Below are positions 1 to 64,000 of a stretch of DNA of 64,000 nt, piece after piece (position 1 is the stretch's first letter; every line of letters begins with the position of its first letter). The notes beneath the pieces were generated by a model, which made no database searches, had not been told where the DNA came from, and saw only the letters and a program-made list of their open reading frames with translations. Where the stretch lies: contig CADECF010000001.1 in NCBI GenBank assembly GCA_902825775.1, positions 310,001 to 374,000 on the forward strand, read 5' to 3'. A program made the position numbers and the translations under genes. Source of the DNA: an uncultured Lysobacteraceae bacterium (GTDB lineage: Bacteria; Pseudomonadota; Gammaproteobacteria; Xanthomonadales; Xanthomonadaceae).

Positions 1-417
1 GCGCGCCTGCTTGGCATCCCACGTATTGCGGCCGAGCACGCGGATGCCGGCTTCGTTGAGCGCCGGGCGCAGCGCCTCGTTCCAGCAACGGTATTGCGCA
101 TCGACCAGCGACGCGGCGCGGTCGTGGATCTGCTTGAGCACGGTCGCCGGCGCCAGGCCGTCCTGCGCAGGCACGATGCCGAAATCCTGGGCATGGCGGA
201 CGGTAGCGGCGCGGATCTCGAAGAATTCGTCGAGGTTGGTGCAGGAGATGCACAGGTAGCGCAGCCGTTCCAGCAGCGGCACCTGCGCGTCCTGCGCCTG
301 CGCGAGCACGCGAAAATTGAAGTCGAGCTGGGATAGCTCGCGGTTGAAGTACAGCGCCGGGTCGCGCAAGGCTTCCTGGTCGGTGTGTGGGGGCTGCAGA
401 TCGACTTGTGCGTTCAT
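1..417 (-). CDS. ppk1: Polyphosphate kinase 1, N-terminal part (runs off the window)
   Basis: The first 139 codons of a minus-strand gene are visible, starting at ATG 417. Near residue 22 is the PPK1 N-terminal signature (LYFNRELSQLDFN, then RVL), followed by the family's 'SCTNLDEFFEIR' segment. PPK1 reversibly polymerises the gamma phosphate of ATP into polyphosphate at the inner membrane. The ATG overlaps the phoR stop codon (ATGA arrangement), so the two are translationally coupled and the enzyme sits in the phosphate-starvation operon phoB-phoR-ppk1. The catalytic histidines lie outside the window. Family assignment is firm. Confidence 0.92.
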   Translation of the reverse strand, partial: MNAQVDLQPPHTDQEALRDPALYFNRELSQLDFNFRVLAQAQDAQVPLLERLRYLCISCTNLDEFFEIRAATVRHAQDFGIVPAQDGLAPATVLKQIHDRAASLVDAQYRCWNEALRPALNEAGIRVLGRNTWDAKQAR

Positions 418-1745
418 TTTCCGGCCGCGAATAGGGGGGCGGCGTGGTCGCGCGGATGCACGCGCTCGGCGCCGAAATGACAGGAGAAAGTGCTGCCGCG
501 CCCGACTTCGCTCTGGATCTCGAGCCGGGCCTGGTGCAGATTGAGCACGTGCTTGACGATCGACAGCCCCAGCCCGGTGCCGCCGCTTTCGCGGGTGCGG
601 CTGGTGGAGACGCGATAGAAACGTTCGGTGATGCGCGGCAGATGCGCGGCGGGAATGCCGTAGCCGCTGTCGCTGACGCGCAGCACCGCGCCGTCGCCGT
701 CGCGCTCGAAGCGGATGCCGATGCTGCCGCCGGCCGGCGTGTAGCGCACGGCATTGCTCACCAGGTTGGAGAAGGCGCTGTGCAGTTCCTTGGTCGAGCC
801 CCACAGGTCCAACTGGGTATCGTCCTCGACCGCGATCTGGTGGCGGTGCTGGCTGAGCGCTTCGGCCTCGCGTTTGAGGGTGGTCATCATCGGCGACATC
901 GCCACGCTTTCGTCGGGAAGCCGATCCTGCGCCTCCAAACGTGACAATGTCAGCAGATCCTCGACCAGCTGGGTCATGCGCTGCGACTGGCGCTGCATTT
1001 CGGTCAGCATCGGCGCCCATTCCGGCTTCTCGGCCGGGTCGAGCATTTCCAGATAGCCGTGGATCACGGTCAGCGGCGTGCGCAGCTCGTGCGAGACGTT
1101 GGCGACGAAGTCGCGGCGTACTTGTTCCAGCCGCATCAGCTTGCTGACGTCGCGCGCCACCAGCAGCCACAACTCTTCCGAGTAGGGGATCAGGCGCATG
1201 TTGATGCGGGTTTCCGCGCTGACCGGCGACGGCGCATCCATCAGCGGTTCGGCATTGCGGCCCTGCGCCAGCCAGCGCGACATCGGCAGGCTGTGCAGGC
1301 GATCGCCGATCGGCGCGCCGATGTCGCGAGGGTATTCCAAGCCCAGCAGCGTGGTCGCGGCCTCGTTGAACCACTGCACGCGCTGGCTATTGCGTTCCAC
1401 CACCACGACCGCGTCCGGCAGCGCGGCGGCGGCGGCGCGATAGGCGCGCAGCATGTCCACCAGGCGCCGTTTGCGGCCGCGCATTTCGTCCTGGCCGCGG
1501 TACAGCAGGCGGTCGAGTTCGTTCCAGATGCCTTCGCCCTGCGGCGGCGACAGGCGTTGGCGCGCGGTCAGCCGCGTCAGTACGCCGCGCAGCCGCCAGT
1601 AGTGCCAAATCACGATTCCCAGTGCGGTGATGGCGAGCACCGGCCAGACTTGCCCGATCAGCAGACCGACGACGACGGCCGCCGCCAACAGCGCCGCGAG
1701 GGCGCCGAGGGTCCTGAGCCAGGCGTTTTGGGCGCGGGGTGGCAT
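414..1745 (-). CDS. phoR: Phosphate regulon sensor histidine kinase PhoR
   Basis: 443 residues. Two N-terminal membrane segments (about 13-31 and 34-48) are followed by a PAS-like region (about 105-200), a HisKA domain with the phospho-acceptor His219 in VSHELRTPL, and a HATPase_c domain with an N box (SNLVSNAVRYT), G1 (DSGYGI) and G2 (GGTGLGLS). PhoR phosphorylates PhoB when phosphate is scarce. The start was placed at ATG 1745, directly before the first membrane helix; the frame stays open upstream across phoB on the same strand, but that part is not PhoR-like. It lies 59 nt after phoB and overlaps ppk1. Confidence 0.95.
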   Translation of the reverse strand: MPPRAQNAWLRTLGALAALLAAAVVVGLLIGQVWPVLAITALGIVIWHYWRLRGVLTRLTARQRLSPPQGEGIWNELDRLLYRGQDEMRGRKRRLVDMLRAYRAAAAALPDAVVVVERNSQRVQWFNEAATTLLGLEYPRDIGAPIGDRLHSLPMSRWLAQGRNAEPLMDAPSPVSAETRINMRLIPYSEELWLLVARDVSKLMRLEQVRRDFVANVSHELRTPLTVIHGYLEMLDPAEKPEWAPMLTEMQRQSQRMTQLVEDLLTLSRLEAQDRLPDESVAMSPMMTTLKREAEALSQHRHQIAVEDDTQLDLWGSTKELHSAFSNLVSNAVRYTPAGGSIGIRFERDGDGAVLRVSDSGYGIPAAHLPRITERFYRVSTSRTRESGGTGLGLSIVKHVLNLHQARLEIQSEVGRGSTFSCHFGAERVHPRDHAAPLFAAGK

Positions 1746-1804
1746 AGGCGGGATTGTGGCAGAGGTCGGGAAAGGAGGCGGGAGCGGCGGCCGTCTCCCG
1801 GCGT

Positions 1805-2506
1805 TCAGAGCGATGCCGAGAATCGATAACCGGCGCCGCGCACGGTTTGCACCATGCCGTCCAAGTGGTGCGGTTCGAGCGTCTTGCGCAGGCGGCGGAT
1901 ATGCACGTCGACGGTGCGCTCTTCGACATAGACGCTGCCGCCCCAGACATGGTCGAGCAGTTGCGAGCGCGTATAGACGCGCTCGGGGTGGGTCATGAAG
2001 AAATGCAGCAGCCTGTATTCGGTCGGACCGATCGGTACGGGCGACGGCGCGCCGCCGTTTTCGGCGAAGACGCGGTGGGCGGCGCCGTCGATGCGCAATG
2101 CGCCGATCGCCACGCTCCCGTCTTCGTCGTCCTCGCGCGAGCGGCGCATGACCGCACGGATGCGCGCCAGCAATTCGCGCGCGGAGAAAGGTTTCACCAC
2201 GTAGTCGTCGACGCCGGCTTCGAGCCCGCCGACGCGGTCGTTCTCTTCGCCGCGCGCGGTCAGCATGATGATCGGGATTTCGCGGGTCAGCGGATCCTTG
2301 CGCCAGCGCCGCGCCAGTTCCAGGCCGCTGGTGCCGGGCAGCATCCAGTCGAGCAGGATCAGGTCCGGCACATGGTCGGCGATGGCCGACTGCGCCTCGC
2401 GGGCGTCGCCGGCATGGATCGGATCGAACTCGCCCTTGCGCAAAGCGAAGGCCACCATGTCGCGGATGGCCGGTTCGTCGTCGACGATCAGGATTTTCTT
2501 CTGCAT
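1805..2506 (-). CDS. phoB: Phosphate regulon response regulator PhoB
   Basis: 233 residues from ATG 2506. The N-terminal receiver domain has the acidic pair Asp9/Asp10, phospho-acceptor Asp53 (LILLDWMLPG) and the conserved Lys in VVKPF. The C-terminal OmpR/PhoB winged helix ends with the typical 'VYVEERTVDVHIRRLRK' recognition region. It activates phosphate-uptake genes by binding Pho boxes, and one such box lies just upstream of this gene, so autoregulation is likely. An upstream in-frame start (2524) would add six residues that do not fit the family. Confidence 0.96.
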   Translation of the reverse strand: MQKKILIVDDEPAIRDMVAFALRKGEFDPIHAGDAREAQSAIADHVPDLILLDWMLPGTSGLELARRWRKDPLTREIPIIMLTARGEENDRVGGLEAGVDDYVVKPFSARELLARIRAVMRRSREDDEDGSVAIGALRIDGAAHRVFAENGGAPSPVPIGPTEYRLLHFFMTHPERVYTRSQLLDHVWGGSVYVEERTVDVHIRRLRKTLEPHHLDGMVQTVRGAGYRFSASL

Positions 2507-2555
2507 GCAGTCTGGGCGCGCCACAAAGCGCGTCTCGGCGGGGACCGGGCCAGTA

Positions 2556-2574
2556 GACTACGGTTTTATGACGG
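2556..2574 (-). promoter_or_regulatory. Pho box upstream of phoB
   Basis: Read on the minus strand the site is CCGTCATAAAACCGTAGTC: two 7-bp direct half-sites (CCGTCAT and CCGTAGT) separated by an AT-rich 4-bp spacer, which is the PhoB binding layout (CTGTCAT-AT4-CTGTCAC). It ends 50 bp before the phoB ATG. Presumed role: autoactivation of phoB-phoR-ppk1 under phosphate limitation. Confidence 0.7.
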
Positions 2575-2589
2575 TCTCGTGACCGTGAC

Positions 2590-4257
2590 TCATTCAGCCC
2601 ACGGCGAGCTGCGCAAGTGGGTGGTGGGGGCGTCGATCGGATCGGTCTGCTGAAGCCGGGATCCGCGATCCAGTACTTCGTCCTTGACCCCCTGCCGCCG
2701 CAGCTCCAGTACGGTCGGCGTGATGGCGGCGATGCGGGCGTCAATCCGCGCCCGGGCGTAATAATCGAGCTGCGGCCGTTTTTTCAGCGTATTGAGCTGG
2801 ATCAGGGCCTGCTCGGGCCGGCCGTTCAGATAGGCGGCCTCCGCATAGGCCTCGCCGGCGCGGACCGGGTCGCCGGCGATCTCGCTGGCGCGGGCGAAGG
2901 TTTGCTGGAACAGGGGGTCGTCCGCGGAGCTGGCCAACAGAGGCCGCAGCACGGCCTGCGCGCGTTTGCCGGTGGCGGGCGTGTTGCGCTCGCCCAGCAC
3001 CTTGGCATAGGTCAGTGCGACCGCGCGGTTGTTGGGCATGGCGTCGATCAGTTTTTCGAAGCGCGCCTCGGCCGCGGCCGGGTTTCCGCTGTGGGCCTCG
3101 GCTTCGGCCATCGCCAGGGTCAGCCAGAGATCGCTCGGATGCTTCTGCAGCAGCGGTGCCAGATCGGTCGCTGCCGCTTTGCCTTGGCCGGCCTCGAGCT
3201 TGGCCACGGCCAGACCATATTGTTGGGCGTCATTGAGTCCGCTGCCCTGGCCGCGGGCGATACGGTCGTATTCGGCGATGGCCGCCGCCGGCGTGTTGGC
3301 GCTGAGCACGCGCAGGCGCTCGCGCGCCCAATCGAACTGGCCGGTGGCGCCGCGCGCCTGCGCCGTCGGCAGGCGCAGGCTACCGGGCAGCAGCGGGTTG
3401 CTGCTGAGCGTGCCGGCATCGGCCGTGGTGTCGGCGGCGTACTTGGGCAGCTTGGCTGCACGCTCGCGCGCTTCGCTGATGCGCAACGAGGTGACGGGGT
3501 GGGTCAACAGGTAATCCGGCGCTCGATCGCGGTCGCCGCCCTGGTTGCCGCGGCTGGCGGCCTGCATGCGCTCGAAGAACGAGGCCATGCCTTCCGGATC
3601 GTAGCCGCTGCGCGACAACGTGCGGATGCCGATGCGGTCGGCCTCGGCCTCGTTGCTGCGCGTGTAGTCGATCTGACGCTGCGCGATCAGACCCTGCGCC
3701 GACATCAGCGCGGCCATCGACGCATCGTCGGCGGAATTGCCGCCGCTGGCCTGCGCCACCGCGATCGCACCCAGCATCGCCAGCAGGATCGGCACGCTGT
3801 CGCGCTTGGCGCGTTCCACCGCGCGCAGCACGTGCGATTGGGTGACGTGGGCGATTTCGTGCGACAGCACGCCGGCCACTTCGTCCTCGCTGCGCGCTGT
3901 CAGCACCAGTCCGGCATTGACGCCGATATACCCGCCGAGCGTGGCGAACGCATTGATCTGCCGGTCGCGCATCATGAAAAACGTGAAGGGCTGGCGCGGT
4001 TGCTCGCTGGCGACGGCCAGGCGATTGCCCATCGACTTGAGCCAGCTGTCGATCAGCGGATCTTCCAGCACATAGCCATAGTGGCGCAGTTGGCTGAGCG
4101 TCATCGCGCCGTATTCTTCCTGCTGAGCCGGGCTGATCACCTCGCCGGCGGACGAACCGATGTCGGGCAGCCGCGATTCCTGCGCAGGCGCGACTGGCGC
4201 GAGGCCGCAGGCCAGCAAGAAGGTGAACGCAGCGGCCAGAGGCAGGATCGGTCGCAC
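2590..4257 (-). CDS. bepA: Periplasmic M48 metalloprotease/chaperone with TPR repeats (BepA-type)
   Basis: About 555 residues. An N-terminal signal peptide (hydrophobic 4-21, ending near APAQ) is followed by a peptidase M48 domain with zinc motif HEIAH (about 133-137) and a downstream EAEAD supplying the third zinc ligand; the C-terminal half is TPR-like. BepA-type proteins assist LptD/BAM assembly and degrade stalled outer-membrane proteins. GTG 4257 is preferred because GGAG sits 5 nt upstream; an in-frame GTG at 4281 has no such site. It is monocistronic and divergent from the glutaredoxin gene. Confidence 0.9.
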   Translation of the reverse strand: MRPILPLAAAFTFLLACGLAPVAPAQESRLPDIGSSAGEVISPAQQEEYGAMTLSQLRHYGYVLEDPLIDSWLKSMGNRLAVASEQPRQPFTFFMMRDRQINAFATLGGYIGVNAGLVLTARSEDEVAGVLSHEIAHVTQSHVLRAVERAKRDSVPILLAMLGAIAVAQASGGNSADDASMAALMSAQGLIAQRQIDYTRSNEAEADRIGIRTLSRSGYDPEGMASFFERMQAASRGNQGGDRDRAPDYLLTHPVTSLRISEARERAAKLPKYAADTTADAGTLSSNPLLPGSLRLPTAQARGATGQFDWARERLRVLSANTPAAAIAEYDRIARGQGSGLNDAQQYGLAVAKLEAGQGKAAATDLAPLLQKHPSDLWLTLAMAEAEAHSGNPAAAEARFEKLIDAMPNNRAVALTYAKVLGERNTPATGKRAQAVLRPLLASSADDPLFQQTFARASEIAGDPVRAGEAYAEAAYLNGRPEQALIQLNTLKKRPQLDYYARARIDARIAAITPTVLELRRQGVKDEVLDRGSRLQQTDPIDAPTTHLRSSPWAE

Positions 4258-4427
4258 AGGAACTCCACGGTGGCGCAACACAGTGTGCAGCAGGATGCCG
4301 GTCGCCGGCGCTGGCGGCGTGAATCGGGCGTTAATTCCCCGCGCCCAGGGGCGCGGGGCTGGAAAATCCCCGATATGCGACCCATATTGACCGCAGACCC
4401 GCCGACAAGTTGCACCGGAGTTCCGTC

Positions 4428-4700
4428 TTGAGCCAGCAACCCGAAATCACCGTCTACACCTCCGCTATTTGCGCCTACTGCGTCGCAGCCAAGAATTTCC
4501 TAAAGAGCAGGGGCTTGAGCTGGAACGAGGTGCGCATCGACACCGATCCGGCCCAGCGCGAGAAAATGATGTCGCTCACCCGGCGCAGCACTGTGCCGCA
4601 GATATTCATCGGCCAGACCCATGTCGGCGGCTACGACGACATGATGGCCTTGCATCGCGCCGGCAAGCTGGAACCCTTGCTCGGCGGAGCGTCCGAATGA
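4428..4700 (+). CDS. grxC: Glutaredoxin, class 3-like
   Basis: About 90 residues with the thioredoxin fold of a classical glutaredoxin: active site CAYC near the N-terminus, the TVPQIFI cis-proline segment and GGYDDMMAL glutathione-binding loop. It reduces disulfides and glutathione adducts with GSH. TTG 4428 is chosen as start because GGAG lies 7 nt upstream and the protein then begins SQQPEITVYTS, as in relatives; an in-frame TTG at 4410 lacks a ribosome site. The active site has Ala where most GrxC have Pro (CPYC). The stop overlaps the next ATG. Confidence 0.88.
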   Translation: MSQQPEITVYTSAICAYCVAAKNFLKSRGLSWNEVRIDTDPAQREKMMSLTRRSTVPQIFIGQTHVGGYDDMMALHRAGKLEPLLGGASE

Positions 4701-5122
4701 GCGCGGACGAGCAGGGCGAAAAGGATCGCGTCGCCCGGAGCGAGAGCGACCGAATAGTCGAGTTCACCGCTTTTCGCAAACGCATGAACGAACGCATCCT
4801 GGCCGAACCCAACCAGGTCGTGCGGCGATTCTTCGCGCTCGATACGCAGACCTACCAGGCCGGCGCGCTGGACGTGAAAACCAAGGAGCTGCTGGGCCTG
4901 GTGGCGTCGCTGGTGCTGCGTTGCGACGACTGCATCAGCTATCACGTGGCGCAATGCCGGGAAGCCGGCGTGAACCGCGACGAGATGTTCGAGGCGTTCT
5001 CGGTGGGCCTGGTGGTCGGCGGCAGCATCGTCATTCCGCACCTGCGCCGTGCGGTCGACTTCCTGGACCGGCTCGAGAGCGGCGGCGACGCGCCGCCGCC
5101 TCACGGCCACGGCGAAGCTTAG
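4697..5122 (+). CDS. Carboxymuconolactone decarboxylase/AhpD-family protein
   Basis: 141 residues. The CMD domain carries an AhpD-type redox motif CDDCISYH (Cys76, Cys79, His83) in a helix, as in alkylhydroperoxidase-like disulfide reductases. It begins in the stop codon of the glutaredoxin gene (ATGA), so the two are co-translated and a shared thiol-redox role is plausible. The substrate cannot be read from the sequence. Confidence 0.85.
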   Translation: MSADEQGEKDRVARSESDRIVEFTAFRKRMNERILAEPNQVVRRFFALDTQTYQAGALDVKTKELLGLVASLVLRCDDCISYHVAQCREAGVNRDEMFEAFSVGLVVGGSIVIPHLRRAVDFLDRLESGGDAPPPHGHGEA

Positions 5123-5153
5123 GTAACCCGTACGGCCGGGCTGGCCATCGGCG

Positions 5154-5537
5154 TCAGTTGACGCTGCCTTGCCTGTAGATCGAATCCACGAGGGTCGCGG
5201 CGCGCAAGTTGCCGAACAGCAACTCGTCCGCGCCCGCGCTGCGCAACGTGCGCGCGAGGCCGGGATCGCTGTTCGGCGACATGGCGATCACCCGCGCGCG
5301 GGGCAGGCGGTGGCGTATTTCGCGCACCGCGCGCGCGGCGTCTTGATCGAAATTGACCACCACCACGTGCGGCGGGCGCCGCGAGGCCATGCGCAATCCT
5401 GCGGCGATGTCGTGCGTGTTCATAATTACATCGATGCTGGCATAGCGCTGTAGCATGTTGTTCACGCCTTCGCGGCGGAACGAGGATTCTTCGAGGATGA
5501 GGACGCGGATCGGCCGATCTACGGCGAGGGTGGACAT
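5154..5537 (-). CDS. Stand-alone degenerate receiver (pseudo-receiver) protein
   Basis: 127 residues with the alternating pattern of a CheY-like fold (RVLILEES, PHVVVVNFD, ARVIAMSPN, AGADELLF). The phospho-acceptor position is Asn62 rather than Asp, the acidic pocket is Glu16/Glu17, and the switch Lys before the final helix is replaced (LLF). Phosphorylation by a histidine kinase is therefore unlikely; it may be a constitutive docking module. No output domain is attached. The start has no competing upstream ATG. Confidence 0.7.
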   Translation of the reverse strand: MSTLAVDRPIRVLILEESSFRREGVNNMLQRYASIDVIMNTHDIAAGLRMASRRPPHVVVVNFDQDAARAVREIRHRLPRARVIAMSPNSDPGLARTLRSAGADELLFGNLRAATLVDSIYRQGSVN

Positions 5538-5787
5538 AGCGAATCCATTTGCATCAGGGGAGTTCGCAGAATCGCGCCCGGTGCCTGCCGTCGATACCGC
5601 TAAAGCGCATGGCGCGGGGCATCACCCCCGATACCCGCCGGCCTGCCGATAGTGAGTTAGGCGCCCAGGCCCGCCGCGGCCGTCCGGACTGCAGGAACAG
5701 GCCGCTTCGGGCATAATGCGCGGCTCCCTTTCCCTCGCCGCCGCGCGATCTGCGCGTGGCCGGCCCCGTGCCCTGGAACCCTTCGAA

Positions 5788-6813
5788 ATGACCCCGACGA
5801 ACGCGTCCAACCAGACCATCACGGTCATCCGCGGCGATGGCATCGGCCCCGAGATCATGGACGCCGCCCTCTACGTCCTCGACGCGATGAAGGTCGGCCT
5901 GCAATACGAAGAAGCCGACGCCGGCATGGTGGCGCTGGAGAAGCACGGCGAGCTGCTGCCGGCGGCGACGATGGATTCGATCCGCCGCAACCGCATCGCG
6001 CTGAAGAGCCCGTTGACCACGCCGGTCGGCGAGGGTTTCAGCTCGATCAATGTCGAATTGCGCAAGCGCTTCGATCTGTACGCCAACGTGCGTCCGGCCA
6101 AATCGTTTCCGAACACCAAGTCGCGTTTTCCGGAAGACGTCGACCTGATCACCGTGCGCGAGAACACCGAAGGCGCCTACATCGGCGAAGGCCAGATGAC
6201 GTCCGAGGACGGCCAGATCGCCACGCTCACGCAGAAGGTCACCCGCAAAGGCTCCGAGCGCATCGTGCGCTACGCCTTCGACCTGGCGCGCAGCACCGGC
6301 CGCAAGAAGGTCACGGTGGTGCACAAGGCGAACATCCTCAAGTCGACTTCGGGCCTGTTCCTGAAGGTCGCGCGCGAGGTGGCGGCGCAGTATCCCGAGA
6401 TCGAATGCAACGAGATGATCGTCGACAACACCTGCATGCAGCTGGTGATGCGGCCGGAGCAGTTCGACATCATCGTCACCACCAACTTGTTCGGCGACAT
6501 CATCTCCGACCTGTGCGCCGGCCTCGTCGGCGGCCTCGGATTGGCGCCGGGCGCGAACATCGGCGCCGACGCGGCGATCTTCGAAGCCGTGCACGGCTCC
6601 GCGCCGGACATCGCCGGCAAGGGCATCGCCAACCCGTGCGCATTGCTGTTGGCGGTCGGGCAGATGCTCGACCATCTGGGCAAGCCGGACGACGCCACGC
6701 GCCTGCGCGCGGCCATCGTCGCCACGCTGGAAGCCAAGGACTCGCTGACGCCGGATCTGGGCGGGCAGTGCAATACGATGTCGTTCGCCCAGGCCATCGC
6801 CAGCCGCGTCTGA
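5788..6813 (+). CDS. icd: Isocitrate dehydrogenase, NAD-dependent type
   Basis: About 341 residues of the isocitrate/isopropylmalate dehydrogenase family. Visible are the N-terminal GDGIGPEI, the substrate loop STSGLF, the Lys/Asp catalytic region (ITTNLFGDIISD-like) and the coenzyme loop HGSAPDIAGKGIANP. The Asp-Ile in that loop replaces the Lys-Tyr pair that binds the NADP 2'-phosphate in E. coli Icd, which predicts NAD specificity. Converts isocitrate to 2-oxoglutarate in the TCA cycle. ATG 5788 gives the usual length; an ATG at 5716 would add 24 residues of low-complexity sequence. Confidence 0.93.
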   Translation: MTPTNASNQTITVIRGDGIGPEIMDAALYVLDAMKVGLQYEEADAGMVALEKHGELLPAATMDSIRRNRIALKSPLTTPVGEGFSSINVELRKRFDLYANVRPAKSFPNTKSRFPEDVDLITVRENTEGAYIGEGQMTSEDGQIATLTQKVTRKGSERIVRYAFDLARSTGRKKVTVVHKANILKSTSGLFLKVAREVAAQYPEIECNEMIVDNTCMQLVMRPEQFDIIVTTNLFGDIISDLCAGLVGGLGLAPGANIGADAAIFEAVHGSAPDIAGKGIANPCALLLAVGQMLDHLGKPDDATRLRAAIVATLEAKDSLTPDLGGQCNTMSFAQAIASRV

Positions 6814-6828
6814 TCGGTTTTTTGCAGG

Positions 6829-6888
6829 GTCGAGCTTGCTCGACTGCTTTTTCTTTCGTGCAACAAGCGCAGCCGAGCAAGCTCGACT
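6829..6888. repeat. Inverted repeat between icd and the DUF3574 gene
   Basis: A 16-bp self-complementary arm (gtcgagcttgctcgac) is followed about 30 bp later by an inverted matching arm (cgagcaagctcgac). The genes on either side converge, so this could terminate both. Related cgagcttgctcg/gagcaagctc arms recur at 23.1-23.3 kb, so it is probably one member of a dispersed palindromic family. Confidence 0.6.
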
Positions 6889-6902
6889 CCACAGAAGTCG
6901 GG

Positions 6903-7319
6903 TCAGAGGCAGGCCTGGGCGCGAGCGCTGATTACCAGCACCGCTTCCTGTTGGAAGCGTCGCTTGTATTCCGCTGAAATCTCGGCGATGCGCGTGCGGC
7001 CTTCGGGATCGTCGTCATGCACGATCTCGACCATGCGCGACTCTTCGCGCTCGACCTGGCCGCTGGCCCCGCGCCACTGGCCCTGCGTACGGTAGACGGT
7101 CAAGCCGTCGGGAAAACGCGGCGTCACCATATCGGCCAGGAAAGCCTGCCACTGTGTCTCGTCCACCGGGCCCGACGGACTGTTCATGCCGAACAGCAGG
7201 CGGTCCGCGCGCTTCTCGCTGCACGAGGTGCCGGACTGCCGGATCGGTTGCAGCGCAGCGCTCGCACAGCCGGCGAGCGCTCCGAGCAAAGCCAGGGAAG
7301 ACAGGCATCGCATACTCAT
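6903..7319 (-). CDS. DUF3574 lipoprotein
   Basis: 138 residues. An N-terminal lipoprotein signal peptide ends in the lipobox LAGC (Cys near residue 18). The body matches the DUF3574 pattern: 'DRLLFGMNSPSGPVDETQWQ', 'VTPRFPDGLTVY', 'GQWRG', and two further conserved Cys. Function of the family is unknown; it is expected to be outer- or inner-membrane anchored in the periplasm. A second in-frame ATG (7313) is equally possible as start. Confidence 0.75.
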   Translation of the reverse strand: MSMRCLSSLALLGALAGCASAALQPIRQSGTSCSEKRADRLLFGMNSPSGPVDETQWQAFLADMVTPRFPDGLTVYRTQGQWRGASGQVEREESRMVEIVHDDDPEGRTRIAEISAEYKRRFQQEAVLVISARAQACL

Positions 7320-7416
7320 ATCGGCAGGCCCCTTTCTTCAGGATCAGCAGGCGTAATCGTGCGGAGCATTGTGCGCACTGCCGAGTCTTCGTGCGGCGCG
7401 GACGCGACGGCGTGCG

Positions 7417-8067
7417 TCAATCGCCGGCCGTGTTCTGGCCCATGCGTCGGTTGAACTGCAGGGCGACGAAAACCGCCAGCGCGCAGCCGACGGGATGCGC
7501 GATTTCCGTAATCGCGCGCTGTATGGCATTGCCGGCGCCGGGCAGCAGCCACAGCGTCAGCAAGTAGGTGATAAGGCCTACCAACAGGCCCAGCAGCACA
7601 TGCGCTTTCCAGCCGCGTTCGTTTTTGGCCAGCCACAGGATCGCGGCGCCCAACAGGGCGTATTCCGCGCCTTTGATGCCGGCGGCCAACCAGGGCACTG
7701 CGCTGGCGGTCGCTTCGCTACCGAGGACTTCGAGCGTGGCTTTATGCAGCGATCGCGCCAGCAGGAAGGCGATCGGTGCGCCGATCAGGCCGGCCAATCC
7801 CGCCAGGCCGCCGGCGCCGCGGGCGACCGCCTGGCCTGCCGCCAGCACGGCGCACACCAGAGACGACCACGACACTTTCTGCACCGTATCGGCCGCGATC
7901 CGTACAGGCTCGGGCAACTGGCCCTGGAAGAGCTGGACGGCGAGCAGCATGCCTTCGATCAACAGGCCAAGGATGACGCCCAACCATGCACCTCGCAGGA
8001 GGCGGGTGACCAGCTCGGGTTCGGGCGTTGCGACGGTTTGGGTAGAGGCAGGTGTGGACATGGGCAT
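7417..8067 (-). CDS. Multi-pass membrane protein of unknown function
   Basis: About 216 residues with four to five hydrophobic segments (for example ILGLLIEGMLLAVQLF, LAGLAGLIGAPIAFLLA, ALLGAAILWLA, VLLGLLVGLITYLLTLWLL). No catalytic or transport motif is recognised. ATG 8067 or 8061 could each be the start; the frame upstream is proline- and alanine-rich and looks non-coding. Monocistronic, divergent from the antiporter gene. Confidence 0.6.
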   Translation of the reverse strand: MPMSTPASTQTVATPEPELVTRLLRGAWLGVILGLLIEGMLLAVQLFQGQLPEPVRIAADTVQKVSWSSLVCAVLAAGQAVARGAGGLAGLAGLIGAPIAFLLARSLHKATLEVLGSEATASAVPWLAAGIKGAEYALLGAAILWLAKNERGWKAHVLLGLLVGLITYLLTLWLLPGAGNAIQRAITEIAHPVGCALAVFVALQFNRRMGQNTAGD

Positions 8068-8281
8068 TCTCGCGGGGGGCTCAGAGGCTAGCGGTGGGGG
8101 GCGGGCGCAAGACACCCTCTAAAGTGAGGGGGCGCCAACGGCATACGCCGGCAATAAACACGGATAACTTTCGCCGAGACGGCCATCGATCCCGCTCAGC
8201 CTGGCAAATCCGCGCCCCAGGCGCTGGACAGCGGGCTTGCTGCGCTGCACAATTAAAAAATCTCTTTATGCGGATGAAAGG

Positions 8282-9607
8282 ATGAAAGCCATCCCCAGCG
8301 CCACCGCGCTGACCCCCTTGCTGCTGTTTCTGGCGCTGTTCTTCGGCGCCGGGCTCTACTACACCGCGCACGGCGAGGCGATGGGCTTCTATCAGCTGCG
8401 CGCACCGGTGGCGATCCTGCCTGCGCTCGCACTGGCGCTGTGGATCGCGCACCGCCGCGGCGTCAAAGCCATGGACACGATGCTCGGCGGCATCGGCGAT
8501 CCCAACATCGTGCAGATGTGCCTGATCTTCCTGCTGGCGGGCGCCTTCGCCTATGTCACCAAGCTGATCGGCGCGGTCGATGCGGTCGTCTCGCTGGGCA
8601 TCGGCGCATTGCCGCCGGCGTTGATCCTGCCGGGCTTGTTCGTAGTCGCGGGCTTCCTGTCGCTAGCGATCGGCACTTCGATGGGCACCATCGCGGCGAT
8701 CGCGCCGATCGCGCTGGGCGTATCCGAGGCGTCGGGTTTGGATCGGGCGTTGGTGATCGGCGCGGTGCTCGGCGGCGCGACGTTCGGCGACAACCTCTCG
8801 GTGATCTCCGATACGGCGATCGCGGCCGCGCGCACGCAAGGCTGCAGCATGCGCGACAAGTTCCGCGAGAACGTCAAGATCGCGCTGCCTGCCGCTTTGT
8901 CGACGATCGTGGTGCTGGCCTTCGTCGGCGAAGCCTCGCCGGTCGAAACCTACGACAAGGTCTCGCCGTGGCTGGTGCTGCCTTACGTGCTGGTGCTGGC
9001 GTTGGCGGTGATCGGCTGGGATGTGCTGGTAGTGCTGACGATCGGCCTCGTTGTGGCCGGCGTGTTCGGCTTCGCGATGGCCGCGGACTTCGACACCGTC
9101 GCGTATGCCGAAGCGATCTACGACGGCTTCGAAAGCGTATTCGAGATCATGCTGCTGGCATTGCTGATCGGCGGCCTGGGTGCGCTGACCAAAGCCAGCG
9201 GCGGCTTGGACTGGATCGCCAAACAGATCGCGCGCATCGCCCGCGGCAATACCGGCCGCCGCACCGGCGAATGGAGCATCGCCGCGCTGTCCTCGGCCAC
9301 CGATGTGTTCACCGCCAACAACACCGTGGCGCTGCTGATCAGCGGCGGCCTGGCGCGCGACATCGCCGAGCGTCATGGCGTGCCGGCGGCGCGTTCGGCG
9401 AGCTTGCTCGACATCTTCGCTTGCGCCGTGCAGAGCCTGTTGCCGTATGGCGCGCAGATATTGTTGGCGGCGTCGCTGGCGCATCTGTCGCCGATGGCGC
9501 TGATCGGCAAGGCGCACTACTGCTGGTTGCTGATCGCGATCACTATCGTGTTCATGCTGTGGCCGGTGCGGCGCGCGCGCGTCGCGTCCTCATTTCCATC
9601 GCCGTAG
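8282..9607 (+). CDS. NhaC-family Na+/H+ antiporter
   Basis: About 441 residues, roughly ten to eleven membrane helices. The conserved GTSMGTIAAIAPIA and GGATFGDNLSVISDTAIAAA segments are diagnostic of the NhaC/IT-superfamily antiporters and supply the polar residues in the membrane. It should exchange cytoplasmic Na+ (or an organic cation) for H+ at the inner membrane. Start ATG 8282 follows an AAAGG sequence closely. A terminator-like hairpin lies 120 bp downstream. Confidence 0.85.
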   Translation: MKAIPSATALTPLLLFLALFFGAGLYYTAHGEAMGFYQLRAPVAILPALALALWIAHRRGVKAMDTMLGGIGDPNIVQMCLIFLLAGAFAYVTKLIGAVDAVVSLGIGALPPALILPGLFVVAGFLSLAIGTSMGTIAAIAPIALGVSEASGLDRALVIGAVLGGATFGDNLSVISDTAIAAARTQGCSMRDKFRENVKIALPAALSTIVVLAFVGEASPVETYDKVSPWLVLPYVLVLALAVIGWDVLVVLTIGLVVAGVFGFAMAADFDTVAYAEAIYDGFESVFEIMLLALLIGGLGALTKASGGLDWIAKQIARIARGNTGRRTGEWSIAALSSATDVFTANNTVALLISGGLARDIAERHGVPAARSASLLDIFACAVQSLLPYGAQILLAASLAHLSPMALIGKAHYCWLLIAITIVFMLWPVRRARVASSFPSP

Positions 9608-9726
9608 CCCGGGTAAGCGAAGCGCACCCGGGGATTTCGCCGCGACGTGATTCCCGCGTAAGCGCACCGCGCCGGGGATTCCACAGCGACGTAATCCCCG
9701 GGTGCGCTTCGCTTACCCGGGCTACG
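9605..9726. repeat. Long inverted repeat downstream of the antiporter gene
   Basis: The 30-base sequence beginning at 9605 (gtagcccgggtaagcgaag...) is repeated in inverse orientation and ends at 9726, with about 60 bp between the arms that contain a partial third copy (gcgtaagcgcacc). It would form a long stem between two convergent genes. Probably a dispersed palindromic element rather than a gene-specific signal. Confidence 0.7.
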
Positions 9727-9753
9727 AAAAAGGGCGCCAAAGCGCCCTTTTTT
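9727..9753 (+). terminator. Bidirectional intrinsic terminator
   Basis: Stem aaaagggcgc / gcgccctttt with a caaa-type loop and a following T run, and an A run on the other side. It can end transcription from both the antiporter gene (plus) and the BI-1 family gene (minus), whose stop codon is 19 bp away. Confidence 0.85.
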
Positions 9754-9771
9754 GTGTGCTTGCAGATCAAA

Positions 9772-10527
9772 TCAGCGCGATTGCAGCTTCGACAGCAGCC
9801 GCAGGAATTCGATGTACAGCCACACCAGCGTGACCATCAGGCCGAACGCGCCGTACCACTCCATGTACTTGGGCGCGCCTTGCTCGACGCCGTTTTCGAT
9901 GAAGTCGAAATCCAGCACCAGGTTCAGCGCCGCGATCACCACCACGAACAGGCTGAAGGCGATGCCGACAAGACCGTTCTCATGGATCATCGGGATATTG
10001 ATGCCGAAGAAGCCCAACACGATCGTCGCCAGATAGACCAGGAAGATGCCGCCCGTCGCCGCGACCACGCCCAGCTTGAAATTCTCGGTGGCCTTGATCA
10101 GGCCCGAGCGGTAGGCGAACAGCAACGCGAACAGCGTGCCGAAGGTCAGCAGCACCGCCTGGAACACGATGCCGGGGAAACGCAGCTCGAACATCGCCGA
10201 GATCGCGCCCAGGAAGAAGCCCTCCACCAGCGCATACATCGGCGCGGTGATCGGCGCCCAGGTCTTCTTGAAAGTGGTGATCAGCGCCAGGATCAGGCCG
10301 CCGATCGCGCCGCCCCAGACATACGGGCCGGCGTTGACGATGCCGGCTTCGCTGCTGACCTGGTTCCAAGCGAAGGCCGCGGTGAGCACGCACAACAGCA
10401 ACAGCACGCCGGTCTTGTTGACCGTGCCGTTCAGGGTCATCGCGCCGCCGTCGCGGGACACGACGGTACCGCTGCCGAGGTCGAGGAAGGTCGATTCTTT
10501 GAGTGCCGGATTGCCGCTGCGGATCAT
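9772..10527 (-). CDS. Bax inhibitor-1/YccA family membrane protein
   Basis: 251 residues from ATG 10527. After a soluble N-terminus (about 1-35) there are seven hydrophobic helices. The sequences 'APMYALVEGFFLGAIS', 'FRSGLIK'-like and 'FIENGVEQGAPKYMEWYGAFGLMVTLVWLYIEFLRLL' are typical of the BI-1 (UPF0005) family. Such proteins are pH-gated calcium leak channels or FtsH modulators in studied examples; the role here is unknown. Confidence 0.88.
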   Translation of the reverse strand: MIRSGNPALKESTFLDLGSGTVVSRDGGAMTLNGTVNKTGVLLLLCVLTAAFAWNQVSSEAGIVNAGPYVWGGAIGGLILALITTFKKTWAPITAPMYALVEGFFLGAISAMFELRFPGIVFQAVLLTFGTLFALLFAYRSGLIKATENFKLGVVAATGGIFLVYLATIVLGFFGINIPMIHENGLVGIAFSLFVVVIAALNLVLDFDFIENGVEQGAPKYMEWYGAFGLMVTLVWLYIEFLRLLSKLQSR

Positions 10528-10694
10528 GGGAACCCCTGTTTTCGGTAAAGGCGGCCGGCTTGGCCGCGTCGGTTCGGAGCATACACGCAGAGCAAGTCCG
10601 GATGCGCCGCGTTTGACATAGGTGGGGCCGGTTCCGAGAATAGCCAAGCCCGCAGCGCTGCGCGTTGCGGGCGCAAGAACCGACCGACCACCGG

Positions 10695-10771
10695 CGGGGT
10701 ATAGCGCAGTCTGGTAGCGCGCCTGCTTTGGGAGCAGGATGTCGGGGGTTCGAATCCCTCTACCCCGACCA
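10695..10771 (+). tRNA. tRNA-Pro(TGG)
   Basis: 77 nt including encoded CCA. Acceptor stem CGGGGTA/TACCCCG pairs fully, the T loop is GTTCGAATC, and the anticodon loop TTTGGGA gives anticodon TGG. Confidence 0.96.
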
Positions 10772-10821
10772 CCGGCCCACAAGCCCACAGGTCACTCCGT
10801 AATGCGACAATCCGGCCCCGA

Positions 10822-10898
10822 GCGCCCGTAGCTCAACCGGATAGAGCACCGGCCTTCTAAGCCGGCGGTTACAGGTTCGAGTCCTGTCGGGCGCGCCA
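10822..10898 (+). tRNA. tRNA-Arg(TCT)
   Basis: 77 nt including encoded CCA. Acceptor stem GCGCCCG/CGGGCGC, T loop GTTCGAGTC, anticodon loop CTTCTAA with anticodon TCT. It is 50 bp after tRNA-Pro and probably on the same transcript. Confidence 0.96.
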
Positions 10899-10948
10899 AA
10901 TACCGCCGTTCGCTGCCATGTAGCGGATGTGCCGCGCGAGGAAGTGGC

Positions 10949-11479
10949 ATGGCCAAGCTCGTGTTCGGAATGAACCAGTCCCTGGACGGCTACGTCGACC
11001 ATATGGCGTTCGCGCCAAGCCCTACGCTCTTCCGCCACTTCATCGAGGAAGCCCAGGCGCAGGCGGGCAGTGTCTACGGTCGCCAGATGTACGAGATCAT
11101 GCGTTACTGGGACGATGATCGGCCCGAATGGGATGCGGCGGAACATGCCTTCGCGGCGGCGTGGCGGAAGCAGCCGAAATGGGTTGTTTCGCGCTCGTTG
11201 AAATCGGTCGGCCCCAACGCCACGCTGGTTGAGGATGATCTTGAGGGCGCGATCCTCAAGCTGAAGGCCGAGCGCGATGGGGAGATCGAAGTCGCTGGCC
11301 CGGACCTGGCGCAAAGCCTCACCGAATTCGGCCTGATCGACGAGTATCGGATCTACCTGCACCCCGTCGTGCTGGGTCACGGCAAGCCCTATTTCGCCGG
11401 AGCCCGGCCGCCGCTCCGCCTTATCGCTAATGATCGGATTGGCGAAGATGTGATCAGGTTGTCCTACGTTCCTGCTTGA
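10949..11479 (+). CDS. Dihydrofolate reductase-like (RibD C-terminal family) protein
   Basis: 176 residues. Start pattern 'LVFGMNQSLDGYVD', internal 'YGRQMYEIM' and C-terminal 'EYRIYLHPVVLGHGKPYF' match the RibD C-terminal/DHFR-like fold that binds NADPH. These stand-alone proteins are usually uncharacterised reductases. ATG 10949 is preceded by GAGGAAG. Convergent with the HTH gene; lies just after two tRNA genes. Confidence 0.85.
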   Translation: MAKLVFGMNQSLDGYVDHMAFAPSPTLFRHFIEEAQAQAGSVYGRQMYEIMRYWDDDRPEWDAAEHAFAAAWRKQPKWVVSRSLKSVGPNATLVEDDLEGAILKLKAERDGEIEVAGPDLAQSLTEFGLIDEYRIYLHPVVLGHGKPYFAGARPPLRLIANDRIGEDVIRLSYVPA

Positions 11480-11495
11480 TCTCCGATTCGACGGC

Positions 11496-12074
11496 TTAAG
11501 AAACCAACCAAGCGGCTATCGCGATGCCCAGTATCCCAAGGGCAATGAGGAAGGCGTACTCGGCGGTTATTCGCCGCCACGTGCGAGGCGTCTCTGCAGA
11601 GGCGTTTTCAGCGCCGGGCCAAAGCTTGTATTTGTCCCAGAGGCGAATGGATACGGCCATCAGATAACAGCAGGCGAGCGTCACGATGGCGCCGATGCTT
11701 GCGGTTGTCCTGACGCGCTCCGATACGAGAAATGAAGCGGCGAGGGCGACTAGGGCGCATGCGATACACATCGCCTCGATGAGCAGAGCGTCCCGTCGGC
11801 TGAGGCGCGGCCCCCCGAACCAAAGTCGGTCGTTTAAAAGCCTTACCCATCTGGGAATTTCGATGAATTCGTCGGTGGACTTGTTCACGGCATAAAACTC
11901 CCGCTCCAGTTGATCGGCGTCGATTTGGAATGCGGTGGCCAAAGCCCGGAGCGAGGCATAGCTGACGCGATGTCCCACTTCCAAGCGCTGCACCGTCCTC
12001 AAACTCAGGCCGCTCATTTCGGCGACCCGTTCTTGGGAAAGGAGTTTCCGCTCTCTCCACGTTCTAAAGGACAT
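11496..12074 (-). CDS. XRE-type HTH regulator with C-terminal membrane segments
   Basis: 192 residues from ATG 12074. Residues about 3-58 form an XRE/Cro helix-turn-helix (WRERKLLSQERVAEMSGLS, LRTVQRLEVGHRVSYASLRAL). After a linker, three hydrophobic helices follow (about 95-115, 123-142, 170-190). A DNA-binding domain tethered to the membrane suggests a one-component sensor; ligand and targets unknown. The open frame continues upstream without a better start. Confidence 0.75.
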   Translation of the reverse strand: MSFRTWRERKLLSQERVAEMSGLSLRTVQRLEVGHRVSYASLRALATAFQIDADQLEREFYAVNKSTDEFIEIPRWVRLLNDRLWFGGPRLSRRDALLIEAMCIACALVALAASFLVSERVRTTASIGAIVTLACCYLMAVSIRLWDKYKLWPGAENASAETPRTWRRITAEYAFLIALGILGIAIAAWLVS

Positions 12075-12257
12075 CTCGGTCTCCAGCCGCCGTTCGCGAC
12101 AAAGTAGCCGGGGCGCGGCCTGTCGGTGACGCCAATCGCCCGCCATATTGCCGCCAGCGCTGCCTTTCTTGGAGGGGACGCGCTGCCGGTTCGGGGTGTC
12201 GGCGGGGTGGGGCGCCAAGGTATTGCGCACGGCGCCTGAGCGGCCGGGTCGGCCCGC

Positions 12258-12287
12258 TTAATATTTGGCGATCGCCTGGGCTACAAT
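12258..12287 (+). promoter_or_regulatory. Possible promoter of the tRNA-His gene
   Basis: TTAATA (12258-12263), 18-bp spacer, then TACAAT (12282-12287), ending 11 bp before the tRNA 5' end. The -10 is good, the -35 weak. The preceding interval from 12075 holds nothing else recognisable. Confidence 0.5.
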
Positions 12288-12298
12288 GCGCGGCCTAC

Positions 12299-12376
<78 letters not shown>

Positions 12377-12402
12377 TCTCTCGGGCGAGCAGGTTTGCAG
12401 CA

Positions 12403-12446
12403 GCCCGCCCTCTCCCTTAGCCCTCTCCCGCAAGCGGGAGAGGGGA
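12403..12446. repeat. Palindromic repeat between tRNA-His and tRNA-Lys
   Basis: The hairpin ccctctcccg-caag-cgggagaggg (12421-12444) is preceded by a second ccctctccc. It is a short relative of the longer elements at 15.1 and 17.3 kb. It may also help terminate the tRNA-His transcript. Confidence 0.6.
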
Positions 12447-12490
12447 TGTGATTGTCGCGCTGCGCGCGACTGCGTTATCATTTTAAAGCG

Positions 12491-12566
12491 GGGCCGTTAG
12501 CTCAGTTGGTAGAGCAGTTGACTCTTAATCAATAGGTCCAAGGTTCGAATCCTTGACGGCCCACCA
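12491..12566 (+). tRNA. tRNA-Lys(CTT)
   Basis: 76 nt with encoded CCA. Acceptor GGGCCGT/ACGGCCC, anticodon loop CTCTTAA giving CTT, T loop GTTCGAATC. Confidence 0.96.
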
Positions 12567-12571
12567 ATCTC

Positions 12572-12603
12572 AAAAAGCGCCTGGCGACCCCAGGCGCTTT
12601 TTT
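12572..12603 (+). terminator. Intrinsic terminator after tRNA-Lys
   Basis: 11-bp stem AAAGCGCCTGG / CCAGGCGCTTT with a 5-nt loop followed by T's, 8 bp after the tRNA 3' end. Confidence 0.88.
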
Positions 12604-12666
12604 GTTGCCGGGGCGGGGATCGCCTAAGATGCCGCCGAGCCAGCCGGGCTGCCCCGGCCGGCCGTT

Positions 12667-12751
12667 GCGAAAGTGGCGGAATTGGTAGACGCCCTGGTTT
12701 TAGGTACCAGTGCCGCAAGGCGTGCGGGTTCGAGTCCCGCCTTTCGCACCA
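12667..12751 (+). tRNA. tRNA-Leu(TAG)
   Basis: 85 nt with a long variable arm and encoded CCA. Acceptor GCGAAAG/CTTTCGC, anticodon stem CTGGT/ACCAG with loop TTTAGGT giving TAG. Ends 179 bp before trigger factor. Confidence 0.95.
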
Positions 12752-12930
12752 CCTCCGGGCCGCCGGCAGGCCCCTGGCCCCATAAAAAGTGGCGGCAAGC
12801 CGCATCTTCGGCCAAAATAATCCGTTCGATTGGACCGGATTGGGGCGCCATGGCCAGAAGCCGGCGCAGGCCCGGTCCAAACCCCCAACATCGCGTCACG
12901 GGTCAGAGCCCCGTGGCGGCAGGAGCGCAC

Positions 12931-14223
12931 ATGCAGGTCTCGGTCGAAACCATTGGCAACCACGAACGTCGCATCACCTTCCGCCTGCCGGCGGACAGCG
13001 TCGATAACCAGGTCGGCGGCCGCCTGCGCGAAATCGCACGCAGCGCGCGGATCAAGGGTTTCCGCCCCGGCAAGGTGCCGGCCAAGGTGATCGAGCAGCG
13101 CTACGGCCAGCAGGTCCGCGCCGAAGTGCTGGACGACCTGCTGCGCAGCGGCTTCGACAACGCCGTGCGCAACGAGTCGTTCCGCATCGCCGGCAACCCG
13201 CAGATCGTGCCCAACAACGAAGCTGCCGAGGGCGAGCTGGAATACGTGGCCACGTTCGAGGTGGTGCCCGACTTCGGCGAGATCGACGTCGCCAAGCTGG
13301 AAGTGGTCCGTCACACCTCCGAGGTCGAGGACGCCGATATCGATCGCATGATCGAGAACCTGCGCCTGCAGCGCCGCGAGTGGCTCCCGGTCGACCGTCC
13401 CGCGAAGGAAGGCGACCTGGTCGAGCTGGAGATGTGGTCCGAAGCCGACGGCGTGCGCCTGCCCGCCGAGGGCGTCGAGAAGGGCAGTACCGTGCTCGGC
13501 TCGGGGATGATGTTCGGCGGCCTGGAATCGGCGCTGCCGGGCCTGAGCAAGGGCGAGCAGAAGACCGCTGACGTCGACTTCCCGGCCGATTGGCCGGTGC
13601 CGCCGCTGGCCGGCAAGACCGCGCAGATGCACGTGACCGTGCTGAACGTGTCCGAAGCCAAGCTGCCGGAAGTGGATCAGGCCTTTATCCGCAGCTTCGG
13701 CGTGAAGAGCGGCGAGATGGACCGGTTCCGTTCCGACATCCGCAGCAACCTCGAGCGCGAGCTGAAGGGCGCGCTGATGAACCGCCTGCGCCGCGAAGTG
13801 GGCGAGCAACTGGTCGCCGCCTACGCGCATGTCGAAATGCCGCCGCGGTTGGTCGAGAACGAGGCCCGCGCCATGGCCGCCAGCGCAGCCCAGCAGGCGG
13901 CGCAACAGGGCCAGCGCATCGATCAGGCCTCCGGCCCGTACATGGAAGCCGCACGCAAGCGCGTGCTGGTCGGCTTGCTGGTGGGCGAGATCGCGCGCCG
14001 CAACGAGTTGCGCCTGGAGCCGCGTCGCGTCAACGAGACGCTGCGCCTGATCGCCTCCACGTACGAGGAACCGGAACAGGTGATCGAGCTGTACCGCAAC
14101 GACGCGCAGCTGATGAACGGGCTGCAGACGCGGGTGATGGAGGAGCAGGTGATCGACTGGATCGCCGAACGCGCCCACCATACCGAGCAGGCGCTGTCGT
14201 TCAGCGACGCGATTCGGCAGTAA
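12931..14223 (+). CDS. tig: Trigger factor
   Basis: 430 residues. The N-terminal ribosome-binding domain carries the GFRPGKVP signature (here [19 protein letters not shown], about residues 44-62), then an FKBP-type PPIase domain (about 150-240) and a helical C-terminal chaperone domain. It binds ribosomes near the exit tunnel and folds nascent chains. ATG 12931 has AGGAG 6 nt upstream. It heads the tig-clpP-clpX-lon proteostasis block. Confidence 0.96.
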
Positions 14224-14245
14224 GCCCCTCGAAAACATCAACACC

Positions 14246-14313
14246 TGTCATCCCGAGCGCAGCGAGGGATCTGCTCCGAGCCAAGCAGATCCCTCGCTAC
14301 GCTCGGGATGACG
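14246..14313. repeat. Palindromic element after tig
   Basis: The arm gtcatcccgagcgcagcga (continuing to agcaga-type sequence) is repeated inversely and ends in gctcgggatgac, with an 8-base loop. It would form a stem of about 28 bp and may act as tig terminator. It belongs with the gtcatccc-ended elements at 23.0-23.2 and 36.3 kb. Confidence 0.7.
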
Positions 14314-14453
14314 TTTTTGGGGTGTCGTTTTTGGGACAGTCGTTTCGGCTGTCCGCAGCCGCAGGGCCAGTGCCGACCTCCGCCACTTGCGCTCGGGCCG
14401 CTCCGGCCCCAACTTGAGCGCATCTTCCTGTTCTTTCGCCTGGGTGCGACGCA

Positions 14454-15080
14454 ATGGACAATCGAATCAAAGCCCTGAACCTGGTGCCGATGGTGGTCGA
14501 ACAGACCAGCCGCGGCGAGCGCGCCTACGACATCTATTCGCGCCTGCTGAAGGAACGCGTGATCTTCCTGGTCGGCGGCATCGACGACCATATGGCCAAT
14601 GTGATCGTCGCCCAGCTGCTGTTCCTGGAAGCCGACAATCCCGAGAAGGAAATCAGCCTGTACATCAACTCGCCGGGCGGCATCGTCACCGCCGGCATGG
14701 CGATCTACGACACCATGCAGTTCATCAAGCCCGACGTCAGCACGATGTGCATCGGCCAGGCCGCCAGCATGGCCGCCACGCTGCTCGCCGCCGGCACCAA
14801 GGGCAAGCGTTACGCGCTGCCCAATTCGAGAGTGATGATCCACCAGCCGCTGGGCGGCTTCCAGGGCCAGGCGACCGACATCGACATCCATGCGCGCGAA
14901 ATCCTGAGCATGCGCCAGCGCCTCAACGAGATCCTGGCCAAGCACACCGGCCAGGCGCTGGAGACCATCGCCCACGACACCGAGCGCGACAACTTCAAGA
15001 GCGCCGAAGCAGCGCGCGAGTACGGACTGATCGACCAGGTGCTGGAGCGCCGCGCCGAAGAGACCATCCAGCCCGCATGA
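14454..15080 (+). CDS. clpP: ATP-dependent Clp protease proteolytic subunit, first paralogue
   Basis: 208 residues, a full ClpP. Catalytic Ser105 ([10 protein letters not shown]), His130 (VMIHQP) and Asp179 (TERDNF) are all present. ClpP forms a tetradecamer that degrades substrates unfolded by ClpX or ClpA. The segment around the active site ([18 protein letters not shown]) is closest to the classical enterobacterial enzyme. A second clpP follows after 169 bp containing a repeat. No heat-shock promoter is evident upstream. Confidence 0.94.
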
Positions 15081-15087
15081 TCATTTT

Positions 15088-15228
15088 GAGCCCTTCTCCC
15101 ACCGGGAGATGGGTTGGGGTGAGGGTACGGCGAAGCGATAAGTGTCCGAACAGCATCGCAATCATCGAGACCTCCACTTCGCCGTACTCTCATCCGCCCT
15201 TCGGGCACCTTCTCCCGGAGGGAGAAGG
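15088..15228. repeat. Dispersed palindromic element, copy between the two clpP genes
   Basis: Left part reads gagcccttctcccaccggg and continues through gggttggggtgaggg and cggcgaagcg; the right part reads catccgcccttcgggcacc and ends ggagaagg. The same left and right parts occur downstream of clpX (17,295-17,462) with a different centre. It is an intergenic element, not coding. Confidence 0.75.
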
Positions 15229-15249
15229 AAAAGAAAACAAGAGCAACGA

Positions 15250-15885
15250 ATGACCGACACGAACGACCGCACCACCGCTTTGAACCTGGTCCCGATGGTG
15301 GTCGAACAGACCAGCCGCGGCGAGCGCAGCTACGACATCTATTCGCGGCTGTTGAAGGAGCGGGTGATCTTCCTCGTCGGCGAAATCGACGATTACGTGG
15401 CCAATGTCGTGATCGCGCAGATGCTGTTCCTGGAATCGGAGAATCCGGAAAAAGACATCAGCCTGTACATCAACTCGCCCGGCGGCGTGGTCACCGCGGG
15501 CCTGGCGATGTACGACACCATGCAGTACATCCGGCCCGACGTGAGCACGATCTGCATCGGCCAAGCCTCCAGCGCCGGTTCGCTGCTGCTGATGGCCGGG
15601 GCCAAGGGCAAGCGCTACGCGCTGCCCAACTCGCGGGTGATGATCCACCAGCCCTCGGGCGGCATGCGCGGCCAGGCGACGGACATCGAAATCCACGCGC
15701 GCGAGATCCTGTACCTGCGCCAGCGCCTGAATCAAATCTACGCCGACCACACCGGCCAGCCGCTGGAGCAGATCGAGCGCGACATGGAGCGCGACCGGTT
15801 CATGAGCTCGGCCCAGGCCCAGGAATACGGCCTGATCGACCATGTGCTGGACCGCCGCAGCGACGACTCGATCCAGGCCGCCTGA
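15250..15885 (+). CDS. clpP: ATP-dependent Clp protease proteolytic subunit, second paralogue
   Basis: 211 residues, complete, with Ser108 ([10 protein letters not shown]), His133 and Asp182. It is clearly homologous along its whole length to the preceding clpP, sharing nearly the same N-terminal 45 residues, but diverges near the active site ([13 protein letters not shown] versus [13 protein letters not shown]) and at QPSGGMRGQ. Both genes look functional. Start ATG 15250; the frame upstream runs into the repeat element. The clpX gene follows 120 bp later. Confidence 0.94.
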
Positions 15886-16005
15886 GACGCGTTCCGGGCC
15901 GTCCGCGGCCCGCGCCGGGCTTCACTTTCCGCCGGATGGGCGCAAGCCGCCCGTCCGGTGCTATTCTCGGACCGTATAAGTTATGAATGATTGGGCGATA
16001 GGGGC

Positions 16006-17292
<1,287 letters not shown>

Positions 17293-17294
17293 TT

Positions 17295-17462
17295 GAGCCC
17301 CTCTCCCACCGGGAGAGGGGTTGGGGTGAGGGTCCGGCGAAGCGAGAATTTCGAAGTTTGCGATAGAACGCATCGGCTGATGCTCGATGCTGCATCGGGT
17401 CGTATTTCGCTTCGCCGAACCCTCATCCGCCCTTCGGGCACCTTCTCCCGCAGGGAGAAGGG
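17295..17462. repeat. Dispersed palindromic element, copy between clpX and lon
   Basis: Left part gagcccctctcccaccggg, then gggttggggtgaggg and cggcgaagcg; right part cgcttcgccgaaccctcat and cccttcgggcacc, ending in ggagaagg. Same ends and orientation as the copy between the clpP genes; the centre differs. The rest of the clpX-lon gap (to 17,645) holds the lon promoter. Confidence 0.75.
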
Positions 17463-17565
17463 GTAAAGCTGGCCGTCCAGCGCAACACTAGGTTGCGAAT
17501 ATTCCGCAAGCGCCTGATCCGTAAGGCTTCCAGCGTTACATGTCCGTTTCGGGCAACCGATGGTG

Positions 17566-17594
17566 CTTGCATCCCTCCGGCGCCAACCCCATAA
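17566..17594 (+). promoter_or_regulatory. Sigma-32 (heat-shock) promoter of lon
   Basis: CTTGCAT at 17566-17572 and CCCCATAA at 17587-17594 with a 14-bp spacer match the sigma-32 consensus (CTTGAAA, 13-17 bp, CCCCATNT). The -10 ends 51 bp before the lon ATG. Heat induction of lon is inferred. Confidence 0.7.
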
Positions 17595-17645
17595 ATCGAC
17601 CCATGGCGGCCAGGCTGGCCGCGAACGTATTCATCTGGAGTCCGC

Positions 17646-20081
<2,436 letters not shown>

Positions 20082-20139
20082 AGCGGGATCGCGAATCGCG
20101 GAAAACCGCTAAAAACCGCGCCATTTTCGGCTTTTCGTG

Positions 20140-20168
20140 TTGCACGGCCAAAATGGCGCTGGTATAAC
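20140..20168 (+). promoter_or_regulatory. Sigma-70 promoter of hupB
   Basis: TTGCAC (20140-20145), exactly 17 bp, TATAAC (20163-20168). The -35 lies in the loop of an inverted repeat (cgccatttt ... aaaatggcg) that may also end the lon transcript. It leaves a leader of about 120 nt before hupB. Confidence 0.75.
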
Positions 20169-20294
20169 GACGGCAACCGCGAGCCGCGCATTCCTGCGGC
20201 ATCGAGGCACGTCCGACCGGGCGCATCTGCGGAACCCGCAGCGGGGGACCCGGTCATCTCATCCAGCGGTGCTATCCGCATAGGGAGTCCAAGA

Positions 20295-20567
20295 ATGAAT
20301 AAAAGCGAATTGGTCGACGCCGTGTCCAGCGATTCCGATCTGTCCAAGGCCGACGCCGGCCGTGCCGTCGACGCCGTCATCGGCGCGATCACCAAGGCGT
20401 TGAAGAGCGGCCAGGACGTCACGCTGGTCGGCTTCGGCACGTTCACCGTGCGGACGCGCGGAGCGCGTACCGGCCGCAATCCCCGCACCAACGAGACCAT
20501 CAATATCCCGGCCTCGAAAAATCCTGCGTTCAAGGCTGGCAAGGCCCTGAAGGATGCCGTAAACTAG
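20295..20567 (+). CDS. hupB: DNA-binding protein HU
   Basis: 90 residues of the HU/IHF family: [10 protein letters not shown] start, beta-arm signature region '[20 protein letters not shown]' and C-terminal '[15 protein letters not shown]'. Dimeric nucleoid protein that bends DNA. Located after lon as in many gammaproteobacteria. AGGGAG lies 7 nt before the start. Confidence 0.97.
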
Positions 20568-20608
20568 TCGGCTCGCGGCGGGGGCTTTGGCGCCCGTCAG
20601 GAGCACTA

Positions 20609-20683
20609 GGGTGCTTAGCTCAGCGGTAGAGCGTCTCCTTTACACGGAGAGGGTCGGGGGTTCGAAACCCTCAGCACCCACCA
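20609..20683 (+). tRNA. tRNA-Val(TAC)
   Basis: 75 nt with encoded CCA. Acceptor GGGTGCT/AGCACCC, anticodon stem TCTCC/GGAGA and loop TTTACAC giving TAC. Confidence 0.96.
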
Positions 20684-20760
20684 AATAAGGTGGTTCTCTA
20701 CCGAGGAAATACCGGATTTTCCGGGTTTCCTAGAGCGGCGAGCAAGGTTTTACGAACAGC

Positions 20761-20837
20761 GGAGTGGTAGTTCAGTCGGTTAGAATGCTGGCCTGTCACG
20801 CCGGAGGTCGCGGGTTCGAGTCCCGTCCACTCCGCCA
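20761..20837 (+). tRNA. tRNA-Asp(GTC)
   Basis: 77 nt with encoded CCA. Acceptor GGAGTGG/CCACTCC, anticodon loop CTGTCAC giving GTC, T loop GTTCGAGTC. Confidence 0.96.
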
Positions 20838-20846
20838 GTACACCCG

Positions 20847-20877
20847 AAGGCGCCCGCAAGGGCGCTTTCGCTTTTTT
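20847..20877 (+). terminator. Intrinsic terminator after tRNA-Asp
   Basis: GCGCCC-gcaa-GGGCGC stem extended by A-T pairs, then a run of six T's. Ends the tRNA-Val/tRNA-Asp transcript. Confidence 0.82.
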
Positions 20878-20983
20878 GCGGCCCCGTTCGCCTGTTTATT
20901 TGGCCGCGTTCGGCTCTCGGGCCGCCTTGCCGCACGCAGAAGCGCGTTAAACTGCGCGGCTACGTAACGGCCCGAAATCGCCC

Positions 20984-22963
20984 ATGCTGCAGAGCCTCAG
21001 AGACAAATCGTCGAGCTGGATCGCCAAAGTCATCCTGGCGCTGCTGCTCATTCCGTTCGCCTTCTTCGGCGTCGAGCAATACCTGTCGCAGCGCGTCGAC
21101 ACTTTCGCCGCGCGCGTGTCGACGCCGCCCACTTGGTGGGCGACCGCCCCGACCTGGTGGCCGGCCAAGATGCTGTGGAAGCATCAGGAAATCGGCGTCG
21201 ACGAGTTCCGCGCGCAGTTCGAGCGCGAGCGCGGACAACGTCGCTTGGCCGAAGGCGAAGCCTTCGACGCACGCGCTTTCGAAAGCGCGGAAAACAAGCG
21301 CGCCGTACTCGACAAGATGATCGACGAGCGGGTGATGCGGATTGCGGCCGAACGCGCCGGCATCGTGATCGGCGACGCGCAAGTGCGCGAGACGATCCAA
21401 TCGCTTCCGGATTTCCAGGTCGACGGCAAGTTCGATCCGCAGCGTTACCAGTTGGGCCTGCAGTCGCTCAACCCGCCCAAGACCCCGCGCCAATTCGATC
21501 AACTGGTGCGCGAGAGCCTGCAGCAGTCGCAAGTGCCCAGCCGTCTGGCCGAATCGGCTTTCGTCACTTCCGGCGAGCTGGATCGCCTGCTGGTGCTGTT
21601 GGGCGAGAAGCGCGATGTGAGTTTCGCGCTGATGCCGGCGCCAGCGCCGGACACCGGTGCGGTCAGCGGCGCGGACATCCTCAAGTGGTACCGCGACCAC
21701 GGCAGCCAATACCGCGCGCCCGAATCGGTCGCGATCGAATACGTCGAACTCAACGCTGCGACATTGCCTCCGCTGCAAGCCGACGAGGCGCAATTGCGCG
21801 CCCGTTACGAGCAGGAGAAGACGCGTTTCGTCGCCGCCGAACAACGCCAGGCTTCGCATATCCTCGTTAGCGTGGCACCCAATGCCGACGCTGCCGCGCA
21901 AAAGGCGGCTGAGCAGAAAGCCGCCGTGCTGGCGACGCAGGCCAAGACGCCGGGCGTCGATTTCGCCGCGCTGGCCCGCGCCAATTCCGACGATCCCGGC
22001 TCCAAAGAAGCCGGCGGCGATCTGGGCCTGGTCGAGAAAGGCGTGATGGGCGACCAGGCGTTCGACGATGCGTTGTTCTCGATGCAGCCCAATCAGGTCA
22101 GCGGACCGGTGAAGAGCGCATTCGGTTACCACATCATCAAGTTGGGCGAGATCAAGACCGGGCAGCAGGTGCCGTTCGAGCAGGTGCGCGACGAACTCGC
22201 GCGCGAGCAGGCCGAAGCCGATCGCGAAAAGCAGTTCAACGATATGGCCGGGCGCATGGTCGATCTGGTCAACAAGAACCCCACGGCGCTGGAACCGGCC
22301 GCGCGCGAGATGAAGCTGCCGGTGCAGAAGCTGGGTCCGTTCCCGCGCGGCGCCGGCGCGAGCGGCGTGGCAGCCAATCCGCTGCTGCAGCGCGCCGCGT
22401 TCTCGGAGATCCTGGTGCAGGACGGTACGGTCAGCGATCCGATCGAGATCGCGACCAATCACAACATCTGGATCCGCGTCACGCAGCACCTGCCCGAGCG
22501 CGCGCAGCCGCTGGCCGAAGTACGCGATAGCGTGATCGCGGCCATCCGCGCGGACCGCACGCGCAAGGTTTCCGCGGCCGCCGCGGATGCGGTGCTGGCG
22601 CGCGTGAACAAGGGCGAGACGTTGGAAGCCGTCGCTGCCGCGCAGGGCTTGCAGGCTAATGCGTTGCAGGCGATCCCGCGCAGCGCGCCGGTGCCGACGC
22701 AGGAAGCCAATGCGGCGATCTTCGCCGCGCCGCGTCCCGCTCCGGGCAAAGTGTCGGCGGGTAAGGTCGATTTGCCTGACGGCAGCCATGTGGTGTTCGC
22801 CGTCACCAAGGTCGAAGCGGGCGATCCGAAAGAGCTGCCGCAGGAACAGCGCAAGCAGATGCGCGATCAGATCGCGCAGATGAAAGGCATCGATGCCGCA
22901 CAAGGTTACGTCACTGCGATGCGCAAGCAGATGAAGGTGGAAGTGGCGGAAGACCGGTTGTAA
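20984..22963 (+). CDS. ppiD: Membrane-anchored periplasmic folding factor PpiD (parvulin family)
   Basis: 659 residues. One N-terminal membrane helix (about 13-30), a SurA-like N-terminal chaperone region, and a parvulin domain (about 280-390: 'QASHILVSV', 'DDPGSKEAGGDLGLVEKGVMG', 'FGYHIIKLGEI'), then a second SurA-like helical region. Assists periplasmic protein maturation near SecYEG. A tryptophan-rich stretch (TPPTWWATAPTWWP) follows the anchor; its role is unknown. Its position after hupB and the tRNAs is conserved in related genomes. Confidence 0.93.
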   Translation: MLQSLRDKSSSWIAKVILALLLIPFAFFGVEQYLSQRVDTFAARVSTPPTWWATAPTWWPAKMLWKHQEIGVDEFRAQFERERGQRRLAEGEAFDARAFESAENKRAVLDKMIDERVMRIAAERAGIVIGDAQVRETIQSLPDFQVDGKFDPQRYQLGLQSLNPPKTPRQFDQLVRESLQQSQVPSRLAESAFVTSGELDRLLVLLGEKRDVSFALMPAPAPDTGAVSGADILKWYRDHGSQYRAPESVAIEYVELNAATLPPLQADEAQLRARYEQEKTRFVAAEQRQASHILVSVAPNADAAAQKAAEQKAAVLATQAKTPGVDFAALARANSDDPGSKEAGGDLGLVEKGVMGDQAFDDALFSMQPNQVSGPVKSAFGYHIIKLGEIKTGQQVPFEQVRDELAREQAEADREKQFNDMAGRMVDLVNKNPTALEPAAREMKLPVQKLGPFPRGAGASGVAANPLLQRAAFSEILVQDGTVSDPIEIATNHNIWIRVTQHLPERAQPLAEVRDSVIAAIRADRTRKVSAAAADAVLARVNKGETLEAVAAAQGLQANALQAIPRSAPVPTQEANAAIFAAPRPAPGKVSAGKVDLPDGSHVVFAVTKVEAGDPKELPQEQRKQMRDQIAQMKGIDAAQGYVTAMRKQMKVEVAEDRL

Positions 22964-23005
22964 TCGCCGTAGCGGCGCATCGTCGTCGCTCGGCTTTCAT
23001 CAGCC

Positions 23006-23270
23006 GTCATCCCAGCGCAAGCTGGGACCCATTTTGATCTTTAAGGCTGTCATCCCGGCGCACGCCGGGATCCAGCGCCTTTGCCCTTGCTCTGTAGAGC
23101 GGAGCTTGCTCCGCTAGTTCTATCGACGGATATCGATCTGGTATTGCATGGGCCTGGGCCCCGGCATGCGCCGGGATGACGGCTTCAAGGCAAGGACAAC
23201 AAGCATCCTGCCGTTCGCTGGGATGACGGCATCAAGCAAACGCAGCGGAGCAAGCTCCGCTCTACAAAAG
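23006..23270. repeat. Cluster of three palindromic element types downstream of ppiD
   Basis: The ppiD-fabI interval (313 bp, convergent genes) is almost entirely repeats: gtcatcccagcgcaagctg (23,006 on), gtcatcccggcgcacgccg (23,049 on), tgtagagcggagcttgctcc (23,092 on), a second ggcatgcgccgggatgac (23,163 on) and the inverse agcaagctccgctctaca near 23,250-23,270. The outer arms are inverted copies of each other. No gene is seen here. Confidence 0.75.
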
Positions 23271-23276
23271 TAGCGC

Positions 23277-24071
23277 TCAGTGCTCGTCGCCCACGCCGGT
23301 CATGCCGAGGATGTTGTAGCCGGCATCGACGTAAGTGATCTCGCCGGTCACGCCCGCCGCCAGATCCGAGCACAGGAACGCGGCGACGTTGCCGACGTCC
23401 TCGATCGTCACGCTGCGCCGCATCGGCGCATAACTCTCGACGTGGCCGAGCATCTTGCGGAAATTGGCGATGCCGGCCGCGGCCAGCGTCTTGATCGGGC
23501 CGGCCGAGATCGCATTGACGCGAGTGCCTTCAAGGCCAAGATTCAAAGCCAGATAGCGCACGCTGGCTTCCAGCGCCGCCTTGGCCACGCCCATCACGTT
23601 GTAGTTGGCCAGCGCGCGCTCGGCGCCGAGGTAGGTGAGGGTCAGGATGCTGCCGTTGCGGCCGCTCATCATCGGCCGCGCGGCTTTGGCCAGCGCCGAC
23701 AGCGAATACGCCGAGATGTCGTGCGCGATGCGGAAATTCTCCCGCGTCAGCCCATCGAGATAGCCGCCCTCGATCGCCTCGCGCGGCGCGAAGCCGATCG
23801 AATGCACCAGGATGTCCAAGCCGTCCCAATGCTTGCCGAGCTCCGCGAAGCAGGCCTCGATCTGCGCGTCTTCGGCCACGTCGAGCGGGATCACGATGTT
23901 GGAGCCGTATTCGGCGGCCGCGTCCTCGACCCGCGATTTCAGCTTGTCGCTCTGGTAGGTGAACGCGAGTTCTGCGCCTTCGCGGCGCATCGCTTCGGCG
24001 ATGCCGTTGGCGATCGATCGCTGGCTGGCGATGCCGGTGATCAGCGCGCGCTTGCCTTGCAGGAAGCCCAT
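23277..24071 (-). CDS. fabI: Enoyl-[acyl-carrier-protein] reductase (NADH)
   Basis: 264 residues of the FabI short-chain dehydrogenase type. N-terminal Rossmann motif [20 protein letters not shown], catalytic Tyr...Lys spaced YNVMGVAK, and the substrate loop [12 protein letters not shown]. Last step of the type II fatty-acid elongation cycle. ATG 24071 gives the normal [11 protein letters not shown] start; the frame upstream is non-homologous. Flanked by palindromic repeats on both sides. Confidence 0.95.
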
Positions 24072-24179
24072 GGGAAGCCTTGTCGGTTGCGGAGCAGGCG
24101 CCAAGTTTGCCGCCGCCGGGTCGCCGAGTCGAGTTTTGGCGGCCCGCAAGGTCGGTCGAGCCCTCATCGAGCGGCTTCT

Positions 24180-24254
24180 GTGGGAGCGGCTTCAGCCGCC
24201 AGATTTTGGGGATGAGGGCGATCTTGAAGAGCTCGCGGCTGAAGCCGCTCCCAC
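24180..24254. repeat. GTGGGAGCGGCTTCAGCCGC palindromic element, copy 1
   Basis: Starts gtgggagcggcttcagccgc and ends with the exact inverse, with a 35-bp variable centre. Additional partial agcggcttctgtg/cagaagccgct arms extend it on both sides (24,170-24,265). Five more copies occur in this window (27.4, 28.2, 36.8, 61.4, 61.9 kb). Confidence 0.85.
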
Positions 24255-24276
24255 AGAAGCCGCTCCACAAAGCCGG

Positions 24277-25440
24277 CTATTCGTCGAGCTTCAGCACCAT
24301 GCCCGGCTTGATGACGCTCTTGGCGCCCAGCCCGTTGCGCTGCTGCAATTGCGCCGTATCCAACTTGTACTTGCGCGCGATCACCGACAGCGATTCGCCG
24401 CGTTTCACGGTATGGGTGCGCGCCGCCGCAGCTTCGCCCGCGCCGGCGAGCAGCGTCGGCATTGCCGCGGCGCCGGCGTCGGCGAGGGTGGCCATATCGG
24501 CGATGGCCGGCATCTCGACGCTTGCCGCGGGCGCCAGCACCTGCAGTTTGCGGTCGTTGCCGGCCACGCGTCCGGCGGGGAAAGCGGGATTCATGCGCTT
24601 GAGTGCGGCCGCATCGAAACCGCGTTGCCTGGCCCATTCGCCGAGGCTGTCGGCATCGGCCGGCAAAGGCTGCGCGACCAGCACGGGCACCGGACGATCG
24701 ATCGCACGCAACCAATCGGCGCGGTCGTCGGCCTGTTCCATCAGGCAAGACAAGGCATGCAGCTTGCGCACGTAAGCGTAGGTGATGCCCGACAGCCCGA
24801 CCAGTTCCGCCGGCCGCGCATTGCGCGCGTTCTGGCCGCTGCGGCGCAGCGACTGCAGCAGGCGGTATTCGCCTGCGTTGTAAGCCATCACCGCCAGCCG
24901 CCAATCGCCGGCGAACATGCCGTGCAGCGTCTTGAGATAGCGCACCGCAGCGCGCGTCGAATCCACCGGCGACAGGCGGCCGTCGTAACCGGCGCGCATC
25001 GGCACTTTGTGGTTGCGCGCGGTGATGGCGATGAACTGCCACAGCCCGGCCGGCCCGCCGGCGCTGCGCGCGGCGGGCTGGTAGCCGCTTTCCACGAACG
25101 GGATCAATGCGAACTCGGTCGGCAGATCGGCTTCGATCAGCGCGTCCACCACATAACCGAACAAAGGCAGCACATCGCTGTCCGGATTGGTCAGCTTTTT
25201 CGGCGCGCCGGCGAAGTGCTGGCGCCAGCGCGCGCTGACCGCGTCGACGTTGCAGCTGGGGTCGGCCAGGTGCTCGCGAAAACGCTTGTAGATGTCGGCA
25301 CCGCTGCGGGTGGCCGCCGTGCCGTCGGTGGCTACGGCCGGCAACGCCAGCGGCGTATCGGCCGATTGCGCCTTCGCCGGCAAGGCCGGCGACAACGCGA
25401 CGGCAAGCAGCGCCAATGCGGGCAGCCAAGGCCGGATCAT
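24277..25440 (-). CDS. Lytic transglycosylase with C-terminal LysM domain (MltD-like)
   Basis: 387 residues. Signal peptide ([24 protein letters not shown]), an SLT domain (about 95-240) with the catalytic Glu in FVESGY and the GLWQFI / YNAGEYR signatures, and one LysM motif at the C-terminus ([16 protein letters not shown]). Cleaves glycan strands of peptidoglycan. Its start ATG overlaps the gloB stop (ATGA), so gloB and this gene form a minus-strand operon, as in relatives where gloB and mltD are neighbours. Confidence 0.9.
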
Positions 25441-26210
25441 GCGCGGAAGCCGTCCTTCCAACGGCGCAATTCGGCGAAGGTTTCCACGCGGTCCGCCGGT
25501 TCGCGGCCGATGTGCGCGGCGACCGAAGTTTTCACGGCGTCTTCGTCCACGCGCAGGAATGGATTGGCGGCGCGTTCCTGCGCCATCGTGCTCGGCAGCG
25601 TGGGGCGGCCGTCGGCGCGCAGGACAGCCGCTTCGGCGCTGCGTGCGGCCAGGGTCGCGTTGCCGGGTTCGACGGTTTGTGCGAAGCGGGCGTTGGCGAG
25701 GGTGTATTCATGGCCGCAGCAAACACGGATGTCGCCGGGCAGGGCGGCCAGCCGGTCCAGCGAGGCGAGCATCTGGGCCGGCGTGCCCTCGAACATCCGC
25801 CCGCAGCCGAGACTGAACAACGTATCGCCGCAGAACACCGCACCGCCGTCGCCGGGGAAATGAAAAGCCACGTGGCTGCGCGTATGCCCCGGCACGGCGA
25901 GCACTTCGAAGCTTCGTCCCAGCAGATCCCCGCGCTCGCCATCGTCCACACGGCGCGTGGCGGTGGCGATGCGCTCATCGTCCGGAGCGAGCACCGGCAA
26001 CGATGGCCAGCGCCGCAGCAGGGCCGGCACGCCGCCGATGTGGTCGTCGTGATGGTGGGTCAGCAGGATCGCCGCCGGCGTCAGGCCCTGGTCGGCCGCG
26101 GCCAGCACCGGACCGGCTTCGCCGGGGTCGACGAGCAGCGCCCGGCCGTCGTCGCCCAGCCAGGCCCAGATGTAGTTGTCGCTGAACGCGGGCAGAGCCT
26201 GCAAACGCAT
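25437..26210 (-). CDS. gloB: Hydroxyacylglutathione hydrolase (glyoxalase II)
   Basis: 257 residues of the metallo-beta-lactamase fold: THHHDDH zinc motif (about residues 54-60), GHTRSH and the CGHEYT segment, plus a C-terminal glyoxalase II domain (NPFLRVDE). Hydrolyses S-lactoylglutathione to D-lactate and glutathione, the second step of methylglyoxal detoxification. ATG 26210 gives the standard [15 protein letters not shown] start. Divergent from the methyltransferase gene with only 39 bp between. Confidence 0.95.
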
Positions 26211-26249
26211 CGGGTGACGCTCCGGAAGCTTTCCCGCAGAATTCGGACC

Positions 26250-26903
26250 ATGCCCGCCCGCTCCGCCAGCCGTCAACCCGACGGCGTCACATCTTGGTTC
26301 AAAACCCCACAGGGCCAAGCCGTGCTGCGCAGCGAGGACGAAGCCGTGCGCCAGGCCATGCGCGAACGTCCCGGCCTACCGAGCCTGTGGCTGACGCAGC
26401 AGCATTCCCACATCGACGTAGAAGGCGGGCTTTGCGTGCGTTTGGCGCAAGATAACGGCTTTTTCGCCGGAGATGTCTTCTGCGACACGGATCTGCCGCT
26501 GGCTAGCGAGGCGATAGGTACGGTGATCCTGCAGCATGTCGGCGAGACCTATCCGGATTGGGCGGACCTGTTGGAGGAGTGCGCCCGGGTATTGATTCCG
26601 GGCGGACGCCTGTGGGTCTTCGCCCTGAATCCGTTGGGCCTGTACCGCGCCCGCTGGTCCGGCAACGGCCTGCGCAGTTGCGAGCCGGTCACCTGGCGCC
26701 GGCGGATGCGTGCCCATGGCTTGCAGCCCGAACCGGTCTCGATGGGTCTAGGGCCGCGCTGGCGGGTGCAGGCCTTACCCGATCCGCAGACCGGCGCCGG
26801 TAGCCGCGCCGCCTATCTGCTGCGTGCGGAGAAGCAGGTGATCCCGCTGACCCGGATGCGCCAACCCGCCTTGCGCTGGCAACCGAGCCTGCCTACCGTC
26901 TGA
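26250..26903 (+). CDS. SAM-dependent methyltransferase, YafS-like
   Basis: 217 residues of the class I methyltransferase fold (type 11): '[45 protein letters not shown]' covers motifs II and III; the GxGxG of motif I is degenerate, as is usual in this subfamily. Position between gloB and rnhA matches yafS in enterobacteria, where function is also unknown. ATG 26250 chosen; the frame extends upstream only through gloB antisense. Confidence 0.82.
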
Positions 26904-26921
26904 CCGAGACCGTCCAACCGA

Positions 26922-27380
26922 ATGAAGTCCATCGAAATCCACACCGACGGCGCCTGCCTCGGCAATCCGGGTCCGGGCGGCTGGGCCGCCTTGCTGCGCT
27001 ACGGCAGCCGCGAGCGCGAACTGGTCGGCGGCGAAGCGCTGACCACCAACAACCGCATGGAGCTGATGGCCGCGATCGCCGGCCTCGAAGCGTTGACCGA
27101 ACCGTGCAAAGTCGCGCTGCATACCGATTCGCGCTATGTGCAGCAAGGCATCGGCGAATGGATGCCGAATTGGGTCAAGCGCGGCTGGAAAACCGCCGGC
27201 GGCGATCCGGTGAAGAACCGCGATCTTTGGGAACGCCTGCACGCGGCCACGCTGCGGCACAAGATCGACTGGCGTTGGGTCAAGGGCCATGCCGGCGATC
27301 CGGACAACGAACGCGTCGATGAATTGGCGCGCGCGGAGGCTATCGTGTTCAAGCAACGGCAGTCCACGCAGCAGTCATAG
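26922..27380 (+). CDS. rnhA: Ribonuclease HI
   Basis: 152 residues. The four acidic catalytic residues are in place: Asp9 (IHTDGAC), Glu47 (NRMELMA), Asp69 (HTDSRYV) and Asp133 (NERVDELA). The basic handle ([20 protein letters not shown]) is also present. Degrades the RNA strand of RNA-DNA hybrids. Starts 18 bp after the methyltransferase gene and is probably co-transcribed with it. Confidence 0.97.
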
Positions 27381-27397
27381 GCGAGCCGCGGGTTTTC

Positions 27398-27465
27398 GTG
27401 GGAGCGGCTTCAGCCGCGAGCTCTTCTGGTGCTGGGAAAGAGCTCGCGGCTGAAGCCGCTCCCAC
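27398..27465. repeat. GTGGGAGCGGCTTCAGCCGC palindromic element, copy 2
   Basis: gtgggagcggcttcagccgc, gagctctt-type centre of about 28 bp, and the inverse arm ending gccgctcccac. It separates rnhA from dnaQ, which are otherwise in the same direction. Confidence 0.85.
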
Positions 27466-27493
27466 GAAAGCGGCGCCTCGCTACAATGCCCGC

Positions 27494-28195
27494 ATGCGCC
27501 AAATCGTCCTCGACACCGAAACCACCGGGCTCTCTTGGGAAAAAGGCAACCGCGTGGTCGAGATCGGCTGCGTGGAGCTGTTCGAACGCCGCCCCACCGG
27601 ACGCACCTTCCACTGCTATCTCAATCCCGAATGCGAATTCGAGCCGGGGGCGCAGGAAGTCACCGGGTTGACGCTCGAATTCCTGGCCGACAAGCCGAAA
27701 TTCGCCGATGTGGCCGAGGAGTTCCTCGCCTTCATCGAAGGCGCCGAGCTGGTGATCCACAACGCGGCTTTCGACGTCGGCTTCCTCGATTCGGAACTGT
27801 CGCGGCTGGGCCCGCAATACGGTCGCATGCGCGAGCGCGCCAGCGTGGAAGATTCTCTGGAGCTGGCGCGGCAACGTTTCCCGGGCCAGCGCAATTCGCT
27901 GGACGCGCTGTGCAAGCGTCTCGGTGTGGACAATTCGCACCGCCAGTTGCACGGCGCGCTGCTCGATGCGCAGCTGTTGATGGAAGCCTATCTGGCGCTC
28001 ACTTCCGGGCAGAGCGAGATCGGCTTCGACAGCCTGACCGAGACCGTGTCGCAAGTGGTGATCGACCGCCGCATCGCGCCGGAATTGATGGGTTCGCGTC
28101 CGCGCGTGCACGTGGACGAAGCGGACCTGGCCGCGCATGAGGCGCGCCTGGCTGCGATCCGTGCCAGGGCCGGCGCCTGCGTCTGGGACGCCTAG
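27494..28195 (+). CDS. dnaQ: DNA polymerase III epsilon subunit (proofreading exonuclease)
   Basis: 233 residues. DEDDh exonuclease motifs: ExoI LDTETTG (Asp7, Glu9), ExoII HNAAFDVGFLD, ExoIIIe HGALLDAQLL with the catalytic His. The C-terminal tail should bind the alpha polymerase subunit. Start ATG 27494 yields MRQIVLDTETTG as in the family. The rnhA-dnaQ pair is conserved but here a palindromic repeat lies between them. Confidence 0.96.
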   Translation: MRQIVLDTETTGLSWEKGNRVVEIGCVELFERRPTGRTFHCYLNPECEFEPGAQEVTGLTLEFLADKPKFADVAEEFLAFIEGAELVIHNAAFDVGFLDSELSRLGPQYGRMRERASVEDSLELARQRFPGQRNSLDALCKRLGVDNSHRQLHGALLDAQLLMEAYLALTSGQSEIGFDSLTETVSQVVIDRRIAPELMGSRPRVHVDEADLAAHEARLAAIRARAGACVWDA

Positions 28196-28208
28196 CGAAT
28201 CGCTCTTT

Positions 28209-28293
28209 GTGGGAGCGGCTTCAGCCGCGAGCTCTTGATTTTCGGGATGCGCAGCCGCGGCGATGAAAAGCTCGCGGCTGAAGCCGCCCCCAC
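28209..28293. repeat. GTGGGAGCGGCTTCAGCCGC palindromic element, copy 3
   Basis: gtgggagcggcttcagccgc and inverse arm ending gaagccgcccccac (one base differs from the other copies), with a centre of about 45 bp. Lies between convergent dnaQ and the phosphatase gene. Confidence 0.85.
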
Positions 28294-28315
28294 AAAATCT
28301 AAAGAGCGAAAGCGG

Positions 28316-29020
28316 TTAGTGGCGACGGACCAGGATTACCGTCACGTTGTCCGAACCACCGCCGTCCAATGCGGCCGCGACCAGGCCATCCACGCATTCC
28401 TGCGCGCTGCATTCGCCGTGCGACAGGATCCGAGCGATGCCGCGATCGTCCACTTCCTCGGTCAATCCGTCGCTGCACAGCAGTAGCTGCATGCCCGGAC
28501 GCAGCTCGCCGGTCATCGTTTCCACGTTGAGCTGGACCGGATCGGTGACGCCCAGCGCCTGGGTCACCACATTGCGGTGCGGATGGTTGCGCGCCTGCTC
28601 GTTGGTGATGGCGCCTTGCGCGATCAGTTCCTGCACATAACTGTGGTCCTGCGACAGCTGCGCCAGCTGGCCGTCGCGCCACAGGTAGACCCGGCTGTCG
28701 CCGACCCAAGCCACTTCGAAGCGGTTGCCCGCGACGCGTGCGGCGACGACCGTGGTGCCCATCGGCAAGGCTTCGTTGCGGCGCTTGGAGGCGCGGATGA
28801 TTTCCTCGTCGGCGATGCGGATGGCCTGCGCCAGGGGCGTGCCCTCCCGCACCTCGCGGACGATGGTTTCGCGGGCCAGCGCGCTGGCGACTTCGCCGTA
28901 CTGGTGCCCACCCATGCCGTCGGCCACCAGCCAAAGGCCGAGTTCGCTATCGCCGTAGTAGGTGTCTTCGTTCAGCTCGCGCCGCAGGCCCACGTGGGTC
29001 AGGTGTCCAAACTCGATCAT
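28316..29020 (-). CDS. PP2C-family protein serine/threonine phosphatase
   Basis: 234 residues with the PP2C metal-binding motifs: 'RRELNEDTYYGD', VADGMGGHQYGE, 'WVGDSRVYLWR', 'LLCSDGLTEEV' and 'GSDNVTVILV'. It should dephosphorylate Ser/Thr-phosphorylated proteins in the cytoplasm; such genes often partner with a Hanks kinase or type VI secretion genes, but none is nearby. Monocistronic. Upstream, 29,021-29,234, I see no gene. Confidence 0.9.
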   Translation of the reverse strand: MIEFGHLTHVGLRRELNEDTYYGDSELGLWLVADGMGGHQYGEVASALARETIVREVREGTPLAQAIRIADEEIIRASKRRNEALPMGTTVVAARVAGNRFEVAWVGDSRVYLWRDGQLAQLSQDHSYVQELIAQGAITNEQARNHPHRNVVTQALGVTDPVQLNVETMTGELRPGMQLLLCSDGLTEEVDDRGIARILSHGECSAQECVDGLVAAALDGGGSDNVTVILVRRH

Positions 29021-29234
29021 GAGTCGATCATGCCGTGATGTGGGGGCTCTTGCAGACGGATAACGGAATCATCGCGTCAGGGAGGACGCGAGGCAAGGTA
29101 AGTCGAACCCCAGGTGTTGCAACGCCGGCTTAAGAGGGCGTCGGTTCGGTATCGATGGTAGGGATGAGGCGGCTTGCTTCGTCTAGAGCGGGCTTTCATT
29201 GCCTACCGATCTGCCGACCCGGGCCCTCATCAAG

Positions 29235-29381
<147 letters not shown>

Positions 29382-29489
29382 GGTGGCCCGGCAGCGGGCG
29401 TAACGCGGCCGGGGGCGCAATGATACGGGCCGCGGGCTGGCCGGACAAGGCGGGGCGTAAACTGTCGGCCTCCCACACGAACGGTTCCC

Positions 29490-29921
29490 ATGTCCGAAAT
29501 CCTCGTTCCCGTCTCCTTCGGCGAGTTGCTCGACAAGATCGCTATTCTGCAGATCAAGTCCGAGCGCATGACCGACCCGGCCAAACTGGCCAATGTGCGC
29601 AACGAGCTGTCCGCGCTGGAAAACACCTGGATGGCGCACCCGGCTGCTGTAAAGGATCCCGGATCGCAGTCCGGGACAGGCATCGCCAAGCTTCGCGCCG
29701 ACCTCAAAGCCGTGAACGAGCGCCTGTGGGTGATCGAGGACGACATCCGCATCAAGGAGAAGGCGCAGGCCTTCGACGACGAATTCGTCAGGCTCGCCCG
29801 CAGCGTCTACTTCGAGAACGACGAACGCGCCCGGATCAAGAAGGACATCAATCTGGCGCTGGGTTCGAGCTACGTCGAAGAAAAGTCGTACCAGGACTAC
29901 AAGAGCGGCGCGGCGCCCTAA
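29490..29921 (+). CDS. DUF6165 family protein
   Basis: 143 residues, hydrophilic, alpha-helical. The 'EILVPVSFGELLDKIAILQIKSERM' start and 'LRADLKAVNERLWVIEDDIRIKE' centre fit DUF6165, small proteins often near glycosyltransferases; here a family 9 glycosyltransferase lies 1.3 kb away. Residues about 53-64 (VKDPGSQSGTG) are encoded by a palindrome (tcccgga-tcgcag-tccggga) and look like an in-frame insertion. Function unknown. Confidence 0.75.
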   Translation: MSEILVPVSFGELLDKIAILQIKSERMTDPAKLANVRNELSALENTWMAHPAAVKDPGSQSGTGIAKLRADLKAVNERLWVIEDDIRIKEKAQAFDDEFVRLARSVYFENDERARIKKDINLALGSSYVEEKSYQDYKSGAAP

Positions 29922-30772
29922 GCGCCGGTCCATGCCGCCGCGATGGCCGGGCCCCAGGCGCGCATCGTCAGGAAATAGGTCAGCACGGCCAAGGCCAGCG
30001 TCGCTGTCAGTTGCAGCAGCGCCGTTGCGGCGAGCAGGGCGGCCCCCGCGTCGGAACGCTTGGCGCGGACGACTATTTCGGCCAGCGCCAGATTCGGTAC
30101 GAAGAAGAAGTACAGCATCACCAGATCGAACGGGCCATCGAAGGTCGCGGTATGGCCGACGCCGCCGGCGAGCACGCGCCAGGCGGTGTATTCGATGCGG
30201 TACAGCCACGAGGCGATGGCCAGCGCGAACAAACGGATCGCCCACGCGCGGTGCGCTTCGAAGCGGCGGGCACGCGCGTGCCGCGCCGTGTGGAACGCGG
30301 CCAATGCCAGCAGCGCGCCGTAGAGCGCGAAGGCGATGTTCATCGGCATGCCGCCGATCGTTCCCTTGAGCAGGATGTAAACCAGCCCGCCCAACCCGGC
30401 GAGCACGGCCGAGGAGGCGTACAGCCTCCCCGTCCAGCGATGCAGTTTCGGCACGCGTCTGCGCACCGCGCCGATCAACTGCACCGGGCCCAGGAACAAC
30501 AGGATGCTGCCGGCCAGGAAATGCAGGCCGATGCCGATATTGGCCATCGGCGCACTCCGGTCGAACAAGCGCGGCGGCTCTGCGCGATGGTTCCAATGCT
30601 CGGCCGCGCCGCCCAGCCACGCGCCGCCGTAGAAAGACAAGATGTAGGCGCCGAACACGATCGCGCTGAGCCAGACCATCGCGACCAGCGCTGCGCCCGT
30701 CCAGCGCACCGTACCGGCCCAGAATTGCGCTGTCGCCCGTGGCGAAGCGAAATCCGCCGCAATCTCGTTCAT
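29918..30772 (-). CDS. DUF2306 membrane protein
   Basis: 284 residues, seven or eight hydrophobic helices. The pattern 'HFLAGSILLFLGPVQLI', 'LHRWTGRLY', and 'HRAWAIRLFALA' with conserved membrane His and Arg is that of DUF2306, a family of unknown function that resembles cytochrome b561-like four-helix proteins. The 3' end overlaps the DUF6165 gene by 4 bp. Confidence 0.8.
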   Translation of the reverse strand: MNEIAADFASPRATAQFWAGTVRWTGAALVAMVWLSAIVFGAYILSFYGGAWLGGAAEHWNHRAEPPRLFDRSAPMANIGIGLHFLAGSILLFLGPVQLIGAVRRRVPKLHRWTGRLYASSAVLAGLGGLVYILLKGTIGGMPMNIAFALYGALLALAAFHTARHARARRFEAHRAWAIRLFALAIASWLYRIEYTAWRVLAGGVGHTATFDGPFDLVMLYFFFVPNLALAEIVVRAKRSDAGAALLAATALLQLTATLALAVLTYFLTMRAWGPAIAAAWTGA

Positions 30773-30887
30773 CGCTTGTCCTTCCGCTACGAAACCGGAG
30801 GAAGTTAGAGAGAGATGGACGTCGCAAAAACCCGCTTGAGGCGGGGCTGGACCCTGCCGACGGACAGGGCGCGCGTACCGCAGCGGA

Positions 30888-31238
30888 TCAGCCGTTCTTG
30901 GACTCGATGTATTCGTCCATCCGGCTCAACAGCCGCCACCATTCCGAACCGTCGTCGCGATAAGTGCGGATCGCGCCCGCGCGCACCAGGATCTTGCGCA
31001 GCTCGTCGTCGCCGAAGCCGCCCAGATGCTTCTGCAGCGTTTCGAACGAGCGATCGGTGTAGCCCTTGTGGCTCAGGAAGTGGCGCGCGGTTTCCTCGGC
31101 CATGTATTCGGTCTTCTGCTGCTCGTGCGAGAGCGCCAACTGCTGCCGATGCTGTTGCCGGTTGAGCAGGTAGGTGATGCCGCCGCCGACGGCGGCGCCG
31201 AACAGCGAGGCCAATGCTCCAGCGATAGTCGGGTCCAT
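30888..31238 (-). CDS. Small single-pass membrane protein of unknown function
   Basis: 116 residues from ATG 31238, which has AAGGAACC upstream. An N-terminal membrane helix (about 4-25, GALASLFGAAVGGGITYLL) is followed by a Gln/His-rich helical segment (NRQQHRQQLALSHEQQK) and a compact hydrophilic C-terminus (KHLGGFGDDELRKILVRAGAIR). No family is recognised with certainty. It starts just 10 bp before the glycosyltransferase stop codon, so the two are probably co-transcribed. Confidence 0.65.
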   Translation of the reverse strand: MDPTIAGALASLFGAAVGGGITYLLNRQQHRQQLALSHEQQKTEYMAEETARHFLSHKGYTDRSFETLQKHLGGFGDDELRKILVRAGAIRTYRDDGSEWWRLLSRMDEYIESKNG

Positions 31239-31248
31239 GTCCGGTTCC

Positions 31249-32298
31249 TTATGAAGACTGGCGATAGCGTTCGAAAGCGGCGATGGCATCCTCGACGGTC
31301 ACCAGATCCATCACGCCTTCATGTTCGATCTTGGCGCCCCATTTGACGTCCGACGCCGGTTTGCCGAGATATTTGCGCGCAGCGTCGTCGTAGCGGTCCA
31401 CGCAATAACGCAGATCCGAATAAGGTCCGCTGCGTTTCGGGTTGCTGGCCGCGTGCAGGCCGAGCACCTTGCTGCCCATCGCATTGGCGATGTGCGTCGG
31501 CCCGGAATCGGGGGTCATGACGAGGTCGGCGCGTTCCAGCAATGCCGGCAGCTGCTTCAGCGTGTCCTTGCCGACCAGATCCAGCGCCGGCGCCCGCATC
31601 GCGGCAAGGATGGCGTCGGCGGTGTCGCGCTCCAATGCGCTGCGTCCGCCGCACAACACGATCCGCCAGCCTTGAGCGGCGGCATGGTCGGCGACGGCGG
31701 CGTAGCGGTCCGCGCGCCAGTTGCGCAATGCGTGGCTGGAGCAGGGCGAGATCAGCAAGGCCGGCCGACCGTCGTCGGGCCATTGCGCTTGCGCCCAGGT
31801 GCGCGCCTCGGCGGGTACGGGCAGGTCCCAGACGACCTCTGTCTGCTTCAGCCCGAGCGGCTCGCAGAAACTGCCGATCGCATCGAGCACGTGGATGCCG
31901 GTCCGGTCCGCGATGCGTTCGTTGACGAACAGGCCGTGCAGATCCTTCGAGCGCGAACGGTCGTAACCGATCCGGCGCCGCGCCGGCACGAATGCCGACA
32001 ACAGATTGGCGCGCGCGGCTACCTGCATCTGCAGCAACGCGTCGAATCGACGTCCGGCGAAACGTTTGCGCAATGCGCGCATGCCTTTCAAGCCGTCGGC
32101 CTTGTCGTAGACCGCGAACTCGACGCCCGCCAATCCTTCCAGCAATTTGAATTCGCCTTTGCCGATGACCCAGGTCAGATCGACCTCGGGCCAAGCCCTG
32201 CGCAGGGTCCGCACCAGCGGCACCACATGAGTCGCATCGCCCAGGGCGGACAGGCGCAGCAGGCAGATCGATCGTGGTTGGGAAGGCGTTATAGGCAC
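31249..32298 (-). CDS. Glycosyltransferase family 9 (heptosyltransferase-like)
   Basis: About 349 residues. N-terminal 'ICLLRLSALGDATHVVPLVRTLRRAWP' and C-terminal 'MTPDSGPTHIANAMGSKVLGLH' are the GT9 signatures for ADP-heptose transfer to lipid A-Kdo core. GTG 32298 is preferred because the conserved region begins a few residues later; upstream codons belong to the antisense of kdkA. Divergent from kdkA, a Kdo kinase, which supports a shared role in inner-core LPS. Confidence 0.87.
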   Translation of the reverse strand: MPITPSQPRSICLLRLSALGDATHVVPLVRTLRRAWPEVDLTWVIGKGEFKLLEGLAGVEFAVYDKADGLKGMRALRKRFAGRRFDALLQMQVAARANLLSAFVPARRRIGYDRSRSKDLHGLFVNERIADRTGIHVLDAIGSFCEPLGLKQTEVVWDLPVPAEARTWAQAQWPDDGRPALLISPCSSHALRNWRADRYAAVADHAAAQGWRIVLCGGRSALERDTADAILAAMRAPALDLVGKDTLKQLPALLERADLVMTPDSGPTHIANAMGSKVLGLHAASNPKRSGPYSDLRYCVDRYDDAARKYLGKPASDVKWGAKIEHEGVMDLVTVEDAIAAFERYRQSS

Positions 32299-32319
32299 GG
32301 GGATTGCTAGACTCGCTGA

Positions 32320-33075
32320 ATGACCGGGTTCGATGCCACCGAAGGCCTGACGCCGTTCCGCGACGAACGCGGACAAGGCTATGGCGCGATTCTGTTCGAC
32401 GGCACGCGTGCGCGGCAAGCCGATCCCGACTGGTTCTCGCCCTCGCACTGGGGCGAGAAGGCCCGTCCGGTGGGCAGCGGCGGGCGCGGCGGCGCCTGGT
32501 TCATCGATATGCCGGTCGGCGCAGTCGTGATGCGGCAGTATCTGCGCGGCGGCTGGATGGCGGCTTTCAGCCGCGATCGCCATCTGTGGCGCGGCAGTCG
32601 GCATGTGCGCAGCTTCGCCGAGTTCCGCTTGCTGCGCGACCTGGTGCGGCGCGGTTTGCCTGTGCCGCGGCCGATCGCCGCGCAATATGTGCGCGAAGGC
32701 TGGCAATATCGCGCCGCGATCCTGCTCGAGCGCATCGAAGGCGCACGCTCGCTCGCCGAACGCGCCGCTACCGCGGGCCACGACGCGCCGTGGGAAGAGA
32801 CCGGCCGGCTGATCGCGCGCTTCCACCGCGCCGGGTTGGACCACGCCGATCTCAACGCCAGCAACATCTTGTTCGACAGCCGCGGCAACGGCTGGGTCAT
32901 CGATTTGGACCGCAGCCAGTTGCGCATTCCCGCCACGCGCTGGCGCGAAGCCAACCTGTCGCGCCTGCGCCGCTCGCTGATGAAGCTGCGTGGATCCCGC
33001 TCCGAAGCCGATGTCGACGCGGATTTCGCGCGCCTGCGCGGAGCCTATGCCAATACCTGGAACCGGGGTTATTGA
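32320..33075 (+). CDS. kdkA: 3-deoxy-D-manno-octulosonic acid kinase
   Basis: 251 residues of the Kdo/WaaP kinase type. Visible are the '[20 protein letters not shown]' nucleotide-lysine region and the kinase catalytic loop [12 protein letters not shown] followed by VIDLDRS. It phosphorylates Kdo at O-4 in LPS inner core of bacteria with a single Kdo. The stop codon overlaps the next ATG (TGATG). Confidence 0.92.
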
Positions 33076-33833
33076 TGGTCTGGTCTTTACGTTTTCACGG
33101 CGTGGGCAATGCATCGGCGGTCGAGCTGGGGTCGCCGATGGCCACCCTCGAGCGCGACGGCGCGCCATGGCTGACCATCGACTGCGGCGGCGAAGGTCTC
33201 ACGGCCTATCAGGCGCATTACGGACAAATGCCGCATGCGCTGTTCGTGACCCACACGCATCTGGACCACATCGCCGGCTTCGAGCGATTGTTCGTGGCCA
33301 ATTATTTCGACGAAGCGCGTCGCGGCCGCGTGCGCCTGTACGTGCCCGCGAGCGTGGTGCCATTGTTGCACCAGCGCGTCGGCGACTATCCCAATGCACT
33401 AGCCGAGGGCGGCGCGAATTTCTGGGATGCGTTCCAGGTGATCCCGGTCGGCGCTGCGTTCTGGCACGACGGCGTGCGCCTGGAAGTGTTCCCGACCCGC
33501 CACCACTGGCCAGAAACCGCCTTCGGCCTGCGCCTGCGCGGCAGCGTGGTGTGGACCGGCGATACCCGGCCGATCCCGGAAACGCTGGCCAAATTCGCCG
33601 ACGCCGGCGAACAGGTCGCGCACGACTGCGCGCTGCACGGCAATCCCTCGCACAGCGGCATCGACGATCTGGAGCGCGAATATCCGCGCGAGTTGCTGGA
33701 CCGCTGCGTGCTCTATCATTACGCCAGCCGCGGCGACGGCGAGGCGCTGGCCGCGCGCGGCTACCGGGTCGCCCATCCGGGCGAAACGTTGGCGCTGAGC
33801 GAACCGGCGATGCCGAGGTTGGAAACGCAGTGA
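33075..33833 (+). CDS. MBL-fold metal-dependent hydrolase
   Basis: 252 residues. The metallo-beta-lactamase motif THTHLDHIAG is present at about residues 62-71, with further ligands at HHWPE, WTGDTRP and HDCALHG/HYASRGD, close to the RNase Z/PhnP-like subgroup. Substrate cannot be assigned. Translationally coupled to kdkA upstream and to moaA downstream (GTGA). Confidence 0.82.
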   Translation: MVWSLRFHGVGNASAVELGSPMATLERDGAPWLTIDCGGEGLTAYQAHYGQMPHALFVTHTHLDHIAGFERLFVANYFDEARRGRVRLYVPASVVPLLHQRVGDYPNALAEGGANFWDAFQVIPVGAAFWHDGVRLEVFPTRHHWPETAFGLRLRGSVVWTGDTRPIPETLAKFADAGEQVAHDCALHGNPSHSGIDDLEREYPRELLDRCVLYHYASRGDGEALAARGYRVAHPGETLALSEPAMPRLETQ

Positions 33834-34852
33834 ACGCGGTGTTGCGCAATCCGATGTTGCCGGTCGACGCTTTGCGCCGGCCGTTGCGCGATTTGCGCCT
33901 GTCGGTGATCGAGGCCTGCAACTTCCGTTGCCCTTACTGCATGCCGGCGGATCGGATCGCCGAAGACCACGGTCTGGATGCGGCATCGCGATTGTCGTTC
34001 GACGAAATCGAAACGCTGGTGCGCGGCTTCGTGCGCCTGGGCGTCAGCAAGCTGCGATTGACCGGCGGCGAACCGCTGCTGCGCAAGCGTCTGCCGGAAT
34101 TGATCGCGCGCCTGGCCAGGATCGAAGGCATCGATGATCTGGCCCTGACCACGAACGGTTCCTTGTTGGCCAAACAAGCATCGGCGTTGCGCGAGGCGGG
34201 CCTGCGCCGGCTGACCGTCAGCCTGGACGGGTTGGATGCGGACGTGTTCCGCACCTTGTCCGGTGGGCGCGGCGAGGTCGACGACGTGCTGGCCGGCATC
34301 GCCGCGGCGGAGAAGGCGGGATTCGCGCCGATCAAGCTCAACTGCGTCGTGCAGCGCGGCGTCAACGACGACCAAGTGCTGCCGCTGGTCGAACGCTTCC
34401 GCGGCAGCGGCCACATCGTCCGCTTCATCGAATACATGGACGTGGGTACGTGCAACGGCTGGGACCGGCAACGGGTGGTCCCGTCCGCGGAACTGCGCGA
34501 CCGCATCCATGCGCGCTGGCCGTTGCGGCCGCTGGATCCGAATTATCGCGGCGAAGTGGCGTCGCGTTACGCCTTCGGCGACGGGCGCGGCGAAGTCGGT
34601 TTCGTCAGTTCGGTCAGCGCGCCGTTCTGCGGCGACTGCCACCGCGCGCGGGTTTCCGCCGACGGCAAGCTGTACACCTGCCTGTTCGCGGGCGAGGGCA
34701 GGGGCCTGCGGCCGATGCTGCAGCAGGGCGAAATCGCGTTCTCCGAACATGTCGCGGAGATATGGTCGCGGCGTGCGGATCGCTACAGCGAGTTGCGCGG
34801 CGCGGCGGGTGCTTCGCGCAAGCACGTCGAGATGTATTTGATCGGCGGTTGA
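33830..34852 (+). CDS. moaA: GTP 3',8-cyclase MoaA
   Basis: About 340 residues. Radical-SAM cluster CNFRCPYC (CxxxCxxC, residues about 27-34), SAM-binding LTGGEP, C-terminal second cluster cysteines (FCGDCHRAR ... CLF) and the essential terminal Gly-Gly (LIGG). First step of molybdopterin synthesis. GTG 33830 overlaps the previous stop; ATG 33854 is an alternative but would trim the conserved N-terminus. Confidence 0.95.
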   Translation: MNAVLRNPMLPVDALRRPLRDLRLSVIEACNFRCPYCMPADRIAEDHGLDAASRLSFDEIETLVRGFVRLGVSKLRLTGGEPLLRKRLPELIARLARIEGIDDLALTTNGSLLAKQASALREAGLRRLTVSLDGLDADVFRTLSGGRGEVDDVLAGIAAAEKAGFAPIKLNCVVQRGVNDDQVLPLVERFRGSGHIVRFIEYMDVGTCNGWDRQRVVPSAELRDRIHARWPLRPLDPNYRGEVASRYAFGDGRGEVGFVSSVSAPFCGDCHRARVSADGKLYTCLFAGEGRGLRPMLQQGEIAFSEHVAEIWSRRADRYSELRGAAGASRKHVEMYLIGG

Positions 34853-35535
34853 TGGCAATGTCGCCCGAAATGCTCGATGCGGAAGGTTTTCTGATCGTCC
34901 GATCCGATTTGCCATCCAGCGAAATGGCGCGCATCCGGGTGTCGGCCGACAGCCTCGATGTCTACGGAGCCGGTACCCGCAATCTTCTGCTCCTGGAGTG
35001 GTGTCGCGATATCGTCCACGCTCTCCGCGACAACCTGAGTCGGAGCGGGTTTATCGCGCCCGATGCGATGGCCGTCCAATGCACCTTGTTCAGCAAGACG
35101 CCGTCGCTCAACTGGAAGGTCGCGCTGCATCAAGATCTCGCTGTCCCGGTTGCGGCCAAGGTCGAACATCCGGCTTTGTCCGGCTGGTCCGAGAAAGAAG
35201 GCGTGGCGTTCGTGCAGCCGCCGGCCGCTTCGTTACAGGGCATGCTGGCGGTACGTCTTCACCTGGACCGCTGCATGAGCGACGATGGACCGCTTCATGT
35301 CGTGCCGCGGTCTCATCGCCACGGTCGTCTGGATCGGGCGAAGATGCGTGCCTTGGATAGGGAAAATGGCCGTGTAGCGTGCGTCGCGGACGCGGGCGAT
35401 TTGCTTCTGATGCGGCCACTGCTTTTGCATGCGTCTTCCAAAGCGCAGCAGCCGACCGGTTCGCGCCGGGTGATGCATTTTCTATTCGGGCCCGCCGAAC
35501 CGGGTTTCGGATTGCAATGGAGTATCGCGATTTGA
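34852..35535 (+). CDS. Phytanoyl-CoA dioxygenase (PhyH)-like protein inside the moa cluster
   Basis: 227 residues. Iron-binding HxD is seen as His93-Gln-Asp95, then '[14 protein letters not shown]' and a distal 'LLLHASS...RRVMHF' that fit the Fe(II)/2-oxoglutarate oxygenase fold. The substrate is unknown. It begins in the moaA stop codon (TGATG) and its 3' end overlaps the moaC start by 19 bp, so it is translated with the molybdenum-cofactor genes. Such a gene is not part of the usual moa set. Confidence 0.8.
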
Positions 35536-36020
35536 AGAAGAAAACGAAGCTTACGCATATCGATCGCGATGGACTGCCGGCCATGGTCGACGTATCCGCC
35601 AAAGCCGTCACCGCGCGTTCGGCGACGGCGGAATGCCGAGTGCGATTTCCCGCCGCGGTCGCCGCGCAGCTGCGCAAAAGCCGGCTGAAGAGCGCCAAAG
35701 GCGGCATCGTCGAAACCGCGATCGTCGCCGGCACGATGGCGGCCAAACGTACGCATGAATTGATCCCGTTCTGCCATCCGCTGCCGATCGACGGCTGCCG
35801 GATCGGCATCGGCTGGCACGGCGAGCGCGAGCTGCGCATCGAATGCACGGTCAAGACCGCGCACCGCACCGGCGTCGAGATGGAAGCGCTGACCGGCGCC
35901 ACGATCGCTGCGCTGACCGTCTACGACATGTGCAAGGCCTTGTCGCATGCGATCGTGCTCGGTCCGGCCAAGCTGCGGGGCAAAAGCGGCGGCAAGCGCG
36001 ATTTCGGAGCGAAGGACTGA
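35517..36020 (+). CDS. moaC: Cyclic pyranopterin monophosphate synthase MoaC
   Basis: 167 residues. Conserved '[23 protein letters not shown]', '[31 protein letters not shown]' and '[23 protein letters not shown]' cover the active site with its Lys and Asp. Converts the MoaA product to cPMP. Starts inside the 3' end of the PhyH-like gene and overlaps moaD. Confidence 0.95.
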
Positions 36021-36262
36021 TGGCGCGCGTCACTGTGCTCTATTTCGCCAGCCTGCGCGATGCGGCCGGAGTCTCGATCGAGAGTGTCGAGTCCGACGCA
36101 GCCGATCTTGGCGCGCTATATGAATCTTTGCGCGTTCGGCATGGGTTCCCGTTGCCGATCGGCCGTCTGCGCGTGGCCGCGGATGGCGCTTTTGCGCAAT
36201 GGAGCGACAGGCTGCGCGAAGGTAGCGAGGTTGCGTTCATTCCGCCGGTGAGCGGCGGCTGA
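36020..36262 (+). CDS. moaD: Molybdopterin synthase sulfur carrier subunit MoaD
   Basis: 80 residues, ubiquitin-like, ending in the functional Gly-Gly (PPVSGG). The C-terminal glycine is thiocarboxylated and donates sulfur to cPMP within the MoaD-MoaE complex. ATG overlaps the moaC stop. Confidence 0.93.
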   Translation: MARVTVLYFASLRDAAGVSIESVESDAADLGALYESLRVRHGFPLPIGRLRVAADGAFAQWSDRLREGSEVAFIPPVSGG

Positions 36263-36267
36263 TTCTC

Positions 36268-36366
36268 ACCGTCATCCCAGCGAAAGCTGGGACCCATGTT
36301 GCTTTTGTTTTTTGCGGGTGCGGCCACAAGATCAAAATGGGTCCCAGCTTTCGCTGGGATGACGGT
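36268..36366. repeat. gtcatcccagcgaaagctgg inverted repeat between moaD and moaE
   Basis: Left arm accgtcatcccagcgaaagc and right arm ending gctttcgctgggatgacggt are inverse copies of about 32 bp with a 35-bp centre. Same family as the gtcatccc elements at 14.2 and 23.0 kb. It separates moaD and moaE, which are otherwise adjacent. Confidence 0.8.
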
Positions 36367-36386
36367 TCCTTGGAATTCCCTGGTCC

Positions 36387-36803
36387 ATGAAAAGATTCAA
36401 TTTGTCCGATAAGCCCTTCGACATCGCTCCCTCGCGCGATGCGCTGCTCAACGCCCACGCCGGCGCCTTCGCCAGCTTCGAAGGCTGGGTTCGCGACCAC
36501 AACGACGGCCGGGCGGTGAACGGCTTGCGCTACGAAGCCTATGTCGCACTTGCGGAGGCGGAAGGCGAACGGGTGCTCGACGAGGCGCTCGAGAAATTCG
36601 ATATCGTCGATGCCCGCTGCATCCACCGCATCGGCGACCTGGCCATCGGCGAACTCGCGGTCTGGGTCGGCGTATCGGCCGCGCATCGCGATGCGGCTTT
36701 CGCCGCCTCCCGCTACATCATCGACGAGGTGAAATCGCGCGTGCCGATCTGGAAGCATGAGCGCTACGCCGAAGGCGAAGCCGGCTGGCTGCATCCCGAA
36801 TAA
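36387..36803 (+). CDS. moaE: Molybdopterin synthase catalytic subunit MoaE
   Basis: 138 residues. 'GAFASFEGWVRDHNDG' and 'YEAYVALAEAEGERVLDEA' are MoaE motifs, with catalytic Lys near 'VKSRVPIWKHERYAEG'. With MoaD it inserts the dithiolene sulfurs to make molybdopterin. Completes moaA-C-D-E; moaB/mog and moeA are not in the window. Confidence 0.94.
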   Translation: MKRFNLSDKPFDIAPSRDALLNAHAGAFASFEGWVRDHNDGRAVNGLRYEAYVALAEAEGERVLDEALEKFDIVDARCIHRIGDLAIGELAVWVGVSAAHRDAAFAASRYIIDEVKSRVPIWKHERYAEGEAGWLHPE

Positions 36804-36807
36804 TTTT

Positions 36808-36925
36808 GTGGGAGCGGCTTCAGCCGCGAGCTTTTTGCAGACATCGAAAAGCAGGATCAAAAGATCGCGGCTGAAGCCGCTCCCACAAGGGCCGCTCCCG
36901 CAAGGGCCGCTCCCGCAAGGGCGAC
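36808..36925. repeat. GTGGGAGCGGCTTCAGCCGC palindromic element, copy 4, with 15-bp tandem tail
   Basis: The palindrome spans 36,808-36,886. It is followed by a tandem array of the 15-bp unit aagggccgctcccgc, about two and a half copies, up to 36,925. The tail unit repeats the terminal ccgctccc of the palindrome, suggesting slippage or stepwise growth at the element end. Confidence 0.82.
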
Positions 36926-36947
36926 AAGAATCGAGGGGCTGAATGGA

Positions 36948-37055
36948 GGCGACCCCGCCGGCTGACCTCGGCACCCGCGTCGATCGATACCGTTGCTGCC
37001 TTCCGGCCCTGGCGGGGTTTTCGACCTAGCGTCGCGAGGGGCCGGCGGGGCCACC
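36948..37055 (-). ncRNA. ffs: Signal recognition particle RNA (4.5S RNA)
   Basis: The minus strand contains the SRP domain IV hallmark: CAGGGCCGGAAGGCAGCAA around 36,990-37,012, flanked by complementary sequence. The ends (GGCCCCGCCGGC on the right, GCCGGCGGGGTCGCC on the left) form a long terminal helix. Ends are estimated to within a few bases. It binds Ffh for co-translational targeting. The 250 bp between this gene and the next coding start hold no other gene that I can see. Confidence 0.9.
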
Positions 37056-37302
37056 ATAGACGTGTACCTGCAGTACAGTTCATCGCGCCGATCCGGCGAC
37101 CAGTTTCCGGGCCCAAGGCTCTCGCGGATCGGTCTATCGGATGCCCGGCTACCCTTCGGTGAAAGGCGGCCTGTAACGCGTGGCGCCGTAATAATAACAT
37201 GCCCGCCCTTATCGCCGTATCTAGCGTGTAGGGTCGCGCGTTCTGCGCGGGGCCGAAGCCGGCGGGAACCGGCGTGTTATAAGCAGCGCAATGGGAGGAG
37301 CG

Positions 37303-37908
37303 ATGCCGGTTTTCGAATACTGCGGCAAGAGCGTGCAATTCCTGGGTAATTACAGGCGCGCTTACGATTGCATCAACGAAGGCCGATTCTATGAGCAGCC
37401 TTTCCTGGAGTATGTCCGCAGTCTCGGGCTTGGCGGCACATATCTCGACATCGGGACCAACATAGGCAATCACGCCATGTATTTTTCGCTGTTTTGCAAG
37501 GCGGAAAGGGTCATCGGTTTCGAGCCAATGACCGCATGGCGCGAGCGGGCGCTGCGTAACCTGGCCGCGAATGGCTGCGACGTGGAGGTGAAGCCTTTCG
37601 GCCTGCTGGACAGGTCGACGGAACTGGTCTTCAATCCCTACGGAACCGAGTACGTACTCCAGTGCACGACGCTGGACCAAGCACTGCCGGATGCGTCGGG
37701 AGTGACCTTCGTGAAGATGGATATCGAGGGTTCCGAACCGAAGGCGATGCTAGGCGGGCGCGATCTCTTCGCGCGCAACAAGCCTTTGCTCTTCGCCGAA
37801 GTGCTGGAAGGGATGGAGGAGATTACCGCCGCCGCCGAGGCCATCGGTTACCGCTACACCGGTTTCCAGTTCCCCCGTTCGCATCTTTACGAGTTCAAGC
37901 CGGCCTGA
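37303..37908 (+). CDS. FkbM-family methyltransferase
   Basis: 201 residues. SAM-binding motif I 'TYLDIGTNIGNHAMYFS', 'VIGFEPM' and 'VTFVKMDIEGSEPKAMLGG' are FkbM signatures. These enzymes methylate sugars or small molecules; the substrate is unknown. GGAGG sits 4 nt before ATG 37303; an ATG at 37291 in the same frame has no ribosome site. Base composition is lower in GC than moaE and it lies directly beside the island border, so it may also be horizontally acquired. Confidence 0.82.
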   Translation: MPVFEYCGKSVQFLGNYRRAYDCINEGRFYEQPFLEYVRSLGLGGTYLDIGTNIGNHAMYFSLFCKAERVIGFEPMTAWRERALRNLAANGCDVEVKPFGLLDRSTELVFNPYGTEYVLQCTTLDQALPDASGVTFVKMDIEGSEPKAMLGGRDLFARNKPLLFAEVLEGMEEITAAAEAIGYRYTGFQFPRSHLYEFKPA

Positions 37909-37957
37909 AGCATAGGTCGGGACGAAACGGCCGGCCGCTTCTATGGAGGGCGAAAAA

Positions 37958-37974
37958 TGGCGGAGAGAGGGGGA
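37958..37974. repeat. Left attachment site (attL) of the element
   Basis: tggcggagagaggggga, identical to 58,105-58,121, where it forms the 3' end of tRNA-Ser(GGA) including CCA (minus strand). Here it stands alone after the FkbM gene, as expected for the duplicated core left by integration. Confidence 0.9.
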
Positions 37975-38192
37975 CACGGTAGACCCACCCCTAACGCCTT
38001 GAAATCGCTAGCAAGACACCGACCGGATTGGGTCCTGGAGGGTGTCCCGGCAGTTTAGCAGCAACAGCGGCGACCAGAGTGCGTATCACTCTGTGAGAGG
38101 TGAGGCATGCAAGGTGCCGAGATGTCGCCATCTCTTGTCATCGAGTGGTAAAAAATGCTACACAGAAGCGCTCATAATACGCAAGAACATGT

Positions 38193-38471
38193 ATGATCCG
38201 AGCAGAAGAACTACCACTGTTGCCGGCTTTCATCAGGCGCATTCATCATTTGTTGGAAGCAGCTGAGGGGCGGCGGATTACGCAGGAGGAGATGGCTCGC
38301 CGATTGGGGGTCTCTTCCCGAACTTACGTCGAGTATCTCCGCGGAACGCACGCGCCACTAGGCATGCGAGCGCTTCTGGACATGCTTGCATTACTTAAAA
38401 ATGACGAGCTCGTGCGTGTTGTGGGCGAGTGGAGATCAAACTCAATGAAGGTAGACGATGGTAGCGCGTAA
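38193..38471 (+). CDS. Small XRE-type HTH protein, putative controller of the restriction-modification locus
   Basis: 92 residues. Helix-turn-helix around residues 27-60 (ITQEEMARRLGVSSRTYVEYLRGTH). Its stop overlaps the next gene by 14 bp, so it is co-translated with the methyltransferases. Size and position resemble C (controller) proteins of type II systems; regulation itself is inferred. The 220 bp between attL and this gene are non-coding and presumably hold the promoter. Confidence 0.72.
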   Translation: MIRAEELPLLPAFIRRIHHLLEAAEGRRITQEEMARRLGVSSRTYVEYLRGTHAPLGMRALLDMLALLKNDELVRVVGEWRSNSMKVDDGSA

Positions 38472-39345
38472 GCCGAAGGCCAAAGTAGATGACGCAACCG
38501 TGCCCTCTGAGCCGAAGGTTGTTCATCCCAAAAACCCGTTGAATGAACTTACATCGACGGAGTGGCTCCCCGAGACAGTGTCGGTCTGGAACCAGCGTGG
38601 ACTAGGTGCAAATCACCCAGATGCCGCGATTGAGCGGGAACATCCCGCGCCGTTTTCTTATACCGACGTCAGCCGTCTCATTCGCTTTTTCACTAAGCGC
38701 GAGGGGGTCGTGCTCGACCCTTTCGTGGGCGTCGGGTCGACCTTGAAAGCCTGCGCAGTAGAAGGGCGGCGCGGCATCGGCTTCGAGCTCAACCCCAAGT
38801 ATGTGGCGTTGACGAAGAAGCGGTTGAAGAAGGAAGCGTCAAACGCAGAGGCAGTGGATTGGCAAGAAGTGCGCAAAGGGGATGCGCGCAAGCTTGTGCA
38901 GGCGCTTGATGAGAACACGCTCGACTTCGTAATCACCAGTCCACCCTACTGGAACATCTTGCACAAGGAAGACCATAAGGCCAAACAGGAGCGTATCGAC
39001 AACCAACTCGATACGCGATACAGCAACGACAAGGCCGATCTAGGGAACATCGACGACTACGAAGCCTTCCTCGAAGCGCTTGGCGGCATTTTAGGTGCCT
39101 GCGTGAAACCTCTGCGTCCTAAGAAATACATGGCCGTGATCGTGAGCGACTTTCGCGACAAGTCGAACTACATCATGTTTCACGCCGACCTGGCGCGCGT
39201 CCTTCGCCCCTATGGTCTAGAAATGCGGGGGCTCACCGTGCTGTATCAGCGGCACAAACGGATCTTTCCCTACGGCTATCCCTACGCCTTCGTGCCCAAT
39301 ATCCACAATCAATTTATTCTGCTGCTGCAAAACACGAAGAAATGA
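38458..39345 (+). CDS. DNA methyltransferase (N-4/N-6 family, TSPPY type)
   Basis: 295 residues. SAM motif I is DPFVGVGST (87-95) and catalytic motif IV is TSPPYWN (160-166), so motif I precedes IV. TSPPY is common in N4-cytosine enzymes, though N6-adenine cannot be excluded. Residues 1-60 are hydrophilic and variable. ATG 38458 has AAGGT upstream. It overlaps the next methyltransferase gene by 4 bp. Presumed cognate methylase of the nuclease genes encoded on the opposite strand downstream. Confidence 0.88.
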   Translation: MVARKPKAKVDDATVPSEPKVVHPKNPLNELTSTEWLPETVSVWNQRGLGANHPDAAIEREHPAPFSYTDVSRLIRFFTKREGVVLDPFVGVGSTLKACAVEGRRGIGFELNPKYVALTKKRLKKEASNAEAVDWQEVRKGDARKLVQALDENTLDFVITSPPYWNILHKEDHKAKQERIDNQLDTRYSNDKADLGNIDDYEAFLEALGGILGACVKPLRPKKYMAVIVSDFRDKSNYIMFHADLARVLRPYGLEMRGLTVLYQRHKRIFPYGYPYAFVPNIHNQFILLLQNTKK

Positions 39346-40142
39346 GCATGAGCGAGACACTGCCGCTGGACGAAATTGTGCAGGGCGACTGCATTGAGGT
39401 CATGCGGAGCATGCCGGCGTCCTGCGTCGATCTCATCGTTGCCGACCCGCCCTACAATCTGAATAAGGATTTTGGCGCGTGGAAGGAAAGGGATCGAAAA
39501 GAGGGGTGGCTTCCGTGGTCAAGGGAGTGGATTAACGAAGGCATTCGTGTCCTCCGTCCTGGCGGAAGCTTCTTCATATATGGCATCCATCATCATTTAT
39601 GTTGGTTGCAGTGCCACCTCTATGAGTCGGGGATGGATTACCGCCGACAGATCATCTGGTTCTACGAGAACGGCTTCTCTGGCTACAAACGCAACCTCGC
39701 GGCACACTACGAACCGCTTCTCTGGTTCAGCAAGCCAGGTGCTGACTACACATTCCACCCAATTAGGGAACCTTACAAGAGCGCCGAGCGACTCAAGCAC
39801 AAGATCACAAAGGGCGGCAAGACGTGGGAGCCGCATCCTGACGGGCGCCTCGCCGGCGATGTGTGGAAATTTCCAGTTCTCGCCGGTAGGCGATTCGCCG
39901 CAGAGCGTGTCAATCATCCTACGCAGAAGCCGCTCAGCATCTCTCGAAGGATTGTCAGGCACTTCTCAAACGCAGGCGACGTGGTGCTCGTGCCGTTTGC
40001 CGGAAGCGGCTCCGAATGCGTCGCTGCGAAGCAACTCGAGCGGCACTTCATAGGCACCGAACTCAACCCTGACTACATTGCCATTGCTCGGCAACGTCTT
40101 GATGTGGCGCTAAACGATTTACTTAGCGGGCTCGATGGATGA
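39342..40142 (+). CDS. DNA methyltransferase (beta-class N6-adenine type, DPPYN)
   Basis: 266 residues. Catalytic motif DPPYN at 35-39 comes first and the SAM-binding FAGSG (219-223) is near the C-terminus, the beta-class order. 'HPTQKP' before motif I is also typical. DPPY favours N6-adenine methylation. Translation couples to the preceding methylase (ATGA). The last 24 bp overlap the 3' end of the convergent iron-sulfur protein gene. Two methylases of different type imply an asymmetric recognition site. Confidence 0.9.
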   Translation: MSMSETLPLDEIVQGDCIEVMRSMPASCVDLIVADPPYNLNKDFGAWKERDRKEGWLPWSREWINEGIRVLRPGGSFFIYGIHHHLCWLQCHLYESGMDYRRQIIWFYENGFSGYKRNLAAHYEPLLWFSKPGADYTFHPIREPYKSAERLKHKITKGGKTWEPHPDGRLAGDVWKFPVLAGRRFAAERVNHPTQKPLSISRRIVRHFSNAGDVVLVPFAGSGSECVAAKQLERHFIGTELNPDYIAIARQRLDVALNDLLSGLDG

Positions 40143-41189
40143 TCGCCTCTCGGCCGATAAGCGAAGTGGGCGTCCCGCGATGACCTCAAGAACACTTTTC
40201 CGATATGCCCGATTGTTCCGGTCTACATAGAGCTGCGATGCGGGCGGTAGAGGTCTACGAAGCCAGATCGCTAAGTGCAGTGCGAGTGTCGTGAGCGTCC
40301 CGATCCTCATGTTCAGAACCTTGGCGATGTCGGCCAGAACGTCCCAATAGCCTGATCGCACATTGGGTAGCGCATCCTTGACGATAAGCAGCGTCATCTC
40401 CTCAAGCGCCCAACCATAACGGGAGTGCAGAACGGCGGCGCTATCGAGCACATCGCGCGGCGACTCGATTGCCGAAAGCTGCCCGAACTCTACCTCTACC
40501 AAGCCCTTTGCTGCACCAGGCCGTCCGAGCACGAGATCCATACGCATATGGTTGTTTCCTCTCCGCCGCATCGCGGCACCTTGTCCTGCTGCGATCAGTA
40601 GGTTTCGGGTATGAAGCACAGGAAATCGGTCTCCAATCATGTGCATAGCCAGCTCCATGGCGCGCTCGGAGAGCGCTAATAGTGCATCGCTCTCTTCGGC
40701 GAGGACGCCTTGCTTGGGCGTGTGGAAAAGTGCTTCAACAGTTCGGTTGAAACGAGCGATTTCACCAGGGGGCAATTTCACATAAGCAGGATCGTCCTGC
40801 TGCCAAGCAACGCGCGCGCCCTTATCGGGGCGTAGGTAAATCGCGCCGACGGGACACCGACTTGCACAGACTCCGCAGCCAATACACTTTGATGGATCGA
40901 CCTCCGGTGATCCGCTGCCGGGGTCAATCCATATCGCATCCGCTGCGCACGTAGCAGTCGACGTATCAGCAGGAAATTCAGGAAGAGAGGTGCTGGCGAT
41001 CTCGTATTCTGAGAATGAGACACAGGGGCTGGTGGGGCAACTCAGACAGGCTGCTTCTGCCCGGTCCCCATTGCCGAATTGCACAATCGCGGGTTGAGCT
41101 TCGCTATACGCAAGGGCAATGGGCGCGTATCCATCTGCAAACCCATAAACGCTGGTGGCGCTAGATGCGGATTTAAGCAGTCTGGACAT
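40119..41189 (-). CDS. Two-[4Fe-4S]-cluster protein of the restriction-modification locus; novel candidate subunit
   Basis: 356 residues. Two ferredoxin-like cysteine sets are complete: Cys48-x2-Cys51-x4-Cys56 with Cys81 (TCAADAIWID), and Cys102-x2-Cys105-x2-Cys108-x3-Cys112-Pro (CIGCGVCASRCPVGAIYL). The C-terminal 200 residues contain 'RMDLVLG ... GLVEVEFG' (Asp218, Glu232, Glu234), which resembles a PD-(D/E)XK core but has Glu where Lys is expected. ATG 41189 (a TTG lies 1 codon upstream) overlaps the end of the nuclease gene by 17 bp, so the two are co-expressed. I know no named restriction system with a dicluster ferredoxin domain. Possible roles: DNA-binding or sensing subunit, or redox-gated nuclease partner. 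Confidence 0.75.
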   Translation of the reverse strand: MSRLLKSASSATSVYGFADGYAPIALAYSEAQPAIVQFGNGDRAEAACLSCPTSPCVSFSEYEIASTSLPEFPADTSTATCAADAIWIDPGSGSPEVDPSKCIGCGVCASRCPVGAIYLRPDKGARVAWQQDDPAYVKLPPGEIARFNRTVEALFHTPKQGVLAEESDALLALSERAMELAMHMIGDRFPVLHTRNLLIAAGQGAAMRRRGNNHMRMDLVLGRPGAAKGLVEVEFGQLSAIESPRDVLDSAAVLHSRYGWALEEMTLLIVKDALPNVRSGYWDVLADIAKVLNMRIGTLTTLALHLAIWLRRPLPPASQLYVDRNNRAYRKSVLEVIAGRPLRLSAERRSSIEPAK

Positions 41190-41712
41190 CAAGCACTCCC
41201 CTGAGCTCGAACATTGCTGCCAGATCCAGTGGCGCCTGTGCCATCACTCGCGCTAAGGCAAGGCGAAGTAAGCTTGTAAAATCGATCACGCCAATGTTGA
41301 TCCGGTAGGTAGCAAAAATATCGCCCACGAGTTCGTGCACTTCGGAGCGATCATTTGGCGAGTTATAGCCGACAACGAGCGTTGTCGTGGCGTGCGTTGT
41401 TGCGTGTGGGACACCTTCTCGCGCTAGGAGGATGATCTTGTTCTCCAAGGCTTGTCGCACACCCTTGACCGAAATTTCGATCTCCTCGCCGGGCGACTTG
41501 ATCTCGACTGGAATTGAGTGCACGGCGTGAACGATGAGGGCATCTTCGCGCGCATTGTTAACGCCCATCCGATTGACCTCGCAGTTGAAGCCAACAATTG
41601 TAAGAAGGTCCGCGACGAGGGGATAGAAAGTTCCCTTCTGATCTCGGCCATGTGCCAGATGCAAGCGCTGCATGGCCTCCTCGATCTGCCCCCCCCGCGG
41701 CACCCAACGCAT
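41173..41712 (-). CDS. PD-(D/E)XK endonuclease part of the restriction enzyme (C-terminal fragment after a frameshift)
   Basis: 179 residues as it stands. Catalytic core Asp57-x12-Glu70-x-Lys72 (EDALIV ... IPVEIKSP) is a textbook PD-(D/E)XK motif. It starts at ATG 41712 within the 3' part of the next gene on the same strand. If the run of eight G's at 41,689-41,696 (minus strand) were seven, the upstream frame would continue straight into this one (AAGG then QIEEAMQ), making one 573-residue enzyme with the catalytic residues at about 451, 464 and 466. It may be a sequencing error or a phase-variable switch. Confidence 0.75.
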   Translation of the reverse strand: MRWVPRGGQIEEAMQRLHLAHGRDQKGTFYPLVADLLTIVGFNCEVNRMGVNNAREDALIVHAVHSIPVEIKSPGEEIEISVKGVRQALENKIILLAREGVPHATTHATTTLVVGYNSPNDRSEVHELVGDIFATYRINIGVIDFTSLLRLALARVMAQAPLDLAAMFELRGVLDVQTA

Positions 41713-42895
41713 TGCGTAGTTCTGCTTCCACGGCGGCAGTCCGGACGTTGGCCAAGACGGTGCCAGTGGTTGGTTGAACGAATAGACGTGTCAAGCGCGA
41801 AACTTTTGGGGATGCTTCGCCAATTCTTCGAGCAGTCGCTGGAACGCGCTTCGGACGCGCGTGATATGCAATGAACTCCGGTGCGTAGGTCTCAACCGTC
41901 GCAACGGACAACTGCTGGAAAGGCGAAAAATGGATGGGCCTGTCGAACCCGCCGTCTCGAAGCAACTGCTCTGCTGCGTGAACAGTGGCCAATTCATCCC
42001 CTAGATCGAAACCGCCTCGTTCGAGCATACGTAGGTGTGTCGCTCGGATCATCGCGGGCCGCAGCTCCGTTGGCAGGTGTTCGAAATGGATTGCGCGAAA
42101 ATCTAATACTTGCTCCAAGCGGGCAGCTTCCCTGCGGCCAAACTCGGTGATGCGAAGCTGGCCGCGCGAGGCACGCTCCGTCCATCCGGCCCACGGCGGA
42201 ACCGCCATAGGGATGCGCACGTAGTTCCCCATGGTTGGGTTTCGCTTGATGCTGCGCTGTGCCGCTATTTCATCAAGCTGCCTGTCAAGGGCCCCGGAGA
42301 CTCGTCGCATGCGTTCAATGTCAGTAGCTAAGGCTACGATCAGCTCGGCACTAGAGTCGTCCTCAATGCACATCGGGCCGGCGATTAGCTCGTCGCGCGA
42401 GAGGACATCGAGGCGAGCTAACGCCTTCAAGATCGTCGAGAAAGGGCGAACCACCTGCCCGCCTCGCACATTTGAACCCGGATTTGGAAAGGCCATGGCG
42501 AGGAAGGACTCGCGCGTGAGAGCCCGTGGATCAGCGGCGGACGCAAGGTGGTTTCCAAGGTGAGTGAAACGAAACCTCAGGGCCTGGTCGCCTGACGCCA
42601 TCCAGCCTAGGGTTCGGTAGAGCTCCGAATACATCTTGGCTTGGTTGTAGATCGGATCCCGGCTCCTGTCTGCACGCGTTGAGCGCAGCAATGCCTGTGC
42701 CCCGATCGCTCCTTGGGACGACACGGTATTGGTATCCACCATGGCCCTGCCCATATCGTCCAGCCCAAACTCAGGTAGATCGACCAAGCCCGGATGGATC
42801 GCCCGAAAGGTTCTGATGAACTGATCAATGTCAGAACCGGGATTGGGTATGCGGAGCACGGCGCCGTCCTGTCGGGTTGCGCCCCATCTTCTCAA
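41558..42895 (-). CDS. Restriction endonuclease, N-terminal part (frame lost at a G8 tract)
   Basis: 445 residues as read, of which about 402 are genuine and the last 43 are out of frame after the G8 tract. Start is TTG 42895 (GTG codons downstream are alternatives). Segments such as 'MYSELYRTLGWM' and 'VRPFSTILKALARLDVLSRDELIAGP' look like the helical recognition part of AlwI-like type IIS enzymes; this family link is tentative. Together with the catalytic fragment and the iron-sulfur gene it forms a minus-strand operon converging on the methylase operon. Confidence 0.68.
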   Translation of the reverse strand: MRRWGATRQDGAVLRIPNPGSDIDQFIRTFRAIHPGLVDLPEFGLDDMGRAMVDTNTVSSQGAIGAQALLRSTRADRSRDPIYNQAKMYSELYRTLGWMASGDQALRFRFTHLGNHLASAADPRALTRESFLAMAFPNPGSNVRGGQVVRPFSTILKALARLDVLSRDELIAGPMCIEDDSSAELIVALATDIERMRRVSGALDRQLDEIAAQRSIKRNPTMGNYVRIPMAVPPWAGWTERASRGQLRITEFGRREAARLEQVLDFRAIHFEHLPTELRPAMIRATHLRMLERGGFDLGDELATVHAAEQLLRDGGFDRPIHFSPFQQLSVATVETYAPEFIAYHARPKRVPATARRIGEASPKVSRLTRLFVQPTTGTVLANVRTAAVEAELRNALGAAGGADRGGHAALASGTWPRSEGNFLSPRRGPSYNCWLQLRGQSDGR

Positions 42896-43066
42896 GCAAC
42901 GATTCTGTCCTGCAAGCGGTGCTAGGCGGATAGTTGCGCTCTTGATCCTGATGCGCGTCTGTTAGTAGGAGCCCAGGCGGTGCGAAGTGCGGCAAGCTAC
43001 ACTTTAAGAAGGCAAGTGGGTGCCACGGCGGCGGCGTCGAGTGATTGGTGAGTGCAGGAGGGAGCT

Positions 43067-43615
43067 ATGACGAGACAGCCTGGTGGGGATAGTGAGCGCG
43101 CGGGCTCTATGGGAGGTAGCAGAACCGCAATTACCGTCGCCATCATCGGTGTGCTCGGCGCCGTTCTCGCCGCACTAATCACTGGCTACATGCAGCGTCC
43201 CCAGGCTCAGCCGAAAGAACACCGGACAGCCGCACGTCCTGCGGCTGTGGTCGCAGAAGCGCCAAGCGCAGTGCAATTGATTGCTGCTCATGTGGGCAAG
43301 GCCGGGCCGCTTGGCCCGGTCCACGCCAAGACCACCCGGTTTGCACCCACGGATACCATTGCGATTACCTTGCGCATCAACGCCGCGCAGAGTGTCGCCA
43401 ACTTCCCAGTGCGCGTCGATGCCAAGGTCTTTGGCGGCATCAACATGTATCAAGCCCGCGTTTCGGCCGATGTTTCCCAGCCCGGGCCCAAGCAGATCAC
43501 CCTACGCTTCCCCCCGAGCGAGCACTACGCTAACCCCTTGTTCCTCTCGGTCGAGATCGAGGGCATGACGGTGTATAACCAGGAACTATCGATTGAGGAA
43601 TACGACGCTCACTAG
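43067..43615 (+). CDS. Single-pass membrane protein with C-terminal beta-rich domain, unknown function
   Basis: 182 residues from ATG 43067, preceded by GGAGGGAG. A basic N-terminus and one membrane helix (about 20-43, TAITVAIIGVLGAVLAALI) lead to an Ala/Pro linker and a beta-rich domain ('TDTIAITLRINAAQSVANFPVRVDAKVF'), perhaps Ig-like. Divergent from the restriction gene; its 3' end meets the convergent gene with a 4-bp overlap. The 171 bp upstream hold the divergent promoters. No family recognised. Confidence 0.62.
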   Translation: MTRQPGGDSERAGSMGGSRTAITVAIIGVLGAVLAALITGYMQRPQAQPKEHRTAARPAAVVAEAPSAVQLIAAHVGKAGPLGPVHAKTTRFAPTDTIAITLRINAAQSVANFPVRVDAKVFGGINMYQARVSADVSQPGPKQITLRFPPSEHYANPLFLSVEIEGMTVYNQELSIEEYDAH

Positions 43616-44076
43616 GGTAGGGGCGGTGCCGGCCCTTGTTGAATGCTCGCGGACGTCGGCTGTAGCAAAGAACGCAGTGCCTGGCCTAGGGTCGACCCTG
43701 CCGGGATTGCCACGAGGAGCGAAGCCGAAGCGACCATTAGCGCTAGCACGGTGAGAGCAAACATCCACCGTTGCGCCCGAATACTCTCACGCACGCTGAG
43801 AATCGAGGAGAGCTGCGCAAACTGATCGCGTAAGGCCGTCTCTTCTTCGCCGAGCTGAACTGAGAGGCGCCGCACGCCTGCTTGGATTGTTTCGGGAAGT
43901 GTGCTGGGCTTCTCACCTTCGCGCCATGGCGGCAACGAAAAAGCCGCGCAGTCATGACGATACCAATGCGCTTGCTTAGACTGCTTGGCGAGTTCGCGAG
44001 CGATGACGGGAGCGCCTAGGGTGCGGTCGAAGAACGCACCGATCTCATCGAGCGTGCAAGCGTATTTTATTGACAT
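43612..44076 (-). CDS. Small membrane protein of unknown function
   Basis: 154 residues. The soluble N-terminus (about 1-100) has a possible coiled coil (LSVQLGEEETALRDQFAQLSSILSVRE), followed by one membrane helix (about 104-127, WMFALTVLALMVASASLLVAI) and a short tail. It overlaps the convergent membrane protein gene by 4 bp. The two may form a pair, but that is only inferred from position. Confidence 0.6.
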   Translation of the reverse strand: MSIKYACTLDEIGAFFDRTLGAPVIARELAKQSKQAHWYRHDCAAFSLPPWREGEKPSTLPETIQAGVRRLSVQLGEEETALRDQFAQLSSILSVRESIRAQRWMFALTVLALMVASASLLVAIPAGSTLGQALRSLLQPTSASIQQGPAPPLP

Positions 44077-44093
44077 TTACGAATGATTCATTA

Positions 44094-44210
44094 TTACGTA
44101 TACGTAAGCTTTAGTTCTTATGTGTAACAACGTAAGAAAACTAATACTATAAGTTTCCAAACACGAGTATGGTTCTAAGTTTCAGAATAACGCTTGTTTT
44201 CTGCGTTATT
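44094..44210. repeat. AT-rich spacer with palindromes before the internal recombinase
   Basis: The non-coding stretch 44,077-44,376 is unusually AT-rich for this genome. It contains a perfect 14-bp palindrome TTACGTATACGTAA (44,094-44,107) and an inverted repeat AATAACGC / GCGTTATT (44,186-44,210). These could be recombinase or regulator binding sites or promoter elements for the flanking divergent genes. No gene is seen. Confidence 0.55.
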
Positions 44211-44376
44211 TCAGTTGCCCATGCTTCTATGTCGATTGCCACTTTGGCCGCTAAAAGTGCGCGGATTGATCAATCCATAAGAGAGTGAGATAGACCCTCT
44301 TTTCTGCATCTCTTCGTTTGACAGACAAGCCCATCGCCTTATCACAAGTCCTGGCTAGGCAGCAGGAAGTTTGTCA

Positions 44377-45774
44377 ATGAAGCAGGGTGCAGATGGGGCG
44401 GCGAACGCAACGAATAGTGTGGAGTTTCCTGCGTCGGGTTGGACGATAAAAGACCTCCGCATTGGAAAAGTGCATGCGGGATCTGTGCACATCCACGACA
44501 TGAAGGGCGCGCATCAGTTTCGTGAGTTTGTCGAGGCTACTTTCGAGCTCGTCAAGCGTAGGCGCCAGGGGCGTAATGCAACCCGATACCTGGAAGAGCT
44601 CAGCAATCCAGAAGCGCCTAGGCTTCTGTCCGAAGAGGCGGGCGACTATCTCGCTGAGATGAAGCGCCGTCGCAAGGCGAGATCGACGCAATACAGCCAG
44701 AAGCGCCATTTTCGACTGCTCACACTCGCCGCGGGTGATATTCCGGTCTCTCGCATCAGCTCAGCGCATATCCGTGAGTTTTGGGAAGTTCTGCGCTGGT
44801 GGCCCGAAGACGCCGGGTCGTCAAAGAAGTATCAAGGCATGACCGATGCGCAGATCCTCGCATGTGGCAAAGCCAAAAATCGCGAGCCGCGGGCGGACTC
44901 GACCATGAATTTGGCAAAAACGCAGATATCGGCCTTTTTCAACGGCTTGGTAAAACGGCGAGTGATCGCCTCGTCTCCGATGGTGAGCTTCCGTGATCCC
45001 AGAAGGAGTCTGGTCGATGCACCGAAGCGGCGGCCCTTCATGGCCGAAGAGATCGTCAAGATATTCGATCCAGAAACATTCTTGCCATGGGCAAGAAAGG
45101 CGCCACACGCTTGGTGGGCTCCGATGATCGGTCTATACACCGGCGCCAGGGTGGGGGAAGTCGCCCAGCTCAAAGTAGCAGACATCATCCAGGATGCCGG
45201 TGTCTGGTGCTTCTCAATCCGGGTAACAGAGGATAGCGATGGAGGGGTAAGCCAAACCCTCAAAGGCGCCTCTGCCGTTCGCTTCATTCCGGTTGCTCAA
45301 CCGCTGCTGGATGCCGGCTTGCTCGACTTCCTGGAAGACGCGCGGGAGAGTGGGCATGCGAGGCTGTTTCCACAGCTGAAAATGGGCTGCAAGGCTGGAA
45401 CCCAGGAGCGCAATGGTGTCGGTTATGGTCAAGCGTTGTGCCGTCTGTTCTCGGCCCACTTGAAGCGCAGCATGTCGATGCAAAAGGGGTTGGCGTTCCA
45501 CTGTTTCAGACACAATCTGGTTACGGAGCTGACCGTCAACAAGGTCGAGCCGCGTGTTATCGCCAGCATCACGGGGCATCTGCCGAAACAGCATGGGAGA
45601 GAGGTTATGCAGTATCCAGTGATGGAGGGGCACTACATGCACGTGCCGACAGGGATCATCAGGCCGGAGCAAGTGGCGGCGCTGGCTACATTCACTCCGC
45701 CAGTCAGTCTTCCGGTCTATCAGCGGGGGCAGTTTGCCCACTGCTTTGGGAAGAATGCGAAGAAGTATCCGTGA
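44377..45774 (+). CDS. Tyrosine recombinase/phage-type integrase, internal
   Basis: 465 residues from ATG 44377 (AGGAAG 7 nt upstream). Catalytic set of tyrosine recombinases: Arg in LYTGARVGEV, His-x-x-Arg in HCFRHN, His in ITGH, and a Tyr in MEGHYMHVP. An N-terminal SAM-like core-binding domain precedes. It is not adjacent to either attachment site found here, so it either belongs to an older, nested element or has another role. It is distantly related to the border integrase (both share LIGLYTGARV and the E-V-x-QL region). Confidence 0.85.
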   Translation: MKQGADGAANATNSVEFPASGWTIKDLRIGKVHAGSVHIHDMKGAHQFREFVEATFELVKRRRQGRNATRYLEELSNPEAPRLLSEEAGDYLAEMKRRRKARSTQYSQKRHFRLLTLAAGDIPVSRISSAHIREFWEVLRWWPEDAGSSKKYQGMTDAQILACGKAKNREPRADSTMNLAKTQISAFFNGLVKRRVIASSPMVSFRDPRRSLVDAPKRRPFMAEEIVKIFDPETFLPWARKAPHAWWAPMIGLYTGARVGEVAQLKVADIIQDAGVWCFSIRVTEDSDGGVSQTLKGASAVRFIPVAQPLLDAGLLDFLEDARESGHARLFPQLKMGCKAGTQERNGVGYGQALCRLFSAHLKRSMSMQKGLAFHCFRHNLVTELTVNKVEPRVIASITGHLPKQHGREVMQYPVMEGHYMHVPTGIIRPEQVAALATFTPPVSLPVYQRGQFAHCFGKNAKKYP

Positions 45775-45919
45775 GGTAAGCGTTGCGGCCGCATAAACTC
45801 TGAAAGCTTCCTCCACAGCCCCATTGCCCGTGAACGCTCGTTCTCATTGAGACGCGGGGGAGATTCGCCCGGGCCCGGGTGTTGTTCTCATAGGGAGCGA
45901 CGCCATTCGGGCGGGGTCG

Positions 45920-46594
45920 ATGCGGTGCCCCCTTGGTGAGGCCAGCATCCAGCCTTCAGAGTGGGACTCTCTGCTAATCCAGCCAAGGTTGACGGGCGCG
46001 AACGAGTTGACGCCAAATGGTTTCCGCTTAGTGTCGCTGTCCATGGACACACTATCAGACCTCATCCCTCGCATCTCAGAAGATGGCCTGCGCAAATACT
46101 TCGACGCAATGGGATATCGATTAATTGCGGGAACCGCTTTTGATGAGCCGTGGACGGTAGTAGGCCCTGATGGGAGGGTTTGGAACAACAAGTGTTACAC
46201 GCTGGCTTCGCTTTGGGGTGCATGGCTAGAACAAGCCAGCGACATCTTGATCGAGGAGACCAAACTCGATCTCTTCATGGCAGAGTTCGTGGCTGGGGAT
46301 GAGGATCGCCGGGCAGAATTGATGCTTGAACTCGAACCCTATATCGCGGACAGATCGCCCAACGCATTGGAAACGCTTTTCGAGCCAGTTGTGCTTCTCA
46401 CTCCGGATCGCTTACCGGAAAGATGGCCAGAGAAGCTCGCGAAGAACTTAGGGGGACGACTCCGGGCGCGGGCGTTTGAGCATACAGTTTTCGAGTATGT
46501 CGCTGAGATCGACCCGGGCGCACTGGCTGACTGGGAGGTTTCTGAGGGGTGGCGTTGGGCGAGACGAGGCGATGAACTGACTCGCGTAAAGTAG
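45920..46594 (+). CDS. Hypothetical protein, partner of the following nuclease-like gene
   Basis: 224 residues from ATG 45920; an ATG at 46043 (183 residues) is also possible since neither has a good ribosome site. Acidic, soluble, no transmembrane segment or known motif. It ends 28 bp before the next gene, whose own AAGGAG lies in the gap, so the two form an operon. The 145 bp upstream are non-coding. Confidence 0.55.
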   Translation: MRCPLGEASIQPSEWDSLLIQPRLTGANELTPNGFRLVSLSMDTLSDLIPRISEDGLRKYFDAMGYRLIAGTAFDEPWTVVGPDGRVWNNKCYTLASLWGAWLEQASDILIEETKLDLFMAEFVAGDEDRRAELMLELEPYIADRSPNALETLFEPVVLLTPDRLPERWPEKLAKNLGGRLRARAFEHTVFEYVAEIDPGALADWEVSEGWRWARRGDELTRVK

Positions 46595-46622
46595 CGATCA
46601 CATTCCCTCAAGGAGCTCTTTC

Positions 46623-47618
46623 GTGAACTACGAAGAGTCCGCTACCGCCTACGCGAACCGGGCGCCTGGCCCAATCACGGCGGCCTTTCGTCGCGTGTCT
46701 GCTGAGATCAGCAGGCTGTCCACTTTTGGAATTCTGGATGAGGAGTCTTTGACGAGCTCAATCCTGGGCGGTTTGACGATCGCCTGCCCTTGGATGATCG
46801 AGAAGCATGGGTCAGGCACGGATGTCCCGCGGCAGTGCTCGTGGGGTCCATATTCAAAGTCGGGGCATGCTGGAACGCCGCAATCGGAGGCCACAAGTGG
46901 TGCGGATTTTGCCCTAGTGCTTTGGGAGAGCGAGCGTTGGGCACGGGTTGCGATCTTCCAGGCCAAGAAGGGTTGCGTTCAATGCGAGGCGGGAGCGACT
47001 GAGAACGAACCCAAGAAATGGTCGATCGATGTGCATCGCCTGCCCAAGAAGCCCAAGGATCCGAACAAGAAGCGTCGTCCGTCCCAGTTGGCGGCGCTGA
47101 TCGAGACAGGGCGATTAGGTTTAAAGGAGCAACTGCGCGCCATTGAGGGTGAGAGCGCAGATGTGCAAGCGGCAGTCCTCGCGCAGCACAGCGAGGGCGC
47201 TCATAAACGAGTAAAGGGTCTTGGCTGGATCCATTACCTGGCCTATATCGATTCGGCTCCGCTTTGTGTGCCGATTACGATGATCGACGAGGCCACCGTC
47301 GCCAAAGAGTTGGGAGCTATGGGCGGTCCATCCCTTGTCCCAATAGCGGGCGATTTAACTTCAACGCTTTTCGACCTAGTTCGTGCTGGCCTCAGCGACG
47401 AAGTGCCCAAGGGGTGGATCCGCCTGGATGCCGAAGGAGTCGAGGCCATCATCGGTGAACTAGTCGAGCTGATGCCGGTTGTCGTCGGCGATGAGCAAAG
47501 CGGGAAACCACTAACACCCGTGCCGGATCAAGATGGCATGCAAACGGGTGTAGCGCTGCCGGGTTCCCTCAGTGCTGAGCCGGAGTTCGAAGGCTCGCGT
47601 CCAACGAGTGGAATGTAG
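46623..47618 (+). CDS. Putative nuclease with E...D...QxK motif
   Basis: 331 residues from GTG 46623, with AAGGAG 7 nt upstream. Residues 40-115 contain Glu40/Glu41, 'SGADFALVLW' (Asp95) and 'VAIFQAKKG' (Gln113-Ala-Lys115). A D-x(n)-QxK pattern is seen in Mrr-like branches of the PD-(D/E)XK superfamily. The C-terminal half is beta/alpha and unknown. Together with the preceding gene it may be a two-gene defence module; this is inference. Confidence 0.6.
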   Translation: MNYEESATAYANRAPGPITAAFRRVSAEISRLSTFGILDEESLTSSILGGLTIACPWMIEKHGSGTDVPRQCSWGPYSKSGHAGTPQSEATSGADFALVLWESERWARVAIFQAKKGCVQCEAGATENEPKKWSIDVHRLPKKPKDPNKKRRPSQLAALIETGRLGLKEQLRAIEGESADVQAAVLAQHSEGAHKRVKGLGWIHYLAYIDSAPLCVPITMIDEATVAKELGAMGGPSLVPIAGDLTSTLFDLVRAGLSDEVPKGWIRLDAEGVEAIIGELVELMPVVVGDEQSGKPLTPVPDQDGMQTGVALPGSLSAEPEFEGSRPTSGM

Positions 47619-47639
47619 GCGAAAGCTGCAAGACCTCTC

Positions 47640-48101
47640 TCAGTTCGCCAGCGGCTCCGGCACCTTGACCCCAAGCGCCTCTTCCGCGCAGACAAGTGAG
47701 CAGCCGTCCAAGCCCGCAGGTTCTGAGACGACAATTGCCTTGGCGGGGTCAATGACCCAGTAGTCGGCCGGTGGACAGCTCCGCCCGTCGCAGAAGATGG
47801 CGACGACCAGGCGCGGACCCTTGGGCGTTGAGAGGCATGCGGCCATGTTCCGGTCTTGCAAGTCGCCTTCGCCAATCACCAGTTGCTTGGAACCTGAGAT
47901 CACACGGATCTCGCCATGGGGCGTGATTACGTTGCTGTGGCCCGAGGCGTCATCTTGGACCAGGCCGGAGCCATGGATACGTGCCGGGCCGCACGTCCCT
48001 GAGGCTTGGCTGCCTGACACTTCGAGGGTGGGAAGTTGCAGGGCGTTCCCGGCGTTGGCGGAGGCCGACACGGCGAGCAGGGTGAGGAGCAAGGTGCGCA
48101 T
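47640..48101 (-). CDS. Secreted protein of unknown function
   Basis: 153 residues. A clear signal peptide (MRTLLLTLLAVSASANA) is followed by a small beta-rich domain with six cysteines (SGTCGP, ACLS, FCDGRSC, GCSLVCAE), probably disulfide-bonded in the periplasm. It lies 10 bp after the next upstream membrane gene on the same strand and is probably in the same operon. No family recognised. Confidence 0.6.
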   Translation of the reverse strand: MRTLLLTLLAVSASANAGNALQLPTLEVSGSQASGTCGPARIHGSGLVQDDASGHSNVITPHGEIRVISGSKQLVIGEGDLQDRNMAACLSTPKGPRLVVAIFCDGRSCPPADYWVIDPAKAIVVSEPAGLDGCSLVCAEEALGVKVPEPLAN

Positions 48102-48111
48102 GGGTTGCTCC

Positions 48112-48708
48112 TCAGGCCTTGGGGATGGGGTCGTGGAACGGGTCGTTCAGTGCACCGTCGAGCTCGGCAACCTGCTTGCGCAGGAGCTCAACCTCGCCCT
48201 CGAGCTCGCGGTTGCGCCGAGTCAGATCGACGTTCTCGCCTTGCAGGTGCAGGGCTTGGCCGCGTGAGTGGGAGCGACGGTTGCTGTCGATGATCTGATC
48301 GGTCAAGGCGTTGGCGGCGACCAGGTTCTGGGCGCCCATGGACAGCCTGGCATCGGGATTGGTGGAGCCAGGCGCGATGCCCGCCGCTGCGTGGATCTTG
48401 CGAGTGCAATGCCGGATCCAGAACACGCAGCCGGCCAGGATCCCGGCCAGCGGGATGGCGAGCAGGAGCCTGCCGGAGACGAATGCCACCACGGTCCAGA
48501 CGCCAGCGGCCAGCGCGGCCATAACGCCAAACGCCCGCAGGTAGCCCCAGCCCGTGTGCGGGTCAGTCTTGACCTTCCGGGCCAGAAGCACGCCCGCGCC
48601 CACGATGGCGCCCAAGAGCAAAACGGCCGGGGCCCCCAGCCGCTGCAGCCCAAAGAACAAGCCGACGACCGCCAACAGGGCGAGCGCGAGATAGCCAAGT
48701 GCCTTCAT
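48112..48708 (-). CDS. Membrane protein with C-terminal coiled coil
   Basis: 198 residues. Four hydrophobic helices in the first 100 residues (for example LGYLALALLAVVGLFFGL and LLLAIPLAGILAGCVFWI) and a C-terminal coiled coil (LQGENVDLTRRNRELEGEVELLRKQVAEL). Divergent from the XRE regulator; the shared promoter region holds a perfect palindromic operator. A role in mobilization or element maintenance is possible but unproven. Confidence 0.6.
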   Translation of the reverse strand: MKALGYLALALLAVVGLFFGLQRLGAPAVLLLGAIVGAGVLLARKVKTDPHTGWGYLRAFGVMAALAAGVWTVVAFVSGRLLLAIPLAGILAGCVFWIRHCTRKIHAAAGIAPGSTNPDARLSMGAQNLVAANALTDQIIDSNRRSHSRGQALHLQGENVDLTRRNRELEGEVELLRKQVAELDGALNDPFHDPIPKA

Positions 48709-48744
48709 ATTTTCCCCAGGTTGCGCCTCTCGGCGGAGTCTTGT

Positions 48745-48761
48745 ATTACAGATTCTGTAAT
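48745..48761. promoter_or_regulatory. Operator 1: perfect palindrome ATTACAGATTCTGTAAT
   Basis: 8-bp arms around one central base, located between the divergent membrane-protein gene and the XRE regulator gene. A near copy lies at 49,564-49,580. Position and symmetry suggest the binding site of the neighbouring XRE regulator. Confidence 0.7.
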
Positions 48762-48817
48762 ATCACACTGGCTTGGCACTTGGCATCATCTTGGGTCGCA
48801 CCCGCCCCAAGACGTTC

Positions 48818-49210
48818 ATGCCGAAGTCAGAGGTCAACGCCGTTTTCATGCAGCGCCTTACCCAGGCGCGCAAGGCGTTGGGTTTCAGCCAACGGGAACT
48901 TGGGTCCAGGATGGGGCTACCGGACGAGACTGCGGCCACCCGTATCAACCGCTACGAGCGCGGTGGGTCGGAGCCGGATCTACATACGGCGCAAGCGGTT
49001 GCGGATGCGCTTGGGGTGCCGCTGAGCTGGTTGGTCTGCACTGACGCAAGACTTGCCGAGATGATCCACGGTTTCGCGCAGTTGAAGCCCAGCGTGCAGA
49101 AAGTCTGGCTGGCCGACTTGAAGGCCACGCTCAAACAGCAAGAGAACTTGACCAAGCCGAAGGTGGCACCGGCTGCACCGCGCCAGCGGGCGCCGCGCTT
49201 GAAGCGCTGA
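48818..49210 (+). CDS. XRE-family transcriptional regulator of the element
   Basis: 130 residues from ATG 48818 (an upstream GTG/TTG frame extension adds unlikely sequence). HTH at about residues 9-65: 'FMQRLTQARKALGFSQRELGSRMGLPDETAATRINRYERGG'. Short C-terminal basic tail (RQRAPRLKR). Two similar palindromes, upstream of this gene and upstream of the relaxase/small-gene promoter region, make it the likely repressor of the mobilization module and of itself. Confidence 0.8.
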   Translation: MPKSEVNAVFMQRLTQARKALGFSQRELGSRMGLPDETAATRINRYERGGSEPDLHTAQAVADALGVPLSWLVCTDARLAEMIHGFAQLKPSVQKVWLADLKATLKQQENLTKPKVAPAAPRQRAPRLKR

Positions 49211-49213
49211 TGG

Positions 49214-49498
49214 TCAGTGCGCGCGAGGACGCTGCGTAGCTGTCTTCTCACCGTCCAAGTGCTGCGTTGCGAAGTTGGCTTTGGCGGCTCGAATGCCAAT
49301 CTCGATGTCCACTGTGTGTGGCGAATGACTTGGCGAAGTCGGGATTGATCCTTGCCCGGTCATCTGATGCCCTGCGATCAACGTGTCGGCCAGCATCAGG
49401 GCGCGCTGCGCTTGACCATAGGGATCTTTGAAGAATGCCTCTTGGTCGATCAGCATAAAATTCTGAAACAGTCCGCTGGCGATTTGCAGTCTGGGCAT
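49214..49498 (-). CDS. Small hypothetical protein next to the relaxase gene
   Basis: 94 residues from ATG 49498, with AAGGATC upstream. Soluble, mixed composition ('LIDQEAFFKDPYGQAQRALMLADTLIAG'). No family recognised. It is transcribed away from the relaxase, and operator 2 lies 65 bp upstream of its start. A relaxosome accessory role is conceivable from position only. Confidence 0.55.
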   Translation of the reverse strand: MPRLQIASGLFQNFMLIDQEAFFKDPYGQAQRALMLADTLIAGHQMTGQGSIPTSPSHSPHTVDIEIGIRAAKANFATQHLDGEKTATQRPRAH

Positions 49499-49563
49499 GA
49501 TCGAGGATCCTTGAAGTCTTTGCGTATCCAAGCACAAACTGAATGGGGCGCAAGAGGGCGCGC

Positions 49564-49580
49564 ATTACATTTTCTGTAAT
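49564..49580. promoter_or_regulatory. Operator 2: ATTACATTTTCTGTAAT
   Basis: Matches operator 1 at all but two positions of the left half-site. Lies in the 350-bp gap between the small minus-strand gene and the relaxase gene. A further short palindrome (tttcga-act-tcgaaa) follows at about 49,597. Confidence 0.65.
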
Positions 49581-49745
49581 TGTGACCAGCTGACCGTTTC
49601 GAACTTCGAAAGGAATTGTCTTGTCGGCGCTAGCGGAAGAGCGGCAAGTTCAGGACGCTGGTTGGTCGGATCGGTTTGGTGGCTCGTTAAGAAATCGGCT
49701 GGCCTGGGGAGACGGTCATCAAAGATCTAAAAACGGGTGATGCGA

Positions 49746-49782
49746 AGAGCGCACTTATGGAATTCCATTGACATGGATTTCC
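49746..49782 (-). other. Origin of transfer (oriT) with MOBQ/RSF1010-like nic site
   Basis: On the minus strand TAAGTGCG|CTCT (49,757 to 49,746) closely matches the RSF1010-type nick region TAAGTGCG|CCCT. Directly 5' of it is an imperfect 10-bp inverted repeat, GGAAATCCAT / ATGGAATTCC, with a 4-nt loop (one mismatch). Inverted repeat plus nic is the normal oriT layout for MOBQ relaxases, and the relaxase gene starts 68 bp further on. The nick would fall between 49,749 and 49,750. Confidence 0.75.
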
Positions 49783-49849
49783 GTGCTCAACGCCTATTTA
49801 CAAGCGGAGTTCAGGCGCTATCCGATGGTGGTCTACCACGGAGAAGCGC

Positions 49850-51412
49850 ATGGCCATCTATCACGCAAACCTGAAAAATTTCAGTCGCGGTAAGGGCGAC
49901 TCGTCCATCGCTGCGGCGGCCTATCGGGCTGGTCTCGACCTCATGGACACGAAAACGCGCGACTGGCACCGCTACTCCCAGCGGCGCGGTGTGGCCGCCG
50001 TCCACATGCTCGCACCCGCCGGCTCACCGAAATGGTGCTCGGATCCGAAGACGTTCTGGGACGCGAACGAACAGTGGGAGACGAGAAAGAACGCCCTCGT
50101 CGCGCGGGAACTCGAGGTGTCGCTGCCGCATGAGCTGAGCGACGCGCAGCGAGAGCAGTTGGGGATCGCATTGGGGCAGTTGCTTGTTGATCGCTACCAA
50201 TGCGTGGTCATGGTGGCCGTCCATTCGCCGGTTGGCGGAAGCGACACGCGCAACCATCACACTCATCTTCTGATGTCCTCCCGCAAGGTCGGACCCGAGG
50301 GACCGGGCGATCGCGCCGGCATTGCGTTCGACGCAAGGGGGGGCAAAGGCGCCGAAGAGGTCCGGGCGGTCCGTGAACTGGTAGGAGGCATCATCAACGC
50401 GCATCTGGCCCAAGCAGGGCTTACCCAGGCCGTGGACCATCGGAGTCTGAAAGATCAGGCGAGGGCCGCAGCCGCGCGGGGCGACCATCAGGCGGCTATC
50501 CGGCTGACCCGGCCGCCGACGAAGCACCTCGGCAAGGTAGCCACCCACGCGAGCCGTGAGGCAAATGAGGCGGACATGGATCAGGCCATGGCCGCAGCAG
50601 CCGCGCGTGGCGTGCTGGTGGCCACGCCGGCGCAGCACTCGCACAGTTCGGCCATGGCCGAGCGGATCGCCGCCAGGCGCGCGAACCCGCCCCAGAAGCC
50701 CTCGGTCGCTTGGGGCAGGCTGGCGCGACCCGCCAGGGCGGGGCAGCCGAGCTACACCGCGCTGCGCCTTGGTCGACTTGGTCGGATTGCGCGGGCGCAG
50801 GGTGGGAATGGGGCAGACGTCCTGAACGCAGAGGCCGAGCTCATCGAGCAGTGGTTGTCAGCCCAAGCCACAGCGGCGGAAGCAGCCTTGGAAAGCGTTC
50901 AGGAGATCCCAGGCATTCGCTTGGAGCCTGGGTTCGTCGAGGCCCTGGCGTCGCTTCGGACCAGGCGCGTGGCGGTGTATGGAACGAAGCCTTCTTTCTT
51001 CGAGGATACCGAAGCCCTGTCCTGGGCGATCCAAAACTATGCAGCTGAGTTGCGGCGACCCCACGACAAACGAGAACGGTTCGCCAAGGCCATGGCGCGG
51101 GTGTCTGAGGTAGAGAACCCCGCCGAACCCGCGTCGAAGGATGAGATCCTTCGGGCGCGCCGGGAACTGTTCAAGGCCAAGGGCGGCGTCTCGCGCCTTG
51201 CGTTGATCGAGTGTGAGCGTCGGCTCAACCAGGCGCGCGAATTGATGAAGAACGCACGGGACGGTATAGAGCGGGACTTCCACATCACGAAGGTGGGGCC
51301 AATCGAGCCCGATCCCTTTGGCCCTTTCCCGCCGGATGACGGCGTTCAGCGGCAAAGCGAGTCAAACAAGCGCGAGTTGAAGCCTAGGTCATCGATGCGG
51401 CCCGGGCACTGA
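49850..51412 (+). CDS. MobA/MobL-family relaxase (MOBQ)
   Basis: 520 residues. N-terminal relaxase domain: 'MAIYHANLKNFSRGKGDSSIAAAAYRAG' carrying the catalytic Tyr region, and the metal-binding triad in NHHTHLL (His136, His137, His139). The C-terminal half is helical and has no recognised primase or helicase domain. It nicks oriT and pilots single-stranded DNA during mobilization. ATG 49850 has GGAG 6 nt upstream. Confidence 0.9.
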   Translation: MAIYHANLKNFSRGKGDSSIAAAAYRAGLDLMDTKTRDWHRYSQRRGVAAVHMLAPAGSPKWCSDPKTFWDANEQWETRKNALVARELEVSLPHELSDAQREQLGIALGQLLVDRYQCVVMVAVHSPVGGSDTRNHHTHLLMSSRKVGPEGPGDRAGIAFDARGGKGAEEVRAVRELVGGIINAHLAQAGLTQAVDHRSLKDQARAAAARGDHQAAIRLTRPPTKHLGKVATHASREANEADMDQAMAAAAARGVLVATPAQHSHSSAMAERIAARRANPPQKPSVAWGRLARPARAGQPSYTALRLGRLGRIARAQGGNGADVLNAEAELIEQWLSAQATAAEAALESVQEIPGIRLEPGFVEALASLRTRRVAVYGTKPSFFEDTEALSWAIQNYAAELRRPHDKRERFAKAMARVSEVENPAEPASKDEILRARRELFKAKGGVSRLALIECERRLNQARELMKNARDGIERDFHITKVGPIEPDPFGPFPPDDGVQRQSESNKRELKPRSSMRPGH

Positions 51413-51482
51413 GCTTCGTGGGGTGGGCCGAACCCCAAGAAAACTAGTATCGTGAGTCCTAAGGAAGGGATACGGGGGCGGT

Positions 51483-52802
51483 ATGGCACTGATTGCCTAT
51501 CGGGGTGGAACACCCTTGGCCGACGAGATCGAGCTCAAAGCACATCTCGCCTCGCTGCTTCGTTTGGAAAACATCGGCGCCTTGCTGGGTGCCGGTGCCT
51601 CCGCATCGGCAGGTGGCTCGACCATGAAAGCCATGTGGTCGGAATTCCTTTGGATGTCGCCCGCCGAGGCAGCGTGGCTGGGTGCCAATTCTTTGATCAG
51701 TGCCGCAGAGCGCGTGACCGCGTTACCCCGGCCGGCAAATGCACCAATCGTGGTGCCGCCACCACCCCTACCGCCTGGTGTAGCTCCACCCCCTCCGCTG
51801 CTGCCGGCGACCCCCAATATCGAGGTTCTGGCGGACAAGCTTGAAATCGCAATCATCGAGTGGGAGAGACAGGGCAATGCCCTCGCTACGCCTGCAAAGG
51901 GTGCCCGCGCTGCCTTGCTAAAAGCGGTGCTTCGAGCGGCCAAACTCAAAGACGAGCTCTGGTCGTCGCCGGCAGCTGACATTGCTGGCGACGGTTTGGA
52001 TGCGCACCGATCACTCCTGCAAAAGCTCACCTCGGCTCGGCAGCCTGGCCAAGCTCCCCCATGGATATTCACAACCAACTACGACTTGGCAATCGAATGG
52101 GCAGCTGAGTCGGTCGATATCCAAGTCATCAACGGATTTCTTGGAGTGCACAATCGACGGTTTTCGCCCCAGAGCTTCGATCTTGGTCTGCGCAACATCC
52201 AAGCCCGCGGCGAGGCGCGTTTTGGTGCCTACAACATCTATCTGGCCAAGCTGCATGGATCGCTGACTTGGAAAGAGTTCGAGCATGATCTGTTCGAAGT
52301 GCCTGCCTCGCAGGCCTGGCCGGACCTAAAGGGGTTCCTTGACGGGGTAAAGCCGGACTTGGGCTACCGAGTGTTGCCCCGCGCCGCAAAGTATCTTCAA
52401 ACGATCGGGTATGTCTTGGGAGAACTTTTCAGGCGGTTCGCAGAGTTCCTCGCCCGCCCACAGGCAGCGCTGGTGATCGCCGGATACGGATTTGGTGATG
52501 AGCACATCAATCGCCTCATTCGATCTGCGCTACTCAACCCTACGCTTCAAGTTGTCATCTATCTTCCAGAGTTCATGGGTGATCCAACAAGTGTCGCCTT
52601 GCCTCCAACGGTGCGTCGACTACTCGCTTTGCAAAACCCTAGGCTGACAATTGTCGGTGGTGGTCCTGATGCCTATTTATCTAAGCTGGTGGAGCACCTG
52701 CCGAACCCTGTGATATTCGACGAAAATCTATCGGACTTGGAGCGCAGGCTTAGGCCTCGCCATCCGGACCCTATCGACGACGACGATGGTTTGGGGGACT
52801 AA
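51483..52802 (+). CDS. SIR2-domain protein of a SIR2-HerA defence system
   Basis: 439 residues. SIR2-like Rossmann motifs: 'IGALLGAGASASAGGS' (31-46), FTTNYD (196-201), KLHGS (256-260) with the likely catalytic His258, and 'IAGYGFGDEHIN' (332-343). In known SIR2-HerA systems the SIR2 protein degrades NAD+ on phage infection and assembles with HerA. Residues 82-111 are an unusual proline-rich insertion (VPPPPLPPGVAPPPPLLP). Stop overlaps the herA start. Confidence 0.88.
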   Translation: MALIAYRGGTPLADEIELKAHLASLLRLENIGALLGAGASASAGGSTMKAMWSEFLWMSPAEAAWLGANSLISAAERVTALPRPANAPIVVPPPPLPPGVAPPPPLLPATPNIEVLADKLEIAIIEWERQGNALATPAKGARAALLKAVLRAAKLKDELWSSPAADIAGDGLDAHRSLLQKLTSARQPGQAPPWIFTTNYDLAIEWAAESVDIQVINGFLGVHNRRFSPQSFDLGLRNIQARGEARFGAYNIYLAKLHGSLTWKEFEHDLFEVPASQAWPDLKGFLDGVKPDLGYRVLPRAAKYLQTIGYVLGELFRRFAEFLARPQAALVIAGYGFGDEHINRLIRSALLNPTLQVVIYLPEFMGDPTSVALPPTVRRLLALQNPRLTIVGGGPDAYLSKLVEHLPNPVIFDENLSDLERRLRPRHPDPIDDDDGLGD

Positions 52803-54565
52803 TGAGAACCCGGCAAGCCGTCGGATATGTTGTCCTCATCGATGGGGTCGACGTAACGCTGAACCTCTTGGACATCCACCGAGGCCACATGGCCTCGCAC
52901 GCACAAGGCGTGTCCGTTATTACCGAAGTGGGCAGTCTGCTCGGTATCGAAACAGGCGGGCGCGTCCTAGTGATGAAAGTGATGTCTCTATCGTTCGCGG
53001 AGCCTCGGGAGGCCCACCGTTTCGGCACCGCGACGAGCACGCATCAGTCTGAGCCTCTTCGCAATCTCTCCGGACTCGTCGTCGGCCAGCTCCGACGGAT
53101 CGACGACAAGGTTGAGTTCGTTTCCGACTCTCTTTCGACCCCGTCGTTGGGGTCCGAAGTGTTCCCTCTCAGCCGCCAGGAGCTTGCAGCGGTGCTGGGG
53201 AGCGAGAGCGATCTCAGTGCGCCGATCCACTTGGGTGATGACCTGCGAGGTGGCGGCCGACTGATGGTTGGCTTAGAAAGCCTCATATCTCGACATGTTG
53301 CGGTGTTGGGCAGTTCGGGCCAGGGAAAAAGCTGCCTGACCGCCGCTGTCCTGCAACAGATTGTGAAGATGCCGACGGCTCGCGTCGTGATCTTCGATGT
53401 CAACGGCGAATACGAAGATGCGTTGCCCGAGGCCTATCCGGGTCAAGTCAAGATCACGCGACTTGGTGGCAATACGGAAGATGCATTCCGCATCCCTTAC
53501 TACGCTTTAGGACGCCTGGGACTGCAACGCCTGCTACTCCCTAGCGACAAGACACAACGCCCAGCGCTGACGTTTGCTCTGGAACATCTGAACAAGGTCA
53601 AGTGGTTCAACAACGAAGGCGGCGTGGGACTAGCTGCTGACGCGCAAGCGTCTTTATTCGACGATTGCCGGGCTGATCGAGTTGTTCAGGCCAATCAGAT
53701 CATTTCTCAGCTTCGAGCCAACCAACCTCCGCCTGGGCAGTCCTGGCCGCCCATGAGAGCGCTGGGCGCTCTCATTGCGGACAGTCATGCCATCGCACCC
53801 GGTCGAAATGGACCCGAGCGCAACGCCTTCAACTACGGCAACGTCTCGCCCCTCATCACAAGGGTCATGCGGTTTGTTGAAGATCCAATGTTTCGGGATG
53901 TCGTAGATGTGGTCGGCGGCGCAGGTTCTGGCGCGCCGCTGGATTGGCGACGGGAAGCAACATCGCTGGTTGATCGCATCTTTGGTGGGGCCGAAGTGGA
54001 CTGGAAAGTCCATATCGTTGATCTGCGCCGCGTCTCCCACGATCTGACGCCCTTCGTCTTGGGATCGATCTTGGAGCTCTATTCATATGAGCTGTTTCGC
54101 CGCGGCCAAGAGAATAAGATCGAAACGCTACTGGTCTTGGAAGAGGCCCATCACTACCTTCGGCAAATGGGGACTGGGGAGGAGGCGGCAAACAACTCTC
54201 TCGCTTACGAGCGTCTTGCGAAGGAAGGGCGCAAGTTTGGCCTAGCGTTGTGGCTCAGCACACAGCGGCCATCCGAGATCTCGCCCACCGTGCTGGCCCA
54301 GTGCAACAACTGGATATCGTTCCGCCTGACTTCGGAGAAGGATCTGAACGCGATCCAGGCCGCGAGTGAGTGGGCAGACCGGCGAGACGTGAAGCGCATT
54401 GCAGGCCTCGCCAGGCAGAATGCAATCGCGTTTGGTGGAAGCTTTCAGATGGCGACGCTTATTCGAGCCGCGACAGCCGATCCTCGCCCACGCTCGGAAG
54501 ACGGCCGATTTGATACCTGGAACGATCTGCCCGATCCGGATTTTGACGACGGCTTTGGTGAGTAG
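52802..54565 (+). CDS. HerA-type ATPase of the SIR2-HerA defence system
   Basis: 587 residues. N-terminal HAS-barrel-like region, Walker A GSSGQGKS (170-177), Walker B LLVLEEAH (443-450), and an arginine-finger region (YERLAKEGRKFGLALWLSTQRP). The FtsK/HerA ATPase forms a hexamer that partners with the SIR2 effector encoded just upstream, with which it is translationally coupled. Ends 12 bp before the convergent GHKL gene. Confidence 0.9.
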   Translation: MRTRQAVGYVVLIDGVDVTLNLLDIHRGHMASHAQGVSVITEVGSLLGIETGGRVLVMKVMSLSFAEPREAHRFGTATSTHQSEPLRNLSGLVVGQLRRIDDKVEFVSDSLSTPSLGSEVFPLSRQELAAVLGSESDLSAPIHLGDDLRGGGRLMVGLESLISRHVAVLGSSGQGKSCLTAAVLQQIVKMPTARVVIFDVNGEYEDALPEAYPGQVKITRLGGNTEDAFRIPYYALGRLGLQRLLLPSDKTQRPALTFALEHLNKVKWFNNEGGVGLAADAQASLFDDCRADRVVQANQIISQLRANQPPPGQSWPPMRALGALIADSHAIAPGRNGPERNAFNYGNVSPLITRVMRFVEDPMFRDVVDVVGGAGSGAPLDWRREATSLVDRIFGGAEVDWKVHIVDLRRVSHDLTPFVLGSILELYSYELFRRGQENKIETLLVLEEAHHYLRQMGTGEEAANNSLAYERLAKEGRKFGLALWLSTQRPSEISPTVLAQCNNWISFRLTSEKDLNAIQAASEWADRRDVKRIAGLARQNAIAFGGSFQMATLIRAATADPRPRSEDGRFDTWNDLPDPDFDDGFGE

Positions 54566-54577
54566 GCCGTTTTCTAT

Positions 54578-56563
54578 TTATCTGATTAGAGATGCCTGGC
54601 TCTCTGTGCCCATTATCTTTTCCACCAAGGCGTAACCACTTAGGTCGTCATACTTAGAAGGAATTCGCGCTTTCAACCCATGAAGACGGCGATTGGCTGT
54701 GTCGGTGATCTGTGCATAGGTTGTTGGAATGACGCAACCTCTCTTGCGATTGTCAGCATCCGTCAGGTCTTGTTTTAGCAGGCCTGGCGCAAGCACATGT
54801 CCAACCACAAATGCGCTGATGAACGGGTGTCCAGCGATCCCGCCATCTGCAATGAAGTCTTGAACATACCCTGATGCTTGGAATACCTCGTTCTTGCCGA
54901 TCGTCGATCGGCCCTTTTTAAGCTCTATAAGTAAGACATCGCGCACAGTGCAAAGATGGTCAGCAGATGAGTCGAAGGCTTCTGTGCCTACTACCGATAA
55001 GGTTGAGTCCTTCAATGCAACGATGTCGGGACGCTTTCTGGGGTTCACAAAGCTTGTGTCTTCGATGCGAGACTTAAAAATTCTCTTGGAGACGGTCTGC
55101 AAGGTGTTGTTCGATGCAAATTCTGAGCTGTCGAACTCCGGCCCAAACAGCCAACGCGCCTTGGTAACCAATGGATGGAGCGTGTGAAGCTCGTCTGCAT
55201 TCTCGTCGGCTCCAAGTTTCTCTATGGCTGCAACCACTGAGAGCCGATTGTCGATTTCGTCAAGCACGGTCAGCGCGTCTTGGACCGTCCACTGTTCAAG
55301 CATGCGATCGAGGCCGTCAATATCGTGCTCGTCCAGCTGCATTAGGCGATCAAGCAGGCTAGAACCGCTTCTGGCTTGTTGAAGTCGGATAAAGGTTTTC
55401 ACCGCTTGGTTCAAGGACTCGGCCGGAATACCTGGTTGTTCATGCACCAGCTCTTGGGTAAACCTTGCGACTTCTAGCTTGGCGCCATTGGGGAGCTCGC
55501 GGAAAGTCTCACGGTTCCTCATTAGTGCATCTTCGGACTGTTCCTCTATGAAGTCTTCGGATAGCTCATCGAATACAGTCTGTGCATATCGGTTCACGGC
55601 ATCGAATAGCTGATGGGTTAGGTCTGTCTTCTTGAAGCGCGACCAATCCCCTTCAATCTGAGGCAGCCATGCATCCCCACCTTGGACGACGATTGCATGT
55701 CGCTTAGCAAAGCGCGAACGCCCATCAATTACAGCTGTTGGCCCCACACTCCAACTAGGCATTCCAACCAGGCGATTGTTCACCCAGAACGCAATTCCCT
55801 GATAGCGAGTGGATCGGCCGGAGCTAGTGGCGTCTACGACATGAGCTTCGACTTTATAGCCCTCTGCTATATCCAATACTTGGGATTTGATCAGGCCCTT
55901 GTGTTCCGATAAAGGCACTGAAAGGCCATTCACTTCCACGACGAAGCGAGGGTCGTGAAGAAAGCGCGCAGATAGCACGGTGCGGATGGCATCCGCTTTG
56001 GGAAGATGCTTTTGGATCTCAACTATGAGCCTGGTTCCATGCCCAGCCTTACGTGTATGGTCTTCCTTAATGATGTAGAAGGGAGAGGAAGGGCGGTTGC
56101 GAGTCCCTATTACAAAAGTTGACAGTTCTCCGCCAGCCCACGTTTCGACTGTGTATTGGTCCGAGAAGCAGAGCAAGCCGTGCCTACCAACACCGTTTCG
56201 GCCAAATGCACGTCGAACCCAATCGGCCCTGTCTGAGGGGAATTGGACGGCATCGCCTTGGGACTTTGAGCGGTCATAGCTAAGCTTCATCCACCGGCTG
56301 CGGAACTGGTCAGACGTCATACCGTGTCCATCGTCCTCAACCGTTAGTAGGCCCTCAAACTCATCCGGAATGATGACTTTAACTTTGGCGGCACCAGCAT
56401 CCCACGCATTTGCCACGAGCTCTGCAAGCGCCGTTTCTGGATCGTATCCAATGCGCCCCAATGTTCGGAGCACATAGTCATCCTCGAATAGCGCTTCGTC
56501 CGAGTGTCTAGTGCGTGGCTTAGCCATGGTTGGCCCAATTGAATGCAGCTGAATAGATGACAT
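54578..56563 (-). CDS. GHKL ATPase fused to a PD-(D/E)XK-like nuclease domain
   Basis: About 661 residues (ATG 56563; ATG 56527 is an alternative). N-terminal Hsp90/MutL-type ATPase: N box 'ALAELVANAWDAGA' (Glu48, Asn52, Asp55), G1 VEDDGHGM, G2 GRNGVGRHG. A middle S5-like region and a helical part follow. The C-terminus has 'RPDIVALK' (Asp513) and 'VLLIELKKGRST' (Glu547-x-Lys549), a nuclease core. This arrangement recalls the MORC/MutL-like ATPases described in restriction systems. No methylase is adjacent; probably a separate defence gene. Confidence 0.8.
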   Translation of the reverse strand: MSSIQLHSIGPTMAKPRTRHSDEALFEDDYVLRTLGRIGYDPETALAELVANAWDAGAAKVKVIIPDEFEGLLTVEDDGHGMTSDQFRSRWMKLSYDRSKSQGDAVQFPSDRADWVRRAFGRNGVGRHGLLCFSDQYTVETWAGGELSTFVIGTRNRPSSPFYIIKEDHTRKAGHGTRLIVEIQKHLPKADAIRTVLSARFLHDPRFVVEVNGLSVPLSEHKGLIKSQVLDIAEGYKVEAHVVDATSSGRSTRYQGIAFWVNNRLVGMPSWSVGPTAVIDGRSRFAKRHAIVVQGGDAWLPQIEGDWSRFKKTDLTHQLFDAVNRYAQTVFDELSEDFIEEQSEDALMRNRETFRELPNGAKLEVARFTQELVHEQPGIPAESLNQAVKTFIRLQQARSGSSLLDRLMQLDEHDIDGLDRMLEQWTVQDALTVLDEIDNRLSVVAAIEKLGADENADELHTLHPLVTKARWLFGPEFDSSEFASNNTLQTVSKRIFKSRIEDTSFVNPRKRPDIVALKDSTLSVVGTEAFDSSADHLCTVRDVLLIELKKGRSTIGKNEVFQASGYVQDFIADGGIAGHPFISAFVVGHVLAPGLLKQDLTDADNRKRGCVIPTTYAQITDTANRRLHGLKARIPSKYDDLSGYALVEKIMGTESQASLIR

Positions 56564-56611
56564 AACTATGCCGCCTGCCGAGGAAGGGGGCAAAGGTGCG
56601 ACATAGGAGAC

Positions 56612-58024
56612 TCACTGGCTGAGACCAGTCTGATAGGAGAAAACATCAAGCCCTGGAGATGAGAAGCCGTCTGACCTCACGCCGTGGAGCTTCTCGCGAG
56701 GCGTGAACTGTCGGCTATATACAGCGTGGTGCTCGTCGTCGAGCTCATGGCCCACGATCTGCGCACGCATCTCCGACGCCACGCCCTTGCCTTGGAGCTC
56801 CTGGATGACTGACTTTCGAAGGGAGTGGAAGCCCCGCTTGGCAGCCGGCCACTGGCCGCCGACCTTCTTCAAGTAATTGCCGAAGGCCTTGGTAATCCAG
56901 TTGCCGCGACCATTGATCGCGTCGATCTTTCCCTTTGGGAAGAGCTGCGACTCGTTGGCCTTGACCAAGGTCTGCACGTGATCGAGAAAGCCCAACCGGA
57001 TGAGCTCGGGGTGGATGGGCACCACGCGCTTGCTGGGTTCACTCTTCAAGCTCTGGCCTTCGCCCTCGTCCGTGAAGTTGAAGCAGGGGATGCCGTCGAC
57101 TTCGATGATGTCGAGAACACGGAGCTGGCCAACCTCCGCGACGCGGGCGCCGGTATACAAGCCAATCAGGCAGGCCCAGCGGGCATGAAAAGAGAGCTTG
57201 GCAAAGTTCTCCGGGGCGAAGATCGTTTGGATCTCGTCTGCGGTGAACGCCTTGAAGCCGAACTTCCTGCGCTTGCGCTTCTCGTTGGCGGTATAGGACA
57301 CATGGCCCGCCGCCGGGTTGTCGCCTGCGGGGTAGTGGCCTGAGGCCATGGCCCAGGCGAAGAAGCCGTGCTTGCCGCCGATATACGACTGCTTGTTGGT
57401 CAGGGTGGGCGTTGAGATCTTCTCGTCGCGAAGAAACTGATACCACCTGGCCAAATCAGACCGGGTGAGAGAGTGCAGTTGCTTTGTCTCTCCCACGAAG
57501 CGCACCAAGCCGTCGATCGCGGCCGATTTGATGCTCAGGGTCTTCTTGGTCGTGCTCGGGGCCAGCGCCTTGATCCAGGCGTCCCTCGCCTGTTTCATCG
57601 AGACGGCTTCTGCGACCTTGGGGGCGGGCGGGGTGGCTGGCTCGGCCGCACGGGCCAGGAAGCCAACCGACCCGATGCGCGCCAGCGCATCCATCGCCAG
57701 GGCATGATCCTCAGGCCCGTCGACTTTCAGGCGCCCCGATTGCAAGTCGAGTTCGTAGCGGCTCAGGCCATTGGCCTGCACGCTTGCCAAAATGTCATCA
57801 GGCTTTGGTGGTTTGGGCATTCCGTGCCAGCCGAGCTGCTCGAAAATCTGAGCATAGCGGGCGGCCAACCCAAGTGCTTGTTGCTGTGCGAGACGTGCCT
57901 CGGTCGTGCACAAGGCGTGCTTGATGACCGAACGCTGTGTCAGTGCTCGCAGTGCTGCGGGCACACGCAGGCGGAAAACGAACCGCCCGGACGGATTGCG
58001 GACCAAATAGTGAGGGAGACGCAT
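56612..58024 (-). CDS. Tyrosine recombinase: integrase of the element
   Basis: About 470 residues from ATG 58024. N-terminal domain 'MRLPHYLVRNPSGRFVFRLRVP' of the DUF6538 type, core-binding domain (about 170-260), and catalytic domain with Arg in LYTGARVAEV, His-x-x-Arg in HSLRKS, His in VGHELDD and Tyr in AVYSRQF. It lies 80 bp from the tRNA-Ser 3' end, the usual place for the enzyme that recombines at that tRNA. The open frame runs up into the tRNA terminator, so the further-upstream start is unlikely. Confidence 0.9.
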   Translation of the reverse strand: MRLPHYLVRNPSGRFVFRLRVPAALRALTQRSVIKHALCTTEARLAQQQALGLAARYAQIFEQLGWHGMPKPPKPDDILASVQANGLSRYELDLQSGRLKVDGPEDHALAMDALARIGSVGFLARAAEPATPPAPKVAEAVSMKQARDAWIKALAPSTTKKTLSIKSAAIDGLVRFVGETKQLHSLTRSDLARWYQFLRDEKISTPTLTNKQSYIGGKHGFFAWAMASGHYPAGDNPAAGHVSYTANEKRKRRKFGFKAFTADEIQTIFAPENFAKLSFHARWACLIGLYTGARVAEVGQLRVLDIIEVDGIPCFNFTDEGEGQSLKSEPSKRVVPIHPELIRLGFLDHVQTLVKANESQLFPKGKIDAINGRGNWITKAFGNYLKKVGGQWPAAKRGFHSLRKSVIQELQGKGVASEMRAQIVGHELDDEHHAVYSRQFTPREKLHGVRSDGFSSPGLDVFSYQTGLSQ

Positions 58025-58069
58025 CGGGAGTGTCCCGATCAGTGTCCCACTAGCGATTCCGAATCTTAG

Positions 58070-58096
58070 AAAAAAACCGTTGAAAATCAACGGTTT
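58070..58096 (-). terminator. Terminator of tRNA-Ser(GGA) supplied by the element
   Basis: On the minus strand, 8 bp after the tRNA CCA: AAACCGTTGA, 3-nt loop, TCAACGGTTT, then a T run. It lies inside the element, so the inserted DNA restores the transcription end of the tRNA. Confidence 0.8.
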
Positions 58097-58104
58097 ATCT
58101 TGTT

Positions 58105-58121
58105 TGGCGGAGAGAGGGGGA
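58105..58121. repeat. Right attachment site (attR)
   Basis: tggcggagagaggggga, identical to 37,958-37,974; here it is the 3' end of tRNA-Ser(GGA) with CCA. Identity stops exactly at both ends of the 17 bp. Confidence 0.9.
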
Positions 58122-58197
58122 TTCGAACCCCCGAAGCGCGGTTTAGACGCTTACACACTTTCCAGGCGTGCTCCTTCAACCACTCGGACACCTCTCC
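58105..58197 (-). tRNA. tRNA-Ser(GGA)
   Basis: 93 nt with long variable arm and encoded CCA. Acceptor GGAGAGG/CCTCTCT-type pairing, anticodon loop CTGGAAA giving GGA, T loop GTTCGAATC. It is intact despite being the integration target. Confidence 0.95.
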
Positions 58198-58320
58198 GCT
58201 GGAACCTGAAGGAAGCTTCCGGCAACGCTCAGGGGCGCAAATTCTAGCCGTGGCGGGCATTTGGGACAAGCGACGGCTTCCTGTCGCGGTCCGTGCGAAC
58301 GCGCATGGCAGAATGGGCGC

Positions 58321-60039
58321 ATGTCCTACCTCGTCCTCGCCCGTAAGTGGCGCCCCAAGCGTTTCGCCGAACTGGTCGGGCAGGAGCACGTGGTCCGCGC
58401 GCTGAGCAACGCTTTGGATACCGGCCGCGTCCACCACGCCTTCCTGTTCACCGGCACCCGCGGCGTCGGCAAGACCACGATCGCCCGTATTTTCGCCAAA
58501 TCGCTCAATTGCGAGCGCGGCACGTCGGCCGAGCCCTGCGGCGAGTGCGCCACCTGCCAGGCGATCGACGCCGGCCGTTTCATCGACCTGCTCGAGATCG
58601 ACGCGGCCTCCAATACCGGCGTCGACGACGTACGCGAAGTGATCGACAACGCGCAGTACATGCCGTCGCGCGGCCGGGTGAAGGTCTATCTGATCGACGA
58701 AGTCCACATGCTGTCCAAGTCGGCGTTCAATGCGCTGCTGAAGACGCTGGAAGAGCCGCCGGAGCACGTGAAGTTCCTGCTGGCCACCACCGACCCGCAG
58801 AAAATGCCGGTCACCGTGCTGTCGCGCTGCCTGCAGTTCAACCTGAAGCGGTTGGACGAGCAGCAGATCGCTGGCCAGATCACCAAAATCCTCGCCGCCG
58901 AGGGCATCGCCGCCGAACCTGGCGCGATCCGGCAACTGGCCAAAGCCGCCGATGGCAGCCTGCGCGATGGCCTGTCGCTGCTCGACCAGGCGATCGCCTA
59001 CACCGGCGCCAACAGCAGCGACGGCACCCTGGCCGACGCCGCGGTGGCGACCATGCTCGGTACCGTCGACCGCACCCGTGTCGGCGCCTTGCTCGACGCA
59101 TTGGCCGCCGGCGACGGCGAACGCTTGCTCGCCGAAGTCGGGACGCTGGCGGAATTCTCGCCGGACTGGGCCAGCGTGCTCGATGCGCTGGCCGACGGCC
59201 TGCATCGCGTGCAGGTCAAGCAACTGGTGCCCGGCGCCGGCATCGAAGCCGATGCGGTCGATGTCGATGCGCTGGCGGCCGCGTTGCGCCCGGAGCTGGT
59301 GCAGCTGTGGTATCAGATGGCGCTCAACGGCCGCCGCGATCTGCCGCTGGCGCCGAGTCCGCGCGCCGGTTTCGAGATGAGCGTGTTGCGGATGTTGGCG
59401 TTCCGTCCGGTCGAAGGCAGCGTGGCGGCTCCCGGTGCCGCGCCATCGGCCGGTGCGCCGCGCATGTCCGGCGCTGCGGCGGCGAAGGCCGCGTTGGCCG
59501 TCGACGGCGGCAAAGCCCAGCCGATGCGCGCGCCCGTCGAAATTCAGGCGCCGCCGCAGGCGGCCCCCGTCACCGCGCCGCGGCCCGCGGCCCCGATCGC
59601 CGAGCCGAAGCATGCGCCCGCATCGCCCGCATCCGCATCCGCATCCGCGTCGGACATCGATGCCGAGCGTTGGCTGGAGCTGGTCGCAACGATCCCGCTG
59701 AAAGGGCCTGCGAAGGTATTGGCTTCGCACGCCTCGTTCGTCGCTTATGCCGACAACGTGCTGAAACTGTCGTTGCCCGCCACCGACGAACATCTGCGCG
59801 CGCCGCTGCTGGTCCAGCAATTGGCCGATACGCTGGCGCCGCAACTCGGCGGTGCGCCGCAGATCCGTTTCGAAGCCGCCGCCGGCAACGGCGAAACGCT
59901 GCACCAGCGCAACGAACGCCAACGCGATGCGCGCCAGGCGGCCGCGGAAGAAACCTTCATGGCCGATCCGGCCGTGCAGCGCCTGATGCAGCATGGCGCC
60001 AAAGTGGTACCCGATTCCATCCGACCTTTCGACGAGTGA
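58321..60039 (+). CDS. dnaX: DNA polymerase III subunits gamma/tau
   Basis: 572 residues. AAA+ clamp-loader domain with Walker A GTRGVGKT, four zinc cysteines (NCERG...CGECATC), Walker B VYLIDEVH and sensor '[18 protein letters not shown]'. An Ala/Pro-rich linker (about 380-450) precedes the C-terminal tau domain. The linker contains a short gcatcc hexamer repeat (encoding Ala-Ser). No evident A-rich slippery site for gamma production is seen. Start ATG 58321. Confidence 0.95.
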
Positions 60040-60044
60040 CCGAC

Positions 60045-60365
60045 ATGCGTGGAAACATCGCCCAATTGATGCAGCAGGCGCAGAAGATGCAGGAAAACCT
60101 GCAGCGCGCCCAGGAAGAACTGGCCAACGTGGAAGTCACCGGCAACGCCGGCGGCGGCATGGTCAGCGTGACCCTCAGCGGCCGCATGGAGTGCCGCAAG
60201 GTGCGCATCGACCCGAGCGTGCTGTCCGATCCGGAAATGGCCGAAGACCTGATCGCCGCCGCGTTCAACGACGCGGTCAACAAGGCCAATGCCGAGTCGC
60301 AGCAGCGCATGGGCGCGGCGACTGCGGGTATGCCGATACCGCCGGGAATGAAGTTGCCGTTCTGA
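60045..60365 (+). CDS. ybaB: YbaB/EbfC family nucleoid-associated protein
   Basis: 106 residues: '[33 protein letters not shown]' and '[25 protein letters not shown]' are typical. Small DNA-binding protein usually found between dnaX and recR. Starts 5 bp after the dnaX stop. Confidence 0.94.
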
Positions 60366-60803
60366 ATGCCGATGGAGCTCCTCACTTTCGGTCACGAACG
60401 TTCAGATTGCGTCGAAGTGTCGGTCCACGGTTATAGTTATTCCGACGCCGACGATACATGGGATGCCAACTGGCTCAGCGTGGGGATCCGGGTGAAGTCG
60501 GGCGCGTTCCAAGGCCGTTTTCCCGCCAGTTTCCAGACGACCGACCTGCTCGGTCTGGCTTCGGAGCTGACGCGTTTGTACGGTGCTCTGGAAGGTGCCG
60601 CAAAATTCAGGACGCTAGAAGACCAGCTCTCCTTGGATTTCAAAGTCGACAATTTGGGGCAAATCCATGTCAGCGGTTTGGCGCGGGATATGGCAGGCAT
60701 CGGCAATTGCCTGACGTTCGAAATGTCCTTCGATCAAACCTTATTGCAGAACTCGCTAGAGCAATTGGCACGTCTGACGCGCGCCTATCCATATCGAGGT
60801 TGA
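60366..60803 (+). CDS. WapI-like immunity-family protein inserted in the dnaX-ybaB-recR operon
   Basis: 145 residues (ATG 60366 or 60372). The pattern '[29 protein letters not shown]' followed by '[24 protein letters not shown]' fits the WapI immunity-like family. Such proteins protect against contact-dependent toxins, but no toxin gene is nearby. It starts immediately after the ybaB stop and ends 2 bp before the recR start, so it is co-transcribed with DNA-repair genes. Family assignment is moderate. Confidence 0.65.
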
Positions 60804-60805
60804 CA

Positions 60806-61402
60806 TTGAGTTCGCTGCTCGAACAACTGATCGAAGCCTTCCGCATCCTCCCTGGCGTCGGCCAGAAAACCGCGCAGCGGATGGCCTACCATGTGCTCGA
60901 GCGCGAACGCGACGGCGGCAAGCGGCTGGCCGAAACGCTGGCCGCGTCGATCGAACGCATCGGCCATTGCAAACGCTGCCGCGATTTCACCGAAACCGAG
61001 GTCTGCGCGACTTGCGCCAGCGCCTCTCGCGATGCGCACCAGCTGTGCGCGGTGGAATCGCCGGCGGACCGGCTGGCGATCGAGCAGGCCACCGGCTATC
61101 GCGGCCTGTATTTCATCCTGCAGGGCCGCTTGAGCCCGCTAGACGGCATCGGCCCGCGCGAACTGGGGCTGGATCAGCTGACCGCGCGGATGGCCGAAGG
61201 CGAAGTGCAGGAATTGATCATCGCCACCAACCCGACCGTGGAAGGCGAGGCGACCGCGCACTATCTCGCGCAGCTGGCGCGGCAGCACGGAGTGCGGCCC
61301 AGCCGCTTGGCGCACGGCGTGCCGCTGGGCGGCGAACTGGAATATGTGGACCGCGGTACCTTGTCGCATGCGTTCGGCAGCCGCAGCGAGATGCCGCAAT
61401 AG
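60806..61402 (+). CDS. recR: Recombination protein RecR
   Basis: 198 residues. HhH region '[15 protein letters not shown]', zinc finger [16 protein letters not shown], Toprim domain ('[19 protein letters not shown]') and C-terminal '[21 protein letters not shown]'. Acts with RecF/RecO to load RecA on gaps. TTG 60806 start, with GAGGT 5 nt upstream; it gives the family's normal N-terminus ([16 protein letters not shown]). Confidence 0.94.
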
Positions 61403-61443
61403 CACCGCTTTTGTAGGAGCGGCTTTCTGTGGGAATGGCTCTT

Positions 61444-61522
61444 GTGGGAGCGGCTTCAGCCGCGAGCTTTTCGAGAGAATTCGAAAGCAAGATCAAGAGC
61501 TCGCGGCTGAAGCCGCTCCCAC
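61444..61522. repeat. GTGGGAGCGGCTTCAGCCGC palindromic element, copy 5
   Basis: Complete palindrome with centre cttttcgagagaattcgaaa followed by gcaagatcaa. Preceded by a partial ggagcggctttctgtggga (61,416-61,436). The centre is almost identical to copy 6 at 61.9 kb, so one is a recent copy of the other. Confidence 0.85.
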
Positions 61523-61545
61523 AAGACAACTTAGGAGACGAACGG

Positions 61546-61896
61546 ATGTCCGACACCATCTTCCACAAGATCATCCGCCGCGAAATACCGGCCGACGTCG
61601 TTTACGAAGACGAACATCTCATCGCTTTCCGCGACATCGCGCCGCAGGCGCCGGTGCATGTGCTGTTCGTCCCCAAGACGAACATCGCCACGCTCAACGA
61701 TGTGGGTACGGAGCAGGCGCAGATCGTCGGCAGGCTGGCCATCGCCGCGGCCGAGTACGCCAAGCGCGAAGGCTTCGATCAGGACGGCTACCGCATCGTG
61801 ATGAACTGCAATGCGCACGGCGGGCAGACGGTGTTCCAGATCCATCTGCATCTGCTGGCGGGCGCGCCGCTTGGGCGGTTCGGAACGCCTGCCTGA
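61546..61896 (+). CDS. hinT: HIT-family (histidine triad) nucleotide-binding protein
   Basis: 116 residues. 'TIFHKIIRREIPADVVYEDE', 'HVLFVPK' and the triad region 'GGQTVFQIHLHLLAGAPLGR'. The first triad position is Gln (QIHLHLL) where many Hint proteins have His; the catalytic His remains. Hydrolyses aminoacyl-AMP-type phosphoramidates. GGAGAC lies upstream. Flanked by near-identical palindromic elements. Confidence 0.92.
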   Translation: MSDTIFHKIIRREIPADVVYEDEHLIAFRDIAPQAPVHVLFVPKTNIATLNDVGTEQAQIVGRLAIAAAEYAKREGFDQDGYRIVMNCNAHGGQTVFQIHLHLLAGAPLGRFGTPA

Positions 61897-61937
61897 CCTC
61901 GCCGCTTTTGTAGCGAGCGATTTGTGGGAGCGGCTTT

Positions 61938-62068
61938 GTGGGAGCGGCTTCAGCCGCGAGCTTTTCGAGAGGAATCGAAAGCAAGATCAAGAGCTCGCGG
62001 CTGAAGCCGCTCCCACGAAAGCGCTCTTACAAAAGCCGCTCCCACAAAAGCCGCTCCCACGAAAGCCG
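61938..62068. repeat. GTGGGAGCGGCTTCAGCCGC palindromic element, copy 6, with tandem tail
   Basis: Palindrome 61,938-62,016 preceded by an extra gtgggagcggctt (61,924). It is followed by a tandem series of about 16-bp units (aaagccgctcccac) up to the slp stop codon. Same layout as copy 4, palindrome plus a decaying tandem array. Confidence 0.83.
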
Positions 62069-62069
62069 C

Positions 62070-62579
62070 TCAATAGCGGCTATCGCCCCAGCCCCAGCCG
62101 ACCCAGGGCCACGGCTGCTTGGAATAGGGGTAGCGCGGATCTTGGTAGGGCGCTTCGGGCCACAGATGCACCGAATCGGCGGAAACCCGCGGTCGTTGAT
62201 AGCCGTAGGCACCGTAGCTGGGCGCCTCGAAACCTTCGATGCGGCCGATCACCGTCAACTCGCGGTTCTTCAGGTAGACCGCCGGGTCGTAAAAACCCGC
62301 GCTGCACGCGACAAAGCGGCCGCTGCCGTCGTCGGCCATATGCCGTGGCCGGCCGTAAACCGACAAAGTGCTGCCGATCATTTCGAAGCAGGTGCGATCG
62401 CCCACGGGTCGCGTCGCCACGATGCGGCCGCCCCAACGCACCGGCAGTCCCGGACGCCCGGCTTCGCGCGCCTGCGCGGGCGTGATGTCGACGACTTCGC
62501 CCTGCAGCGGCGTCGGCACGGTGGTGCAGGCGCAGGCCAGGCCGGCGAATGCGAAAACGGCAAGGAGACGCAGTTTCAT
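62070..62579 (-). CDS. Slp-family outer membrane lipoprotein
   Basis: 169 residues. Lipoprotein signal with lipobox LACAC (cysteine near residue 18), then an Slp domain ('ARWGGRIVATR'-like: PVRWGGRIVATRPVGDRTCFEMI, and 'GRFVACSAGFYDPAVYLKNRELTVIGRIEG'). The C-terminus is rich in Pro, Trp and Tyr. Slp proteins are starvation-induced outer-membrane lipoproteins of unclear function. Its stop codon abuts a repeat array. Confidence 0.88.
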   Translation of the reverse strand: MKLRLLAVFAFAGLACACTTVPTPLQGEVVDITPAQAREAGRPGLPVRWGGRIVATRPVGDRTCFEMIGSTLSVYGRPRHMADDGSGRFVACSAGFYDPAVYLKNRELTVIGRIEGFEAPSYGAYGYQRPRVSADSVHLWPEAPYQDPRYPYSKQPWPWVGWGWGDSRY

Positions 62580-62605
62580 CGGTCTTTCCTCGAGTGGCGT
62601 CGCGG

Positions 62606-64000
62606 TCAGGGGCGGTGCGCCCGCAACGCCCGCAACAGGTCGCGGCGTTGCTGGCGATCGTCGGCTACAGCGTAGCGCGATTCGGCGAAGCGCCGGGTGA
62701 GCGCGCGCAGCGCCTCGCCGTTCTGCGGACGTTGCCGGGCGACCCGTTCGGCCCAGGCATATGCGGGCTCATGGGGTTCGCGCTGCAAGCCGTAGCGCCC
62801 ATAACGGTCGCCCAACCGGTGCCAGGCGCGCAGCAACGGATCGCGTTCGCGCTCGCTGTGGGCGATCAGCCAGGCCATCCAACCCAGCGCCAATGCGGCC
62901 AACAGCGTGAACATCAGCACCAGATCGCCAGAACTCAGCCGCTGGATGCCGAATGATCGCAGCATCCGTTCCTGGCGCGTCGCGTCGAAACCCAGCACCA
63001 GATCGTTCCAGCCGCGTCGCAGCCAATCGCCGGCATCCCACATCGGGCGCAACCCGGCCAGGCCGCCGGCGGCGCGATCGTCCAGCGTGTCGTAGATGCG
63101 TTCCGGTGCGACCGCAGCGGTCGGGTCCACCCGTATCCAGCCGCGTCCCTGCAGCCACACTTCCGCCCATGCGTGCGCGTCCATCCGGCGCACGATCCAA
63201 TAATCGCCGATCGGATTGCGGTAGCCGCCGACATAACCGGTGACCACGCGCGCCGGAATGCCCGCCGCGCGCATCAACACCACGAACGAGGAGCTGAAGT
63301 GTTCGCAGAATCCTGCCTTTTGATCGAATAGGAATTCGTCGACCGAATGGCGCCCCAGCAGCGGCGTTTCCAAGGTGTAGGCGAAGTCGGCGCGGATCCA
63401 GCGCAGGGCGCGCTGCACGATGGCGTTGTCGTCGCTGCCGGCTTCGTTGCGCCATTGACGCGCCAGCGCCAGCGTGCGCGGGTTGTAGCCGGCGGGCAGG
63501 CGCAATGCGGATTGCCGCAAGAGTTGTTTCAATTGCGGTTCGAACGCGATCGGCGGCGCCGAACGCATGCGCCAACGCGTCAGTGCGCTCAGCGGCTGCG
63601 GCGCGTAGAGGCCGTAATCGCCCGTCAGGCTCGCGCCATCGGGCGCATCGATCGGCAGCTCCAGCGCGAGCAGTTGCCGGCGGTCGGTGGGCTCCATCTC
63701 CAGCTCGTAATCCCAGATCGTCGCGCCACGACGCACGTCCGCACGCGGCAGGCCGCGCATCCAGCGAGGTTGCTTCCAGGTGCGGCCATCGAAATCCCAC
63801 AGCACCGGCCCGCGCCAATACATCTGCGAGGTCGGCGGTGCGGATCCGAAAAAACGCACGCGCAGCGCCGGCGTATCGTCGGACATGAAATCGACCCATT
63901 CGCCGGGGCTCATGCGGTCGGAGAGGCCGGGACGGGCCAGCGCACGTTCCGGCACGCCCCACAACGGCGAACCCACGCGCGGGAATAGCCAAAAGGCAGC
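62606..64000 (-). CDS. TgpA-like transglutaminase family membrane protein (C-terminal part, 5' end outside window)
   Basis: At least 464 residues; the frame is open to the window edge, so the N-terminal membrane helices are missing. A periplasmic transglutaminase-like domain has catalytic Cys in KAGFCEHFSSSFV, His in MDAHAWAEVW and Asp in RVDPTAAV. A C-terminal membrane helix (LVLMFTLLAALALGWMAWLIA) and a DUF4129-like cytoplasmic tail follow. TgpA is an essential inner-membrane protein in Pseudomonas. Upstream partners (DUF58, MoxR ATPase) would lie beyond the edge. Confidence 0.88.
   Translation of the reverse strand, partial: AAFWLFPRVGSPLWGVPERALARPGLSDRMSPGEWVDFMSDDTPALRVRFFGSAPPTSQMYWRGPVLWDFDGRTWKQPRWMRGLPRADVRRGATIWDYELEMEPTDRRQLLALELPIDAPDGASLTGDYGLYAPQPLSALTRWRMRSAPPIAFEPQLKQLLRQSALRLPAGYNPRTLALARQWRNEAGSDDNAIVQRALRWIRADFAYTLETPLLGRHSVDEFLFDQKAGFCEHFSSSFVVLMRAAGIPARVVTGYVGGYRNPIGDYWIVRRMDAHAWAEVWLQGRGWIRVDPTAAVAPERIYDTLDDRAAGGLAGLRPMWDAGDWLRRGWNDLVLGFDATRQERMLRSFGIQRLSSGDLVLMFTLLAALALGWMAWLIAHSERERDPLLRAWHRLGDRYGRYGLQREPHEPAYAWAERVARQRPQNGEALRALTRRFAESRYAVADDRQQRRDLLRALRAHRP

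Follow-up and report, generated by a model that had tools for sequence, protein, structure and literature searches.

What an iron-sulfur protein might do in a restriction system is the question raised by one gene in the window, by which we mean the whole stretch of 64,000 nucleotides analysed here. The gene encodes a protein with a ferredoxin-type cysteine module and a nuclease-like domain, denoted as beta, and it lies between the gene of a larger protein, denoted as alpha, and two DNA methyltransferase genes (MTase1 and MTase2). In an earlier reading made from the sequence alone (the sequence-only reading), beta was suspected to be a redox-sensing or structural subunit of an undescribed heteromeric restriction enzyme. 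The features of the locus are as follows.

38193..38471, plus strand: Xre-type helix-turn-helix protein, candidate regulator, overlapping MTase1 (Pfam HTH_3 25.1 bits, cut-off 23)
38458..39345, plus strand: DNA methyltransferase 1, N6_N4 class (Pfam N6_N4_Mtase 80.9 bits)
39342..40142, plus strand: DNA methyltransferase 2, N6_N4 class (Pfam N6_N4_Mtase 172.1 bits)
40119..41189, minus strand: beta, putative Fe-S small subunit, 356 residues from ATG or 357 from TTG at 41192
40122..40124, minus strand: C-terminal Lys357 of beta, invariant in 17/17 Fe-S betas and 3/3 Fe-S-less betas
40263..40760, minus strand: nuclease-like domain of beta, about residues 145-310, from hhalign with the alpha nuclease domain
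40488-40490, minus strand: E235 of beta, invariant 17/17
40494-40496, minus strand: E233 of beta, invariant 17/17
40536-40538, minus strand: D219 of beta, invariant 17/17
40854..41048, minus strand: ferredoxin-type dicluster module of beta, Cys49 to Cys113, eight Cys invariant in 17/17
41173..41712, minus strand: C-terminal piece of alpha, PD-(D/E)xK nuclease domain (alpha profile 401-567 of 568, E 2.8e-70)
41558..42859, minus strand: N-terminal piece of alpha, putative DNA-recognition part (alpha profile 2-380 of 568, E 9.2e-105)
41689..41696, minus strand: run of eight G at the junction of the two alpha frames, between the recognition and nuclease parts
44371-45774: gene of the integrase family, in the accessory region that also holds the cassette

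The gene layout described by the sequence-only reading was confirmed, in that the beta gene and the endonuclease gene share 17 bp, and the beta gene faces the methyltransferase genes in convergent orientation, overlapping that of MTase2 by 24 bp. The whole beta protein holds only eight cysteines, and these fall into the two sets described before, although every residue number is higher by one in the 357-residue numbering used here (49/52/57/82 and 103/106/109/113). The pattern is C49-x2-C52-x4-C57-x24-C82 and C103-x2-C106-x2-C109-x3-C113P, and a loose form of this dicluster pattern was obtained in none of 200,000 residue shuffles of beta. The second set matched Pfam Fer4 at 37.8 bits (cut-off 21.1), while the first set has the form C-x2-C-x4-C with the fourth Cys 25 residues on, so that its spacing is not textbook. 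Dicluster models stayed below their cut-offs for the window beta, and of these Fer4_7 gave 26.8 against a cut-off of 27.0, but 27.3 for the homologue at locus L063; the single-cluster Fer4 model passes in both.

To describe conservation, we used an alignment of 17 Fe-S betas (A12), which are 27-36% identical to the window beta and from which duplicates (L015, L011), a cut copy (L047) and split copies (L045, L063) were omitted. The eight cysteines are invariant in all 17, as are R217, D219, E233, E235, R246, R279, Y282 and the last residue, Lys357, and the cysteines are also present in L011, L047 and L063 outside the alignment. No other cysteine column rises above 9/17, and the Fe-S betas are 340-380 residues long. 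Judged by its sequence, the module would hold two [4Fe-4S] clusters. Three betas on viral contigs (L026-L028) comprise only 214-215 residues and are without the Fe-S module, and all three keep both acids of the ExE motif and the final Lys. These Fe-S-less betas show that the architecture of the enzyme is possible without clusters. In a tree of the alpha and beta domains, the alphas, the Fe-S betas and the Fe-S-less betas are separated with two changes; the grouping of the Fe-S betas has a support of 94/92, short of the starred level, the root is on a long branch, and long branches meet.

The AF2 model of beta reached a mean pLDDT of 86.1 and a pTM of 0.88. Foldseek searches with this model gave no match at E<=0.001 to the PDB and likewise none to viral folds, and the first five PDB matches, all with E>0.001, were EndoMS, the Fe-S oxidoreductase subunit 6x1o_B, another repair endonuclease, Nt.BspD6I and EcoO109I. 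When the C-terminal domains of beta and alpha were compared by hhalign, they matched with Prob 97.5 and E 7.2e-12, and the beta profile also picked up alpha in 4/6 genomes or records. On these sequence comparisons, the C-terminal domain of beta is a paralogue of the alpha nuclease domain. In the alignment, the D and E-I-K of alpha lie opposite D219 and E235-x-237 of beta, and position 237, the slot of the alpha Lys, is G in 12, S in three, K in one and V in one of the 17 betas. The sequence-only reading, which saw a D...E-x-E pattern reminiscent of a nuclease fold without the catalytic Lys, was therefore accurate, with D219...E233-x-E235 invariant and the Lys slot not conserved. Its idea of a structural subunit fits less well, because the paralogy favours a second catalytic or pseudo-catalytic subunit over a purely structural one.

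The gene at 41173-41712, which had been taken for the endonuclease gene, does encode a nuclease domain, but it is the C-terminal part of a larger gene whose N-terminal part lies in another frame. The GTG start of the N-terminal piece aligned with those of relatives, the C-terminal piece has its own ATG, and both domains are otherwise matched almost end to end. Because alpha is split between its domains at the run of eight G, the enzyme of the window may be inactive or organised differently from the usual pair of chains. The run is possibly a sequencing error, a phase-variable or slippage tract, or the mark of a functional or tolerated split; 2.26 such runs are expected in a window of this composition, so one is not unusual. 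Among 19 alphas aligned without that of the window (A13), the D/ExK motif is invariant (19/19), and D442, P453, E455 and K457 in the numbering of L014 are kept in all of them.

For the same 19 alphas there was no credible Pfam family and neither NCBIfam nor PADLOC had a match, and two alphas searched against PHROGs gave no match. Beyond Fe-S models, no family in Pfam, NCBIfam or PADLOC covers either beta or alpha. For the alpha of L014, an AF2 model (pLDDT 83.0, pTM 0.60) was searched with Foldseek, where N.BspD6I took ranks 1-8 (best E 1.6e-9, prob 1.00) and FokI ranks 9-11, with low global TM-scores of 0.23-0.32. The alpha profile A8 gave no match to PDB sequences at E<=10, so the kinship suggested between alpha and BspD6I rests on a predicted fold with a pTM of 0.60 and low TM-scores (0.27-0.32). 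Some copies of alpha are incomplete. At L011 (6133-7671) the alpha gene is truncated beside a DDE transposase ORF, and the near-identical copy at L012 is intact. At L042 (1-260) alpha is reduced to its final 48 residues (profile 519-566, E 2.4e-14), and the unrelated sequence preceding them resembles the end of a transposase by eye.

With beta as a single sequence, homologues were not found in a phylum sample of 398 genomes, apart from its own genome and two short ferredoxin-only matches, and its C-terminal part found only its own genome in an order sample of 398. As a single query, beta also had no homologue among plasmids, phages, viral contigs and genome contigs, and alpha, with the window N-terminal piece and relatives as queries, had no match among plasmids and phages. 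A search with MTase1 did pick out an IMG/VR contig (L006) that carries all four genes, and further copies were found by alignment searches of viral contigs with MTase1, beta and alpha. Genome contigs were scanned with the C-terminal domain of beta alone, without the Cys motif (A9), which yielded 12 genomic loci from Spartobacteria, Chloroflexi/Anaerolineae (five), Phaeobacter, Roseovarius, Loktanella, Latescibacterota, Nitrospinota and an Erysipelothrix MAG. Two methyltransferases, alpha and beta thus form a conserved cassette in viral contigs and in genomes of several phyla, and the family is rare and scattered. Members of the family were present in 1/394 genomes of a Phaeobacter family sample and 3/400 of a Leptolinea phylum sample, all four of which had, by handle, sequence or matching coordinates, already been found. 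The cassette genes are arranged convergently, as in the window, or co-directionally (L048, L063, L026, L028).

The HMMs used for co-occurrence were built from the window and the first viral copies, so that matches to these training rows arise by construction; L014 and L015 are identical, and L011 and L012 nearly so. In the genomic loci, the ferredoxin module was present in 11/11 betas with a visible N-terminus (L045 starts inside beta). Alpha adjoins beta in 11/11 loci whose contig reaches that far, comprising ten with alpha, one of them a contig-edge piece (L037), and the 48-residue remnant at L042. The methyltransferase pair was visible in 10/12, as L047 ends before it and L045 is without it on the visible side. 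We considered L045 as a beta without methyltransferases and rejected this, because it is a contig-edge fragment: the fragment recurs with matching coordinates in genome G1475, where MTase1, MTase2, alpha and the Fe-S half of beta lie at one end of a different contig.

In the viral contigs, the beta-first scan found alpha adjoining in 11/11 (truncated in L024), the Fe-S module in 8/11 (absent in L026-L028) and the methyltransferase pair in 10/11; at L027 there was no methyltransferase in the 5 kb upstream of alpha, and the contig ends just after beta. Of eight matches in the MTase1-first scan, seven were cassettes with an Fe-S beta and one (L016, 30%) was without alpha and beta, while the alpha-first scan found beta in 7/8, with the contig of L035 ending within 100 bases of alpha. 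Distant plasmid relatives of MTase1 (L007-L009, 28-34% identity) showed no alpha or beta in the stretches examined, and MTase1-type enzymes therefore live elsewhere too. Pairwise distances over 14 Fe-S cassettes, which share inheritance, correlated with r of 0.936 between alpha and beta, 0.781 between alpha and MTase1 and 0.716 between beta and MTase1, and each value was reached in 0/2000 permutations. The sequence-only proposal of a heteromeric restriction enzyme with beta as one of its subunits is well supported by these data, since homologues of beta directly adjoin alpha and, nearly always, two methyltransferases. A check of neighbouring genes, suggested in the same sequence-only reading, showed that the adjoining genes are restriction genes and not redox enzymes.

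The methyltransferases of the window are close to those of other cassettes, MTase1 being 59-66% identical to its counterparts in five homologous cassettes and MTase2 62% identical to the L006 copy. MTase1 is longer (370-415 residues) in L020, L026, L028 and L048, and in L020 and L028 its N-terminus looks helix-turn-helix-like by eye, as if a regulator had been fused. Small ORFs next to four other cassettes (L010, L012, L044 and L047) likewise encode helix-turn-helix proteins, in 4/4 of those tested. Among the matches listed, the strong ones to three congeners end at window position 37060, which together with the integrase-family gene gives the cassette the appearance of accessory DNA. Repeats of about 100 bp, dispersed through the genome, lie at about 36265-36365 and 36804-36918 of the window, with many copies in the genome and in the three congeners.

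We compared the cassette with described systems. According to passages of a 2014 review of Type II enzymes (PMC4081073), the large subunit of some Type IIT enzymes recognises the site and cuts one strand, the small subunit cuts the other, and two methyltransferases are generally present. In the homologous cassettes, alpha or its remnant is encoded together with beta wherever the contig reaches, two methyltransferase genes are nearly always present, and there are two candidate active sites, D/ExK in alpha (19/19) and D/ExE with a variable Lys slot in beta (17/17). BspD6I, a heterodimeric Type IIS/IIT enzyme, resembles the cassette in its large recognition-plus-nuclease subunit, the closest predicted fold to alpha, and in its separate smaller subunit, which holds a catalytic site as described in parts of PMC4081073 and PMC6261011. 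However, the alpha profile found no sequence similarity to BspD6I in the PDB, and beta differs from its small subunit in the D...ExE site without conserved Lys. The BspD6I small subunit has 186 residues in the review passages (PMC4081073), whereas beta is about twice as long and carries the ferredoxin-type module; a nuclease domain only, as in a BspD6I-like small subunit, occurs among the relatives in the 214-215-residue form of L026-L028. BtsI likewise combines two unequal endonuclease subunits with two methyltransferases, one per strand, and the passages of PMC2909958 and PMC4081073 on BtsI and BsrDI mention no Fe-S module. The claim that the enzyme is undescribed thus holds for its sequence families, as given above, but not for its arrangement, which is that of the known Type IIT enzymes BspD6I and BtsI.

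Cysteine-ligated clusters are tied to nucleases of the PD-(D/E)xK class in Cas4 and AddB, and a similar tie is predicted for beta. However, Cas4 has four conserved cysteines (excerpts of PMC5704561), whereas beta has eight in a separate N-terminal ferredoxin-type module of a putative restriction enzyme subunit, and for this different layout we dropped the idea of beta as a Cas4 relative. For the role of the module, a closer analogy is archaeal Rpo3, in which a two-cluster ferredoxin-like domain is described (PMC5300874) as promoting assembly of the polymerase, itself a non-redox nucleic-acid enzyme. Rpo3 is unrelated to beta in protein and process, so the analogy concerns the role only. On the modification side, a phosphorothioation protein of BREX-like systems is reported to have a ferredoxin-type Cys-rich region (PMC12839542). 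The only occurrence of 'iron-sulfur' in PMC12602166 is a reference title on DndC, and neither 'iron-sulfur' nor 'Fe-S' occurs in the 2014 review (PMC4081073). In the open literature, as covered by titles and the starts of abstracts, with REBASE and most subscription papers outside this coverage, we found no restriction enzyme with a ferredoxin-type subunit.

We propose that beta is probably the smaller of the two subunits in a heterodimeric restriction endonuclease of BspD6I-like, Type IIT-style design. Sequence and prediction show the cassette, the conservation of cysteines and active-site residues, the alpha-beta paralogy and the predicted folds, and from these we infer that beta binds clusters, that alpha recognises the site, which subunit cuts which strand, that the enzyme restricts DNA and what the clusters do. 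Each of the two methyltransferases would guard a different strand of an asymmetric site, the N-terminal part of alpha would bind that site, and the D...E-I-K of alpha would cut one strand. Beta would dock beside alpha with its paralogous nuclease domain (D219, E233, E235), where a further residue, for example the invariant Lys357, may complete the site, and it would cut the other strand, or position and license cutting there. This division of labour, with recognition and nicking by alpha, a second cut made or made possible by beta and protection of both strands by the methyltransferases, is proposed by analogy with BspD6I and BtsI. The N-terminal module with its two putative [4Fe-4S] clusters would most likely help beta to fold and to dock on, or be assembled with, alpha and DNA, a role for which Rpo3 is the nearest analogue, and full double-strand cleavage would then need holo-beta. 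Given a ferredoxin-like module with eight invariant cysteines in one half-enzyme, the cutting of foreign DNA may depend on Fe-S clusters.

Other readings of the locus were weighed against this proposal. Since no conserved Lys lies opposite the alpha EIK, with G at position 237 in most betas, beta could be inactive, acting with its clusters as an allosteric or DNA-positioning scaffold while alpha cuts both strands in turn or as a dimer. We regard this as somewhat unlikely, because D219, E233 and E235 are invariant in all 17 Fe-S betas and the ExE acids are kept even in the Fe-S-less ones, and because BamHI is a known precedent of a D/ExE active site without Lys. The BamHI mutant D94N/E113K is cleavage-deficient (abstract of PMC8845596). 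That beta is instead an unrelated ferredoxin-fused protein merely neighbouring a restriction system is highly improbable; its motif does resemble those of electron-transfer proteins, and at L048 a pyruvate:ferredoxin oxidoreductase gene lies about 4 kb from beta, but the gene overlaps and co-occurs with alpha, the nuclease domains are paralogous, and the two proteins diverge tightly together. Beta as a stray redox gene was therefore dropped.

The preferred reading, in which the module folds or docks beta, competes also with a gate sensitive to redox state or to oxygen/NO, in which oxidised or apo-beta would switch restriction off or reduce alpha to a nickase. All eight cysteines are kept where no other cysteine column is common, which would suit such a gate, but the hosts include both roseobacters and Anaerolineae. 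The two groups are unlike in their use of oxygen, and the presence of the module is therefore not a simple matter of lifestyle. The gate is a possible reading that we hold to be unlikely. The large subunits of BspD6I (PMC6261011) and BtsI (PMC2909958) are nickases on their own in the passages concerned, and because they act alone in this way, loss of beta would turn cutting into nicking. An extended form of this idea, in which holo-beta completes the double-strand cut, cluster loss or oxidation leaves alpha inactive or as a methylation-sensitive nickase, the strength of defence follows the Fe-S or oxidative state of the cell, and alpha of the host is moreover divided into a recognition and a nuclease chain, perhaps switchable at the run of eight G, seems to us unlikely too. 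A different doubt concerns the window copy itself, which may be decaying, with alpha frameshifted and only the methyltransferases still of consequence. The two alpha frames meeting at the run of eight G would agree with decay, as would the damaged copies elsewhere (L011, truncated beside a transposase, and L042, which keeps only the end of alpha). However, the break falls between two domains that are otherwise nearly complete, the C-terminal piece has its own ATG, and the run, which is of a kind expected by composition, has other possible explanations in sequencing error, phase variation or tolerance of the split, so that decay is a tentative possibility which we do not favour.

Taken all together, what is new here is the putative Fe-S-bearing small subunit, whereas the heterodimeric, Type IIT-style arrangement of the restriction enzyme is already known. 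With its invariant ExE and C-terminal Lys, beta lends itself to testing whether a catalytic site can be built in a non-standard way, and the Fe-S-less sister form provides a natural comparison with and without the module. If the clusters are bound, a restriction enzyme of this kind could go unnoticed in ordinary aerobic purification, restriction would be tied to the supply of Fe-S clusters, and redox-controlled defence would become directly testable.
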